Assembly (NCBI GenBank): GCA_002698785.1 | Contig: PAAG01000014.1 | Location: 124,001-188,000 of the forward strand | DNA: 64,000 nt | Direction of reading: 5' to 3' | Source of the DNA: Verrucomicrobiales bacterium | Lineage (GTDB): Bacteria > Verrucomicrobiota > Verrucomicrobiia > Verrucomicrobiales > DEV007 | In this document: in pieces, positions 1 to 64,000 of the stretch | How positions within the stretch are numbered: position 1 is the first letter of the stretch | How the letters are laid out: every line of letters begins with the position of its first letter | Position numbers and translations under genes: made by a program | Notes under the pieces: generated by a model | What the model was told of the DNA's origin: nothing | Databases searched by the model: none | The model's input: only the letters and a program-made list of their open reading frames with translations

Positions 1-358
1 CATAATCTTTTGCCTTTGGGAAACGATTGATGATCTCGAACGCCTGCTCATACCACTTAATCGGCACCGCGAGAGGCTCTCCAGCGTGCCAGAGAAGGCT
101 GAAAGGAGAAATGACCAGTCCGCTATTCCAGATTTTGTCCATGACCTTCTCAAGAACATCGAAGTCCATCCGGCGAGTATCAGTGCGATTCGGCAGGTAG
201 CAGTAGTCGCAGTTGATGTTGCAGAAAGGGCTCGGCTGGATCACGAGGAGTCCCATTGCAAGCCGATCCGAGTTCATTGGAGTCAGCTTCGGGATCTCGA
301 GAGCAGCGTTCTGACTGGGAGCGCTCTGGGTTTGGGAAGCGGAAATGGTCGTTGTCAT
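1..358 (-). CDS. Radical SAM/SPASM-type peptide maturase, GrrM/OscB-like (N-terminal part only, runs off the left edge)
   Basis: Reverse-strand translation from ATG at 358: MTTTISASQTQSAPSQNAALEIPKLTPMNSDRLAMGLLVIQPSPFCNINCDYCYLPNRTDTRRMDFDVLEKVMDKIW...; CxxxCxxC radical SAM motif (CNINCDYC) in a QPxxFCNIxCxYCYLPxR context. Absent from the ORF track because it is truncated. Confidence 0.85.
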   Translation of the reverse strand, partial: MTTTISASQTQSAPSQNAALEIPKLTPMNSDRLAMGLLVIQPSPFCNINCDYCYLPNRTDTRRMDFDVLEKVMDKIWNSGLVISPFSLLWHAGEPLAVPIKWYEQAFEIINRFPKAKDY

Positions 359-430
359 GATGCAGGTCTGACGATTAGCTATTCTAATTTATGAACACTT
401 TTTGAATCTTTTTTCCTAATAGAGGGAGAT

Positions 431-598
431 TCACTTACGAAGGTCCACGGTAACCTTTTTACGTGCTGCCTTTTTAGCCTTGGCCTGAAACTCGCGAACT
501 ACATCGATGCGGTGTTGCAAAGGCAGTGTTGCTCTCACACCCTGCCGAACGGCACGGATGCGGTCAAAAAGGGACCCTGTGTTCATGTTGCTATTCAT
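431..598 (-). CDS. Small peptide, candidate RiPP precursor (55 aa)
   Basis: MNSNMNTGSLFDRIRAVRQGVRATLPLQHRIDVVREFQAKAKKAARKKVTVDLRK*; immediately upstream of and co-directional with the radical SAM gene (stop 431, next start 358). Track ORF begins at 625; ATG at 598 preferred. Confidence 0.5.
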   Translation of the reverse strand: MNSNMNTGSLFDRIRAVRQGVRATLPLQHRIDVVREFQAKAKKAARKKVTVDLRK

Positions 599-757
599 AT
601 TGAAGATTTCTTTTCGTTGAGGCAAGAAAACGGTAGAGAAAAACTCGGCACTCAGTTCGCCTTGCCTTTAGCGCAATTTTGCGCTCGGTTAGTAGAGAGA
701 CGACTGCGAGCGGGATTTCATGCGAATCGGTTTCGAGTTTTCCGCGTCGAACTGAAG

Positions 758-2626
758 ATGGACCCGAATTCACAGACGCCACCACAGGATGAAGCATCAG
801 CCATGCCGGGTGGACCTCCCCCTGACGGCATGGAGATGGGCCCGCCACCAGAAGGTGGCGGAGAAATGGGGCCTCCGCCTTCAGATATGGATCCACGCGA
901 GATGAGGCACTTCTGCTTCAAGATGATTCGCGAAATCACCGGACGTCTCGGTTGGAAGTACAAGCTCTGGATTCCCGGCGCGGTCCTTCTCTCTTCTGTG
1001 TATCTGCTCCCGCCCCGGTTCTTTCAATATTTTACGGAAGGTCTCGATCGACTTTCGGAAACGACTGCACTCGATTTCATCAAGATGCTGGCGATCTTCG
1101 GTATTGGCATCGCGATTTGTCAGTGGATTGCCTTGATCTTTGAAAGCATCATCGGCCAGTGGTTGCGGCTTCGTGTTAGTATCGAATTGCGACAGGACGC
1201 GGTCCAAAGCCTGAATCGCACAAGAATTGACGCTCTGGACTCGGCAAAACGTGGCGACTGGATGACTCGAATGACGGGCGATTTGTTCAACGCGGAGGAA
1301 TTCATGACGACTTCCCTCCCCGATCAGATCACGAACCTGACAATGCTGGTGGGATCAGCAGCTCTATTTTTCTGGTATAGCGGCCCGATCGCTTTTATCC
1401 CGATCCTGGGGGCATTGCTTCTCGCTTGGGTAAACATCATTGTTCAGAAGAAAATGGGCCCGAAACTCGGCTATGCCCGAATGTTGGAAGGCGGAGTCTT
1501 CCAGACGATGATCGAGACGTTCGAGGGCTTGCGTACGATACGTAGCTACGGTGGAGAGAAATTCACCTTCGGACGCATCTCAGAACAGCTCAAAGATGTC
1601 TACAAGACGGGAATGAGCATCACCAAGTCCATGGCTTGGCTCATGGGAACGAATGAGTTCGTAGGCCAGCTTATCGTAACGGGTATTCTCACCCTGGTTG
1701 CTTTTCAGGTTCGCGGAAAAGAACTCACCGCCGCGGATGCGCTAATCTACCCCTTCTACATCAATATGTTCCTGGGGGCGGCAAAAACACTCGTTGGTTC
1801 CGCTTACGATTGGAACCGTTTCTTCTTTGAAGGGGGGCGCCTTGCTTCCCTACTCTACGACAAGGACAAACAGGAATCGGATCACGAAGAGATTTTCGGA
1901 GATTTCAAAAATGAGATCAAAGAGGTGGACTCCTTTCATGTGAAGGATGCCATCATTGCCTATGGAGACAATCCTCCAGTCATTCAGAACCAGGACCTGC
2001 ACCTCAGCAGAGGAGAGATCGTTGCTGTTGTCGGTCCCTCTGGCTGCGGAAAATCTACTATGGTGGAATGCTTTGCCGGACTCCGTCACGCGAACAGTGC
2101 GGAATTCGAGGCCAAGATGAAAGATGGCTCCACTCGCGACCTCACTCTCGCTCCACCATTTCTTTCCGCATTTGTGGAGCAGCAACCCTACCTTTTTGTC
2201 GGGACTATCCGGGATAATATCACCCTCGGTCAGGAACATGTGACCGATGACCACATCTGGGAGAGCCTCGAAGAAGTCGGCCTGACCGAGATCGTTCGCT
2301 CGCGAGGCGGTCTCGACCATGTCCTCGCCGATCGCGGCCGAAATATGAGTGTCGGACAGCAGTATCGTCTCGCACTTTGCCGGGCTCTCGTCTGTGATCG
2401 ACCGTTCCTTTTGATGGACGAACCGTTTGCGGCTCTTGATATCGAGTCGGTCGACAAGGTAATCCAGGCAATGAAAGAAGAGCGCTCCCTCGGAACCGGC
2501 ATCATTCTTATCACACACCTGCTCCCACCAGAGCTCGATGCGAATCGTGTGGTTGAAATGCAACCAGTGCTGCATGAGAACCCTGGCCCTATTCAGCCCG
2601 GGCACACTCCTGGTAACGAACCTTGA
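758..2626 (+). CDS. ABC transporter, fused permease/ATPase (peptide-exporter type)
   Basis: TM segments, Walker A VGPSGCGKST, signature MSVGQQYRLALCRAL, Walker B LLMDEP. Start moved to ATG 758 (MDPNSQTPPQDEASAMPGGPPPDG); Pro/Gly-rich N-terminus. Confidence 0.85.
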   Translation: MDPNSQTPPQDEASAMPGGPPPDGMEMGPPPEGGGEMGPPPSDMDPREMRHFCFKMIREITGRLGWKYKLWIPGAVLLSSVYLLPPRFFQYFTEGLDRLSETTALDFIKMLAIFGIGIAICQWIALIFESIIGQWLRLRVSIELRQDAVQSLNRTRIDALDSAKRGDWMTRMTGDLFNAEEFMTTSLPDQITNLTMLVGSAALFFWYSGPIAFIPILGALLLAWVNIIVQKKMGPKLGYARMLEGGVFQTMIETFEGLRTIRSYGGEKFTFGRISEQLKDVYKTGMSITKSMAWLMGTNEFVGQLIVTGILTLVAFQVRGKELTAADALIYPFYINMFLGAAKTLVGSAYDWNRFFFEGGRLASLLYDKDKQESDHEEIFGDFKNEIKEVDSFHVKDAIIAYGDNPPVIQNQDLHLSRGEIVAVVGPSGCGKSTMVECFAGLRHANSAEFEAKMKDGSTRDLTLAPPFLSAFVEQQPYLFVGTIRDNITLGQEHVTDDHIWESLEEVGLTEIVRSRGGLDHVLADRGRNMSVGQQYRLALCRALVCDRPFLLMDEPFAALDIESVDKVIQAMKEERSLGTGIILITHLLPPELDANRVVEMQPVLHENPGPIQPGHTPGNEP

Positions 2627-3983
2627 TCTTCGCCCGAGCGATATTCGGATACATACGCTCGAATTCAAAATGAGCATCGAGAACACGGGCAATTCTCCGG
2701 CAGATAGTGAGCCCTAGGCCAAGGTGCCTCTCTGCCAATTCCGTAGTCGGGTTTCGCGCAGAATCGGGAATGCTATCGTCGTAAAGCTCACCGATGGGGC
2801 CATTGTCGACGACAAACTCGATATATCCATCTCTCGCAAAAGACGCAGTCGCTTCAATCTTCCCGGAAGGGAGAGTATATTCCACCGCATTGTCGAACAG
2901 ATTTCGGAGGACAATGTTCAGAAATTGCACTGGCAACATCATTTCATGTTCCGTACGCCCTGTAGATACCCAGAATTCGATATCCTTCCCCTCTGCCGCG
3001 TCAAAGAACGTGGCCCAGTTCTTCGCAAGCAAGCGCCCCGGAGTCGCCTTTTCCATATTCAGGACCTGACCGCCAGCTTCCACCTTAGAGAGGATCAGTA
3101 AGTTTTCGACCAACCTCTCCATTCGAGATTCGATCACGAGGATCTCTCTCATCCCCTTATCCTCAAGGGAACCTTCGGCAATACTTCGTATGCCCGCGAG
3201 CGGAGTACGAAGCTCGTGCGCTGCGAGCGAAGAGAAACGTCGTTCATTCTTAATGCTCTCGTCGACTCGATTCATGAGGAGGTTCAGGCGCTGGACGACT
3301 CGCTCAATCTCAGACGGAGCGTTTTCCACTGTGAACAAATGATCGCCATAGGGATCAGCCGTGGCGATTTGACGAGAGAGAGAATTCAAAGGTCTCAGAT
3401 TAATTCGAAGAACAATCCAGATCGCGACGGCCAGCCCCAATAGAATAAGGAATCCCATTTCGATCATTCGCTTGCGAATCCCCGCAGCATTCTCGTGCAT
3501 CCCGAGCAGATGATGGCCTACTGCGAGATAGACATTTTCCGATGGGGTGCCTGGATCCATATCGATTTTCCGAACCAGAAATCGTACTCGCTCGCCAGAT
3601 TCAGTAGAAACATTCAGTATCTCGTCCGTCTCCCGCATACTACCGGGAAAATCCAGATCCAGATTCTCAAAGCTTGCGGACTTCAACACATCTTTCCGGA
3701 CCTCTACATTTCGCAGCCAAATGAACTCCGGGGATGAGGGATCGTAAATACGATCAAAATAGTCCTCATTCATTTTAGGGGTGAGTTCCCCATTCTCCCA
3801 TTCACACGCCGCCTCAATGATCCGAGCCTTGTCTCTCAGAGCATGGTCAAATTGTTCCTCCAAATGGGAATAGAACTGAAAGTACAGAACGAAACCTGAG
3901 ACGATCAGAGCAAACCCGATGACCACAAGGAGCCCTGAAATGAGCCGGACATGGATAGAATGTAAGGTTCGCCAGCGTTTCAT
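2589..3983 (-). CDS. Two-component sensor histidine kinase
   Basis: Two TM segments, H-box AAHELRTPLAGIRS, N-box NLFDNAVEYT, G-box HLGLGLTICRRIA. Confidence 0.93.
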   Translation of the reverse strand: MKRWRTLHSIHVRLISGLLVVIGFALIVSGFVLYFQFYSHLEEQFDHALRDKARIIEAACEWENGELTPKMNEDYFDRIYDPSSPEFIWLRNVEVRKDVLKSASFENLDLDFPGSMRETDEILNVSTESGERVRFLVRKIDMDPGTPSENVYLAVGHHLLGMHENAAGIRKRMIEMGFLILLGLAVAIWIVLRINLRPLNSLSRQIATADPYGDHLFTVENAPSEIERVVQRLNLLMNRVDESIKNERRFSSLAAHELRTPLAGIRSIAEGSLEDKGMREILVIESRMERLVENLLILSKVEAGGQVLNMEKATPGRLLAKNWATFFDAAEGKDIEFWVSTGRTEHEMMLPVQFLNIVLRNLFDNAVEYTLPSGKIEATASFARDGYIEFVVDNGPIGELYDDSIPDSARNPTTELAERHLGLGLTICRRIARVLDAHFEFERMYPNIARAKIKVRYQECARAE

Positions 3984-3994
3984 GTACAGCGGCC

Positions 3995-4681
3995 CTATTC
4001 ACTGGGATCGCGTGACGCAAGAGAATACCCCAGCCCCCGACAGGTATGAAGTAGCGGCTTCGCCCCCGGGCGATCAATCTTTTTCCGTAAACGAGACATG
4101 ATCACCGTCACCACATTGGAGGCAGCACCTTGCTCTTCGGTTTCATAAACTTCTTCCCAGATTTCCGAGCGACGCACGATTCTGCCTTTTCGATACGCAA
4201 GAAATTCCAGCAGAGCGAACTCCTTCGCGGTGAGGTTCAAATTGCGCCCCGACCTTCGAGCCACCCCTCCGGTCACATCTACTTCCAGATCGTCCACCTC
4301 GACGATGGATGACTTCGTATCGAATCTCCGCCGAACGAGCGCCCTGACCCGGGCCGCGGCCTCCTCTATGGCGAAAGGTTTTACCAGATAGTCATCTGCG
4401 CCCATATCGAGCCCCGTCACCCGATCATTCACATCGTCTCTCGCCGTGATAATCATGACCGCAGAATCCAGTTTCTCGTTTCGTATCGTCTTGAGGATTT
4501 CGAACCCCGAAGTGTCTGGCAGCATCAGATCAAGGATGATCACCGCATACTCGCTCACAAAAATTTGATCGAGAGCCTCGGATCCATCCACCGCAACATC
4601 TACGAAATACCCGTCTTCCACGAGACGGTCCTTCAAGGCCACACGAACTGGCCCATAGTCTTCCACCACTAAAATCTTCAT
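3995..4681 (-). CDS. OmpR-family response regulator
   Basis: Receiver MKILVVEDYGPVRVALKDRL...VIILDLMLPDTSG, winged-helix C-terminus; adjacent to the kinase. Confidence 0.95.
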   Translation of the reverse strand: MKILVVEDYGPVRVALKDRLVEDGYFVDVAVDGSEALDQIFVSEYAVIILDLMLPDTSGFEILKTIRNEKLDSAVMIITARDDVNDRVTGLDMGADDYLVKPFAIEEAAARVRALVRRRFDTKSSIVEVDDLEVDVTGGVARRSGRNLNLTAKEFALLEFLAYRKGRIVRRSEIWEEVYETEEQGAASNVVTVIMSRLRKKIDRPGAKPLLHTCRGLGYSLASRDPSE

Positions 4682-4780
4682 ACGCTATTTAGTTCGAGGA
4701 GGTGGCTTGGCGAAGAAATATAGCAGAAATTATGAAGATTGTAACATTCCATTCACATTTTCCGGCTACTGTCAAATTAA

Positions 4781-5045
4781 CCACGAGGAAATCCCCTTAT
4801 CTTTGTGGACATAAAATTTACCTTCTCAACTACGAATAAAGCGTTGGCCCAACTCGTAGAAACATTGCTGGGGGTTCTGCTCCCAGCGATGTTCTGGGGA
4901 CGCAACCGAGGAATCAGAAGCGTTACCAGAGTAGACATATCCTTACTCTCGCAATCAAGGAGACTTGCGAGTTAAGGCAAACGCAAGATGGAATTTGTTC
5001 TTGATCGGTAGCCGGACTCTTGAAATACAGAGTCCGGCTTTTTTT
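4781..5045 (+). ncRNA. Candidate structured RNA: six consecutive helices ending in an intrinsic terminator
   Basis: Helices at 4781-4808, 4830-4859, 4862-4892, 4893-4930, 4941-4977 and 5010-5039, followed by 7 T. G-U wobbles in three helices would be A-C mismatches on the other strand. Confidence 0.5.
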
Positions 5046-5677
5046 ACGGCCTCGTCAATCCAGGACACCGTCTCAGGGAAATCGGCCGCACGAATATGTG
5101 TGTCGATCATATCGTATTCGGCTTTGGTGATTTTTTTCCAGTCTTCGGCTATCCATTCAAGATATTGATCAATGGACTCTTCCCGTTCCATCGATTCCAG
5201 CAGGAACACATCGAAAAAATAGAAGATTCCGTCCTGTTTCAATAATCTGCCGATTTCGCCGAGAAAAGCCTCTTTTTCCTCCCGCGAAAGATGATGCGCG
5301 GTGAAACCGGCAAAAACGGTATCAAACTTCTCTCGGTCCAACTGCGAAAGATCACGAAGATCTGCCGTGATCCACCTCGATTCAACCGTGTCCCAAATCG
5401 GCCTCTTCGCAGCCTCCTCCAGAGCTTTTCCTGACGAATCTACTCCAGTAAAACTGACGCATCCGAACTGCTCCACGATTTGGCTGGGCACTTCCGCATC
5501 GCCACAGCCTAAATCCAGCACTCTCCCCATAGGCTTTCCACCGGCAGTTTTCACCCAATGGTTGGAAAACGCCTCAACGATTTCCTCGTGATCCATGTAG
5601 TTGGACTCGATTACCTTGCGGTACAACCGCCAATGCTGGTCGAAAATCACATCGACCTGCCCGCCTGACTCAGCCAT
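4955..5677 (-). CDS. Class I SAM-dependent methyltransferase
   Basis: Motif I VLDLGCGDAEVPSQI; FTGVDSSGKALEEA. Confidence 0.88.
   Translation of the reverse strand: MAESGGQVDVIFDQHWRLYRKVIESNYMDHEEIVEAFSNHWVKTAGGKPMGRVLDLGCGDAEVPSQIVEQFGCVSFTGVDSSGKALEEAAKRPIWDTVESRWITADLRDLSQLDREKFDTVFAGFTAHHLSREEKEAFLGEIGRLLKQDGIFYFFDVFLLESMEREESIDQYLEWIAEDWKKITKAEYDMIDTHIRAADFPETVSWIDEAVKKAGLCISRVRLPIKNKFHLAFALTRKSP
5010..5045 (+). terminator. Intrinsic terminator
   Basis: AGCCGGACTCT-TGAAATAC-AGAGTCCGGCT then TTTTTT: 11-bp perfect stem; lies inside the 3' part of the opposite-strand methyltransferase CDS. Confidence 0.75.
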
Positions 5678-5689
5678 ATGGAAAACCCG

Positions 5690-6925
5690 TTACTTCTGGA
5701 TGCAGTAAAGCGTTTCGCGGGAGCGAATAAACAAATTCTCCCCAATGGGCGCGAGCGTAGCCCTGAAAGTCTCCGATTTGGCAGATGAACCGAGAGAATT
5801 CACGGCGACAATGTCAAGCTCTTCACCCGGCCGAATGACGATCACATCGCCACCAGTCACCGTCTGCATGTAGATCAGACCATTAGCGACTAGAGGCGCA
5901 GCAGCCAGATCAACCACCTCCCCCAGTCGCTCCGTGTAGTAAGGTTTTCCCGTCTCTGCATCGTAACACGTTGCAATGCCGCTCATGCTCGCTACAAACA
6001 CGTACCCGTCCACAGCTGCTGGCGAAGGAAGATCCCTTCCGCCCTTTCTCGGAGCGTGCCAAAGCATCTGCGAATCGGTGACATCCCCGGAGCCTCCAGG
6101 CTTCACGCAGTAGGTGTCTCCGGGTTTTCCGTTTACCACATAGAGCTTTCCATCGGCATAGTCCGGAACTGGCGCACCTCTTCCGTTGAAGCCTTTACAG
6201 AACCAGAGTTCTTCGCCCGTTTCCGGATCGTATCCACGAACACCGAATTCACCATTAAGGACGAGCTCCTTCTTATCTTCGACATCAATCAGGATTGGAG
6301 TACTCCAACCGCCTTTGGGCTTGGTCTCTCTCTTGGTTTCCCAAATGGTCTTTCCCGTTTCAATATCAACGGCAAGGAGCGTGGAATCTCCTTCGCTATC
6401 GCAGTTCTGAATCACCTTATTGCCTACGATAATGGGTGAAGCAGCAATCCCCCATGATCCGGGAAAATCACCAAGGTCGAGTGACCACTTTTTCTCGCCT
6501 TCCACACTATATGCGTGCAAACCTGCCGGCCCGAAAAAGGCAACAACGGTTTTTCCATCCGTGGCGCAGGATGGCGTGGCTCGCCCATTCATGGCATGGA
6601 AATCTTCCGGATTCTCGCAGGATATAGTTTCTTCCCAAATCGTCTTACCGTCCTTTACTGAAAGGCAGGTGACATAGCGCTCAGCCCCATCGTCCGAAGA
6701 AGAAGTCAGAAACATCTTATCCCCCCAGTTCACTGGCGAAGACTGGCCGGTGCCTTTTAAGGAAACTTTCCAGGCAATATTCGACTCATCCCAGGATACC
6801 GGAACGCTTTCAGAAACCGAATGACCTCGTCCCGTGGGACCGCGAAACTGGGACCAGTTATCTTCTGCCACGACAGTTCCCGATAGAGCGAGAGCCGACG
6901 CGAAGCTGAGCAATGGAATTCTCAT
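5690..6925 (-). CDS. PQQ-binding-like beta-propeller secreted protein
   Basis: Signal peptide, NWSQFRGPTGRGHS and repeated xxTGKTIWE / ETGEELWF motifs. Confidence 0.88.
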   Translation of the reverse strand: MRIPLLSFASALALSGTVVAEDNWSQFRGPTGRGHSVSESVPVSWDESNIAWKVSLKGTGQSSPVNWGDKMFLTSSSDDGAERYVTCLSVKDGKTIWEETISCENPEDFHAMNGRATPSCATDGKTVVAFFGPAGLHAYSVEGEKKWSLDLGDFPGSWGIAASPIIVGNKVIQNCDSEGDSTLLAVDIETGKTIWETKRETKPKGGWSTPILIDVEDKKELVLNGEFGVRGYDPETGEELWFCKGFNGRGAPVPDYADGKLYVVNGKPGDTYCVKPGGSGDVTDSQMLWHAPRKGGRDLPSPAAVDGYVFVASMSGIATCYDAETGKPYYTERLGEVVDLAAAPLVANGLIYMQTVTGGDVIVIRPGEELDIVAVNSLGSSAKSETFRATLAPIGENLFIRSRETLYCIQK

Positions 6926-7656
6926 TATTGTTTGGTGGTGGTTGGTTTTCGAAACAGGATAAAGTGCTGAATAGGAAGAAAATCGCGAACTTCGATAAAT
7001 TCCAGCCCCACTGCCTCTGCCTCGGCCCGGACCTGCTTAACGGTCATCTTGTGCAGAGGCTTGATCGGAACGGAGGGATCCTCTCCGCGGTATTCGAGAA
7101 AGACAACGCGCCCTCCTGGTTTTAACCCCTCAACAATCGAAGACAGCATCTCTCTGGGATGAGAAAACTCATGGTAGGCGTCGACCATGATGGCAAGGTC
7201 TACGGTGTCTGCAGGAAGCCTTGTGTCTTCAATCGTCCCCAAATGGGTTTCGATGTTGGAGACCTTCTTCAGTTTCTTTTTACTCTCGATGAAGTCCAGC
7301 ATCTCCTGCTGGATGTCCACTGCGACCACTTTTCCACCCGGAACCAGAGGAGCCAGAAGAAAGGAGAAATAACCCGACCCTGCTCCGATATCTGCCAGCA
7401 CGTCGTCCTTCTCCACCTCAAGCTGGTCAATTACCAACGAAGGTTTCTCTTCCCCTTCTCGATCGCGACGCTCCAGCCAACCGATCGCATGCTGGCTGAC
7501 AACCTGGGAAATCTCCCTTCCCATATATACCTTTCCTGTTCCGTCGCGAGAGGGCTCTTTTTGCGAATAGTGCCCGTCCTCTGAGCATATCCCGATCTGG
7601 ATTGCCGCCACCATGAGAAAGGCTACGAGGGGAAGATTTCGCATTCGAGAATCCAT
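6925..7656 (-). CDS. SAM-dependent methyltransferase with N-terminal signal peptide
   Basis: LADIGAGSGYFSFLLAPLVPGGKVVAVDIQQEML; start moved to 7656 (or 7644, MRNLPLVAFLMVAAIQIGICS). Stop overlaps the start of the next gene (TAATG). Confidence 0.85.
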   Translation of the reverse strand: MDSRMRNLPLVAFLMVAAIQIGICSEDGHYSQKEPSRDGTGKVYMGREISQVVSQHAIGWLERRDREGEEKPSLVIDQLEVEKDDVLADIGAGSGYFSFLLAPLVPGGKVVAVDIQQEMLDFIESKKKLKKVSNIETHLGTIEDTRLPADTVDLAIMVDAYHEFSHPREMLSSIVEGLKPGGRVVFLEYRGEDPSVPIKPLHKMTVKQVRAEAEAVGLEFIEVRDFLPIQHFILFRKPTTTKQ

Positions 7657-7789
7657 ACCTCGAAGGGGCGATTCTGAAAAGTCGGAATGTTCCTGAATTG
7701 CGCGGGGATGCCCCACCCCAAACTTACTGAAATTCTCGTGCAAATGTCAGGATCTTGTTCGTCTAACCCACTGAAACACACTTCCACTC

Positions 7790-8251
7790 GTGAACGAATC
7801 ACCCACATTTCTGTTTTTCGTTATTGCAGCAATTGTCTGGCTCGTCGTGCTCTTACTGTGGATGATTCCAGTGCGACGCAAAGAGCGGCAGCAGTTTGCA
7901 GCCCCCGAAGACACCGATTCCATGTTTCGAGTCCTGTTCGAGAATGAAACTGTCACCTGTATCCGCCCGGACGGAACGGTGGAATCATTTTCGTTTCATC
8001 GCTTGAAGCGAGTTGAGATACTTACCACAGAAGATGGCCCGTTTTTACCCGACGTATTCTGGGTGTTCCACGATTCCTCGGGGAGCGGTGCCGTCATTCC
8101 CGATGGAGCAGAAGGATTTCAGGAAGTGATGGAACGTGTGCTCGATTTGGAAGGATTTGACTTCAATCGCTTCATTGAATCCCAGGGATGCACCTCACAT
8201 GCCGTCTTCCCTGTATGGGAACAATCTTCCCCCGATATCTCGAAGATTTAG
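7790..8251 (+). CDS. Hypothetical protein with N-terminal TM segment
   Basis: 153-aa ORF with TM helix FLFFVIAAIVWLVVLLLWMI; no confident family. Confidence 0.7.
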   Translation: MNESPTFLFFVIAAIVWLVVLLLWMIPVRRKERQQFAAPEDTDSMFRVLFENETVTCIRPDGTVESFSFHRLKRVEILTTEDGPFLPDVFWVFHDSSGSGAVIPDGAEGFQEVMERVLDLEGFDFNRFIESQGCTSHAVFPVWEQSSPDISKI

Positions 8252-8325
8252 TTCTTTAAAAATTTTCGCAAAAATTTGAGGATTGCCTGACAGTTGACCA
8301 AGGTTTATTTTGGAACTGTTAAGTT

Positions 8326-9702
8326 ATGGGAGAAGAAGAGAACAAGAGCCGTCATGTGTTGTATGGAAGCGCCGGAATGGCCGCAGCGGGGATGATCCCG
8401 AGTTCCCGACGCACGGCGAAAAAACCCGAGCCTGATCCAGAACCGGAGGTCGAGCAGGAGGAGGAAATTGAGGACACTCCCATCGAAGAAGAGGTCGAAA
8501 CCACCGAAAGCGCAGAAGAAGCCGCCGAGGACTCGACCGCTGCCGAAGAAGAATCAGAACCTGAGGAAGAACCGACTCCGGAAGAGCCAGAGGTCCAGTT
8601 TACTCGGGCAGGCATTATCGGTCATACCGGCTCAGGCGACTTTGGAATAGGACTCGACAAAGTGTATCAAAGACTGGATGGCGTTCGCCTCGATGCCATC
8701 ACCGACCTCAACGCCGACGCGCTGGAAGACACCCGCTCTCGTATCGGTGCTCCCGCAGGATACTCTGACTACGCCGAGATGCTTGAAAAGGAAGATCTCG
8801 ACTTGGTCTGCGTTGCCTGCGGTTGGCCCGATCAACATTTTCAAATGATCAAGGCCGCTCTAGAGGCGGAAGTGAACGTTTTCACCGAAGTACCTTTTGT
8901 CTCCAGTCTCAAAGAAGCCGACGAGCTGATTTCCCTCGCGGATGAAAAGGCTCTCAAACTCGCCGTGGCTCAACAGTTACGAAGCGATCCCAATTTGCAG
9001 AAATTTCGCGAAGAGTATTCTGAGCTGATCGGAGAACTGCTCGAGCTTCATGTGTTCGGTAACATGGCAGCCAATGCAGGTGGAGAAGACCTGCTTCTCC
9101 ATGGAACTCATTTGTTTGACGTAGTCCGGTGGTTTGCTGGCGAAGTCAGCTATTGCACGTCACAGATTACAAAAGACGGCGCTCCAGCCATTGCAGACGA
9201 TGCCCACCAGTCATCCAATGGGAACTTCGGACTTCTTCTCGGTGATACAATCCGCGCAGAGTTCGTCATGGAATCGGAGATAACGGTCACCTTCCTGTCT
9301 GACGCCCGGATGGCTGATGTGGTAGGTCCGTGGGGAATCGAATTTGTCGGATCAAAGTCGCGGGCGCGGCTGTATGCGGGGCTCCCCCCCGTGATCTCAA
9401 TTCTGAAAAAACCAGATCCAGCTTCCCCCAGCCGAAAGGACAAGTGGTATCAATGGCCGGAAGGACTCGACGAGTATCACGAACCAGTAGACAAATTCAC
9501 CGGTATGGAGGCAGCAAACCGCCGGGTAGTGAAGGATTGGCTGGAATCGATTGAGAACGACAAGGAACCGGCCTGTTCAGCCTTCCAGGCAATGAAGGCA
9601 CTGGAGATGGTTCATGGCGTCTGGCAATCTGGAGCATCGATGAAGCGGGCCTATTTTCCGCTGATAAATCGATTTCATCCCCTCAGTGAAGAATCGCAGT
9701 GA
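8326..9702 (+). CDS. Gfo/Idh/MocA-family oxidoreductase with long acidic N-terminal extension
   Basis: AGIIGHTGSGDFGIGLDKVY Rossmann start, HLFDVVRWFAGE; E/P-rich low-complexity extension before the fold. Confidence 0.82.
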   Translation: MGEEENKSRHVLYGSAGMAAAGMIPSSRRTAKKPEPDPEPEVEQEEEIEDTPIEEEVETTESAEEAAEDSTAAEEESEPEEEPTPEEPEVQFTRAGIIGHTGSGDFGIGLDKVYQRLDGVRLDAITDLNADALEDTRSRIGAPAGYSDYAEMLEKEDLDLVCVACGWPDQHFQMIKAALEAEVNVFTEVPFVSSLKEADELISLADEKALKLAVAQQLRSDPNLQKFREEYSELIGELLELHVFGNMAANAGGEDLLLHGTHLFDVVRWFAGEVSYCTSQITKDGAPAIADDAHQSSNGNFGLLLGDTIRAEFVMESEITVTFLSDARMADVVGPWGIEFVGSKSRARLYAGLPPVISILKKPDPASPSRKDKWYQWPEGLDEYHEPVDKFTGMEAANRRVVKDWLESIENDKEPACSAFQAMKALEMVHGVWQSGASMKRAYFPLINRFHPLSEESQ

Positions 9703-9761
9703 TTTTGGTTTGTGTCCGGCGGATTTTCCTGTTTGATCTCCCCGGAACCTCAGCTGATTTC

Positions 9762-10577
9762 ATGGGCGAACTTTTTGCTAATCCCTTTACCGTAGAAAAC
9801 CTTTTTACCCTCCTGATGCTCGTACTGCTTCAGGCGGTACTGGGCTTCGACAACCTCCTGTATATATCACTGGAGTCTCAGCGGGCGCCCAAGGAGAAGC
9901 AGCCTTATGTCCGAAAGCTTGGGATCAGCGTTGCGATCATCTTGCGGCTGGTTCTACTTCTCGTCCTGTCTCTGCTGATTGATAAAGTAAACGTGAGCCT
10001 GTTTAAGATCGACACGTCTTTCATGCACGGAGACTTCAACGTTCACAGTCTCATCGTGCTGGCTGGTGGCGCCTTCATTATGTATACGGCGGTGAAAGAA
10101 GTCTTCCATATGATCGCCATCCACCCCGAAGAAGGCGAAGGCCACCTTGGAGAAGGCTCGAAGAAATCGGTCGGCAGCGTTATCACGATGATCGTGCTGA
10201 TGAACCTCGTCTTTTCGTTCGATTCGATTTTAAGCGCAATGGCACTGACAAAGAATTTCTACGTTATGGCGACGGCGATAGTCATCGGCGGGATTCTTAT
10301 GATCTGGCTGTCAGATGGAGTTTCCACTTTCTTGAAAAAGAACCGAATGTACGAAGTTCTCGGCCTTTTCATTCTGCTAATTGTTGGAATCATGCTCCTC
10401 ACAGAAGGCGGTCACTTGGCCCACTTGAGCTTCTTCGGCAATGAGGTTCATCAGATGTCGAAAACGACTTTCTATTTTGTCATCGTTGTTCTCGTTCTTA
10501 CCGATATCGTCCAGGGCCGATACCAGAAGAAGCTTCTAGCGAAGCAGGAAAAGGCAAACCCATCCAGGCACGCCTGA
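9762..10577 (+). CDS. TerC-family integral membrane protein
   Basis: QAVLGFDNLLYISLES and LVFSFDSILSAMALT Asp-containing TM motifs; start moved to ATG 9762. Confidence 0.85.
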   Translation: MGELFANPFTVENLFTLLMLVLLQAVLGFDNLLYISLESQRAPKEKQPYVRKLGISVAIILRLVLLLVLSLLIDKVNVSLFKIDTSFMHGDFNVHSLIVLAGGAFIMYTAVKEVFHMIAIHPEEGEGHLGEGSKKSVGSVITMIVLMNLVFSFDSILSAMALTKNFYVMATAIVIGGILMIWLSDGVSTFLKKNRMYEVLGLFILLIVGIMLLTEGGHLAHLSFFGNEVHQMSKTTFYFVIVVLVLTDIVQGRYQKKLLAKQEKANPSRHA

Positions 10578-10627
10578 TCCCCCCACCCCGGAAGGAAGTC
10601 TGACCCTGCAGACTCCACTCTTAAATT

Positions 10628-11857
10628 GTGAAGATGTCTCCCCGAAAGCCGGCGCTCATTTTCATCTTCATTACTCTGTTTCTCGACGTTCTGGGGGTAG
10701 GCTTGATTATCCCCGTCCTGCCAAGCCTGGTAAAAGAGATCCATCCGGGCGGCATAGGGTCCGCCGCTCCCATCTATGGATGGCTGGCAGGATTGTATTC
10801 CTTAATGCAGTTTCTGTTTGCCCCGATTATCGGAAGCCTATCGGATCAATATGGCCGGCGCCCTGTCATTCTCCTTTCCCTGCTCGGCTCCGGGCTGGAC
10901 TACTTTTTACTCGCCTGGGCTCCGAGTCTCGTTTGGCTATTTGTAGGGCGCATAATTTCAGGCATCACCGGTGCCAATTTTTCAGCCGCCTCCGCTTACA
11001 TCGCCGACGTCAGCACGAGAGAAAAGAGATCCGCTAATTTTGGAATCATCGGGGCGGCATTCGGCCTTGGCTTTGTCTGTGGCCCTGCGCTTGGCGGTTG
11101 GATAGGCGGCGAGTTCGGATTGCGTGCTCCATTTATTGCAGCTGGAGTGATCACACTCCTGAACTGGCTCTATGGGCTCTTCATACTCCCGGAATCCCTG
11201 AAGCCAGAAAACAAGCGTCCCTTCAAGTGGAGACGATCGAATCCCGGCCACTCGCTCATTCACCTCCTGAAAAAGAACTCGGTCCTGATGCTCGCCAGTT
11301 CCTTTTTCATCTCCACACTGGCTCATCAAGTCTACCCTGCCATCTGGGTCCTATACACCGCCTATCGCTACGAATGGGGACCGCGGCAAACAGGTCTCTC
11401 ACTCGCCCTTGTCGGATTGATGGCTGCCATAGTTCAAGGTGGATTGGCCCGCCGCATCATACCAAAACTCGGGGAGAAAACGTCAGCGGTCGTCGGATTC
11501 ACGGTTATGGCGATTGCATTGTCAGGCTATGCGATTGCTTCAGAGGGCTGGATGATTTATCCCATAATCGTGTTCGGATCCTTCTCAGGTATCGCAGTGC
11601 CGGCCATCCAGGGAATGATTTCGAAAAGCTTTGGCGATGATGAACAAGGCCGAATCCAGGGCTCGCTCACAAGCCTCCAGAGCATTGCTGGATTCCTCGG
11701 CCCAATTATGGCCACCGCTGTCTTCGGCTATTTTATCGGAAACTCTGTGCCTGTTCAGATTCCCGGTGCTCCGTTTTTCCTGAGCTCTCTTCTCACTCTC
11801 CTCGCTGCAGGCCTGGCCGCATCGTCGCCAAGGATCATTTCGCGCTCCGCGGAGTAG
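10628..11857 (+). CDS. MFS transporter, TetA-like 12-TM subfamily
   Basis: GVGLIIPVLPSL, GSLSDQYGRRPVILLSLLGSGLDYFLLAWAPSLVWLFVGRIISGITGAN; GTG start. Confidence 0.9.
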   Translation: MKMSPRKPALIFIFITLFLDVLGVGLIIPVLPSLVKEIHPGGIGSAAPIYGWLAGLYSLMQFLFAPIIGSLSDQYGRRPVILLSLLGSGLDYFLLAWAPSLVWLFVGRIISGITGANFSAASAYIADVSTREKRSANFGIIGAAFGLGFVCGPALGGWIGGEFGLRAPFIAAGVITLLNWLYGLFILPESLKPENKRPFKWRRSNPGHSLIHLLKKNSVLMLASSFFISTLAHQVYPAIWVLYTAYRYEWGPRQTGLSLALVGLMAAIVQGGLARRIIPKLGEKTSAVVGFTVMAIALSGYAIASEGWMIYPIIVFGSFSGIAVPAIQGMISKSFGDDEQGRIQGSLTSLQSIAGFLGPIMATAVFGYFIGNSVPVQIPGAPFFLSSLLTLLAAGLAASSPRIISRSAE

Positions 11858-12004
11858 TCACCGCCTTCTCACAACGGATGCATTGATCTCGACCTCTTCT
11901 TGTGTTTCTGTTAGTGTCATAGGGAGCAATCCATTTAATAGTGAGCATGACAGAAGAAAAACCACCCTCTTCCCTCTGATTACAAAAGAGTTACACGAGA
12001 AATA

Positions 12005-12034
12005 ATGGGAAACGAAAACCCTATCGTTTCCCAT
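12005..12034. repeat. Perfect inverted repeat, 11-bp arms (possible terminator or operator)
   Basis: ATGGGAAACGA-AAACCCTA-TCGTTTCCCAT between the MFS gene and the glycosidase-like gene. Confidence 0.6.
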
Positions 12035-12165
12035 CATTTTCCTAACCCGACCTGCGAATGGATATTTTCCACCCGATTCAAAGTCCCACTTGTGTTTCAC
12101 CCCGGTAAGAACTTATTGAGGTTTAGCGGTACGATTCGTGCATTTCCTTCACGCAGGCCCTCCCC

Positions 12166-14835
12166 ATGAACGACTATCATCTCGCCGCACTCAACGATCC
12201 GGAATCCAAGCGCCTGAAGCAGGATCCGCTCAAGCGCACCAACTGGAAACTCTGGGGGCCTTACCTCTCGGAGCGGCAATGGGGAACGGTTCGCGAAGAC
12301 TATTCGGCCAACTCAGACGCTTGGGGAAGTTTCCCTCGAGAACATGCACCTGCTCGAGCCTACCGGTGGGGTGAAGATGGCCTCATGGGCTGGTGCGACC
12401 GATATTGCCGACTATGCTTTTCTGTTTCGCTCTGGAATGGAAAAGACACCGTCCTCAAAGAAAGGCTCTTTGGACTCTCCAACCACGAGGGAAATCATGG
12501 CGAGGACGTAAAGGAGCTCTACTACTACCTCGACTCCACGCCTACGCACTCATTTGCCCGTTCGCTCTACAAATATCCTCACAATGCCTTCCCCTACGAT
12601 GATCTGATCGAAGTGAATGGAAAGCGCACTCGCAACGATCCTGAATACGAAATCGAAGACACAGGCATTTTCGATGAAGACAGATATTTCGATGTGGAGA
12701 CAACGTACGCAAAGGGAGGTCCGGAGGATTTGTTGATTATCGTTCAGGTGACCAATCATGGCCCCGAGCCAGCTCCAATCCACGTATTGCCCACCCTATG
12801 GTTTCGAAACACCTGGTCATGGGGCAGAGACGGAGAAGACATGACGGGGCGGCCAGACATCAGACTGGAGAACGGGGCGCTTGTCACCAGTCACGACACC
12901 CTACCCTCCTACCAGTTCATGGTGGAAGACGAAGCCGAGGTCTGGTTTACAGAGAACGAGACCAATCCCGAGCTTTGGAATCCACTCGCGAAATCTAAGC
13001 CTCCTACCTCTACGAAAGATGCAATCTCCAGGGCGCTTTTGAAGAAAGAGCTTTTCGCATTGAAGCAGGAGACAAACGGAACCAAGGCAGCCGTGGTGTT
13101 CCACCGAACCGTCCCCGCCGGGGAATCAATACAATTCAGACTTCGGTTGAGCAGAAAAGACCTCGCGCCGAACCCCGAAAACGCATTTGGTGAAGACTTC
13201 GCAACCATCGTCGAAAAACGACGAGATGAAGCGAATACTTTTTACCATGTTCGGAAACCTGAATTCGTTTCTGAACAGGAGCAGGATGTTTATCGAAAAG
13301 CTTCTGCAGGGTTGCTCTGGACGAAGCAGTTTTACCACTTCGTCGTCAACGACTGGCTCGATGGCGACCCCGACAATCCTGCGCCGCCTGAGCGGAAGCA
13401 CGGCCGGAACAGTGGATGGAATCACCTGTTCAACCGAGACATCATCAGCATGCCGGACAAGTGGGAATATCCTTGGTATGCAGCGTGGGACCTTGCCTTT
13501 CACGTGCTCCCACTGGCAGAGATCGATCCACACTTTGCCAAGAGGCAGCTTACCCTTTTCCTTCGAGAATGGTATATGCATCCCAACGGGCAACTGCCCG
13601 CATACGAGTGGAATTTCAGCGATACTAATCCACCGGTTCACGCCTGGGCAGTGTGGAGGGTCTACAAACTGGCAGAAGCGAGAGGAGATCGTGACTTAGC
13701 TTTTCTCTCCTCCGCTTTCCAGAAACTGCTGATGAATTTCACCTGGTGGGTCAATCGCACGGACAAGCGAGGCAACAATCTCTTCTCTGGCGGGTTCCTT
13801 GGTCTGGACAACATCGGTGTTTTCGATCGATCACGAGGATTGCCATCAGGCGGTATTCTGGAACAGGCCGACGGCACGGGCTGGATGGCTTTCTACTGCA
13901 CTACAATGCTGGCCATTGCCATTGAACTGGCCGAGGAAGACCGAGCCTACGAAGATATGGCCTCCAAGTTCTTCGAGCACTTCGTGACGATTACGCTATC
14001 CATCAATGGCCATGGCAGGCACGCGGGATTGTGGTGTAAAGAAGACCAGTTCTACTATGATTGGGTGGTCGATGACAAAGGCCGTAGGCCCATCGCTGTC
14101 AGGTCCTTGGTGGGTCTACTGCCCTTGATTGCGGTGGAAATCCTCGACCAGAGACATATCGAACCGCTCACAGGATTCATGGAGCGAACCAACTGGTTTC
14201 TCGATCACCGAAAGCATTTGGCTGATTCAGTATCGTCACTTAGCGATAATGGTGACATGCGTCTATTATCCTGCTGTTCCAAGGAAAGACTGACGAAAAT
14301 CCTCGAGTATCTCTTCGACGAAGACGAATTTCTTTCACCATTTGGATTTCGCTCCCTGTCAAAATATCACGAAGAGAATCCCTTCACCCTCAAGCTCGGA
14401 GAGAACACTCACTCCATTGCATATTCACCGGGAGAGTCCAATTCCCCCATGTTCGGTGGAAATTCGAATTGGCGGGGCCCCATCTGGTTTCCCACGAATT
14501 ACCTTCTGATTGAAGCCCTCCAACGATACCACCATTTTTACGGAGACAGTTTCACCGTGGAGTTTCCTACCGGCTCTGGGAACAGAATTACGCTCGGCGA
14601 AGCCGCCAATCACATGTCCCAGCGCCTGATTTCTCTCTTTCTCGTAAATCAGGAGACCGGACAAAGACCTTCTGAAGGTCTTTCACGCCTGCACACAGCC
14701 TCATCTGGAAAAGAGCCGCTTCTTCACTTTTACGAGTACTTCCATGCTGAGACGGGAAAAGGTCTTGGAGCCAGTCACCAGACAGGTTGGACAGCTTTGG
14801 TAAGTCGCCTGATCCACAAGTCCTGGACCGATTGA
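12166..14835 (+). CDS. MGH1/GH63-like glycoside hydrolase
   Basis: 889 aa, (alpha/alpha)6-type motifs: WEYPWYAAWDLAFHVLPLAEIDP, GWMAFYC, FGGNSNWRGPIWFPTNYLLIEAL. Confidence 0.85.
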   Translation: MNDYHLAALNDPESKRLKQDPLKRTNWKLWGPYLSERQWGTVREDYSANSDAWGSFPREHAPARAYRWGEDGLMGWCDRYCRLCFSVSLWNGKDTVLKERLFGLSNHEGNHGEDVKELYYYLDSTPTHSFARSLYKYPHNAFPYDDLIEVNGKRTRNDPEYEIEDTGIFDEDRYFDVETTYAKGGPEDLLIIVQVTNHGPEPAPIHVLPTLWFRNTWSWGRDGEDMTGRPDIRLENGALVTSHDTLPSYQFMVEDEAEVWFTENETNPELWNPLAKSKPPTSTKDAISRALLKKELFALKQETNGTKAAVVFHRTVPAGESIQFRLRLSRKDLAPNPENAFGEDFATIVEKRRDEANTFYHVRKPEFVSEQEQDVYRKASAGLLWTKQFYHFVVNDWLDGDPDNPAPPERKHGRNSGWNHLFNRDIISMPDKWEYPWYAAWDLAFHVLPLAEIDPHFAKRQLTLFLREWYMHPNGQLPAYEWNFSDTNPPVHAWAVWRVYKLAEARGDRDLAFLSSAFQKLLMNFTWWVNRTDKRGNNLFSGGFLGLDNIGVFDRSRGLPSGGILEQADGTGWMAFYCTTMLAIAIELAEEDRAYEDMASKFFEHFVTITLSINGHGRHAGLWCKEDQFYYDWVVDDKGRRPIAVRSLVGLLPLIAVEILDQRHIEPLTGFMERTNWFLDHRKHLADSVSSLSDNGDMRLLSCCSKERLTKILEYLFDEDEFLSPFGFRSLSKYHEENPFTLKLGENTHSIAYSPGESNSPMFGGNSNWRGPIWFPTNYLLIEALQRYHHFYGDSFTVEFPTGSGNRITLGEAANHMSQRLISLFLVNQETGQRPSEGLSRLHTASSGKEPLLHFYEYFHAETGKGLGASHQTGWTALVSRLIHKSWTD

Positions 14836-14908
14836 TAGATCCTTGACCTGAGAAATGTGCTTGGTTTTGCAGAAACAGGCAGAAAACAGCAGAAAAACGC
14901 ACTCAGAC

Positions 14909-14954
14909 CCACATGTTGTGGTGTTTTTCAAATTGACACCCCAACATATTGTTG
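14909..14954 (+). promoter_or_regulatory. Candidate paired NrdR-type operators flanking a TTGACA -35-like element
   Basis: CCACA-TGT-TGTGG (14909-14921) and CAACA-TAT-TGTTG (14942-14954), centres 33 bp apart, TTGACA at 14933, upstream of nrdR. Confidence 0.45.
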
Positions 14955-15009
14955 CAACTCTAAGAATAGAGTCGCACATTTGCTCACCTAACCGCTCTGC
15001 CGCCCCGTC

Positions 15010-15510
15010 ATGCGTTGCATCAAGTGTAACAGCCTGGAAGATAAAGTTATTGATTCCCGCCTATCGAAGGATGGCTTTTCCATCCGCCGTCGGCGGGAGT
15101 GTCTTGATTGCGGACATCGCTTCACCACATACGAACAGGTGGAGCGCCGCGACGTGCTGGTAGTGAAGCGTGATAATACTCGAGAACCCTTTAAGCGCGA
15201 GAAACTTCTCAGTGGATTGGTAAAGGCCTGTGAAAAGCGCCCCGTGCCAATCGAAGTGCTTGAAAATGCCGTCGATGAGATCGTGAATGAACTCACTTCG
15301 GACAACTTGAAGGAGATCCCGAGTCGCTCCATTGGCCCACTGGTGATGGTGCGACTTCAGAAGATCGACCCTGTTGCCTTCGTCCGCTACGCATCCGTCT
15401 ACCGCCAATTCCAAGACGTGGGTGAATTCAGCGAGGTAATCGAGTCGCTCGAAAACATTCCGATGGATAACCTGCTTCAGCCTGAGCTCTTCGACGCAGA
15501 GAAGAACTGA
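15010..15510 (+). CDS. nrdR: Transcriptional regulator NrdR
   Basis: MRCIKCNSLEDKVIDSRLSKDGFSIRRRRECLDCGHRFTTYEQVE zinc ribbon plus ATP-cone. Confidence 0.97.
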   Translation: MRCIKCNSLEDKVIDSRLSKDGFSIRRRRECLDCGHRFTTYEQVERRDVLVVKRDNTREPFKREKLLSGLVKACEKRPVPIEVLENAVDEIVNELTSDNLKEIPSRSIGPLVMVRLQKIDPVAFVRYASVYRQFQDVGEFSEVIESLENIPMDNLLQPELFDAEKN

Positions 15511-15580
15511 TTTTGGATCCTGTATCCCCCGTAAAACACAACACACACAAACAAACCGTTACCCCTCACAAAGCTAACCC

Positions 15581-16144
15581 ATGATTGCCCTCCCGCACGC
15601 ACTCCCCTTTATACGAATTGGCTCCTCCAGCCTTGCTCTGTGCAAGACTGAATGGCTGACCGAAACGTTGACCAACGCCACAGAAGGAACAGACGTTCCC
15701 GGCTGGATGGCTGAGGACATCTCCCGTGGAGTGGAAAGTTACCTCGTGAATCATTACCGCGGCAGCGTAATTGATTCTGAGGAGTTGTTCGATCGAATCG
15801 AAAAGACTCTCTCCACTCTCGGGCTCAATCAGGTTGCAGCCAATATCGACAAGACGCCTCCTCCCGTTCGCATTTCCTTGAATGAGCTCGCTCGCCGCGC
15901 AGGTTCCGGCTATGAACTGGTTTTCTTCCAGTTGCTCGGGCAGCAGCTTCAATCTGCCCTTTTCGGCGGTGCCCAAAGGCTCGAATTCTACGGCATGCGT
16001 TCGTGCGTAAAACGAATGACCTCCACACGAAAGTGGTCTTCTCGTTGTGACAAATTGCGTGAGGAAATCGATGGATGTATCGAACGGTTTCGCGAAGAAG
16101 CCGCGCTTCTGAATCCGGAACTCACTGTTGTGATTGCTTCTTAA
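15581..16144 (+). CDS. Hypothetical protein with an ATP-cone-like segment
   Basis: WLTETLTNATEGTDVPGWMAEDISRGVESYLVNHYRGSVIDSEELFDRIEKTLSTLGL; directly follows nrdR. Confidence 0.75.
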   Translation: MIALPHALPFIRIGSSSLALCKTEWLTETLTNATEGTDVPGWMAEDISRGVESYLVNHYRGSVIDSEELFDRIEKTLSTLGLNQVAANIDKTPPPVRISLNELARRAGSGYELVFFQLLGQQLQSALFGGAQRLEFYGMRSCVKRMTSTRKWSSRCDKLREEIDGCIERFREEAALLNPELTVVIAS

Positions 16145-16159
16145 CTTGTCTTTCTCAGT

Positions 16160-16504
16160 ATGACATTATTTGAGAAAATCATCGCTCGAGAAATTCCCGC
16201 AGACATCGTCTACGAGGATGATCGCGCTCTGGCCTTCAAAGACATATCTCCCCAGGCTCCCACACATATCCTTGTAATTCCCAAAAAGCCTATCCCTCGT
16301 GTCGGAGAGGCCGCTGAAGAAGACGAGGCGCTACTTGGTCATTTGCTGCTCACAGCAGGAAAAGTCGCTACCGACCTTGGCATCAATAGCCAGGATGAGG
16401 GTTTCCGCCTCGTGATCAACAACGGGTCACAGGGAGGAGAAGCTGTTCCCCACCTTCACATCCACCTCCTCTCCGGCCGACAGATGAATTGGCCTCCTGG
16501 TTAG
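16160..16504 (+). CDS. HIT-family (histidine triad) protein
   Basis: [45 protein letters not shown]...[23 protein letters not shown]. Confidence 0.97.
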
Positions 16505-16574
16505 GAAATTCGCATTCTGCCAAATTTTCGGAATATCGACTTGGGCTTACTCAATTCATCGATATGATGGCCTA

Positions 16575-17030
16575 GTGACTCAAGAATCGAATTCCCTTCA
16601 AGTAATCGGGTGGAGAGAGTGGCTATCATTGCCCAGTCTCGGAATCGACCATATCAAGGCAAAGGTGGACACCGGTGCCCGAACGTCTGCGCTGCATACC
16701 TTCGGGCTCGAAATTTACGAGAGTGACGAAGGCATTTCCCGCGTGAAGTTTCGTGTGCATCCGCTGCAAGATAACGAAGATTTCGTCGTGGAATGCGATT
16801 GCCCTGTTGCCAATCAGAAATCCGTTAAGGACTCGGGCGGTCACGAAGAAATTCGCCCTTTTATCAAGATCCCTATCACACTCGGCCCAAAGACCTGGGA
16901 AGCTGAAGTCAGCCTGACAAACCGAGACAACATGAAGTTTCGGATGCTGCTTGGTCGGACCGCCATGAGGGGCCACTACCTGGTGCACCCAGGCATCTCC
17001 TACCAGATTGGAACTGAACCAAATTTGTAA
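16575..17030 (+). CDS. Retropepsin-like putative ATP-dependent zinc protease (RimB/RloA2-like)
   Basis: IKAKVDTGARTSALHTFG active-site motif and LLGRTAMRGHYLVHPG; GTG start. Confidence 0.88.
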   Translation: MTQESNSLQVIGWREWLSLPSLGIDHIKAKVDTGARTSALHTFGLEIYESDEGISRVKFRVHPLQDNEDFVVECDCPVANQKSVKDSGGHEEIRPFIKIPITLGPKTWEAEVSLTNRDNMKFRMLLGRTAMRGHYLVHPGISYQIGTEPNL

Positions 17031-17051
17031 GTCTCCCGTAACCATTTCCCA

Positions 17052-17966
17052 ATGAAAATCGCCATCCTCTCCCGTAACAAAAAACTTTATTCAACAAATT
17101 CCCTATACGAGGCAGGCATAAGGCGTGGTCACGACGTTCGTGTGATCGACTACCTACGTTGCCATATGGAGATCACGTCTCTCCGCCCTAGCATTTACCT
17201 TGGTGATGAAAAACTCTCAGGCTTCGACGCCGTCATTCCAAGAATCGGCGCCACCTACACCTTTTTCGGCTGCGCCGTCGTAAGGCAGTTTGAAATGATG
17301 GGCGTCTACAGCGTCAATGAGTCCGTCGCCATCTCAAGATCTCGCGACAAGCTACGAAGCCTCCAATTGCTCGCCCGACGTGGAATCGGCCTACCGGTAA
17401 CCACATTCGCACATGATCCTCGCGCTACTGAGCAAATCATCAAACACGTGGGCGGAGCTCCTGTGGTGATTAAGCTGCTCGAGGGAACTCAGGGAGTCGG
17501 CGTTGTCCTTGCCGAGACAAAAAAGGCAGCAGAATCTGTCATCGAAGCATTCCGAGGTCTCAACGCAAACATCCTAGCACAGGAGTTCATCAAAGAAGCG
17601 GGCGGAGCCGATATCCGTTGTTTTGTCGTGGGCGGCAAGGTTGTTGCAGCGATCAAGCGACAAGGAAAGGATGGCGAATTCCGCTCGAATCTCCACCGTG
17701 GCGGAAGCGCCTCGATCGTCCGAATCACACCAGAGGAGCGATCCACAGCCACTCGTGCCGCAAAGATCATGGGTCTGAACGTGGCCGGTGTTGACCTTCT
17801 CCGTTCAAACCATGGCCCAGTGGTTATGGAAGTAAATTCTTCTCCGGGTCTGGAGGGCATTGAAACCGCCACCGGAAAAGATGTTGCAGGAATGATCATC
17901 GAACTGATCGAGAAACATTCTGATAAATCGACAGAGTCGAAGACCCGGACCCGCGGTAAAGGGTAG
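17052..17966 (+). CDS. rimK: RimK-family ATP-grasp alpha-L-glutamate ligase
   Basis: [37 protein letters not shown]...; ATP-grasp motifs [35 protein letters not shown]. Confidence 0.93.
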
Positions 17967-17979
17967 TGTTCCAAAAGCG

Positions 17980-19014
17980 TTGAGTGGTCAGAACATCATT
18001 TCCATCGGCGGTCAATCCTTTCGTCCGGGAGAGAAAGGAGGGGTCGAATTGCCCATCGGTTCCCTGATCGATTATCAGGCGGTCACAATGAGCGTCCATG
18101 TGCGGCGAAGCAGGAAGGAGGGCCCCACCCTTCTCCTCACTGCTGGTATTCACGGCGACGAACTGATAGGTGTAGAAATCCTCCGCCGTCTTGTGAAATC
18201 CAGGCGCTTGCAGAGCCTGCGCGGCACATTGATCGTCGTTCCCGTGGTTAACATGCCGGCTTTCTTGAGCCGCAGCCGTTACCTGCCGGACCGTCGTGAT
18301 TTAAACCGGCTTTTTCCGGGATCGCCCGATGGCTCGCTAGGCGGAAGACTTGCGGCGACTTTCGTGGACGAGATCGTTTCGGCATCTGACTACGCAATTG
18401 ATTTCCATGCAGGTGCAGTGGCACGCCCAAATCTTCCGCAGATTCGAATATCGCCGGGTGACGAAAAGGGATTGGAAATGGCGAAAGCGTTCAAGCCTCC
18501 AGTGATCATGGAAACAGGATTGCGAGATGGATCGCTACGTAGCACTTTCGTGAAAAACGGGATTCCTTCCCTTCTCTATGAAGCGAGCGAAGCCTATCGT
18601 CTCGACCCTGCTTCGGTCCGATACGGTTTGCGAGGTGTCTTTTCAGTGATGCAACATCTCGAAATGCTCCCTCCCTCCCGAGTTCAGAAAGAACCAAAGA
18701 GCAGAACCATGGTTGCCTCTGGAACTACATGGGTCAGAGCACCCCAGGGAGGTTTACTTACCTCTTTGGTAGACTTGGGGAAAGGAGTCAATCCCGGTAC
18801 CAAGCTTGGCCATGTTGGGGACCCGTTCGGGCGTCATGAGACCCCGGTTGTCAGCGACGTCGAAGGCGTGGTTATTGGCATCAATCGAGAAGCTACGGCA
18901 GACGAAGGTGATGCCCTGTTCCACATAGCTACCTTTCGCAATCCCGAACGCGCGGAGGCTCATATCCTTCGTAGCGAGGAGATACTCGAAGAACACACGG
19001 ATCCCCTTACCTAA
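17980..19014 (+). CDS. Succinylglutamate desuccinylase/aspartoacylase-family (M14-like) hydrolase
   Basis: TAGIHGDELIGVEILRRL, Asn/Arg RYLPDRRDLNRLFPG, YAIDFHAGA; TTG start. Confidence 0.88.
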   Translation: MSGQNIISIGGQSFRPGEKGGVELPIGSLIDYQAVTMSVHVRRSRKEGPTLLLTAGIHGDELIGVEILRRLVKSRRLQSLRGTLIVVPVVNMPAFLSRSRYLPDRRDLNRLFPGSPDGSLGGRLAATFVDEIVSASDYAIDFHAGAVARPNLPQIRISPGDEKGLEMAKAFKPPVIMETGLRDGSLRSTFVKNGIPSLLYEASEAYRLDPASVRYGLRGVFSVMQHLEMLPPSRVQKEPKSRTMVASGTTWVRAPQGGLLTSLVDLGKGVNPGTKLGHVGDPFGRHETPVVSDVEGVVIGINREATADEGDALFHIATFRNPERAEAHILRSEEILEEHTDPLT

Positions 19015-19086
19015 ATCGCTAGGTCTTTGGCTGGCTTCCGCAACCGCGTGATTGCATTCGCAGACAGCAACTGCTCTGATCGCGGC

Positions 19087-20529
19087 ATGAAGAACCGCTT
19101 CCTGCTTGCGACCCTGACATTGGTGCTAATTTCTCATTCCGGCATCGCCCAGAAGAAGTCGGATAAGCCTGACCCTAATCTTCTGGAAGGGAAAAAGACG
19201 CTCGAGAGACTGGAAGCGATCGAAAACTGGACCAGCCTTTTCAACGGCAAAGACCTGACTGGGTGGCAGGGAGATACCGAAGGCTATGTGGTAGAAGATG
19301 GTAGACTCGTCTGCAAAGCGGGTGGAAAAGGTCTGGAAACGGTAAAGGAGTATTCGGATTTTGTGTTCCGCTTTGAATTCAAGCTTGTCGAAAGTGGAAA
19401 CAATGGCCTTGGCATTCGTGTCCCCTCAGGTGGTCACGCGGCTTACCAGGGGATGGAACTACAGATTCTCGATCACCGTGGTCCAAAGTACAATGCCGAA
19501 ACAAAAGGCGGCAAGAAAGTGATGACCATCAAGCCTTGGCAAGTTCATGGCTCGATCTACGGAGTTTTTCCTGCAAAAACGGGTTATTTGAAGCCACTGG
19601 ACGAGTGGAACGAGCAGATCGTCATTTGTATTGAAGACCATGTGAAGGTGATCTTGAACGGTGCCGTCATCCTCGATGCGTATCTCGACGATCTCACGCC
19701 CGTCGACGGAAAAGATCATCCTGGCCTGAAACGCAGAACCGGTCACATCATGTTCGCCGGCCACAACGACCATATCGAGTTTCGGAATATCGACGTAGCT
19801 GATTTTGCTCCGAGTAGCCCTACCCCTCCGAAGACTCCCGACAACACAGCTCCCGATGGCTTTGTCTCCCTGTTCAATGGCAAAAACCTGAGCGGGTGGA
19901 AAGGACTGGCAGACAAGGATGCTAACAAACGCCGTGCCCTGAAAGGTTCTGACCTCAAAGAGGCCCAGAAAGCTTCCGACGCAGTTATGCAAGAGCACTG
20001 GAGCGTCGTCGATGGAATCCTCACCTACGACGGCGAGGGTCAAAGTCTCTGCACGAGCAAGGACTACGGAGATTTCGAAATGTACGTGGACTGGAAGATT
20101 CCACCAGGTGCTGATAGCGGCATCTACCTCCGGGGCACTCCACAGATACAAATCTGGGACCCATGGGATCCAAGAACAAAGGAAGGAGAAACCCTGGAAA
20201 CACCCGAAGAGTGGGTTCTCTCTTACAAGAACGGGAGAAACTTGGGATCAGGAGGCTTATGGAATAATCGTCGCGCCAGTAATCGCCCCCTTGTTCTCGC
20301 CGACAACAAACCAGGTGAATGGAACACGTTCCTGATTCGGATGGTCGGAGACAAGGTATCCATCTGGCTGAATGAAAAGCTTGTCGTCGACAGAACGGAA
20401 CTCGAAAATTACTGGGACAGAGAAGGCAACCGGACCGCCCCCCTTCCCCGCGAAGATCAAATCGAACTACAGCACCACGGGAGCGAGCTGTTCTTTAAAA
20501 ACATCTTTATTCGAGAGTTGCCTTACTAA
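19087..20529 (+). CDS. Secreted protein with two DUF1080 (3-keto-disaccharide hydrolase) domains
   Basis: SLFNGKDLTGWQG...EFRNIDV and SLFNGKNLSGWKG...LFFKNIFIREL; signal peptide from ATG 19087. Confidence 0.88.
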   Translation: MKNRFLLATLTLVLISHSGIAQKKSDKPDPNLLEGKKTLERLEAIENWTSLFNGKDLTGWQGDTEGYVVEDGRLVCKAGGKGLETVKEYSDFVFRFEFKLVESGNNGLGIRVPSGGHAAYQGMELQILDHRGPKYNAETKGGKKVMTIKPWQVHGSIYGVFPAKTGYLKPLDEWNEQIVICIEDHVKVILNGAVILDAYLDDLTPVDGKDHPGLKRRTGHIMFAGHNDHIEFRNIDVADFAPSSPTPPKTPDNTAPDGFVSLFNGKNLSGWKGLADKDANKRRALKGSDLKEAQKASDAVMQEHWSVVDGILTYDGEGQSLCTSKDYGDFEMYVDWKIPPGADSGIYLRGTPQIQIWDPWDPRTKEGETLETPEEWVLSYKNGRNLGSGGLWNNRRASNRPLVLADNKPGEWNTFLIRMVGDKVSIWLNEKLVVDRTELENYWDREGNRTAPLPREDQIELQHHGSELFFKNIFIRELPY

Positions 20530-20608
20530 GGGCGGACCCTAAGGGTGGACCCGAGCAATTCTCAGATAATCTCGCAACCTTTGGGAGAAAATGCTGTCTC
20601 TTCCCTGC

Positions 20609-21196
20609 TCAGGACTTTGCCCTATTGGTTCTCTTTTTCCCGTAGATAAACCAGAGATTACGAATGTAGATCAGCCATCCTGTGCTCTGGCCAAGAAAAC
20701 CGACAATCTCTTTACGCCAGATGAAATATACCATCAGCATGGTCGAGCCTAGCAGGCTGAGCCACCAGAATACTGGCGGCACTACTGACGAGCTTGCTTT
20801 CTCACTCGCATACCACTGCACCAGCATGCGCCCCATGAATACGGCTTGCCCGGCAAAGCCAAAAACAACCCACAGGACACCAACGATGGAGGTGACATCG
20901 AGCAGTTTGTAGAATGCCGGCAGGTCACGTTTCCGGCGGTAGATCTCTTCAAAAAATTCGTCACCAGTCAATTCGCGATCCCCTTCTCGCCATCCGTCGA
21001 ACCGGCCTTTGTACATTTCCCCTTCACCTTCGACCACCTCGATCGTGGCAATTCGGTCGGAAAGGTTGAAAGGTGGCACAACAGGGTCTCCTGGACGACC
21101 AATGATCCCCGAGGATACGAGAACCCACCATCCGATAACTGGAAAGAGGATCAGAATCGTCGCAACGATCGCGACTTGCTTGCGAGATAGTTTCAT
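20609..21196 (-). CDS. Lipid-A-disaccharide synthase N-terminal-like (LAB_N) membrane protein
   Basis: FAGQAVFMGRMLVQWYASEKASSSVVPPVFWWLSLLGSTMLMVYFIWRKEIVGFLGQSTGWLIYIRNLWFI. Confidence 0.85.
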   Translation of the reverse strand: MKLSRKQVAIVATILILFPVIGWWVLVSSGIIGRPGDPVVPPFNLSDRIATIEVVEGEGEMYKGRFDGWREGDRELTGDEFFEEIYRRKRDLPAFYKLLDVTSIVGVLWVVFGFAGQAVFMGRMLVQWYASEKASSSVVPPVFWWLSLLGSTMLMVYFIWRKEIVGFLGQSTGWLIYIRNLWFIYGKKRTNRAKS

Positions 21197-21696
21197 CGGC
21201 GTGCCATTCTACGGATAAATGCCATTATAATGGCGCTGAAGATACAGCCAGTGAAGAATGCGCCTGCACCTGATTGAATCATATACGATCTCAGACCGAA
21301 GCTATTTCTAGCGCCTTCGATGAGCACTTCCAGCGTCTCTGCCGGGACATTCTGTGACTCGTAGAATTTCCGTGTTTCACCCACCATGTATTCAGTGAAC
21401 CCGGGAAAGACCAATTTATGATAAATGAGCTGGGTGAACACCGCGAAAGCTGCCGCAACGCCTGCAATTACGACTCCTTTTTTCAAGCCCTCAATGTAGG
21501 TGGTATCCGGTTGCTTCAAGACAAGCTCTCGCAATGCCATGACATAGCCAAACAGCGTGATGACCATACTCACGAACATCAGAATCTGGATCATTCCGAT
21601 TCCGTTCGTGTGCATACCAAGATAGTAGCTCCCGAAGAGCCAAACCATGTTGGCAGCCCCAATAATCAGGCCCCACTTGAGTTCTAAAGACTTCAT
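21193..21696 (-). CDS. DUF4199-like membrane protein
   Basis: Four-TM layout, KWGLIIGAANMVWLFGSYYLGMH, LKKGVVIAGVAAAFAVFTQLIYHKLVFPGF. Confidence 0.7.
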   Translation of the reverse strand: MKSLELKWGLIIGAANMVWLFGSYYLGMHTNGIGMIQILMFVSMVITLFGYVMALRELVLKQPDTTYIEGLKKGVVIAGVAAAFAVFTQLIYHKLVFPGFTEYMVGETRKFYESQNVPAETLEVLIEGARNSFGLRSYMIQSGAGAFFTGCIFSAIIMAFIRRMARR

Positions 21697-21810
21697 CTTT
21701 TTGCGGAGCGACCAGTAAGGCGGGCCAAAAAGAAGATCAACCTTTCAATTTTCGTCACCAATCGGAACATGTGATCGTAATTTTTCTGTGAGAACTGTAG
21801 AATTAAAACC

Positions 21811-22272
21811 ATGAGCGAATCCCCGAATCAGGAAATCATCGAAAACTTGAAGATCGCATACGCGATGGAACTCGAAACTGTGCAGAACTACATCGCTGCT
21901 TCCATAAATCTGGACGGTGTTCGATCTGAAGTTATCAAGAAGTCACTCGAAGCGGACGTAGCCGAAGAACTTACCCATGCGCAGACGCTGGCGAATCGAA
22001 TCAAGACTATCGGAGGCACTGTTCCAGGAAGTTTTGATCTGGCAAAATCACAAGAATCTCTTCAACCACTCGCCGACACGACAGACGTCGTGGGTGTAAT
22101 AAAAGGAGTCATCGAAGCCGAGAACGGTGCCATTGCCCAATACAACAAAATCATCAAGATTTGCGACGGCGTTGATTATGTAACGCAGGACATGGCTATC
22201 GGGCTTCTTTCTGGCGAGGAAGACCACCGGAGAGAATTCATCGGATTTCTGAAGGAATACGAAAAAGGTTAA
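21811..22272 (+). CDS. Ferritin-like/bacterioferritin-type protein
   Basis: LKIAYAMELETVQNYIAASINLDG...EELTHAQTLANRI...EENGAIAQYNKI...GEEDHRREFIGFL Glu/His pattern. Confidence 0.82.
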   Translation: MSESPNQEIIENLKIAYAMELETVQNYIAASINLDGVRSEVIKKSLEADVAEELTHAQTLANRIKTIGGTVPGSFDLAKSQESLQPLADTTDVVGVIKGVIEAENGAIAQYNKIIKICDGVDYVTQDMAIGLLSGEEDHRREFIGFLKEYEKG

Positions 22273-22426
22273 TCGAGCGAGAGCCCTCTCGGCTTACTCC
22301 TTTTACCGTTGCGAGCAGGATTTTACCAATTCGCTCGCTCTCTGGTCCGTGATTCGATACAACGATCACGTGTATTGGCATGCCCTCAAACTTGGGGCAA
22401 GCTCAATACGCGCTACATTTTTTCGT

Positions 22427-23443
22427 ATGAAATCCCCCTTTCTACTGGCCCTCTCGGGTCTGCTGGCTCTTGTCACTTCGCCGCTTCTAGCTGAAACGGA
22501 GCCTCTCCTCAAATCCGGAGACAAGGTAGTCATCGTCGGCAATACGATTATTGAACGTGCCCGTCTCAGCGGCCATTTGGAAACGGCACTGCAATTGGCG
22601 GCTGGTCCCGAGGTGGAGGATCTGTCCTTTCGCAACCTGGGTTGGAGTGGCGACAGCGTTTTCGGAGACTCACGTTCTTACTTTGGCACTCCCGAAGAGG
22701 GAAGAACCCGTCTCAGTCAGAACCTCACCGATTTGAAGCCGACTGTAGCGCTTCTCTGCTATGGCACAGGGGCAGCAATGTCTGTCGAGAGCGGATGGAC
22801 AAATGAGAAAAGTGCAGCAAAGACTTCGGGCGCAGGAATGGAAGAGAGCCTGAAGTTGTTCACGGAAGCTTATCAGGAGCTTATTGAGCGTGTTCGCACG
22901 GCATCCGGCCCTCAGCTTCGTGAAATTGTCCTCATCTCTCCGCCGCCTTTGGAAAACCTTCCAGCTCCCCTGCCTGACCAGACCGAGAACAACAAACGGT
23001 TGGCCCAGTTTCGCGATGCGATCAGGGACATCGCAGTGAAGGACAATCTGCGATTTGTTGACCTTTTCAACGCCCTCGGCGGTGATGATTTCTCTGGCGA
23101 AATTGCATCTCCTGCTCTCACGACAAATGGAGTTCACTACAGCGAGACCGGATATCAGATCCTGGCCAAAGCCTTGGTGGAAGAGCTGGGGTATCCGGAG
23201 TCTGCCTCGCCAAGCTCAGACAGCCCTTCCGTCGCCAAGCTCCGATCAGAAATCATTGAGAAAAACAGACTCTTTTTCCATCGCTGGCGACCCGCAAACG
23301 AAACTTACCTCTTTCTTTTCCGAAAGCATGAGCAGGGACAAAACGCCAAGGAAATTCCCATGTTCGATCCCCTGATCGAGGAACAGGAAAAGAGTATCGA
23401 AAAGGCCAAAGAACTCGTTTTCTCTGAGAGTGCCAAGCAGTAG
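22427..23443 (+). CDS. SGNH/GDSL-like hydrolase, secreted
   Basis: Signal peptide from ATG 22427; LKSGDKVVIVGNTIIERARLSGHLE...TTNGVHYSETGYQILA (catalytic H block). Confidence 0.85.
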   Translation: MKSPFLLALSGLLALVTSPLLAETEPLLKSGDKVVIVGNTIIERARLSGHLETALQLAAGPEVEDLSFRNLGWSGDSVFGDSRSYFGTPEEGRTRLSQNLTDLKPTVALLCYGTGAAMSVESGWTNEKSAAKTSGAGMEESLKLFTEAYQELIERVRTASGPQLREIVLISPPPLENLPAPLPDQTENNKRLAQFRDAIRDIAVKDNLRFVDLFNALGGDDFSGEIASPALTTNGVHYSETGYQILAKALVEELGYPESASPSSDSPSVAKLRSEIIEKNRLFFHRWRPANETYLFLFRKHEQGQNAKEIPMFDPLIEEQEKSIEKAKELVFSESAKQ

Positions 23444-23485
23444 AAGCCACCCTTTTTCTCCAAATTTCCCTACCCCCTGTATTTT

Positions 23486-26400
23486 ATGTGTTCTATTCAT
23501 CGTCTCTGCTTGCTGGGCGTCAGCCTTCTTGCTGTTCCGTTCTCTTCGGCACTTGCCCAAAACGGGCTGCAAGATATTCCGGATACCGCATTCGATGCGC
23601 AGCAGAAAGCTTTCAAGGTAATCGAAGGTGCTTCGATCAATCTCTTTGCTCACGAGCCCTTGGTGCGGAATCCCGTTCACATGAACTGGGATCAGCGAGG
23701 ACGTCTCTGGGTAGTGAGCAGTCCCCTCTACCCCCACATCAAACCAGGACAGGAAGAGCAGGATCGTATCGTAATCCTCGAAGATACGGACGGCGACGGT
23801 GTCGCCGACAAGAACACAGTCTTCGCGGACAATTTGCACATTCCCACTGCGGTCCTCCCCGGAGATGGTGGTGTATTTGTGGCAAACTCCATCGAAGTTC
23901 TCTTCCTGAAGGATACCGACGGCGACGATGTGGCTGACGAACGAAAAGTCGTTCTCTCCGGGTTTGGAACGGAAGACACACACCACCTCGTTCACACCTT
24001 TCATTGGGGGCCGGAAGGAATGGTCTGGTTGAACCAGTCCATATACATCCATACTCACCTTGAGACTCCTTATGGAATTCGACGCCTGCTTGGTGGCGGA
24101 ATGTGGCATTATCGTCCAGAGACTGAACGAGCAGATGTGTTCATGAAAGGGCTCGTCAATCCATGGGGCCATGCCTTTGATACCTGGGGACAGAGCTTTC
24201 TCACCGACGGAGCCGGGAGTGAGGGAATCAACTACGTCTTTCCACGGTCTGTTTTCAAAACCTCACCAGGAGCGTCTCGTGTGTTGAGCGGCCTCAACCC
24301 CGGGCAGCCCAAGCATTGTGGTCTTGAGTTCCTGACCGGCGCAAACGTCCCGGACGAATTGGAAGATGTTCTCGCTGCTCCCGATTTTCGAGGGAACCGA
24401 ATCAACCTCTTTCGCCTCACCGACAATGGCAGCTCCTACACATCGACACAGATCGAAGATCTCGTGACGTCGACACACAAGTCGTTCCGACCCATCGATG
24501 TCAAAATGGGCCCTGACGGCGCCATATACATTGCTGACTGGTACAACCCTATTATCCAGCACGGAGAAGTCGATTTCCGTGATCCACGTCGTGACCACGA
24601 GCACGGCAGAATCTGGCGTATTTCATTCGACGATCAGGAACTGGTGGAAAAACCAGACCTGGTAGGCGCTTCTAACTCCGAGCTTATCGGTCATTTAAAT
24701 TCGGACGAAGGCTGGACTCGCCACCTTGCGATGGTGGAAATGCGAACTCGTGAAAAAGGCGAGATGATGAAAGCATTGCAGGAAACAGCTGCACCAGAGG
24801 ATGTCGATCCAGAGCTCGCGAAGATGCGGTATATCTGGGGTACTCAGGCGTTAAATCAGTTTGATAAAGAAGCTGCCGCCGATCTGCTTGAGGCGAAAAA
24901 TCATAAAGCCCGTGCTGGTGCTCTTCGTGCCCTCTACTACTCGGCAGGCTCCAACCCCGACGCGCTTGCAATCGCCAGGAAAGCCGCTGCGGATCCCCAT
25001 CCACAAGTGAGACTTTGGGCAGTGAGCGTTCTCGCCCAGTTAGATTCTCCAGACACGGTCCGAATTGCACTTGGGGCCCTAGAGGGAATCGAAGTAGATG
25101 AGTTTCTTGATTTTGCAATCTGGTCAATATGCCGTGAGCACTCCGACCGCTGGGTCGAGAAAGCAAAATCGGGGAACCCGTTCGAGTCGATGTCTCAGTT
25201 GCTGTTTGCGGTGAGAGCATTGAATCAGCCTGTAGCAATACCGCAGATTCTGTCAGCACTGGAATCTGGCGACCTTACCGGGGAGTCGGCAACGGCTGAC
25301 GTTGCGGATCTCGTGTCGAAGGTCGGCAATGCGGAACAGCTGAACCGCCTTTTCGAGCTAGCACTGATGGAAAACACCAGCGATGTCGACAAACAGATCC
25401 TGCTGGAGTCACTGGTATCTGCTGGCAAACTCCGGAAGCTTCAACCCTCCGGCGATAAGACTCGTCTCTCCCAATTTCTCCAATCCAACAATGTTGGCCT
25501 TTTCTCAAGTGCGGCTAGCCTCGCAGGTCTTTGGAAGTTGGAGTCAGCCCGCCCCGGATTGAAAGAAGCCTTTCAGAAATCTCCTGAGAATCCAGCGCGT
25601 GGAAAAGCGGCAATGGATGGCCTGATCTCGCTGGGTGGTCCCGCAACGGCAAAACTCTTCGATGAACTCGCTACCAACAAGACCGCTCCCTATCTTTTGC
25701 GCTCCTTGGCAGTCATCGGTCGAACCAGGATGAACCCTCAAGCAGGTGCCCAGATCGCCATCGCAGTCCTGAAAGACGCCCCCGAAGGCAAAGACCCTCA
25801 CGGAATATTTGATGCCTTTCTTTCCAACAAAAAAGGACCACCTGCACTGGCCGCTGTCTTAAACAAGGGATCACTGCCCCAGGCAATCGCGCTAACAGGT
25901 GTACAGAAAGCCAGTAGTGCAGCGACAAAGCCCGAGGGGCTCGTGGCAGCTCTTCAAAATGCAGCCGATCTGAAGCCGATGAAAATGTCGCTGACCGATA
26001 CCGAGATGGAAGCGATGATGAATGAGGTTGCCACCCAGGGTGATCCTCACCGAGGAGAGGCCATCTACAGACGGGCGGCCCTGCAATGCATCGTCTGCCA
26101 TGCGATCGGTGGCGCAGGTGGCATTATCGGACCTGATCTCGTAAGCATCGGGTCGAGTGCTCCCGTCGACTACCTTATCAATTCACTTCTCCAGCCGAGT
26201 GAAAAAATTAAGGAGGGCTATCACACCACCCTCGTGACGCTGAAAAATGGCGATTCATTTGCTGGAGCCATTGCCCGCGAAGATGCCAATGAAATCGTGA
26301 TTCGCGATGCAGCCGGCGTCGAACATCGCGTGCCTAAGAAGGAGATCGCGAGTAACAACATTAGCCCGGTTTCCCTGATGCCGCCCGGCCTGACCGCTAC

Positions 26401-26944
26401 ACTGCGTGAAGACGAGTTTGTAGATCTTGTTTCTTTTCTCGCGCACCTCGGGAAAGATGGTGACTTCAAGACTCCCCCTAACAGATACATTCGCCATTGG
26501 CAGGCAATGTCGCCTCACGAGCGCACGCGGGACGCAATCGGACACTGGGGCAAAAAGATCTTTGCTGAAGACGTCGAAAGCTATGTCTGGTCCGTCTTTT
26601 ACGCAGAGGTAGCTGGTGGCCTTCCGATTGACGAGATGCCTGAGGTCGTAGGTCGCGGCAAAAATCGATACAGTGTCGCGAGAACGTTTCTCGATGTCTC
26701 GTCCCCTGGCGACATTCACCTCAAAATTTCCGGCAAGCTGAAAGACCTGACACTGCTCCACGGAGAAACAGAAATCAAACTACCCGAGGACACTTCAGAA
26801 GCGGAAATCACGATTCCCATCAAGGAGGCTGGCAGGCAGAAGCTCACTATTGTTGGTCTTCGCAGTTGGGGCCTTGATTCTGTCTCCATCGAAGCTCTGG
26901 ACGACGCCGGTAAAGTAATTCTCCCTACGGTTTCTGAATTCTAA
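23486..26944 (+). CDS. PVC-type membrane-bound dehydrogenase, HEAT repeats and C-terminal cytochrome c
   Basis: MNWDQRGRLWVVSSPLYPHIKPGQEEQDRIVILEDTDGDGVADKNTVFADNLHIP; heme motif CIVCH (LQCIVCHAIGG). Confidence 0.92.
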   Translation: MCSIHRLCLLGVSLLAVPFSSALAQNGLQDIPDTAFDAQQKAFKVIEGASINLFAHEPLVRNPVHMNWDQRGRLWVVSSPLYPHIKPGQEEQDRIVILEDTDGDGVADKNTVFADNLHIPTAVLPGDGGVFVANSIEVLFLKDTDGDDVADERKVVLSGFGTEDTHHLVHTFHWGPEGMVWLNQSIYIHTHLETPYGIRRLLGGGMWHYRPETERADVFMKGLVNPWGHAFDTWGQSFLTDGAGSEGINYVFPRSVFKTSPGASRVLSGLNPGQPKHCGLEFLTGANVPDELEDVLAAPDFRGNRINLFRLTDNGSSYTSTQIEDLVTSTHKSFRPIDVKMGPDGAIYIADWYNPIIQHGEVDFRDPRRDHEHGRIWRISFDDQELVEKPDLVGASNSELIGHLNSDEGWTRHLAMVEMRTREKGEMMKALQETAAPEDVDPELAKMRYIWGTQALNQFDKEAAADLLEAKNHKARAGALRALYYSAGSNPDALAIARKAAADPHPQVRLWAVSVLAQLDSPDTVRIALGALEGIEVDEFLDFAIWSICREHSDRWVEKAKSGNPFESMSQLLFAVRALNQPVAIPQILSALESGDLTGESATADVADLVSKVGNAEQLNRLFELALMENTSDVDKQILLESLVSAGKLRKLQPSGDKTRLSQFLQSNNVGLFSSAASLAGLWKLESARPGLKEAFQKSPENPARGKAAMDGLISLGGPATAKLFDELATNKTAPYLLRSLAVIGRTRMNPQAGAQIAIAVLKDAPEGKDPHGIFDAFLSNKKGPPALAAVLNKGSLPQAIALTGVQKASSAATKPEGLVAALQNAADLKPMKMSLTDTEMEAMMNEVATQGDPHRGEAIYRRAALQCIVCHAIGGAGGIIGPDLVSIGSSAPVDYLINSLLQPSEKIKEGYHTTLVTLKNGDSFAGAIAREDANEIVIRDAAGVEHRVPKKEIASNNISPVSLMPPGLTATLREDEFVDLVSFLAHLGKDGDFKTPPNRYIRHWQAMSPHERTRDAIGHWGKKIFAEDVESYVWSVFYAEVAGGLPIDEMPEVVGRGKNRYSVARTFLDVSSPGDIHLKISGKLKDLTLLHGETEIKLPEDTSEAEITIPIKEAGRQKLTIVGLRSWGLDSVSIEALDDAGKVILPTVSEF

Positions 26945-26956
26945 TCAAAATCTCTT

Positions 26957-28162
26957 ATGAACGTAAAAACTCTCCTACCCACTGCCATCGTGGCACTGAC
27001 GGTTGTCACTGTCGTTGCCCAGCAAAAGAAGAAGTCTGGTCCTCCGAAATTGAAATGGAAGGTGCAGCAACTTCACAAAGACAACAACGAAGGCTGTGCT
27101 GTCGGCGATATCAACGGCGATGGAAAGCTCGACGTAACGGCCGGTGAGTTCTGGTATGCTGCGCCGGACTTCAAACAAATGCCGGTTCGCAAGATCATGC
27201 CGTTTGGAGCCGACTACATGCAGAACAACTCCGAGCACCTGTTCGATATGGATGGGGACGGTGACCTTGATGTTGTGTCAGGCGCATTCACCCTGCCAGT
27301 CGTGAACTGGTATGAGAACCCGGGCGAAGGCAACTACTCTGGACAGTGGAAAAGCCACATCGTTGTCGATACCGAGACCGGCAAAAACGAAGCCACATTT
27401 CTCCACGATCTTGATGGCGACGGGACACCTGAGTGGATAGAAAATTCATGGGATGCAAACAATCCCATGCTGGCTTTTCGCCTGGTGCGAGGAGAAGACG
27501 GAAAGGTCACCACCGAGAAACACGTGATTTGCGAAACCGGAAATGGTCACGGCATGGGATTCGGTGACATCAATGGCGATGGAAAAGATGACATCGTTTT
27601 TAACCAAGGCTGGTATGAGTGCCCTGAAGCGGGAGCCTTCTCGGGCCCCTGGAAATGGCACAAAGACTTTGAACTCCCCCATGCAAGCTGTCCTGTTCTT
27701 ATCGTCGACCTCAACGAAGACGGACGCAATGATATCATCTGGGCAGATGGTCACAGCTATGGGCTCTACTGGGAAGAGCAGCAGGAGCCACAGTCCAATG
27801 GTGCTACAACATGGCGTCAGCATTTGATCGACAAAAAATTCTCGCAGGCACACTGCCTGGCCTGGGCGGACATCGATCAGGACGGAGCATCTGAACTCAT
27901 CACAGGAAAGCGATTTTACGCTCACTCTGGAAAAGATCCTGGTTCGGAGGACAACATTACCGTTCACTACTATGACTGGAAAAAGGAAGACCAGTCATGG
28001 ACAAAAAGCATGATTTCTTCGGCCCCCGCAGGAGAAGGTCCAGGGATCGGACTACAGATCAGAACCGCCGATCTGGATGGAGATGGTTGGGTCGACATTG
28101 TTGTTCCTGGTAAGAGCGGAACCCACATTCTGTGGAATCAGGGCTGGACTCCCGCTTCTTGA
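26957..28162 (+). CDS. FG-GAP/VCBS-repeat secreted protein
   Basis: Repeated DINGDGKLDV, DMDGDGDLDVVSG, DLDGDGTPEW, DINGDGKDDIVF, DLDGDGWVDIVV. Confidence 0.9.
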   Translation: MNVKTLLPTAIVALTVVTVVAQQKKKSGPPKLKWKVQQLHKDNNEGCAVGDINGDGKLDVTAGEFWYAAPDFKQMPVRKIMPFGADYMQNNSEHLFDMDGDGDLDVVSGAFTLPVVNWYENPGEGNYSGQWKSHIVVDTETGKNEATFLHDLDGDGTPEWIENSWDANNPMLAFRLVRGEDGKVTTEKHVICETGNGHGMGFGDINGDGKDDIVFNQGWYECPEAGAFSGPWKWHKDFELPHASCPVLIVDLNEDGRNDIIWADGHSYGLYWEEQQEPQSNGATTWRQHLIDKKFSQAHCLAWADIDQDGASELITGKRFYAHSGKDPGSEDNITVHYYDWKKEDQSWTKSMISSAPAGEGPGIGLQIRTADLDGDGWVDIVVPGKSGTHILWNQGWTPAS

Positions 28163-28184
28163 TTCATCATACTATTAAGCAAGC

Positions 28185-28724
28185 ATGAGCGAATCGCCCG
28201 CACAGCCCGATAAACCGGAAGGAGAACCGATCCCGTCGATTCTCCATTCCTTTTACGAGGAGCGCCCATTCCAGTCCTGCACACGTTGCGGAGAGTCCCT
28301 GATCCACTTTGCTGAAGGGTTCCGGATCTCGAAGAACTTCAAGAAAGGCGAGGTGCTCATGGAGTACGCTCTTTGTCTCCCCTGCCTGGACGCAATGCTC
28401 GACGAAGCATCTGAAGAGTCTAAACAACGACTCGCAGAATTTCATGAGGAACGATATCGCGATGTCTCCGGATTCGAGGAATGTGCCCTCTGTGACCGGA
28501 CTCGCGATCAAGTTCGAGGTGAGGAATTCAGTCTCGCAGGCGTATGCCAGGGGGATCGTATGCACGACAGTGCCTTGGTGTGCATTGACTGCATGGAAGC
28601 AATGGCTGAAACCATGTCCGAAGAAACTCGCCGTACGTGGGACAAATTCCGCGAAGAGAATTTCCCCGGTGTTCCTTCCGACTTCGAGCCGTTTCCTTCG
28701 AACCCGGCTCCTCTCTCAATCTGA
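28185..28724 (+). CDS. Hypothetical protein with four CxxC motifs and an internal duplication
   Basis: CTRC, CLPC, CALC, CIDC; the two halves align visually. Confidence 0.8.
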   Translation: MSESPAQPDKPEGEPIPSILHSFYEERPFQSCTRCGESLIHFAEGFRISKNFKKGEVLMEYALCLPCLDAMLDEASEESKQRLAEFHEERYRDVSGFEECALCDRTRDQVRGEEFSLAGVCQGDRMHDSALVCIDCMEAMAETMSEETRRTWDKFREENFPGVPSDFEPFPSNPAPLSI

Positions 28725-28964
28725 TCCGTCAGCCGACGGGTCGACCTCTTCGTCGGCGGGAATGTAAGGGCGCGTCAGAAGTGTGTGGATCCGCCTTTGC
28801 AGTTCTCTGGGTAACGGCCCGTCGTCGGGAGAAGTTCTGACAAGTCTTTTCGCCTCGTCAAGATCACCGGCAGCCATGGCCGCTTCCATTAAGCGAAGTC
28901 GAATTGACCAGTCTTCTGGAGCGTTTTCGAGAGCCAGATAACTCTCCTGAAGTGATATTCTCAT
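28716..28964 (-). CDS. Small TPR-like hypothetical protein
   Basis: 82 aa, ENAPEDWSIRLRLMEAAMAAGDLDEAKRLV TPR-like; overlaps the convergent neighbour by 9 bp. Confidence 0.6.
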   Translation of the reverse strand: MRISLQESYLALENAPEDWSIRLRLMEAAMAAGDLDEAKRLVRTSPDDGPLPRELQRRIHTLLTRPYIPADEEVDPSADGSD

Positions 28965-28985
28965 TGCCAGTTCAAAGAATTTTAC

Positions 28986-29678
28986 TCAATCCGCGATGAG
29001 AAGAATATCCTTGAACTGCACCTTCATAGGGGGCCCAGAGTGCAACTGCAGAGCCAGAATTCCGGAGAGCTCTCGTTCCTCTTCCTGAAGATCCGTGACT
29101 TCTGCCGTCTGGTGGCCATTCAACCATACGGAAATCGTGTTTTCCCTCGCGACGATCTCGTATTCATTCCACTTCCCAGCTTCGTATGAGGATATGGCTT
29201 CCTCCGCTGACTTTTCCAGAGAAGTTGTTTCCAACGAACCATCCGGTTGGACGACCGTATTCTGCCCTCTCGCAGCGAGCATCTTGCGACCGTGCTCATC
29301 ATAAATAGCACCAAGCCACGCGACATCCGGTTGGCTGATATCGACCTGGTATCCCACCGCATGACCATCCTCCAGAACCTGCGATCGCACCTGCACGCCA
29401 CTATTGGCTTTGGGCCCGCCATCAACTCGAAACTTCAGCTTCAATGTAAAATCTCCCAGTTCACCTCCCTGCCAGACTAAGAACTGGTTTTTCGTACACG
29501 GATTCTCTTCTGACGCGGTTGCTGTGATTGCCCCGTCTTCCACAGACCAGTAGGACATATCCGGTGCATCCCAACCACCGAGAGTACTACCATCGAAAAG
29601 TGACTGCGGTTCACCCGCTGACAGAACAAAAATCTGCCCGGAAAGAAGGCAGGCAATGAGCATGGAGGGGAGTTTCAT
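28986..29678 (-). CDS. Secreted DUF1080 (3-keto-disaccharide hydrolase) protein
   Basis: Signal peptide; QSLFDGSTLGGWDAPDMSYWSVEDGAITA...NSGVQVRSQVLEDGHAVGYQVDI. Confidence 0.88.
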   Translation of the reverse strand: MKLPSMLIACLLSGQIFVLSAGEPQSLFDGSTLGGWDAPDMSYWSVEDGAITATASEENPCTKNQFLVWQGGELGDFTLKLKFRVDGGPKANSGVQVRSQVLEDGHAVGYQVDISQPDVAWLGAIYDEHGRKMLAARGQNTVVQPDGSLETTSLEKSAEEAISSYEAGKWNEYEIVARENTISVWLNGHQTAEVTDLQEEERELSGILALQLHSGPPMKVQFKDILLIAD

Positions 29679-29902
29679 GGGACGCAGTTTCCCCAACCCA
29701 ACTTGGATTGTCCATCCCCGTTTTCGCGAACATTACGAAAAAAGCTGCATAACCGACTGCATTCGACCGTCTTGCTCCCAAATTTTCCGCCAAAATTGAA
29801 CCGTTTTAGCGCGAAAGATTCAAATAAATCCGTCGTAGAGACAGAATATTTGAACTATTTGCCTTTCTGGCGATACTTAACCAATATTAAATCTTGCCGA
29901 AG

Positions 29903-31498
29903 ATGCGTTTCCCCGGAATACAAAGAGTTCCCACAGTATTTGCCGCCATTTTCCTGAGTTCCTCTCCGCTAGTCGCGCAGGACATGACGAGTTATGTCGC
30001 GTCTCAGGCCAAGAAAGCAGGAGGTGGAATATCCAATTGGTATGCCGCCCGAAAGAACGTCCCTGTCTGGGATGGCAATCGTCTGGGTGCACTTTCCCAG
30101 TTCATTCAAGCTCTCGACGCCCATGGGCTATCCCCGAGCATGTTCCGCCTTCAGGAATGGGATGCACAGTGGAGAAATCCAAGCACCGATCCCAATCAGC
30201 GCGCTGCCGTAGAAGTCGGAACCACTCAGTTGGCTCTCTACGCGATACAGTCGCTTGCATACGGATTTGTCGATCCCACCACAGTGCACTCCAAGTGGGA
30301 TGAAATTCCGCGCAAATACACCGCCTACCAGTTTCTGGATGGTGCTATCCAACAAACGCCAAACAACTTTGCGGCATACCTTCTTCAGAACGTTCCCCCA
30401 CCCGATTCTCGGTATGCGGAGATGGTGAAGACTCTGGCTCGCTATCGCAAGATCGATTCCCTCGGTGGGTGGCGCAACCTGCCCGCTACAGCTAATCCTG
30501 CGGGTCCTGGCTCTCAGTATCCCGAGCTCACTCTTCTTCGCTCACGCCTACAGGCAGAGGGCGACCTTCCAGCCAGCGCAGGCAAATTCAAAGGCAAGAC
30601 CATCGACAACCGAACAGGAGATGCGATCAAGTCCTTCCAGTTTCGCCATGGGATCCAGCCGGATGGATTCATTGGAAACCAAACGCTGGTCGAATTGAAT
30701 ACACCCACCAAGTCGCGGGTGAATTCTCTGATCATTAATATCGACCGTCTCAGATGGATGCCTCGTGCCTACGAGCAGGCAGAACATATTGAGGTGAATA
30801 TCGCTGAAAGTGCTTTGCGTATGTTTGACCAGCGTCGCCAGATCACCGTGATGGAGGTTATTGTCGGGGTAAAAGGAAAGCACCAGACACCAATTTTCCA
30901 CGGCGACATCAAATACCTCATCTTCCGCCCTTACTGGAATGTCCCACTATCGATCGCCAAGACAGAGATTGTTCCCAAAGCTCTTGGCGATCCGCAGGGC
31001 TATATGAACTCTCACAATTACGAATTGGTCAGGTCTTACGGTGCAGCTCCCAACGACACTCTTCCCATTACTTCAGGAAACCTGCAGGCGGCAGCTTCAG
31101 GCGGGGTGCTCATTCGTCAACGAGCCGGAGCAAACAACTCCCTGGGCCTTGTGAAGTTTATTTTCCCGAACGACAACTCAGTCTATCTTCACGACACCCC
31201 TGACCATAGTCTTTTCCAGGCAGCGGACCGAGATTTCAGCCATGGTTGTGTCAGGGTCTCCCGCCCTGACGAATTAGCAGATTTACTCCTCCAGCGCAAC
31301 GGGGGCTGGAATATCAATAGCGTTCGGACAGCCATGCAGGATGTCAGCAATCCTAACCATAAGGTCGATTTCAGCCGCTCGATGCCCGTGTATCTCGTTT
31401 ATTGGACATCGACTATTATGAGCGACGGCAGAGTCCGATTCGATCAGGACATCTACGGTCACGACAGGATTATGTTGCAGAAGTTTGGGCTGCAGTAG
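29903..31498 (+). CDS. L,D-transpeptidase (YcbB-like) with peptidoglycan-binding domain
   Basis: GDAIKSFQFRHGIQPDGFIGNQTLVELN and HDTPDHSLFQAADRDFSHGCVRVSRPDELADLLL. Confidence 0.93.
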   Translation: MRFPGIQRVPTVFAAIFLSSSPLVAQDMTSYVASQAKKAGGGISNWYAARKNVPVWDGNRLGALSQFIQALDAHGLSPSMFRLQEWDAQWRNPSTDPNQRAAVEVGTTQLALYAIQSLAYGFVDPTTVHSKWDEIPRKYTAYQFLDGAIQQTPNNFAAYLLQNVPPPDSRYAEMVKTLARYRKIDSLGGWRNLPATANPAGPGSQYPELTLLRSRLQAEGDLPASAGKFKGKTIDNRTGDAIKSFQFRHGIQPDGFIGNQTLVELNTPTKSRVNSLIINIDRLRWMPRAYEQAEHIEVNIAESALRMFDQRRQITVMEVIVGVKGKHQTPIFHGDIKYLIFRPYWNVPLSIAKTEIVPKALGDPQGYMNSHNYELVRSYGAAPNDTLPITSGNLQAAASGGVLIRQRAGANNSLGLVKFIFPNDNSVYLHDTPDHSLFQAADRDFSHGCVRVSRPDELADLLLQRNGGWNINSVRTAMQDVSNPNHKVDFSRSMPVYLVYWTSTIMSDGRVRFDQDIYGHDRIMLQKFGLQ

Positions 31499-31513
31499 TT
31501 GGCTACTTCAGCC
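31488..31513. terminator. Hairpin shared by two convergent gene ends
   Basis: GGCTG-c-AGTAG-TTGG-CTACT-t-CAGCC; contains both stop codons. Terminator role is inferred, no U-tract. Confidence 0.5.
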
Positions 31514-33254
31514 GCTTCAGCAAGAGAAGGCGAAAATCCATTACCTCTTTACCAGGGATATCAGTCGCGCGAAGCGTCAACTCTCCCTCCCCTTTCTCCA
31601 GGCTGATGGTGCCGAGCTTCATCGGTTTCCAATCCTGAGTATAACTCTCAACTCGAGGGGCTCGATCTTCTTCTGCTCCGATGAGTGGAGACGGATTAGG
31701 CTCTGAGATTGTTCCGGACAAAGCAGCCCCGTTGAAACTCAACTCCACGGTAGCTCCAACGTCCTCAGGGTCGCAGGTATAATAAATCAGCACTTCAAAT
31801 TCACCACTCTCTGCGACCTCTGCTGTCCAGACAATCCTGTCTTCCTTGCTGGTCCAATTGCCAAAGAAAGAGTCATTCGGAAACTTGTTCGATCTCTCGA
31901 TTCCCCCATGTGGCACGCCGTCACGAGCTGGAATTTGCGTGAAGGCATGGCCGGGATGAGCGATCACAAACGGACGCGTGTCGGTCCCCAGTTCCTTCAC
32001 CATTTCCGCTTTCCACTGGCGCAACTCTTTCGTGAGTTCTGCGTGGAGTTCAGGTTTTTGCTTTCGCACATCCTTCCCCTGCCCAGGATCTTTCTCCATG
32101 TCGTAGAGCCCACCCTCATTTCCGATCCGATACTTTGCCGTCCTGACCGATGCTTTGTTCTTCCACGCAGAGAAGACCTTTCGGTTTTGAAGTTCATTTG
32201 CAGGTGTTTCACCGAGTAGAACCGAGCTAAGGTCTTTCCCATCGAGGGGTTTCCTCGGCTCAAACGAAACACCCGCCATCGATGCCAAGGTTGGCATCAA
32301 ATCGATAGCGGAACCGAGAGTTTCGATTCGTGTAGCAGGAGCAATTTTTCCAGGCCACCGAATGATCATCGGGCTTCGAACGCCCCCTTCGTCGGTGGAA
32401 CCTTTTCGCCCTTTCATCCCGCCATTCCAGCGCCATCCATTTGGACCATTGTCACAGAAATAGATCACGATGGTATCCTCTGTCAGGTCGAGTGCATTCA
32501 GCTTCTCGAGAACACGCCCTACATTCCAGTCAATATTTTCACACATCGCAAGAGCACACCGGAGATGTAAGTCTTCCTCTTTCTCAGGATCCCGGTGATG
32601 CATAGCCAGGTCCTTGTCTTTGAACTTATTCCAGAATCTATCCGGAACCTGCATGGGCGAATGCGGAGTGTTGTATGGCAGGTAAACAAAGAACGGTTTT
32701 TCTTTGTTCTCTTCAATGAAATTCATCGCGCGATTTGTGAAGTCATCGACCACAAATCCATCCCCTGTCACAATCTCCCCATTGTGCTCCAGCATGGGAC
32801 TGAAATAATCCCCCCAGTGTCCCGAGCAGAATCCATAAAAATCGTCAAATCCACGGCCGTTCGGATGATACGGAAACTGCATTCCATTATGCCATTTTCC
32901 GTAAGCGCCAGTCGCATACCCCGCCGAACGGAATACATCTCCGATCGTCAATTCATCCTGATCAAGCCGTTCCCCACCTGCCGAAGTAGAATAGACGCCT
33001 CCCCTCTGATGATACCGTCCAGTAAGAAACTCTGCCCGGGTGGGAGAGCAGACAGGACAAACATAAAATCGATCAAAGCTTGCCCCTTCCGCTGCCAACT
33101 GGTCGATATTCGGGGTCGACAGATTGCTGTTTCCGTTCAATGACAAGTCTCCCCATCCTTGGTCATCTGTCAGAATGACGACTACGTTCGGCTGCCGCGC
33201 GGAAAGAAGAAGAGGCAAGCAAAGAAGGCTCAGGAATAATGCAGGGAGTTTCAT
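31503..33254 (-). CDS. Cys-type sulfatase (arylsulfatase family) with C-terminal accessory domain
   Basis: NVVVILTDDQGWGDL; formylglycine motif CSPTRAEFLTGR; signal peptide. Confidence 0.95.
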   Translation of the reverse strand: MKLPALFLSLLCLPLLLSARQPNVVVILTDDQGWGDLSLNGNSNLSTPNIDQLAAEGASFDRFYVCPVCSPTRAEFLTGRYHQRGGVYSTSAGGERLDQDELTIGDVFRSAGYATGAYGKWHNGMQFPYHPNGRGFDDFYGFCSGHWGDYFSPMLEHNGEIVTGDGFVVDDFTNRAMNFIEENKEKPFFVYLPYNTPHSPMQVPDRFWNKFKDKDLAMHHRDPEKEEDLHLRCALAMCENIDWNVGRVLEKLNALDLTEDTIVIYFCDNGPNGWRWNGGMKGRKGSTDEGGVRSPMIIRWPGKIAPATRIETLGSAIDLMPTLASMAGVSFEPRKPLDGKDLSSVLLGETPANELQNRKVFSAWKNKASVRTAKYRIGNEGGLYDMEKDPGQGKDVRKQKPELHAELTKELRQWKAEMVKELGTDTRPFVIAHPGHAFTQIPARDGVPHGGIERSNKFPNDSFFGNWTSKEDRIVWTAEVAESGEFEVLIYYTCDPEDVGATVELSFNGAALSGTISEPNPSPLIGAEEDRAPRVESYTQDWKPMKLGTISLEKGEGELTLRATDIPGKEVMDFRLLLLKRLK

Positions 33255-33323
33255 CGTGGAGACGCTAGCATTTCGCTCTCAAAGCAGCAATTCGAGAACG
33301 AAGAAGATGGATCTCAATTTCCC

Positions 33324-33812
33324 CTAGGCGCCGCCGAGCATCTGACGGTAAATCTGTGCGTTAGCTTCCGAGAAGCAGCAGAAGGTTATGTCCAAATCAC
33401 TATCATGCCCTGAACAAACATCGACCGCGATCTGTGTCGCAGGCTCAATCGGATACCCGTAGATTCCGGTGCTGATGCACGGAAACGCAATGGATTCCAG
33501 ATTGTTCTCTACAGCAAGATTCAGCGAATTTCGATAACAGGAAGCAAGCAATTCCGGCTCGCCATGGTCTCCCCCCTGCCAGACTGGCCCCACCGTGTGT
33601 ATCACATGTTTCGCGGCCAAATTGTATCCCTTGGTGATTTTCGCTTCACCGGTATGGCAGCCACCAAGTAGTCTGCATTCATGGACCAACTCTGGTCCCG
33701 CTGCACGATGGATTGCACCATCCACGCCCCCACCTCCCAGCAAACTTGAGTTTGCCGCGTTTACGACCGCGTCGCACTCCAAGTCTGTGATGTCACCTTT
33801 TACTACCCTCAT
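33324..33812 (-). CDS. Macro domain protein (ADP-ribose/O-acetyl-ADP-ribose hydrolase type)
   Basis: [42 protein letters not shown]. Confidence 0.95.
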
Positions 33813-33825
33813 ATGATGCGATGAA

Positions 33826-36800
33826 CTAAATCGACAAGGTCTTTAAGTATGCCAGAAGGTCATTCCATTCTTGAATCGATAGGTAATCAACAACCCCGTC
33901 CGGCATCAATGATTCCTTCAGTTCTCTCTCCGAAGAAACTTCGTCCTTTTCAAGCGTCACAATATTGGCTGCAGCATCTCGCAGCACGACTTCCTCGTCG
34001 TTCTCCCACTCAACCAGCCCTTTCCAGCGCCGACCATCTTCTAGAGTGATCGACCGAGCAATGAATTGCGGGTGGACCTCTTTGCTTGGATTGCGAATCG
34101 ATTCCAAAAGCGAATGGAGGTCCTTTTTTGTCTCTCCATGCAAGAGGCTCGGTCCCACTCCCGGTCCCTCGCCATTTACATTATGACAGGCTGCACAGCC
34201 CAGGGAGCTGAACAGCCGCTTACCAGATCCCTCCTGTCCCACGCCGGGAGATAGCAACTTTGCGAGTTCCGCGCTAGAAAGTTCTGATATGCCTCCCTCT
34301 TCGTCACCTGCGTCGTGTTCCCTTTCGCTGTACCAGCCTTTTGCATCCTCCCAGATTTGTTTTCGGGTTCCCTCTCCCTTCGCAAGCTTCTCCCACTCCT
34401 CGTCAATCTGTTCACGAGCTTTCGACGGCTCTTTCATCTTTGCCCTGATGTCTAGTAGCATTTGAAAAGCAAGACTGCTCCTCTCGGGATTGGAGCTTTT
34501 TGACTGGGAGATCAACCAACCAATGTCATCCTCTCGTGGCACGTCGAGCCAATTTTTGTAAAGCAGGTTCAAGGTCTTTTCAGAAACACCTAGATTGACC
34601 GCCTCTGCCACACTACCAAACAGGTCTCTGACAGATGCCTCTGGTTGCATCCCGCATAACAATGCGAGCGCACGGACGCGGAGATCTGGATCTCGGGCAT
34701 CACCATCCCACACTCGACTGAGCCAGGGGCTGGCCTGTGCGGGAACGTCCAGCCCGACCAGATGGGAAACCGCGAAACTCTCGAGTTCCACACTGCTCGA
34801 TCCCAGCTCCACAAGCAGTTCAGCATCATTCAACGGGATCTCGGCGTCCACCATCAAGTCGAGCAGAGAAATCCTGTTTACGCGTTTATCCAGGAGGCTG
34901 GCTCGGAAAACCGCATCGATTAGAGGTGTGGCTTCCCACGGTGTCTTCCCGCCGGATGGCTCATAATAAAGCGCAGAAAGAGCATCGAAAGCGAGGCTCC
35001 GAAACTCCGGCGAATTCGTTTGCTCAAGTCGGAGCACAATTCCCTCGACGGCACGTGGTTTATGAAACTGTGTCAGGATCCGAAACGCAGTAGGCCAGAG
35101 TTTTTCATCACCCTCATTGTCCAACACATCGAAGCAGACCTCCATTGCATTCCTCTCAATAAGGAAGGAGGTCGCAGACACTGAAAGAAGCGGATCACTC
35201 TCTGACGCCAATTCGAGTGCCAACCGGTCCATACCCGGCAAAAGAGTCCGACTTCTCAGAATCGCTGCAATGATTCGACTCGTGACATATGGGGATTTCT
35301 CCTGCGAAATTTTTCCGAAGATCGCATGATTCTCCGAATCAGAAAAATCTGCCAACGTCAGGAATGCAGAGGCCCTTACTTCAGGAACTTCAGATTGAGT
35401 GAGCGCAGCGACAGCTTCAAAACCGTGTTTGCTACCAATCAGTTCAGCAGTCGCCAGCAACGCCCGAATTTCCTCTACCGAAGCATCCCTATTCGCTATT
35501 GCGTCAAAAACTGCGGTTTCAGGGAACCGGCGCCGTCTCAGTATTTCTACCGAAGCTTCCCTACGAACAGAGCTGCTGTCATGAGATAGAAGAGGAATTA
35601 GCCCATCATTCGAAACTCGATCCAAATCGACAGTTTCCTGAGATGACCCTTCGGAGAAATGCCAGATTTCTCCAGGCTTTCCCCCTTTTCCACACATCGC
35701 CCAGAGCTGGCCTTCGAAGCTCGTACAAGCGGCAGCTGCATCTTTCAAACTGAGTCTTTTGGATTCGGATTCCCCCGCCAAAATATCGTATCGCGATATT
35801 CGGCTGTTGCTCGCGATCCAAACAAACTGTTCCCCGAATCCCGCCCCTACGACTTTTTCGCCCGGCGCCAATCGCAGAACAGGCTGAATCCGATCCCAAT
35901 CTGGCACTGACATGGGGGGCAGATTGAAGAGCTGACCGGCTTCCGACTCTTCCCCTATCACAACAAGAAATCCCCCACCTGCTGTCGGGAGAAAATTCTC
36001 AAAATCCCGCTCTGACCGCATCACTATTGTCATGCCGGAACCATCTCGACGAAATCGAACGATTCCATGACGAGGAAATCGCAATTCATGCCCCCAGGAG
36101 CAATAGCCCTTTTCCTCACCAAGCGATTCTACTTCGGCATAGATCCATCCATCATTGCCAAAATGTAAGCCGTCGAACCGGACATCCAGATCATTGCCAT
36201 CCTCAGCAACACAGACCAGCCCATGAACAAACTTCTCGTCTGCCGCACCATCCCGGTTAGTATCGCGATAGGCCGTCAGTCGAAAGTCCTCCAACACATA
36301 GAGCCACTCCCCATCCCAAGCTGCTCCCGTAAATTCATCCAGATTTTCCAGGAAAGTTACGACCTCAATCTCATCTTCTTTTGAATATCTAACCGAGAAA
36401 ATACTTCGTTCGTTTTCCGCGTTCTCGGTGAGAACAAAAGCACCCCCCTTTGCCGTCGCGATCATCTGGACACCTCTTTCACCCTCAGGTAACTCAGCTT
36501 TCAGCCGATGGGGATACCCTCCCGACACTTCGGTGTCACTCTCTTCAGGTGCGTTGCTTTCGAGGTCCTGAACTTTCGCCCCTGCAACCTCTCTCAAAGC
36601 AGCAGGCACCTCATCAAGCGACCGGTAGGCAGCAAACTCGCGAATCCCGACTGCTACCCCATTCGCAGTGAATGGCACATTCAGTCGGAGCTTCGACACC
36701 TTGGTGGACGGAATTGCAATGAGATCAACTTTTCGTAAACTGCTGTCTTGTTTTTCAGCCAGTAGTTTCCAGATATTTTCACCTTCGGCTACCTCAATCG

Positions 36801-37860
36801 AGTAAGTGGCAGGGGCCACACCATCCCAAACGAAAGCCAGGAACTCCACTTGAGTTGCAACCGGAAGCCTCACCGACCAACTTGCAGGTCCTGGACGCGA
36901 TGCTCGCCAGTAGGTCGCACTGTCCCCATCCACGGCATGGGAAGGCGGATTGGCCGGAATATCTGAAGAGACCGCATCGGCACTTCCTGAAAGCGCAGCA
37001 TTTCTCCCGACCTGAGGGAGTTTTGATCCTACTTCAGTCAGGGTGAGTCCCTTGAGTGACTCGTCTGGAGTCACGAGTTCGAAGCTTTCCTCGGAGAGAT
37101 CATCTAGAGCCCAGAGAAATCCTCGGGCAACCATATCGAGCCACTCTGTCTGCTGCATCGTTGCGATGTCATTTCCGATCGTGGTGGAAAACACTCTCGC
37201 TTGCTCTGGACCGTACAGATGTGACCATGATGTCAGATGGACGGACCCATCCCTGGGTGAAGGAGAAGAAGTAAGTCTCGTGATACCGGGCTCCTCTTTT
37301 TCGATACGATAGAGCTGCCCGCCTACCGCAGTCCATTCATCGATGCCCTCGACAATTGGATTATCCGAGGACTCTATTCCTACCCCAAAGGAATGCTCTG
37401 TATCGTGCTCGCGAGACTCTGCTCCACAGAACCGCGTCCAACGATCATCCTCGATTCGAAATGACTGAAGCGTTCCGTGAATCAATACAGCTGGGGTTCC
37501 TTTCTGGTGAGGAGACAAAATATTATCAATGTAGTCTCCATCTGAAACCCGGGGAAAACAGTAGTCGTGAACGACGATGTCGTATCCATCCGCCCAACCC
37601 GACTCCTCAAAAATCGGGATTTTCTCATCACTTTCACCAAGCCCCTGAAGACGAACCTTCCACTCAATCTTCCTCTTCACTCGTTCCCGTATCCCGGTAA
37701 CGATGACTTCCTTCCGCCTCTCGTAATCGTGGGAACATCCCCCCGTGATCAAAAGGGCCTGTATTGCTGAAGTTCCCTCTTCCTCTGCAACTACCGTCCG
37801 AGTGACCACAATACCTGCCAAAACCACCAGAAAGAAATACAGAGGTCTCGCGCGATCCAT
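33826..37860 (-). CDS. ThuA-domain plus PVC-type dehydrogenase plus HEAT plus cytochrome c protein
   Basis: [23 protein letters not shown] (ThuA), [18 protein letters not shown], heme motif CAACH ([21 protein letters not shown]); start moved to 37860 ([25 protein letters not shown]). Confidence 0.88.
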
Positions 37861-37942
37861 AGAGTAGCAGTGCGATACCAAACCGGTATCCCGCCTCTCC
37901 TGCAACTGATTTCGGACAGCCAAACGCCTCGCCCGACGGGAA

Positions 37943-39226
37943 TCAGGCCGCAGCGACGACATCGCTATCTTCCGACTCAACAAGGTAGCCGTAAGAAAGC
38001 TCATCCGGGAGTTCGCAAATCTCCCTCACCGCATCGAACAACTCATCAAATTCGTCGATGAAAATATTCCCCACGAGAAGATCTGTCAGTGTTGGTCTAA
38101 GCTCAGGATGACGCTTAACAAGCTTCCCGAAACTGAATTCGGGATGATAGAAGGCATAGACGATCTTCCGCATTCTCTCGATCGAGATGCAGACATCTTT
38201 TCCATACTGCGTAAACTGGCCTGCAGAGGTGTCACCCTTTTCTAGTGCCATGTCGATCGCATCCGCAGCAAGTTCGCCTGTTTTCAGTGCCAGGAAAACA
38301 CCGGAAGAGAATACAGGATCCAGGAAGGCAAAAGCATCACCAACGAGGAGCACGCCGTCGGCTGCGCAGAAATTCGAGCGATAACTGTATTCACCTGTGA
38401 CCCAGAACTCACCGACTTGTTTTCCGGGCTCAAGGTGCTCGCGAATCCACTCGTTCTCTTGGATCTCTCTTTCGAAAATCTCCGCCGGGTCTCGAGTATC
38501 CCGATAGAGATAATCCCGATCTGCCACGACTCCTACGCTGACGCGGTTGTCCCGCATCGGAATGTACCAGAACCACCCTTTGTCAGGGATGTAAGCCACG
38601 GTCGTTGATCCCGCATCCAAACCCGGATCGCGCATGGCGCTCTCATAGTAAGTCCAGATGGCAATCTTCTTGAGTTCTGGATCTCGATTCCTCCACTTGT
38701 TTTTCGCAGCGACCACACAATCACGACCGGAAGCATCGACCACCATCTTCGCATGTCGATTTGTTCGCACGCCATTCTGATTCTCGGAAACCACACCAAT
38801 AACGGTGCCATTCTCGTCTCGAATAACATCGATAACTTTCTCTTCCTCAACAAGCTCGGCCCCATTTTTCAGCGCCTTATCGACTAGCATCTGGTCGAAC
38901 TGGCTTCGCTCTACTTGCCACGTGACGGCAGACGGATGCTCATCGTGTTCGAAGAAATAAAAGGGCTTGGAGACCATCCCATCTGTTGAAACGAACTGGA
39001 CACTATGCTTTTGCTGGAATCCGATCTCATCCATCTGAGCAGTCAGCCCCAAACGATCGAGGGTGAACCAACAAAACGGCATCATCGATTCTCCAATGTG
39101 ATACCGAGGAAATTTCTCTTTCTCAAGGACCAGAACACTTCGCCCTTTCTCAGCCAATAGAGCGGCAGTGGTTGAACCAGCAGGGCCCGCTCCGATCACA
39201 ATCACGTCTAATTCGTCTGAATTCAT
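37943..39226 (-). CDS. FAD-dependent oxidoreductase, flavin-halogenase/geranylgeranyl-reductase-like
   Basis: GxGxxG VIVIGAGPAGSTTAALLAEKG, GESMMPF, WFWYIP (WxWxIP), FLDPVFSSGVFLAL. Confidence 0.87.
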   Translation of the reverse strand: MNSDELDVIVIGAGPAGSTTAALLAEKGRSVLVLEKEKFPRYHIGESMMPFCWFTLDRLGLTAQMDEIGFQQKHSVQFVSTDGMVSKPFYFFEHDEHPSAVTWQVERSQFDQMLVDKALKNGAELVEEEKVIDVIRDENGTVIGVVSENQNGVRTNRHAKMVVDASGRDCVVAAKNKWRNRDPELKKIAIWTYYESAMRDPGLDAGSTTVAYIPDKGWFWYIPMRDNRVSVGVVADRDYLYRDTRDPAEIFEREIQENEWIREHLEPGKQVGEFWVTGEYSYRSNFCAADGVLLVGDAFAFLDPVFSSGVFLALKTGELAADAIDMALEKGDTSAGQFTQYGKDVCISIERMRKIVYAFYHPEFSFGKLVKRHPELRPTLTDLLVGNIFIDEFDELFDAVREICELPDELSYGYLVESEDSDVVAAA

Positions 39227-39262
39227 GGTACAGCAATTGATTGAAATCAGGTCAATACCTGA

Positions 39263-39880
39263 TCACCGATGAGTTACGTTCTCCACCCACTTCTCGGACT
39301 CATTACTTCTCGGCAGAATTTCAACAATATCTGCGAAAACCATGCCGTCAGCATCGAGCAGTTGGTTGCATCGCCCATAGAGCACTTCTCCCGCCTCTTG
39401 ATTTAGCGCCTTGGCGATCAACTGATCAGCCGGAACGGAAAAATACGTCGAAGGACTCCCCTTGTGTTCGACTCCATACTCTCCAAGTATCCCACCGAGT
39501 GGCTTTCGACCTTCCACGACCTTTTCCCTCACTTCCTCAGGCAATCCGGCCAGTTGAATCGCGATAGCACCGTATTCTACCGGAATCTCCGAGGCCGCTG
39601 CGTGAAGAGTCACAAGCCGCATCACAAACTCGTCGCTCTTTTCGTGCTCGTGGACCTCCAGGTACAACTTCGAATGGTGAAATGCCGCCAATGTCGGCGT
39701 CATGTCGTTCGTGTGCACCAGGAGAGAGCGATAGGGATAGGGAACCTCGTCACCTGTAAGAAAGGTAAAGTCGGGAAGTTCCAATCCCGCCTTTTCATAG
39801 AAAAAGTGGAACGGTAGCAACCGATGTAGCGCCTCACTCAGGGCGCGTCCTGCTTCGCTTTGATCAGGTGTAACGTGCAT
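39263..39880 (-). CDS. Chorismate-lyase-like (UbiC-fold) protein
   Basis: KPLGGILGEYGVEHKGSPSTYFSVPADQLIAKALNQEAGEVLYGRCNQLLDADGMVFADIVEILP matches the lyase C-terminal pattern by eye. Confidence 0.6.
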   Translation of the reverse strand: MHVTPDQSEAGRALSEALHRLLPFHFFYEKAGLELPDFTFLTGDEVPYPYRSLLVHTNDMTPTLAAFHHSKLYLEVHEHEKSDEFVMRLVTLHAAASEIPVEYGAIAIQLAGLPEEVREKVVEGRKPLGGILGEYGVEHKGSPSTYFSVPADQLIAKALNQEAGEVLYGRCNQLLDADGMVFADIVEILPRSNESEKWVENVTHR

Positions 39881-41237
39881 CGCGATGTTCTGCGAGGAAG
39901 AATCTGTGCAGTAGCCGGTCGACTTGGAGCATTCCGTCGCGGCTGATCGTAATTTCGTCGTCAGACATTTGAAAATATCCCTCGTCTTGAAGGCCCTTCA
40001 GTTCATCGGTAAATCGCGTTGCGGGGTCAATACCATATTTCTCTTTGAAGTAGGACAGCTTCGTATGCCCCAGTTTCAATTGAAGAACGAATTCGCGAAT
40101 GAAACGCTCCTCGTTGTTGGTTTCGTAGGCACGAAAGATGGGAAGATTTCCCTTATCCACCTCGATCATATAAGGACCCACATCGGCCTGGTTCTGGTAA
40201 TGAACGCCTCCAAAATGCCCGAAGCTCGCCACTCCAGCAGACAATAGATCGGCCCCTTCCCAGAGACTGTCTCGATACACAAACTTGGTCGTTTCTGGAT
40301 TTTTCACCACAGTGTAAGCGCTGCTGACAGTGTAACCTGCTTCTTCGAAACGACTGAAGGCCCAGTCTACCCATGCGCGCTTGGTCGGCCAGTTTGCCAC
40401 CGGCGCTGTCACTCGGCCGGACTCCTTCATTTCTTTGTAAATGGTGGTGTTGTACGGAATCTCCATCTGGTAGATGGTGACGCAATCTGGATCCTGCTCG
40501 ATAGCGGTTTCCACACAGCGCTCCCAGTTTTCAGGAGTTTCGTCCATCATCCCGGCGATGAGGTCGATATTCACCTGGTCGAAACCGAGGGTCTTGGCAA
40601 AACCAAGCGCCCGATATGCTTCTTTGGACCGGTGAGCACGTCCATTCACTTCGAGAATGTGATCGTCGAAATTCTCAATACCAAGGCTCAGACGGGTTAC
40701 CCCGATTTCTCTAAGAGCCTCAAGCTTCTTTTCGGTAAGCGTTCCCGGTTCACACTCGAAAGCGACCTCCTCGGTCTCATCCCAGGGAAACAGGTCCTTC
40801 ATCCGGTTGGTCAGCTCCTTGAGTTGCTTAACGGAGAGATAGCTTGGCGTTCCTCCGCCAAAATACACAAACTGTGGCTTCCGCCCCGCGAGATATTCCG
40901 TTTGCGCATACCGCTCAAACTCGCGGATTCCCGCATCGAGATACGCGTTGATCTCGTTGGCATTTTTGTCCGTGTAGACACGGAAATAGCAGAAATGGCA
41001 GCGTTTCCGGCAAAACGGAATGTGGAAGTAAACACCAAGGTTAGTGTCCTCAGGACGAGGAGAATTCAGCACATCGTAGATGCTGCTGGCATACTCGGGC
41101 TTCCAGAATGAAAAAGGAGGATAATTCGCAACGAAATAGTTTCCGACCTCGGTGCTGTCCTCTCCTTCCGTATTGAGCGGAACGCGCAGATTCTTGATCA
41201 AATTGGGCGAATCGGATTTGCTTTGAGCAGAAGACAT
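39864..41237 (-). CDS. HemN/HemW-like radical SAM protein (coproporphyrinogen III oxidase family)
   Basis: LGVYFHIPFCRKRCHFCYFRVYTDKNANEI; FVYFGGGTPSYLS; FECEPGTLT; TRLSLGIENFDDHIL. Confidence 0.9.
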   Translation of the reverse strand: MSSAQSKSDSPNLIKNLRVPLNTEGEDSTEVGNYFVANYPPFSFWKPEYASSIYDVLNSPRPEDTNLGVYFHIPFCRKRCHFCYFRVYTDKNANEINAYLDAGIREFERYAQTEYLAGRKPQFVYFGGGTPSYLSVKQLKELTNRMKDLFPWDETEEVAFECEPGTLTEKKLEALREIGVTRLSLGIENFDDHILEVNGRAHRSKEAYRALGFAKTLGFDQVNIDLIAGMMDETPENWERCVETAIEQDPDCVTIYQMEIPYNTTIYKEMKESGRVTAPVANWPTKRAWVDWAFSRFEEAGYTVSSAYTVVKNPETTKFVYRDSLWEGADLLSAGVASFGHFGGVHYQNQADVGPYMIEVDKGNLPIFRAYETNNEERFIREFVLQLKLGHTKLSYFKEKYGIDPATRFTDELKGLQDEGYFQMSDDEITISRDGMLQVDRLLHRFFLAEHRDARYT

Positions 41238-41267
41238 AATAAGAAGGGGGTCGCTAGATTAGACGAG

Positions 41268-42494
41268 CTACTTACGGAAAGCATACACCCTACCGTCATC
41301 TCCGCCAACCACGAGAGTCCCGCGCGATACCGCAGGGGATGATTTGATCTTTGTTCCCACATCGAAACTCCAGGCTTCCGTGCCATCAGACGCATTCACA
41401 GCGTAAAGACGGCCGTCGATACCCGCTTGCCACACGATCTCTCCCGAAATTACAGGAGAACTGTCCAGAGATCTCCGAGTGAGAAACTTCCACTTTTCTT
41501 CTCCAGTCACGCGATCGAAGGCTGTCAGGTCGTTCTTTGGGCTCGCGACAAACAGGAGTTTTTCACCTACCGCAGGCGAGGCTGTGTACTCGGCACCCGT
41601 TTTGATCCGCCACACCTCTTCTCCAGCAGCCACATCGATTGCGAGGATCTCTCCCCCGTTGTGAGCCACATAACAGATGCCGTCCCGGACAGCGGCACTG
41701 TTTGCAACATAAGCACCGATCTCAACTTCCCTCTTTTGCTCCTCATCCCCCGATACAGGAAGGATGTGGAGAAGAGCATCGCAGCCACCGAAAGTAATGG
41801 CGGGCTCTCCCGACGAATTGATGATTGCTGGGGTTGCAACGATGTAGTTCCCCGTCTCATAGCTCCAGATCTCCTCTCCCGTTTCAGCGTTCAGGCAGTA
41901 GAGAGAATTGTCGTGGCTTCCGATAAAAATTCGCAATTCTCCCTCCTCTGTTACAAGAGCGTTCACCCCTCCTTCGATTTTACCCCAGGTCTCGAACCTC
42001 CACTTTTCCTCGCCTGTCTCGGCGTCTAGACAGAAAACAAATCCGTCCTGATCGCCGAAAAACACCATCCCATCAAAAACGGCAGCCGGGGCGCTGACTG
42101 CACCCGGTTCTTCGAAAACCCACAATTGTTCTCCTGTTTCGAGATCAATTGCGACGAAATCTCCAAACTGTGTTCCCACAAAGACCTTCCCATCCGCAAT
42201 AACAGGACTCGCATCGACGGGTGCTCGGTTCCCATTCTTATCGCCCGGCGTTTCGAAAGTCCAGGCGAGGTTCAAAGGCGGTTCGAGAACCTCTTCCGAA
42301 ACACCCTGGAGTTCTGAATTTCCCCGAAAAATCCTCCATTCCGAAACCACGGCTTCCTCGACATTCTGTTCCGTTTCGTCCGATGCCACTTCTTCGCCCG
42401 GCCCACAATTCGCAAGAAAAACACAACAAACCAAGCCGCCAAGCGTTCTAAAAGTAGAAATCGAACGACACTTTGATTTGTCAGATTGCTTCAT
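41268..42494 (-). CDS. PQQ-binding-like beta-propeller lipoprotein
   Basis: Lipobox-like VFLANC; repeated DxETGEQLWVFEEP, DAETGEEKWRFET, NAETGEEIWSYET. Confidence 0.9.
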   Translation of the reverse strand: MKQSDKSKCRSISTFRTLGGLVCCVFLANCGPGEEVASDETEQNVEEAVVSEWRIFRGNSELQGVSEEVLEPPLNLAWTFETPGDKNGNRAPVDASPVIADGKVFVGTQFGDFVAIDLETGEQLWVFEEPGAVSAPAAVFDGMVFFGDQDGFVFCLDAETGEEKWRFETWGKIEGGVNALVTEEGELRIFIGSHDNSLYCLNAETGEEIWSYETGNYIVATPAIINSSGEPAITFGGCDALLHILPVSGDEEQKREVEIGAYVANSAAVRDGICYVAHNGGEILAIDVAAGEEVWRIKTGAEYTASPAVGEKLLFVASPKNDLTAFDRVTGEEKWKFLTRRSLDSSPVISGEIVWQAGIDGRLYAVNASDGTEAWSFDVGTKIKSSPAVSRGTLVVGGDDGRVYAFRK

Positions 42495-42591
42495 TTGACT
42501 ATGATTAGCTAAAGTTTCCAGAATATCAACGCCGCTATTAGGTTAAGGTCTTGTGCTTTGGTAACACCCTCACACTCATCGATCCCTTCAG

Positions 42592-43416
42592 ATGATTCTC
42601 CGTACTGCCACTCTCTTCACACTTATTTCCCTTAGCTGTCTCTTCGGACAGTCTGAGGAACGCGAAACTCCCGCGTGGATGAAAAACATCACCCGGATTC
42701 CTCCGGGCGAATACGCTGATCTTCGAGCAGTGCACTTAGAGTATACGCTTGGTTGGAACAATAAAGTCAACGCAGGTCGCTTCAAAATCTCCATCAATCG
42801 AACGAAATCCAAGAATGAGAAGTTCGTCGGCGAAGCTACCGGTGGGAGCACTGGATTCGCCCGGGCACTTTGGCCTTACGATTTTCGTGCTCGATCTGTG
42901 ATCGACACGGAATCCCTTCGTCCTATCACCTTCCAACTTAGCGAGAGGGAAAAGGATCAGGCGAACAGCTACGACATTATCTTCGAAGAAAAGCGACAGA
43001 TTTACAACACCCGCACCCAGAAGGACGGTGAAGAGATGAAAAGCGGGATGTCTCGGTTTCGCTTTGATTACGGACAAGACGTCCTCTCCGCAGCCTTCTA
43101 TTTGCGCAGTCAGCCCCTGAAGGTCGGAGATGAGATTGCGATGGTGGTGACTCCGTTTAACAAGCCTTACCTTTCCTATTTCAAAGTCATCGGGCGTGAA
43201 AAACGGAAGATCAAAGGCAAAACACACAACACCATCAAACTGGACGCCAAGATCGCCAAGATCAACGGTGACAGGACGATCAAATCCTATGACAAAATAA
43301 AGGAAGCAACACTCTGGATCGAAGACGACAACTACAGACTTCCTCTGGAGCTACAGACAGATATAACTATTGGATTTGTATCCGCACGTCTGGATGAGAA
43401 GAAGTGGCTGGAATAG
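42592..43416 (+). CDS. DUF3108-like secreted protein
   Basis: Signal peptide; LGWNNKVNAGRFKISINR...IIFEEKRQIYNTR...DVLSAAFYLRSQPLKVGDEIAM. Confidence 0.75.
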   Translation: MILRTATLFTLISLSCLFGQSEERETPAWMKNITRIPPGEYADLRAVHLEYTLGWNNKVNAGRFKISINRTKSKNEKFVGEATGGSTGFARALWPYDFRARSVIDTESLRPITFQLSEREKDQANSYDIIFEEKRQIYNTRTQKDGEEMKSGMSRFRFDYGQDVLSAAFYLRSQPLKVGDEIAMVVTPFNKPYLSYFKVIGREKRKIKGKTHNTIKLDAKIAKINGDRTIKSYDKIKEATLWIEDDNYRLPLELQTDITIGFVSARLDEKKWLE

Positions 43417-43437
43417 AGAAAGCCGTTTCTCTATTCC
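43410..43437. terminator. Perfect 12-bp hairpin shared by two convergent gene ends
   Basis: GGAATAGAGAAA-GCCG-TTTCTCTATTCC; contains both stop codons. Confidence 0.65.
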
Positions 43438-44375
43438 ATTGTGGCATTGATATTTGTGATATCGGTCTGGATCTTCTCCATTTGCTTGGCCAGTTTCTCG
43501 ATCTCTTGGTCGTAGATGCTGAGTGCCTGATCAATTTGGGCTTGCGCCTTCTTGATCTTCATCCTCCGAAACTCCTCCTGCTTCGCATACTTGGCACGCT
43601 TCTGATCCCGCTGCTTCTTCGCAAGCTTGTTGTACTCGGCTCTGAGCAAATAAATTTTCCTGATCCGCTCTTTGTTGCGAGCAAGTCTCGCTTCGTTCTC
43701 ATCAGCTTCTGAAGAAGCGCTTTCCGAACTGGCAGCGGAAGACGATTCTGCCGATTCCTCCATCGCCTCCTCCTCTTCCTGCGGCGCTACCTGCGCAACC
43801 GCCATCTCCTGCTCGTATGCTTTCTTGGCTTCCTCTGTCCAGGCAGACTCGGGCTTTGTCTCAATTAGCGTTACCAGTCCGGAACCTGGCTCCGGGATGC
43901 TTGGTGGCAGAGCGAAATACTGGGTCCAGGTTTCAGGCATGAGGGCGAATGGAACCACTCTCGGCCCCGTCGAAGTTTCCACCTTCACGCCTCCCCGCGC
44001 CGCGCCTACATAGACCACGTTTTGCAGCGTGGAACCGTCTTTCAAGAAGACGGACGCCCCCAGCGAAGTTCCCGGAGAAACTTTCGACACTACCCGGAAG
44101 GCATTCCTGTAAATGCCCAGGAGATATTCGTCTTTCTTGAGCGATTCTTCGATCTCCTCGATCTCTGTCCTCGCAGCTTCGACCTGTTCTTTTGCCACCT
44201 CGATGTTTTCCAGAGCTTTTCGAGCACCGTCGCCGGAACTATTCAACTCCTCAACTTTCGCCTTCAACTCTTCGATCTCGAGTTTGATTTCCTCAAATCG
44301 ATCGCTTTCGCTTCGGGCAGGCAATGCAGTTAAAAAAAGGACTCCTGCGATAATTGAAATCTCTACAGCTTTCAT
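43431..44375 (-). CDS. Secreted coiled-coil protein with GxxxxxVxVxxV...LP motif
   Basis: Signal peptide, heptad-rich Glu/Lys segments, DGSTLQNVVYVGAARGGVKVETSTGPRVVPFALMPETW. Confidence 0.75.
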   Translation of the reverse strand: MKAVEISIIAGVLFLTALPARSESDRFEEIKLEIEELKAKVEELNSSGDGARKALENIEVAKEQVEAARTEIEEIEESLKKDEYLLGIYRNAFRVVSKVSPGTSLGASVFLKDGSTLQNVVYVGAARGGVKVETSTGPRVVPFALMPETWTQYFALPPSIPEPGSGLVTLIETKPESAWTEEAKKAYEQEMAVAQVAPQEEEEAMEESAESSSAASSESASSEADENEARLARNKERIRKIYLLRAEYNKLAKKQRDQKRAKYAKQEEFRRMKIKKAQAQIDQALSIYDQEIEKLAKQMEKIQTDITNINATME

Positions 44376-44402
44376 CAGTATGTAAGTCTAACTAGTTACA
44401 GT

Positions 44403-44993
44403 TTATAATCCTTTTTCAGCAAGAACAGTGGATTCGTGAATGAGGTTCTTTCGCAATCCTAGTGGCAGGCTCGAAATTTCTACTTCCGCCGACCCTCCGG
44501 AATGGGTAATGGAAACAGTCTCGTCTGCCACACCGGTAATTGTCACATCGGTGTAAGTCTCGCCAGCGATCGTTTGAACTTCCTTCAACCTGACGCCTTC
44601 AAATGACTTTCGAGTAGCGGCTTTCCACTGACCCAGTGCGCTTGCGGTGCTTTCACTCAACTTCTGGGCATTAGACAGGTAAGTCCTCACCTCTTCCAAC
44701 TCTTTCAGAGCCGCCAACTCCTCCTGTTTGATCTCATCAGACGATTCCTGACTCTTTTCGATTTTCTTGATCTCAGACTCAAGAGCTCGCTTCTCCTTGA
44801 GATAGTCACTCCAGCTCATCTCTTGTTCCTCGCCCCCGCCACCGCTACTGGTGGTTTCTTTTTTCTCCTTCGGCTCACTTGGAGCCTCTGGTGCCTCATC
44901 ATCACCGCCTCCCTGATCCAGACAACCAGAGAGAAGAAAGGTAGTGCAAATCACTACAATACTATATCGGAAGAGCCCTCGATCCATTTTCAT
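44403..44993 (-). CDS. Coiled-coil lipoprotein with the same C-terminal motif type
   Basis: Lipobox LLSGC; AGETYTDVTITGVADETVSITHSGGSAEVEISSLPLGLRKNL. Track start 45281 would run antisense through the tRNA, so the start is moved. Confidence 0.78.
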   Translation of the reverse strand: MKMDRGLFRYSIVVICTTFLLSGCLDQGGGDDEAPEAPSEPKEKKETTSSGGGGEEQEMSWSDYLKEKRALESEIKKIEKSQESSDEIKQEELAALKELEEVRTYLSNAQKLSESTASALGQWKAATRKSFEGVRLKEVQTIAGETYTDVTITGVADETVSITHSGGSAEVEISSLPLGLRKNLIHESTVLAEKGL

Positions 44994-45142
44994 ATGTATC
45001 AAATTGGATACGCAGGGGTGAAATTCAAGGAGATATACGAATCTTTTACGTTGCCCTGTTTGACAACACGCCCTGCAAAACAGGGTCGTTTCCTTCTTGA
45101 TTTCCTCCGAAGCCCAATTAGACTCTGCGCTCGCCCAAAAAA

Positions 45143-45224
45143 GCCGGTGTGGCGGAATTGGTAGACGCGCGCGATTCAAAATCGCGTTCCTTCGGGAGTG
45201 CGGGTTCGATTCCCGCCGCCGGTA
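45143..45224 (+). tRNA. tRNA-Leu(CAA)
   Basis: GCCGGTGTGGCGGAATTGGTAGACGCGCGCGATTCAAAATCGCG...GCGGGTTCGATTCCCGCCGCCGGTA; cloverleaf with long variable arm, anticodon CAA, no encoded CCA. Confidence 0.95.
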
Positions 45225-45268
45225 TTTGAGGGCTTGAGGTTCAAAACAAGAGAAGTCGCTGCTTTCTC

Positions 45269-45952
45269 TCAGCCTTGGCAAAGGTGATCGATATCGGTTA
45301 GCTTTCCAAAAACGATCAGGTAATCCCCCTCTTTCAGCAGAGTATCCGGCCCCGGGGTGCCCACCACCTTCGATCCCTTCTCCGGGATCTCCGACTCCTC
45401 TTCGCTCCTGGGTGCCTTGCGGATCGTAATTAGGTTCAGGCGATACTTCTTTCGAAGCTTCGCCTCTTCCACCGTCTGGCCGACCATGAAATCCGGGACC
45501 GCCATTTCTACAATTCCGTGCTCTGCATCGAGACCAAAATAGCGGCGCACAGCCTCATTGGATAACTGCCTGGAAAAATAGGCTGCAGCCATTGTCTCAG
45601 CGCGAATTTTCCCGGAAACTTTCATCAAATCCAGGAGGCGGGCGTGCACGTCGTTGATTACACGGGTATACACGTTTTTTACGCCAAGGTCCTGACAATG
45701 CGCGGTAATGACGAGACTCGCCTCAAATGCCTCTCCGATAGCCACGATTGCCGTATCCACCTGACCAACTCCGATCTGCTCCAGTGCCTCAAGTTCCGTG
45801 CCATCCGCTTCGACGGCGAGAACGCTCAATTCCTGAAGGTCTTTCAAATGGGTGGAATCATTGTCGACAGCAATAACTTCGTGTCCTGACTCTGCCAGCT
45901 CCCTGCACAGGGAAGCTCCAAAATATCCAAGTCCAATCACAGCAAATTTCAT
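45269..45952 (-). CDS. TrkA/KtrA-type potassium transport regulatory subunit
   Basis: MKFAVIGLGYFGASLCRELAESGHEVIAVDNDS RCK-N domain plus TrkA-C. Confidence 0.93.
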   Translation of the reverse strand: MKFAVIGLGYFGASLCRELAESGHEVIAVDNDSTHLKDLQELSVLAVEADGTELEALEQIGVGQVDTAIVAIGEAFEASLVITAHCQDLGVKNVYTRVINDVHARLLDLMKVSGKIRAETMAAAYFSRQLSNEAVRRYFGLDAEHGIVEMAVPDFMVGQTVEEAKLRKKYRLNLITIRKAPRSEEESEIPEKGSKVVGTPGPDTLLKEGDYLIVFGKLTDIDHLCQG

Positions 45953-45987
45953 AGGTCTTCCCTCGTTTTTTGATTGTCAGAAAAAAT

Positions 45988-47793
45988 TCAGTTTAGAGGA
46001 AGATGCCCTTCCATTAATTCATATCTTCTCGGTGATCGGCACCCTCCAATCGTGAGAACTAATGTGAGAAGTCCTACCCTCCCGGCGAACATGCTCACGA
46101 TGATGATCACTTTCCCAAAGGTATTCAGTTCACCCGTTATGCCCCTTGAAATCCCCACCGTCCCGAATGCACTAAAACACTCAAAAACAACGTCCGTGGG
46201 ATCAAGCTCGGGGTGAGTAAAACTGATTAGGAAGATCATCGCGACCACCCACAAGACCGACAAGACGATCGTCGCAGATGTGCGTTCCACAATATCTTTG
46301 GGAATTCTCCGCTGGAAAAGATGGAGTGATGGATGGCCTCGAATCAGTCGCCCCAACTCCCCGAGAGCCACGGCAAAAGTCGTAGTTTTCACTCCTCCGG
46401 CTGTCCCGCCCGGACTCCCCCCAATGAACATGAGGAAACAGAGAACCACGACGCCCGCGAAATTGTAGCTGGCGAAACTGTTGATATTAAATCCGGCCGT
46501 TCTGGTTGTGACGCTGTTGAAGACTGCATCCCAGATGCCCTTCGAAGAGACCGGCTCCGCCGCTACCCAGAGAAGCAGCACCGCCCCGCCAAGCAGCAGG
46601 CTGACTGTTGAAATGAGAGCAAGCTTGGTGTGGAGCTTGACTCGTTTCCCAAAGTACAAACGAGAGACAAAACGCGACCGGGGAAGAAAAATACGCAACG
46701 TCCGAGCGAGCAGCCTCCGGGCGAGGCGAGGAAGATCTTCCAGGACAGCAAACCCGATTCCACCAGTAATGATCAGGAGCATGATCACACACTGAAAAGG
46801 CCTATTTTCGACTAGATCAGATCGAGCAAGCCCCTCGGAAAAGGTAGAAAAGCCTGCATTACAGAATGCAGAGATGGAGTGGAAAACGGAACTCCACCAT
46901 CGTTGCGTGTTCGACAGTTCCAGATCCCGCCAACTCCAATGGATGAACAAAGCTCCGGCAAGTTCTACAACAAGTGTCAAAACGACAATACGAGCCACAA
47001 AACTACCCATAGCCCCCAAGTTTTCGTCACTGAAAAGCTCCCCAAGATTGGCCGTGTCTCGCAAAGAGATCCCCTGTCCCAGAACCAGTGCGAGGAAATA
47101 CGTAAGCGTCATGATACCCAGCCCCCCGCATTGGATGAGAAACAAGATCACGAACTGCCCATGCGGGGTAAAAGCGTGCTCCGTGTCGACGACGATTAGA
47201 CCGGTTACACAAATCGCGCTCGTGCTCGTAAACCACGCATCCAACCACGAGATACCATCGACCGTTGCATTTGGAGTCTTCAACATCAGTGTCCCCACCC
47301 CCGTCGCGAGCGCAAAACTCCCAACGAACAAAACCCCAGGGCTCAACCGATGAAAAATGGCAATGCGAGTAACTCTGATAAAACGGAAAAAGAGAGGCAC
47401 GAGGAGAGTCACCTGAACAGCAAGGAGAGCAGACAGCGCAGCAGTTCGAGGAGAAACATATCCACCAAAGAGATCTCGCAGAGGGTGCTCAAGCCCGAAT
47501 CTTCCGGCGGCCAGAACTACCAGCATCACGATCAGCGCATACCGCTTGTATTTTGAACGAGGAAATTGATACCAGGCTAGCCCCGCCTCAGCAACGAGAG
47601 CCAGAATGACCAGCCCCCAGGTAATCGATTCAGAAATAGAGGCGTGATGGAGAGTAAGATCCCAACCCAATTCCCAAATCAAGAGTCCCATCGCACACAG
47701 GCCGATAACAACCTGTAGCCCCACCAGCCGCGACCTCATCGGATCAGGTCGTGCATCTGGTGTGTCCGATGTTAACTCAAATTCAGCCATCAC
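45988..47793 (-). CDS. TrkH/KtrB-family potassium transporter
   Basis: TSTSAICVTGLIVVDT, SAFCNAGFSTF, TTRTAGFN, SAFGTVGISRGIT pore motifs. Confidence 0.95.
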   Translation of the reverse strand: MMAEFELTSDTPDARPDPMRSRLVGLQVVIGLCAMGLLIWELGWDLTLHHASISESITWGLVILALVAEAGLAWYQFPRSKYKRYALIVMLVVLAAGRFGLEHPLRDLFGGYVSPRTAALSALLAVQVTLLVPLFFRFIRVTRIAIFHRLSPGVLFVGSFALATGVGTLMLKTPNATVDGISWLDAWFTSTSAICVTGLIVVDTEHAFTPHGQFVILFLIQCGGLGIMTLTYFLALVLGQGISLRDTANLGELFSDENLGAMGSFVARIVVLTLVVELAGALFIHWSWRDLELSNTQRWWSSVFHSISAFCNAGFSTFSEGLARSDLVENRPFQCVIMLLIITGGIGFAVLEDLPRLARRLLARTLRIFLPRSRFVSRLYFGKRVKLHTKLALISTVSLLLGGAVLLLWVAAEPVSSKGIWDAVFNSVTTRTAGFNINSFASYNFAGVVVLCFLMFIGGSPGGTAGGVKTTTFAVALGELGRLIRGHPSLHLFQRRIPKDIVERTSATIVLSVLWVVAMIFLISFTHPELDPTDVVFECFSAFGTVGISRGITGELNTFGKVIIIVSMFAGRVGLLTLVLTIGGCRSPRRYELMEGHLPLN

Positions 47794-47902
47794 CGCCGAT
47801 AGATGCGATCACAGTGGTCCGTCAGGACTCTCGTGTCCAGTCCTGCTCCTGTCGCAGTCGATGAAAACCGGAAACCCGGACTTTGCGCCCGGAAGGGACT
47901 CG

Positions 47903-49588
47903 CTACCCTTTCCGCTGTTGTTCCCGTATCGAAAGCAGGTCTTTCATGACATTTGCCAGACTCCCTTCCCAGCTCGCGGATCCGAAGGCGTCGTGAATTT
48001 CCCGATAGAGTCCGTAAATCTTCTCATATACCGCCTGGTTCTCCGGAATAGGCTCGTAGGAGACGTCCCGAAGACGACAACACCTCGACTGCACATCTTT
48101 CAACTCGGCATCGCCTCCGCAAACGGCTCCGAAAATAGCTGCTCCTAAAGCGCAAGTCTGGTCGCTGGCAGCGACTTGCAATGGCCGACCGAGAATATCG
48201 GCGTAAATCTGCATCAATGTAGCGTTTTTGACCGCCAGACCTCCCGTGTTTATCACTCGGTCGACAGGGATTCCATATTCCTCCATCCTTTTGATGATGG
48301 TAAGAGCCCCAAAAGCCGTAGCCTCGATCAGTGTGCGATAGATTTCATGAGCCTCCGTATGCAACGTCTGCCCCAGAATTAGCCCAGTGAGCCGCACATC
48401 GACGAGGATCGTGCGATTTCCATTGTTCCAATCAAGCGCCAACAAACCCGTTTCCCCCGGCTTCAGCACAGAAAGACGCCGTTCCATTTCCATGAACTTT
48501 TCATCGACAGTAAAGCCATAGGACTCGGGAACGAGGTGATTCACAAACCAGAGAAAAATATCCCCCACCGCAGATTGCCCAGCTTCCACCCCGTAGTGCC
48601 CGGGCAAAACAGAACCGTCGACAACGCCACAAACACCGGGAACGTCAGCCAAGTCTGCCTGATTCGGTAGAACCGTAATGTCACACGTGCTCGTGCCAAG
48701 AATCTTCACCAGAGTCCCCTCCGCTACTCCTGAGCCCACCGCTCCCATGTGTGCATCGAAGGCACCTACGGCAACAGATATCCCTGCCTTCAGTCCCAGC
48801 TTCTCTGCCCACTCATCAGTGAGTTCGCCAGCTTTCTTATCAGAAGGCCACGCTTTGTCGAACAGTCGATCTCGGAGCGAAGCCAGGTCTGGATCGAGAG
48901 CCGCCAGAAACTCCTTGTCTGGCAATCCATTCCAATCCTCTGCATACATCGCCTTGTGCCCGGCTGCACAGACACTCCGGACTACGTTTTCTGGCTTCTG
49001 GTTACCAGTAAGAACTGCCGGCAACCAATCACAATGCTCCACCCAGGAGTAGGCTGCGGCAAATACCTCCAGATCTGCTTTCTTGCAGTGCCATATCTTG
49101 CTCCACCACCATTCGCTGGAATACGTTCCCCCGCATTTGGCTAGGTATTCCGGTCGCATTTCCTCGGCTTTCGCAGTAATGGCTGCCGCTTCTTCGTGTG
49201 AAGTGTGGTCCTTCCAGAGCCAGACGTGGGCGTTCAAATTGTCTTTGAACTCAGGCGTCAACGCCAGAGGGGTGCCCTCCTCATTAACGGGAATCGGAGT
49301 GCTGCCGGTAGTATCGATGCCGAGCCCGATGATCGAAGCTGGATCAAAGGAATCATCCTTCTCTTTCGCCTGTTCGACAGCCCCTCTCACAATGTCTATG
49401 ATCCCATCGAGATAGTCCTGAGGGTTCTGACGAGCGACATTAGGATCAGAAGGATCAGTAAGAATTCCGAGACTCCCAGACGGATAAGCGAAAACCTTTG
49501 ATCCCAGCTCTTCTCCCGTGTCGATGTTTACAAGCAACGACCGGCAAGAGTTGGTTCCATAATCAAGACCAATAGCAAAGCGACTCAT
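47903..49588 (-). CDS. araB: Ribulokinase
   Basis: MSRFAIGLDYGTNSCRSLLVNIDTGEELGS; FGGY-kinase pattern GAFDAHMGAVGSGV; start moved to 49588. Confidence 0.92.
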   Translation of the reverse strand: MSRFAIGLDYGTNSCRSLLVNIDTGEELGSKVFAYPSGSLGILTDPSDPNVARQNPQDYLDGIIDIVRGAVEQAKEKDDSFDPASIIGLGIDTTGSTPIPVNEEGTPLALTPEFKDNLNAHVWLWKDHTSHEEAAAITAKAEEMRPEYLAKCGGTYSSEWWWSKIWHCKKADLEVFAAAYSWVEHCDWLPAVLTGNQKPENVVRSVCAAGHKAMYAEDWNGLPDKEFLAALDPDLASLRDRLFDKAWPSDKKAGELTDEWAEKLGLKAGISVAVGAFDAHMGAVGSGVAEGTLVKILGTSTCDITVLPNQADLADVPGVCGVVDGSVLPGHYGVEAGQSAVGDIFLWFVNHLVPESYGFTVDEKFMEMERRLSVLKPGETGLLALDWNNGNRTILVDVRLTGLILGQTLHTEAHEIYRTLIEATAFGALTIIKRMEEYGIPVDRVINTGGLAVKNATLMQIYADILGRPLQVAASDQTCALGAAIFGAVCGGDAELKDVQSRCCRLRDVSYEPIPENQAVYEKIYGLYREIHDAFGSASWEGSLANVMKDLLSIREQQRKG

Positions 49589-49725
49589 GTGGCACCCGGT
49601 ATAGGTGATGGATGTGACTGGTGCAATGCTCGAATTTTTCGAAATTACGCCTGTGAGATTTCTCACCAACACGAATGTATTCCGTTTGCATCAACGCCCA
49701 AACCCGACTTGATTATCTGAGATCG

Positions 49726-50196
49726 ATGGAAATCTTTATTGCTGATATACCGGATGAAGGATTGATTCGCGAAGGGGAATTGCCGGTGTCGATTTTTGAT
49801 CTTGCTGAAGACGATCCAATTCGTCCCTCAGGTCCCGTTCAATTTCACGCTGAAATCTTTCTCGTAGACGATGTGGTCACTTTCTCGGGGTGGCTCCGTG
49901 GAAAATTCGAGCTCCAATGCTCCACCTGCCTGGAGTACGTGGACTACGAAGCTGATTTCTCCGACTGGTGTTCCGACCTTGATTTGGAGGAAGGACAACA
50001 GAGTTTTGAAATTGGAGAAGTCGTTCGAGAAGATTTTCTCCTCGAATTACCTTCGTATCCCCGCTGCGATGAGATCGTCGAGGACAGGACTTGCCCCAAA
50101 GCAGAACTGATCGAACAGTATGAGAGCGACCCCTCCTCCGAACCCGGAGAAGACGCGGACAGAGATGTCTGGGGAGCTCTCGACAAGTGGCAGTGA
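49726..50196 (+). CDS. YceD/DUF177 family protein
   Basis: FSGWLRGKFELQCSTCLEYVDYEADFSDW; acidic; start moved to 49726. Confidence 0.8.
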   Translation: MEIFIADIPDEGLIREGELPVSIFDLAEDDPIRPSGPVQFHAEIFLVDDVVTFSGWLRGKFELQCSTCLEYVDYEADFSDWCSDLDLEEGQQSFEIGEVVREDFLLELPSYPRCDEIVEDRTCPKAELIEQYESDPSSEPGEDADRDVWGALDKWQ

Positions 50197-50286
50197 ACGG
50201 TTTCTTGCACCGTTTGGACAATCATCTCCTGTCGGATCGTTGCGACTTGAGAAAAACCGGGTAGTTTCCGGCCTTAGATATTATTA

Positions 50287-51963
<1,677 letters not shown>

Positions 51964-51979
51964 TATCCTGCCAGTGTGA

Positions 51980-52525
51980 CTAGTTAGAGGGAAGATCGAG
52001 TATATAACTCGACTCTCCCGGAAAGAGAACGTTGAATCGTTCCACCTCTTTTCCCCCAAACGAATTGCGAAAAATCACGCTCAACTCTCCGCTTTTATCT
52101 GCGATGATTCGGTAACCAGTTCCACCTTGAGGAACTTCAATGACCGCAGTACCAGTCAGCATAACAGGGTCCTCGTCGCCAGACAGTTTATCCGAATCGA
52201 TGCCAGTAAATTCGAAAAGGAATTTCGGCGATATCTGCTGATCAGGCTCAAACTGGAAAAAGACCGTTGTATCGATAAGGCGCTGGGCCTGCTCTTGAAG
52301 CTCCTTTTTTTCATCCTCCGAAAAAAGCTTCAACACTCTGTAATAGAGATAAGGTTCGTTCTCCGGATCATCCGTAAAACTTCGTGGATCGATTTCTACT
52401 TCGATTGATGCCGTTTTCCCGACGAAGTCAGTTTTCACCGGAATATCAGGAACCGGATGAGATTGGACTGTCCAGACAAACAAGAGGTTGGCCCAAACAA
52501 TCAGGATTACGGTTTTCGGTCTCAT
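51980..52525 (-). CDS. Hypothetical secreted protein
   Basis: Signal-like MRPKTVILIVWANLLFVWTVQSHP; conserved-looking beta-rich C-terminus. Confidence 0.7.
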   Translation of the reverse strand: MRPKTVILIVWANLLFVWTVQSHPVPDIPVKTDFVGKTASIEVEIDPRSFTDDPENEPYLYYRVLKLFSEDEKKELQEQAQRLIDTTVFFQFEPDQQISPKFLFEFTGIDSDKLSGDEDPVMLTGTAVIEVPQGGTGYRIIADKSGELSVIFRNSFGGKEVERFNVLFPGESSYILDLPSN

Positions 52526-52647
52526 TGGGGGCAAAAAAGGCATGTGGCGTAGGAGAGCCGAATTCAGGCAATTCATTTCATGCTTGCATTCAGAACACAA
52601 TCTCCCACATGATCTTTATACAGATTCGAACCAACAGTGCAATACCA

Positions 52648-52941
52648 ATGAAAACCCTACTGATAGCAATCGCCGCGATTTTCACTCTAGCTGGATCCGT
52701 CTATGCCGGGTGTGGAAAAAAAGTAACGGACGAAGGTGCGCTTTCCTCGTATGACGCGGAAACGAAGATGATTATCGTCAAAGCTGAAGACGGCGAAGAA
52801 GCAAAGCTCACCATCACCAAAGACACCGTCGTAAAAGACTCCGAAGGCAAGGAAGTGGCCCTCGAAGATCTCGTCGAGAAGTCTGTGAAGGTAATCAGCG
52901 AGCACAAGAAAGTCGACTCGGTCGAGGCAAAAGCCTCCTGA
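52648..52941 (+). CDS. Small secreted hypothetical protein
   Basis: MKTLLIAIAAIFTLAGSVYAGCGKK signal peptide; 97 aa; start moved from 52384. Confidence 0.75.
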   Translation: MKTLLIAIAAIFTLAGSVYAGCGKKVTDEGALSSYDAETKMIIVKAEDGEEAKLTITKDTVVKDSEGKEVALEDLVEKSVKVISEHKKVDSVEAKAS

Positions 52942-52964
52942 TCGATTCCCTTTCAATTCGAAAC

Positions 52965-52997
52965 GCCCGGGACGATTGGCTCGTCACCGGGCTTTTT
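52965..52997 (+). terminator. Intrinsic terminator
   Basis: GCCCGG-g-ACGA-TTGGC-TCGT-ca-CCGGGC then TTTTT, 24 nt after the small secreted protein stop. Confidence 0.85.
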
Positions 52998-53079
52998 CGT
53001 GCCCCCTCAAAGAACGCAATTCTGCACTTGCCCGGGTTTGATCGATCCGACATTGTCTCGGCAAACTTTCCTATCAAGC

Positions 53080-53676
53080 ATGAAAAAGACCTACACCATC
53101 CTACTTAGCACACTTCTCCTCGCAGCCTCGCCGCTAGTGCATGCCGAAGAGAAACTGGATCCAATCTTCAATGGTAAGGACCTTTCAGGATGGTCGGTAC
53201 CGGAAAACAATATCTGGTGGCTGGTAGAGGACGGTGTTCTCCAGGTGCGAAGCGGCCCCGAGAAGAAAGGTTCGATTCTCTGGACTGAAAAAGAATACGA
53301 AAATTTCGTGGTTGAGCTCGACTTCAAATTTGGGGAAGGAACAGTAGACTCAGGAGTGCATGTCAGGAATCAGGATCAGATTCAGATCGGCATTTCCGGA
53401 TCTCTCAAGCGCGATATGACAGGCTCTCCTTACATTCCGGGTAAAGGCTACCCTGTCGAAGCAGAAGGCGTAAAGGAGCTCCTGAAACTGGACGACTGGA
53501 ACCACATGCGGATCGAAGTGAAAGGAATGGAATACGTCTGCTTCTTGAACGGTGAGAAGGTGATGACCTACACGAGCGACACCGGCAAGCCCAAAGGTCC
53601 CATTGGTCTCCAACTTCATGGGAATAAGGAAATGGGGATCGACTTCAAGAATATCAAAGTCGCAGAATTGGATTAA
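53080..53676 (+). CDS. Secreted DUF1080 (3-keto-disaccharide hydrolase) protein
   Basis: MKKTYTILLSTLLLAASPLVHA; DPIFNGKDLSGWSVPENNIWWLVEDGVLQV...DSGVHVRNQDQIQIGISG. Confidence 0.9.
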   Translation: MKKTYTILLSTLLLAASPLVHAEEKLDPIFNGKDLSGWSVPENNIWWLVEDGVLQVRSGPEKKGSILWTEKEYENFVVELDFKFGEGTVDSGVHVRNQDQIQIGISGSLKRDMTGSPYIPGKGYPVEAEGVKELLKLDDWNHMRIEVKGMEYVCFLNGEKVMTYTSDTGKPKGPIGLQLHGNKEMGIDFKNIKVAELD

Positions 53677-53711
53677 ATCCTGCTCTATTGCTCACAAAAC
53701 CTCAAAGCGAC

Positions 53712-54092
53712 ATGGAAGAAGACTCAATCTACGAACGTATCGGCGGACAACCTACAATCGACAGCCTTGTCGACAGTTTCTATGAAAAAGTTCTCGCTGA
53801 CCCGGAACTTTCCTCCTACTTCAAACACGCGCCGATGGATAAGCTCCGCACCATGCAGAGAGAGTTTTTCTCGTCTGCCACCGGTGGTCCGATTATCTAC
53901 AGCGGTCGCCCTCTGGGCCAGGTCCATGCCAATATGGCCATCAGCAAAAGAGAATTCCAGAGATTTACTGAGCACCTTCTCCAAACCCTCAAAGAAGTAG
54001 GGGTCGAAGAGAAAGATGCCTACGAAATCATCAGCCACGTAAACCTCTACGCGGATGAGATCACCAATGACGCAAACGCCGGCTACGATTGA
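53712..54092 (+). CDS. Group 1 truncated hemoglobin
   Basis: MEEDSIYERIGGQPTIDSLVDSFYEKVLADPELSSYF...GQVHANMAISKREFQRFTEHL (proximal His). Confidence 0.92.
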   Translation: MEEDSIYERIGGQPTIDSLVDSFYEKVLADPELSSYFKHAPMDKLRTMQREFFSSATGGPIIYSGRPLGQVHANMAISKREFQRFTEHLLQTLKEVGVEEKDAYEIISHVNLYADEITNDANAGYD

Positions 54093-54096
54093 TTGA

Positions 54097-55407
54097 CTAC
54101 CGGTCGCTAGAAACGATCCCTGCCTCTCCTCTCCAGATGGCAGGGAGATCGTCTTTTGTTTCTTGCAAAATCTTAACAATTCGCGCCCGTTCGCCAGGGT
54201 CGAAGTAGTCGAACCCTTCCGGCGGTGTTGCTGGAGTTAGAATATCCCAGAGACGGGAATACACCCTGTCTTTCATTTCCTGAGGGGCTTCTTCAAAGGA
54301 CCTTGAGTAAATCAAGTAGCTGAGGCGATTCTCGAAAATACGGTCCTCAAGATTGAAATCCTTCAGGCTGGTGCCGTCACTTGCCTTCCGGCTGTTCCGT
54401 TGAAAATCCGACTCAAACTCGGGATTTCGTTCAAAGTCGTATCCTTCCAGAGACACCTCGTCTGCAAAAAGGAGATACCGAACGAGCTTGTCAAAGAGCC
54501 GTTCAGTCCCTCGCACTGTTCTTTCCCTCGGACCATCCTCCGATTTCGCAGTCTCCGCTTCCAGATGACGATGGCGATAGAGCGCCTCCATTAGGAGATT
54601 GTGGGCTTCGATCTGATGATCAAAAAGTAGCAGAGAGATCACATTCGAATCGCCCCGGGGCAGTATCTTTTCGTCAAAAAACGCAGATAGATCGGAAAGC
54701 GATCCCTCCGGTTGTTCCAGAACCACACTCTGCCCCTCCCGACTCGCAAAGGTATTTCCCAGGTGCTCCAGATTCGCGGGCGCATTCGTTACAAAGTATC
54801 CTCCCCATCTCGACTCAAAAGGGACCGTATGCCCGAGTCGAATGTGGTCTGCCACGGCACGCACTCTTCGACCATTCTTTGCCGTGTAATGCGATCTCGC
54901 CAGAGGCCCGGGGAGAAAGTTCGTCGCTGATCCTCCGTGACACCCGAAGCAACTCCGTGGCTGTACAAAACCCACCTTTTCCCCGGGATTTTTAGGAGGT
55001 TCCTCGAAATAGAAACGTCCTCCAGTCTGAGGGTCAAAAGAAATCACCTCCACCTTTCCTCCGGGCATCCAGGCAAGGTGAGTATCCTCATTGAAAAACA
55101 TAGCCCTCGGATTCTCCGAGCTGATCAAGCTGCGCTGGAGACTCGTCTGCGAAAAGACAATCACCTGGGACGACTCTGGTATATCGAGCGCCTTCAGCAT
55201 CTTCTTCACCAATGGCAATCCTGTCTCTGTCCCAAAGTCAAACTCCCCCGCCTCTGCGGCATTGATCAACTGACTCATTGGGTCAGTCGGTTCGCGGTCG
55301 TAGTAGCTGTGGGGAGGCTTTTGAAAATCGTTGAACGCCTGGGAAAGAGCGTCAGGAACCCAGGTCACGGCAATGCCGAATACCGCTAGAGTAAGGAGAT
55401 TCTTCAT
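54097..55407 (-). CDS. Secreted protein with single c-type heme motif
   Basis: PRSCFGCHGGSATNFLPGPLARSHYT (CxxCH); signal peptide from 55407. Confidence 0.8.
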   Translation of the reverse strand: MKNLLTLAVFGIAVTWVPDALSQAFNDFQKPPHSYYDREPTDPMSQLINAAEAGEFDFGTETGLPLVKKMLKALDIPESSQVIVFSQTSLQRSLISSENPRAMFFNEDTHLAWMPGGKVEVISFDPQTGGRFYFEEPPKNPGEKVGFVQPRSCFGCHGGSATNFLPGPLARSHYTAKNGRRVRAVADHIRLGHTVPFESRWGGYFVTNAPANLEHLGNTFASREGQSVVLEQPEGSLSDLSAFFDEKILPRGDSNVISLLLFDHQIEAHNLLMEALYRHRHLEAETAKSEDGPRERTVRGTERLFDKLVRYLLFADEVSLEGYDFERNPEFESDFQRNSRKASDGTSLKDFNLEDRIFENRLSYLIYSRSFEEAPQEMKDRVYSRLWDILTPATPPEGFDYFDPGERARIVKILQETKDDLPAIWRGEAGIVSSDR

Positions 55408-55507
55408 CCGATTGCGCAAGATGAAGAATTTTCGACGGATTCAGGAAGTCGTTCAAGAAGAGAAATATCCGAATCGTGCCCCTCCTCTCCAGCCCTCCGG
55501 GCTTCTC

Positions 55508-58500
55508 TTACCTCACGATCATCTCCCCTTTCATGATGATCCAGTGTCCGGGAAACGTGCACAGGTATGGGTAAGTTCCCGGCTCCGTTGGAGCAATAAA
55601 GCGCAACACCTCTGCGGTGTCCGGGTCGAGCAGCTTCGTGTGATGGAGGATCTTATCACTCTCGGGGATAAAGCCTTTCGAAAGCCCTTTTGGATCCTTG
55701 GCCATCTCATTTCCCGCCATTCCCACTTCCTCGACTGCTCCCGGTTCGACAAAAACCAAGTTATGCTGGGTCGCGTCCGGGTTTTTGAAAATGATCTTCA
55801 CTGGATGCCCTGCTTTCACTGCGAAGCGTGTGCGATCATACATAAGGCGTTCCGGAACGCAGCCGATCTCGATGGTCTTCAACCCATCCTTCTTATCGAA
55901 GGCAACCTCTTCGGGCGTACGCTTACTGATCATCAAATCCATCCTCTCATCCTTCGTCCAGCTCTTGGAGAAAGTTTGGACCGCCGGATACTTAGTCAGA
56001 AATTCGTCATTCCCATCCCAGTATTTCCTCAAAGCTTCAGACATCAGCACGCACTGAGCTGCAAATTTCAGGTGATCCCCCATCGGTTTTTCAAACACGG
56101 GTGCAACCGCTTCAAGAGCGTCTTTGGTTCCGAGGTAGGTCGAAGCAATCACTGCCTCCATTCTTACGATACCGTCCTCGTCCATTGCGGATTGATGAAG
56201 CAGAGAAATCCCGTCATCATCATACAGCTGCCCCCAATAGCGAAGCTGCCTGGTTGCACCGGCCCGTGCATCAGGATTCTCCGACTTCAGTAGCTCGACC
56301 AGAAGCTCCGGACGCTCCGCCCCGACTCTTCGATAGGTCCAGATGGCCTCCAGGATATGGTGGTCGTATCGCTTGTCTTCTTTGTTCAAGTTTGAGACCC
56401 ACTTATCCAGTTCGGAAGCTACCTCTTTCGCATCACGGAATTGGATTTCCCTCTTCGTCCAGTATCGATAGCGATACTCGGGGCGTTTCAGGTTTTCCAG
56501 CAAAGCAGGAATTGGTGCGTCCGCAATCTCAGGCGGGTCCTGCAATTTCGCCCCTTTGGGAACGACACGCCAAATTCGCCCAGACTGCCGATCTCGTCGC
56601 GGATCACGCAGCGAGTATTGGGCATGCCCTTTCACCGGATTGTACCAATCGCAGATATACATGGCACCGCGTGGTCCGTAGCGAAGGTCAACCGGGATAA
56701 AGCTGAGGTTCTGAGAGAAGATGAGATCGAACTGGTATTCCTCAGTGTAGTGATCTTCGTGCCGAACCCACTTATGAAACTCGACACGGTTGGTCGGCTT
56801 GTACCTTACCTTCACAAAACCGTCCTGCATATCTTCTGGCCACATAGGAAAGTCGACGAACTCATGACCACAGACTCCGGAATATGCCGGAATCCCTACC
56901 GCTTTTGGCTGCTGGTCAGGATACGGAGGATTCAAAGAGTGAAATGCTGACGCAAAAATCGGGTGACTCGCTACATGGTTCCCCCAGTCGTCGTAGGTGA
57001 CTCCCCACGGGTTCGTGTTCGGGTAGCTGCCGAAGGAAATCAGCTTTCTCGTCGATGGCGTGTATCGAAACCAAGCTGAGTTCTCCGCCCTGACAGGTCC
57101 ATACGGAGTTTCCACCTGAGAATGGTGAAAGATCGATTCACGAAACATCAAATCACCATCTGGCGTCCACACAAAATCGTGGAGGGAATGGTGGCTGTCC
57201 TCCGTTCCGAAACCGGTCAGGATCGTTGTTCGCTTGTCTGCCTTGTCGTCTCCATCAGTATCTTCGAGAAGAACGAGATCAGGCTGATCAGAGACATACA
57301 TCCCATTATCTGTGAGAACAAAAGACAGCGGAATATGCAGGTCGTCGGCGAACACAGACGATTTGTCCGCCTTTCCATCGCCGTCTGTATCTTCAAGAAT
57401 GACGATTTTATCGTTCGGCTCATTTCCTGGATAGACATGAGGATAGGTAGTCGAACAACTTACCCAGAGACGCCCTTTTGAATCCCACCGCATCGCGATA
57501 GGACAAGCGATGTCAGGAAACTCCTCCTCAGTCGCGAAAGCGTTCACCTCAAAGCGAGGATCGATTTGGAATTCACTCTTCTCATCTTCAGGGGAAAGCC
57601 ATTCATTCGCTCCGCGAGCTTCGACAACCTCGTCAAGCGGCGGCAAATTGGAGTCATCAACCGGTCCGGAAACTTCCTCTCCTTTTGCGAGAGCATGAAT
57701 ACGATCCTCTCGGTTTGCGGTCATTATCTCGAAATTCCGCATCGCTGGAAGGAAGTCGAGATAGCCGTAGTCTTTGTTACGGTCACCAGTGTAGTAGAAA
57801 GTGTTCACCGGGCGGTAACGGCGAAAGTATTGCCGGTTTTTATCCACAACGACCTCTCGGAGATCTTCCTCAACTTCAGGCGGCGACTCTCCAAACATTC
57901 CCCGAAAGAGTTCCTCGGCAAAAATGCGATATCCATCTTTCGTGAGGTGAGCGCCATTGATTGTCAGATCTGAATCAGGATCACTCAACGGCCCCACAGT
58001 CGGTCGGAACACATCGACAAAACCTACCGCCTCCTCTGCAGCCACTTCCCGCATTGCGTCGGTGTAGATTTCAAGACGAGCATTATTGAGGTCCCCAGCA
58101 GGAGTTCCCTTCAGGTTCTCGTTAGCAATGGGAGATACCAGAACAATCCTCGGACCCGTCTTTCCATTAAAGAGCGACGTTTTCAAATCCTGCAGGTACG
58201 TGTGCAATCGCTGCTTAAACGACTCAAGCCCCTCTTCTCCGGCGAAAGACTCATTGAATCCAAACCCCGCAATGATCACATCGGCTTTCTCGCGAGTCAG
58301 GTGCTGCGCAACAGACGCAAAGTTATCAGGCCGAGGTTGTAGATCGATTTCGTCCGCAGACCAAGAGAGATTTCGGATCACAGGGGCTTCCTCCGGATGC
58401 GACTGGTAGACCATCGATTCGAAGAAGCCGTATCGCCCCGCCAGATCAAAGAGCGTGTTTCCCACAAACATGATGCGGTCCCCCTCCTTCAATTGAAGTG

Positions 58501-58735
58501 GTAAGTCCGTGGCTACAGCCTCGCCCTTCTCAGGAGTCGGAGCAGATTCCGCATAGATTCCGTAGGCGGCCAAAGCAGGGTCTTCAGGCGGACGCTCCTT
58601 TCCTGTCTCCTGGTTCCTGGCATCCTTTGGGTTCACCTTCATTGGTGGTGCCTTTTGCGCCCAACCGGAAAGGGAACAAAAAGAAAGGAGCAGTATTGGT
58701 ATCACTAAGGTCTTCCCACTCAGAAATTGTTGCAT
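55508..58735 (-). CDS. SGNH hydrolase plus PVC-type dehydrogenase plus C-terminal cupredoxin fusion
   Basis: LKEGDRIMFVGNTLFDLAGRYGFFE (SGNH-like); IVILEDTDGDGKADKSSVFADDLHIP; TQHNLVFVEPG...YPYLCTFPGHWIIMKGEMIV (His/Cys/His/Met copper site). Confidence 0.9.
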   Translation of the reverse strand: MQQFLSGKTLVIPILLLSFCSLSGWAQKAPPMKVNPKDARNQETGKERPPEDPALAAYGIYAESAPTPEKGEAVATDLPLQLKEGDRIMFVGNTLFDLAGRYGFFESMVYQSHPEEAPVIRNLSWSADEIDLQPRPDNFASVAQHLTREKADVIIAGFGFNESFAGEEGLESFKQRLHTYLQDLKTSLFNGKTGPRIVLVSPIANENLKGTPAGDLNNARLEIYTDAMREVAAEEAVGFVDVFRPTVGPLSDPDSDLTINGAHLTKDGYRIFAEELFRGMFGESPPEVEEDLREVVVDKNRQYFRRYRPVNTFYYTGDRNKDYGYLDFLPAMRNFEIMTANREDRIHALAKGEEVSGPVDDSNLPPLDEVVEARGANEWLSPEDEKSEFQIDPRFEVNAFATEEEFPDIACPIAMRWDSKGRLWVSCSTTYPHVYPGNEPNDKIVILEDTDGDGKADKSSVFADDLHIPLSFVLTDNGMYVSDQPDLVLLEDTDGDDKADKRTTILTGFGTEDSHHSLHDFVWTPDGDLMFRESIFHHSQVETPYGPVRAENSAWFRYTPSTRKLISFGSYPNTNPWGVTYDDWGNHVASHPIFASAFHSLNPPYPDQQPKAVGIPAYSGVCGHEFVDFPMWPEDMQDGFVKVRYKPTNRVEFHKWVRHEDHYTEEYQFDLIFSQNLSFIPVDLRYGPRGAMYICDWYNPVKGHAQYSLRDPRRDRQSGRIWRVVPKGAKLQDPPEIADAPIPALLENLKRPEYRYRYWTKREIQFRDAKEVASELDKWVSNLNKEDKRYDHHILEAIWTYRRVGAERPELLVELLKSENPDARAGATRQLRYWGQLYDDDGISLLHQSAMDEDGIVRMEAVIASTYLGTKDALEAVAPVFEKPMGDHLKFAAQCVLMSEALRKYWDGNDEFLTKYPAVQTFSKSWTKDERMDLMISKRTPEEVAFDKKDGLKTIEIGCVPERLMYDRTRFAVKAGHPVKIIFKNPDATQHNLVFVEPGAVEEVGMAGNEMAKDPKGLSKGFIPESDKILHHTKLLDPDTAEVLRFIAPTEPGTYPYLCTFPGHWIIMKGEMIVR

Positions 58736-58817
58736 CCTATCCGTATTCCATTTCGACGCCAAATGGTCAACGACTCAGGGAAACGTGAAAAAGTGAAGAA
58801 TTCCTCGTTAGACGATA

Positions 58818-59720
58818 GTGGTAGGAAACATATCCGAACCACTTGACCGGCACGCTCGTCTCTCCCACCTTGCCGCGTTGATCGCCAGCCTACAACTCGA
58901 ACTCACTCGTCCACGCATCGCTATGCTGGTGAGTTTCGTCATCGCGATCATTTTGCTGATCCCTGCGCAATTGATTCTCCCCGGTCTGGCTGTGGCAGCG
59001 GTGAGCGCGTATTTCATCGGTTCCGATCCCGAACCTAAGCTTCGCAGGCGGCTCTCGATTCTGCTTGGGTGCGTCATCCTACTGGGATTTACAGACATCA
59101 ATCCCTCCATCGAAAATGAGAATTTCTTTAAAGTGGGAATCCCGTTTTGTCTCGTCATCGTCGTGCCAGCCGTGATCCAGATGTTCGGTGATCGTGGAGT
59201 GATTCGATATCGATTCTGGCCCGTCCACTGGCGAAAGCACGATATCATCTACACCATTCTTTCCATCCCCCTGGCTTGGCTGGTCCTGAAAGGATACGAG
59301 TGGGGAAACCGTTACTTCCTCGACGACGAACTCTTCCGCCATTGGACGCTGCCGCCCGAAGCTGATCCAGTTGCTATCAGGAAGCTTTTCATCGGCATCA
59401 ATATGGTCGGAATTTGGGACGAGTTGTTCTTTGTAAACACAGCGTTTGCCCTGCTTCGTAGTCTTTTCTCATTCCGGGTTGCCAATGTAGTCCAGGCTGT
59501 TCTCTACACCGCAGTTCTTTACGATATGGCCTTCACAGGGTTGGGAATCGGCATCGTCTTTTTCTTCGCCTGGACTCAGGGAAGCATGTTCGAAAAGTCG
59601 GAGAGCCTTCTCTGGGTTCTAATCGTGCACCTTATTGTGGATTACCTTCTCGTGGCGTTCATTGTTCAGACATACTACCCCGACTACGGCCTCGACTTCC
59701 TGTGGCGAAAAGGGTTCTAG
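58818..59720 (+). CDS. Multi-TM protein, possibly CPBP-family-like
   Basis: WDELFFVNTAFALLRSLFSF and LIVHLIVDYLLVAFI resemble CPBP motifs, with Glu-Glu replaced by Asp-Glu. Confidence 0.6.
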   Translation: MVGNISEPLDRHARLSHLAALIASLQLELTRPRIAMLVSFVIAIILLIPAQLILPGLAVAAVSAYFIGSDPEPKLRRRLSILLGCVILLGFTDINPSIENENFFKVGIPFCLVIVVPAVIQMFGDRGVIRYRFWPVHWRKHDIIYTILSIPLAWLVLKGYEWGNRYFLDDELFRHWTLPPEADPVAIRKLFIGINMVGIWDELFFVNTAFALLRSLFSFRVANVVQAVLYTAVLYDMAFTGLGIGIVFFFAWTQGSMFEKSESLLWVLIVHLIVDYLLVAFIVQTYYPDYGLDFLWRKGF

Positions 59721-59781
59721 TTCCATCGAACTACGCTATTCCGTTGTTGAGCTTTCTTGAGCGGTCCGCTTTACTTCGCTC

Positions 59782-61026
59782 ATGAAAATGGGCTCGGCAG
59801 TGTGTTTCTCTCTCCTTTCAATGGCGGTGTTTCCGCTGTCGCTTCACGCTGATTTCTGGCCCGAATTCCGAGGACCCGAGGGAAATGGACATGCCGCTGA
59901 AGCAGATGTACCCCTGCAATGGAGCCAGAGAAAGAACATCCGGTGGAAGATAAAGGTCCCAGGGAAGGCATGGTCGACGCCCGTCGTGGCAAATGGTCGC
60001 GTCTTCGTCACGACAGCCGTCGAAGATTCACGAGAGCTCACTCTACAAGCGGCCTCTTATTCACTCGAAGATGGGGAATCAGAATGGGAATCCGAAGTTC
60101 TCTCTGTAGAGCCGACGGCAATGCACAAGAAGAACAGCCAGGCCTCTCCATCCCCAATCTATGAAGATGGAAAGCTTTATGTGCACTTCAGCCATTTTGG
60201 AACGGCCTGTCTCAATGCGGAAAACGGCGATATCGTTTGGACCCAGACTTCCCTACCCTACAAACCAGTCCATGGCACGGGTGGTTCGCCAGTCCTGTAT
60301 AAGGACAAACTCATTTATTCCGCAGATGGTGGAGAAGATCCCTTTATCGTAGCATTGAACAAGTCCGATGGCTCTGTCGCTTGGAAAACGGCGCGAGATG
60401 TCGAAGTGCAACGCACATTTTCCTTCTCGACTCCACTAATCATTGAGGTCAACGGAGAACCACAAGTCATCAGCCCGGCTTCGGGAGCCGTCATATCCTA
60501 CAATCCAGACACAGGCCAGGAAATCTGGCGCTGCCGATACGATGAAGGGTATTCCGTTGTTCCGAAACCACTATTTCACAACGGAAAGATCTACGTCTGC
60601 TCCGGATTCAACCGAGCTATTCTTCTAGCTATCAAAGCGGACGGAAAGGGAGATGTCACCGATACTCACATTGCTTGGACAAATGAAAAGGCCATTCCCA
60701 AGGAAAGCTCGCCCATCATTGTCGGAAATCGACTTTATATCAATGATGATAAGGGGGTTCTATCCTGTTTTGATGCTGAAACCGGAGAAGAAATCTATCG
60801 CGAACGCCTGGATGGAGCAGGTGGCTATTCCTCATCGCCCGTTTTCGCCTCCGGCCACCTCTTTTTTCACAATGGCGAGGGAATCACCACTGTAGTCAAA
60901 CCAGGACCAGATTTTGAAAAAGTGGAAGAAAATGACCTTGGTGAATACGGGCTTTCTTCTTTCGCTGTGGTATCCGACGGATTTCTTGTTCGAACCGAAG
61001 AGCATTTGATTCGAATCGGAAAGTAG
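59782..61026 (+). CDS. PQQ-binding-like beta-propeller secreted protein
   Basis: FWPEFRGPEGNGHAAEADVPLQWS...NAENGDIVWTQ, DPDTGQEIWR-like repeats (NPDTGQEIWRC), DAETGEEIYRERL. Confidence 0.92.
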   Translation: MKMGSAVCFSLLSMAVFPLSLHADFWPEFRGPEGNGHAAEADVPLQWSQRKNIRWKIKVPGKAWSTPVVANGRVFVTTAVEDSRELTLQAASYSLEDGESEWESEVLSVEPTAMHKKNSQASPSPIYEDGKLYVHFSHFGTACLNAENGDIVWTQTSLPYKPVHGTGGSPVLYKDKLIYSADGGEDPFIVALNKSDGSVAWKTARDVEVQRTFSFSTPLIIEVNGEPQVISPASGAVISYNPDTGQEIWRCRYDEGYSVVPKPLFHNGKIYVCSGFNRAILLAIKADGKGDVTDTHIAWTNEKAIPKESSPIIVGNRLYINDDKGVLSCFDAETGEEIYRERLDGAGGYSSSPVFASGHLFFHNGEGITTVVKPGPDFEKVEENDLGEYGLSSFAVVSDGFLVRTEEHLIRIGK

Positions 61027-61037
61027 TCTCCCCTCCA

Positions 61038-61661
61038 CTAAGCGTCCAGATATTGTTGAAGCGCTTCCTTCAACTGAGTTCTGGCTCGAAATAGCAGGCT
61101 TTTTACAGCAGGAACCGACATGGAAATAACCTTGGCGATCTCTTCGTAAGGCATTTCCTCGTAGCGCCGCAGGATCACAGCCGTTCTCTGCTTTTCCGGG
61201 AGTTCCTGTATCGCTTTGTTGATGGCCTCTTCCAACTCCGACTGGAGAAAGTTTTCGTCTGGAGAAGTGCCATGCGTATCCTCGACTACCGTATGCCGTT
61301 CTTCCTCACGCTCCTCAACAGAAACCGTAGGTTTTCGCTGTCTTCGGCGAACCTCGTTGAAAACCAGATTTCGGGTAATCGTAAACAACCAGGTCGTAAA
61401 CTTCGCTTGCGGCTTATACCGTGGTGCTGACTTCCAGATGCGCAAAAAAACCTGCTGGGCGATGTCTTCTGCCTCCGTCGGGCTGCCAAGCATTTTTGCC
61501 ACCGTTCCGATGACAGCTCCCTGGTGAGTTTCGACCAATAGTTGGAAAGCTTCGATATCTCCCTTGCCAACCTTGACCATCAGCTCTACATCGCGCTGGT
61601 TGGCGAGTTCTTTCTCATCATCATCGGGATCTAGTCGTGATGGTGAGTCGCTATGGGTCAT
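61038..61661 (-). CDS. RNA polymerase sigma-70 family (ECF) sigma factor
   Basis: DIAQQVFLRIWKSAPRYKPQAKFTTWLFTITRNLVFNEVRRRQRK; region 4 LPEKQRTAVILRRYEEMPYEEIAKVISMSVPAVKSLLFRAR. Confidence 0.93.
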   Translation of the reverse strand: MTHSDSPSRLDPDDDEKELANQRDVELMVKVGKGDIEAFQLLVETHQGAVIGTVAKMLGSPTEAEDIAQQVFLRIWKSAPRYKPQAKFTTWLFTITRNLVFNEVRRRQRKPTVSVEEREEERHTVVEDTHGTSPDENFLQSELEEAINKAIQELPEKQRTAVILRRYEEMPYEEIAKVISMSVPAVKSLLFRARTQLKEALQQYLDA

Positions 61662-61781
61662 CGGAGGAGGATTTTTTGCAAATTCCCGGTTAAAACCGTC
61701 CAATACCAGCTAAATTGAACCCCATCAAGCTGGGAATGTTTCCCAAAAAACTTACCCAATGCAGATTTCAGGAAAAACCGC

Positions 61782-62429
61782 ATGACTTCCACTCACCGTA
61801 CAAAACCCAAACGGACCTGGAAGCCATTACGTAGGATCTCTCTCCAGCTCATGGAATGGGGAGTGACCAGTGAAATGGTCGCACTTGCCGGGATGGTTCT
61901 CGGTATCCTGGCGGGAGTCTCCTTCATGGCGACTGGATTCAATGACGAACCTATGATGTTCTGGATCCTGGGTATGGTGTGCTGCATACTGCGAGTCGGC
62001 TGTATCCGCCTCGACGTGGCTCTTCAACCGCTCTCCCATAAGCAATCGCTGGAAGATATTTTCTTCAATGAACTCCCCGAACGGGTTTCCGATGCCGTGA
62101 CCTTGATCGGCTTCGGCTTCGCCATGGATTCCTCGCCCTGGCTCGGTCTCGGAGCAGCACTGACAGCAATTTTCTCCGCTTATGTCAGGTCAGTGGGGTA
62201 CTCCCGGGGTGCGGGTCGGAAACACGCCAGCTCTGGCCCCATGACTCGAATTCACCGGCTTGTTCTGATCTCGCTGACCTCAATTCTGATGATCTTCGGT
62301 GTAAATACAAATAACCTCGAAAACCTGAATATGACCATTCCCCAGATCGCCCTCTGGGTGATCATCATGGGCTGCGTAGCGACTATTCTGATTCGTTGGT
62401 TGAACATTCGTGAATTCTCAGAAAGCTGA
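61782..62429 (+). CDS. CDP-alcohol phosphatidyltransferase-like membrane protein, altered motif
   Basis: Six-TM layout; CIRLDVALQPLSHKQSLEDIFFNELPERVSDAVTLIGFG aligns to the family active-site region with substitutions. Confidence 0.7.
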   Translation: MTSTHRTKPKRTWKPLRRISLQLMEWGVTSEMVALAGMVLGILAGVSFMATGFNDEPMMFWILGMVCCILRVGCIRLDVALQPLSHKQSLEDIFFNELPERVSDAVTLIGFGFAMDSSPWLGLGAALTAIFSAYVRSVGYSRGAGRKHASSGPMTRIHRLVLISLTSILMIFGVNTNNLENLNMTIPQIALWVIIMGCVATILIRWLNIREFSES

Positions 62430-62496
62430 AATTTATTTAAGAAAAGTTAATCAACCGCTCGACATTCGAAGTTGAGGGATATACCCTGCCTCGCCC

Positions 62497-63105
62497 ATGT
62501 ACCGACCAGGCATCCTACAGTTTCTGATGCTTGCCACGCTGTTCTTCAACACCGTCGAAGCCAGCGAGGAATTTACCCGGGTAGTCATCGATCCCGGCCA
62601 CGGAGGAAAAGACCCAGGCTCGACTGCGTTCGGTCTGGTGGAAAAAGAACTGACCCTCGATCTGGCGAAGCGCCTCGAAAAAATCCTGATTGGTGCCGGT
62701 CTCAGCACCGAACTGACCCGCCGAGATGATTCCTATATTGAACTTGTTGACCGTGCCGAAATGGCGAACAACACACCAGGCACAATTTTCGTCAGTCTAC
62801 ACTTCAATGCCCACACTGACCGCAGCATCAGTGGAACGGAAACGCTCTACTGGCCAGGCAGCGAAACTGGTCGCGAATTGGCCAGCTATATTCAAAGTGA
62901 AATTGGAAGAAGGCTTGTGACTCGGAATCGGGGCCTCAAGCCTGAACGCCTAAAGGTGCTTGAGGAAACCAAAAGTACCGCCGTGTTGATCGAATGCGGC
63001 TTCATCTCAAATCGCTGGGAAAGTCAGCGATGCGGGGCCGAGTGGTTCCGTCAGATCGTCGCAGAGGAGATCGCTCAAGGCATCCTCCGCTACCGAAAAC
63101 TGTGA
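62497..63105 (+). CDS. N-acetylmuramoyl-L-alanine amidase (Amidase_3)
   Basis: VVIDPGHGGKDPGSTAFGLVEKELTLDLAKRLEKIL; FVSLHFNAHTDRSISGTETLYW; VLIECGFISNRWE. Confidence 0.95.
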   Translation: MYRPGILQFLMLATLFFNTVEASEEFTRVVIDPGHGGKDPGSTAFGLVEKELTLDLAKRLEKILIGAGLSTELTRRDDSYIELVDRAEMANNTPGTIFVSLHFNAHTDRSISGTETLYWPGSETGRELASYIQSEIGRRLVTRNRGLKPERLKVLEETKSTAVLIECGFISNRWESQRCGAEWFRQIVAEEIAQGILRYRKL

Positions 63106-63242
63106 TAGTAGCAATGTTACAGGTATTTTGTTTTTTGAGATTAACGTAGTTTCTGACTTTCCCATCTATACTGGATGTGCTAGAATCAAGATGATTTCTT
63201 AGAATTTTAAGGAAGCAGATCAGACCATTCGACCCCACCGCC

Positions 63243-63851
63243 ATGAGTGATCCTATTGCCAATTGTACCTTGGAACTCGCTTGCACCGTAGGTTCCCTAG
63301 ACAATGCTATCGAAGCTATTGAAGAAGGTGCAGACGTTAACTTCCGAGACGGTGCGCCTCTATTTCTCGCCATCGTCAATCGCAATCGACACATCATCAA
63401 TATGTTGCTAGATCACGGAGCCGATCCGGTTTCTTTTCTTCCCAAGAAGAAAATGCAACTCATCAAGAATCGCGATGATTTGATCGAGGAGCTCATCGCT
63501 TGCGCCCCCCATAATCCTCGGGATGTGAAAATCGAAGAAATTGAGCAAATCGATTCCGGGATTCGGGAGAAAGGCGTTGAATTTCTAATTGCCGATGTCG
63601 ATTGGGACAACGCGACACGTTTTCGAGATTCCCTCGACGCTATCGGTGCAGGAACCAGCCATCGATGTGTCGCCGAATTTCTCCAATGGGCACGCAGTGA
63701 GCGGCGCTCTACCAATGAGGACGTGGATGAATTTCTTACCTCAAACGATTCCACGATTGTTGAATACCGTGAGCGCTACCTCTCCAGCGGTGAGAATCTC
63801 GTTGCTCTTGCCAACGACTTTGTCAGCGAGCCAGAAGAAAAGGATAGCTGA
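63243..63851 (+). CDS. Ankyrin-repeat-like hypothetical protein
   Basis: AIEAIEEGADVNFRDGAPLFLAIVNRNRHIINMLLDHGADP. Confidence 0.78.
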   Translation: MSDPIANCTLELACTVGSLDNAIEAIEEGADVNFRDGAPLFLAIVNRNRHIINMLLDHGADPVSFLPKKKMQLIKNRDDLIEELIACAPHNPRDVKIEEIEQIDSGIREKGVEFLIADVDWDNATRFRDSLDAIGAGTSHRCVAEFLQWARSERRSTNEDVDEFLTSNDSTIVEYRERYLSSGENLVALANDFVSEPEEKDS

Positions 63852-63911
63852 TATCGACGATATTCTCGACCGTCATTGAAAGGACCGGCATCACCCTCGC
63901 GTAGTGGGTAG

Positions 63912-64000
63912 ATGCGGATACTTCTCACACGTCGGGTCACCCTCGTTTCATCTCTCTTTCTCACCTTTGGACTCTGCTTCCTCATCATCCTGATTGAGTG
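63912..64000 (+). CDS. Partial CDS, N-terminal membrane anchor (runs off the right edge)
   Basis: MRILLTRRVTLVSSLFLTFGLCFLIILIE..., open to the window end. Confidence 0.5.
   Translation, partial: MRILLTRRVTLVSSLFLTFGLCFLIILIE

Follow-up and report, generated by a model that had tools for sequence, protein, structure and literature searches.

A structured element at positions 4770 to 5060 of the 64-kb window (the whole stretch of DNA analysed here, 64,000 nucleotides) is real, statistically outstanding and well beyond chance, as follows both from its rank in a folding scan and from the statistics of the terminator at its 3′ end. We put roughly even chances on its encoding an independent, intrinsically terminated + strand RNA of ~265 nt that would most likely act in trans as a regulator, under the neighbouring two-component system. 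As for its kind, the candidate is most likely a species-restricted small RNA, previously undescribed but of a sort already known. The genes and structural features concerned are the following:

2589..3983, - strand: sensor histidine kinase gene (Pfam HisKA, HATPase_c), after the regulator gene
3995..4681, - strand: OmpR/PhoB-type response regulator gene (Pfam Response_reg, Trans_reg_C), divergent from the candidate RNA
4682..4781, no strand: AT-rich intergenic stretch between the response regulator and the candidate RNA
4780..5046, + strand: candidate small RNA of ~265 nt, its predicted ends lying shortly upstream of P1 and at the last T of the T-tract
4782..4809, + strand: hairpin P1, CCACGAGGA/TCTTTGTGG with two G-U pairs; -10.4 kcal/mol on +, -6.4 on -
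4830..4859, + strand: hairpin P2, CTACGA/TCGTAG with a possible inner GTTG/CAAC; -8.5 on +, -12.7 on -
4862..4892, + strand: hairpin P3, 14 pairs, three of them G-U, and a TCT loop; -22.1 on +, -13.3 on -
4893..4930, + strand: hairpin P4, TCTGG-ACGC/GCGT-CCAGA, with a purine-rich loop that includes GAGGAA; -15.1 on +, -18.2 on -
4941..4977, + strand: hairpin P5, CCTTA-CTCGCAA/TTGCGAG-TAAGG, spanning the stop codon of the methyltransferase gene on the opposite strand; -14.7 on +, -15.3 on -
5010..5046, + strand: intrinsic terminator P6, a perfect 11-bp stem with an 8-nt loop and a T-tract
4955..5677, - strand: class I methyltransferase gene (Pfam Methyltransf_25)

Folding and termination of the element

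When the + strand of the window was scanned in 709 overlapping 270-base segments, with short-range pairs only, segment 4771-5040 ranked first at 37.6 kcal/mol below its shuffles, the runner-up independent region lying at 21.4 kcal/mol below and the SD across all segments being 6.5. The 291 bases from 4770 to 5060 fold with -100.5 kcal/mol on the + strand (z -5.38 against dinucleotide shuffles) and with -101.0 kcal/mol on the - strand (z -5.37), and none of 200 shuffles matched this stability on either strand. The comparison with shuffled sequence, which the preliminary description of this DNA had named as a possible refutation, thus came out far in favour of the native sequence (z -5.4), and compact folding beyond chance, as is expected of a small RNA, is found at 4770-5060. 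The runner-up of the scan, and thus the second strongest of its independent folding signals, is at 22141-22500, just upstream of the start of an ORF at 22349 or overlapping it.

All six helices of the preliminary description were found as written, between 4782 and 5039. They are present as consecutive local helices, but for P2 and P5 there is a better long-range alternative: the minimum-energy fold of the + strand retains P1, P3, P4 and P6, while P2 and P5 are absent from it and their arms enter long-range pairs, connecting ~4820-4858 with ~4969-5009. In particular, the 3′ arm of P5 can pair with the 3′ arm of P2 instead (inverted repeat 4844-4856/4968-4980). With -99.9 kcal/mol for the minimum-energy fold against -95.0 kcal/mol for the all-local fold, the two forms differ by 4.9 kcal/mol, which is less than the error of such predictions. 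It is conceivable, though rather improbable, that the element represents a very narrowly distributed and hitherto unknown class of structured RNA which would switch between tandem hairpins (P2 and P5) and a rod, controlled by the adjacent two-component system, a ligand or a protein and with its terminator in the opposing gene.

The intrinsic terminator claimed previously, P6 with its T-tract, was confirmed, and it is the only strong one in the window: no other perfect stem with 8 pairs or more is followed by 6 or more T, on the + or the - strand. In shuffled sequence, 0.05 such terminators are expected per 64 kb, and a stem of at least 11 pairs occurred in none of 60 shuffles. An intrinsic terminator at the 3′ end, a further mark of small RNAs, is therefore at hand. 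As a more general observation, with one site in 64 kb, strong intrinsic terminators as defined by these thresholds are almost entirely missing here, and this suggests that the organism relies mostly on other means of termination.

Strand and gene context

Because there is no difference in folding between the strands (z -5.4 each, as revealed by the folding of both strands that had been named as a check), the assignment to the + strand rests on the U-tract and not on wobble pairs. It had been argued that G-U wobbles in P1, P3 and P4 mark the + strand. Two such pairs in P1 and three in P3 are indeed there, but of the several supposed for P4 only one is possible, beside a G-A mismatch. The argument is also weak in that the + strand gives the more stable P1 and P3 but the - strand the more stable P2 and P4, with P5 and P6 similar between strands and the energies of the whole region equal. 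What does favour the + strand is the single U-tract, of which there is none on the - strand, together with the layout: on the + strand the five hairpins lead straight into the terminator as a single unit, whereas read on the - strand this unit would start within coding sequence and then cross its stop codon.

Equal folding energy and z-score on the - strand, the greater stability there of P2 and P4, and the location of both flanking genes on that strand are all in line with a function on the - strand, where the element would serve as 3′ UTR in the mRNA for the methyltransferase, or as a spacer ahead of the regulator gene, and would stabilise the message or separate the genes. However, the U-tract is missing on the - strand, P6 would fall inside coding sequence and P5 would span the stop codon, and the regulator has a promoter-like site of its own downstream of the hairpins; we consider such a function unlikely.

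In its 3′ third, the candidate RNA overlaps the 3′ coding end of the methyltransferase gene in antisense by ~90 nt, with P6 in the last coding stretch of this - strand gene. The coding end is probably genuine, since the methyltransferase has 36% identity to a same-genus protein (in L083) with which it can be aligned up to the C-terminus. A perfect antisense overlap of ~90 nt and a terminator inside coding sequence could also point to a cis-antisense RNA or transcription barrier that acts mainly on the methyltransferase via the 3′ overlap with its mRNA, the upstream hairpins merely stabilising the RNA. For this, however, the five additional hairpins outside the overlap would be unnecessary, and sense-antisense overlaps at convergent 3′ ends are common and often without effect, which also counts against this explanation; we give it little weight. 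Elsewhere in the window, a tRNA gene on the + strand (45143-45224; Rfam, 57 bits) lies antisense to a predicted 292-aa ORF (44403-45281, - strand), the extended start of which is therefore doubtful.

With regard to coding potential, none of the small ORFs across the candidate RNA matched a Pfam family, in agreement with the lack of a coding function that characterises small RNAs. Downstream, there are no + strand genes of note until ~7790, i.e. for ~2.7 kb, but only antisense-type ORFs, and the candidate RNA is therefore not a leader. The previous statement that no + strand CDS follows and that the element does not look like a cis-regulatory leader was hence borne out, and a riboswitch or attenuator leader was rejected, as there is no same-strand regulated gene downstream.

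Relatives and known RNA classes

Comparison of the candidate RNA with the Rfam covariance models gave no match at gathering score, and at permissive thresholds (E up to 5) only two chance-level matches to eukaryotic families (E ~4). The Infernal search against Rfam that had been recommended thus returned no known family, and the view that the element is none of tmRNA, RNase P and SRP RNA stands, as no Rfam family fits. Searches by blastn of three overlapping sets (57 relatives, 387 genomes from the order and 388 from the phylum) yielded neither a homologue nor a second copy, and plasmids and phages gave no match. Apart from the element itself, which is single copy in its own genome, seven matches of 20-30 bases were obtained in the phylum, limited to the terminator stem and T-tract and taken as generic terminators. 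A covariance model of P2 to P5, built from the single sequence, was run on the genus (34 genomes) and on the family (75 genomes), with no homologue accepted in either. Its two weak hits were considered chance: one of 13 bits in the same genus (L088) is inside a 375-aa ORF and has a fold z of +0.5, and one of 18 bits in the same family (L108) overlaps the end of a 304-aa ORF, with the helices mostly broken.

The gene neighbourhood gave no relatives either. A query with the response regulator against genome contigs recovered general relatives only, and at 16 further two-component loci, found via the histidine kinase and with a regulator identity of 47-56%, there was no matching RNA upstream of the regulator. 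The nearest same-genus copy of the methyltransferase gene (that in L083) is directly followed by a convergent gene, leaving no room for an RNA. As no homologue was found in the collections searched, there is also no sign of selection on the candidate RNA beyond the fold itself.

Since no relatives were found, this isolation would argue against a housekeeping RNA: the candidate does not occur elsewhere in the genus (34 genomes searched), unlike a housekeeping RNA such as 6S RNA. The latter has in common with the candidate the form of a terminated RNA and a long-range rod, which for the candidate appears in the minimum-energy fold, but the candidate has no match in Rfam, even with E up to 5, and the interior of its rod is branched. 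In itself, the isolation is not unusual, because a survey of 26 bacterial genomes reported that, of the intergenic regions resembling those that bear ncRNAs, a large portion are without relatives, sometimes even among close species, although some of these regions may be junk (PMC8632094). Like the lineage-restricted RNAs from this GC-IGR search, the candidate is long, structured and intergenic, and has no relative in either sequence or structure; candidates there were, however, promoted only with several representatives, whereas here there is one (PMC8632094).

The restriction to one genome and the strong fold on both strands might alternatively be explained by the lack of any RNA function, the element being a relic of a mobile element rich in inverted repeats or a cluster of hairpins at the DNA level. 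On the other hand, it is single copy and without a repeat family, matches no plasmid or phage and carries a canonical terminator at one end, so that we regard this explanation as improbable.

Partners and regulation of the candidate RNA

Hfq was not detected in the organism's own genome (G000, 96% complete), with positive controls, and a classical Hfq-dependent small RNA is therefore unlikely. Likewise, CsrA was found in none of 18 genomes (the own genome and 17 relatives), while control genomes were positive. These findings weaken the two best-known protein partnerships for the candidate RNA. The candidate does share tandem hairpins, GGA-containing loops and a terminator with CsrB/RsmZ, and GGA motifs are located in or beside three hairpin loops (GAGGAA in P4, AAGGAG in P5 and GAGGA beside the P1 loop), as would befit a decoy of this type titrating a CsrA-like protein with its loops. 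However, with no CsrA in host or relatives and no match in Rfam, such a decoy is disfavoured and very improbable. As for mRNA partners, the best duplexes with the 39 translation starts of the window were within, or ~1.7 sd of, the best-of-39 values of shuffled sequence, so that none was convincingly better than the controls, and in this search the response regulator was not a good target.

In E. coli, several small RNAs are encoded divergently from a transcription regulator, as in OxyS/oxyR, GcvB/gcvA and SgrS/sgrR. The candidate resembles these systems in that it would be a short RNA from an intergenic region, with an intrinsic terminator and a divergent regulator, its 5′ end lying ~100 bp from the response regulator gene. 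It differs from them in that no homologue was found, Hfq was not detected and transcription is predicted from the sequence, and also in the regulator, which is a two-component response regulator here and of the LysR or SgrR type in E. coli. As the regulator gene is divergent from the candidate small RNA in the same way as in OxyS/OxyR and GcvB/GcvA, the neighbouring response regulator possibly controls it.

For the trans-acting RNA that we favour, the predicted start of transcription is near 4780, within the intergenic stretch that it has in common with the divergent regulator and kinase genes, and transcription would end at P6, inside the opposing methyltransferase gene; unpaired linkers and loops might then contact mRNAs or a protein. 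If transcribed, it would be an RNA gene invisible to homology-based annotation, in a bacterium whose genome yielded neither Hfq nor CsrA, and the adjoining two-component system would offer a direct route to testing its regulation. It would also show that a folding scan of one genome, combined with terminator statistics, can single out orphan RNA genes in lineages that have been little studied.

In the intergenic stretch (4682..4781), a search for sigma-70-type sites found no good + strand promoter for the candidate RNA. On the - strand, one promoter-like site for the response regulator was found at 4745-4717, where 0.8 are expected in shuffles. Direct repeats for the response regulator (ACATT spaced by 11, at 4744-4764) were judged a guess no better than chance. 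Finally, a 13-nt inverted repeat (4670-4682/4731-4743, 92% complementary), which may be due to chance, pairs the start of the regulator gene (TATGAAGATTTTA) with a site at the upstream hexamer of its promoter-like site.
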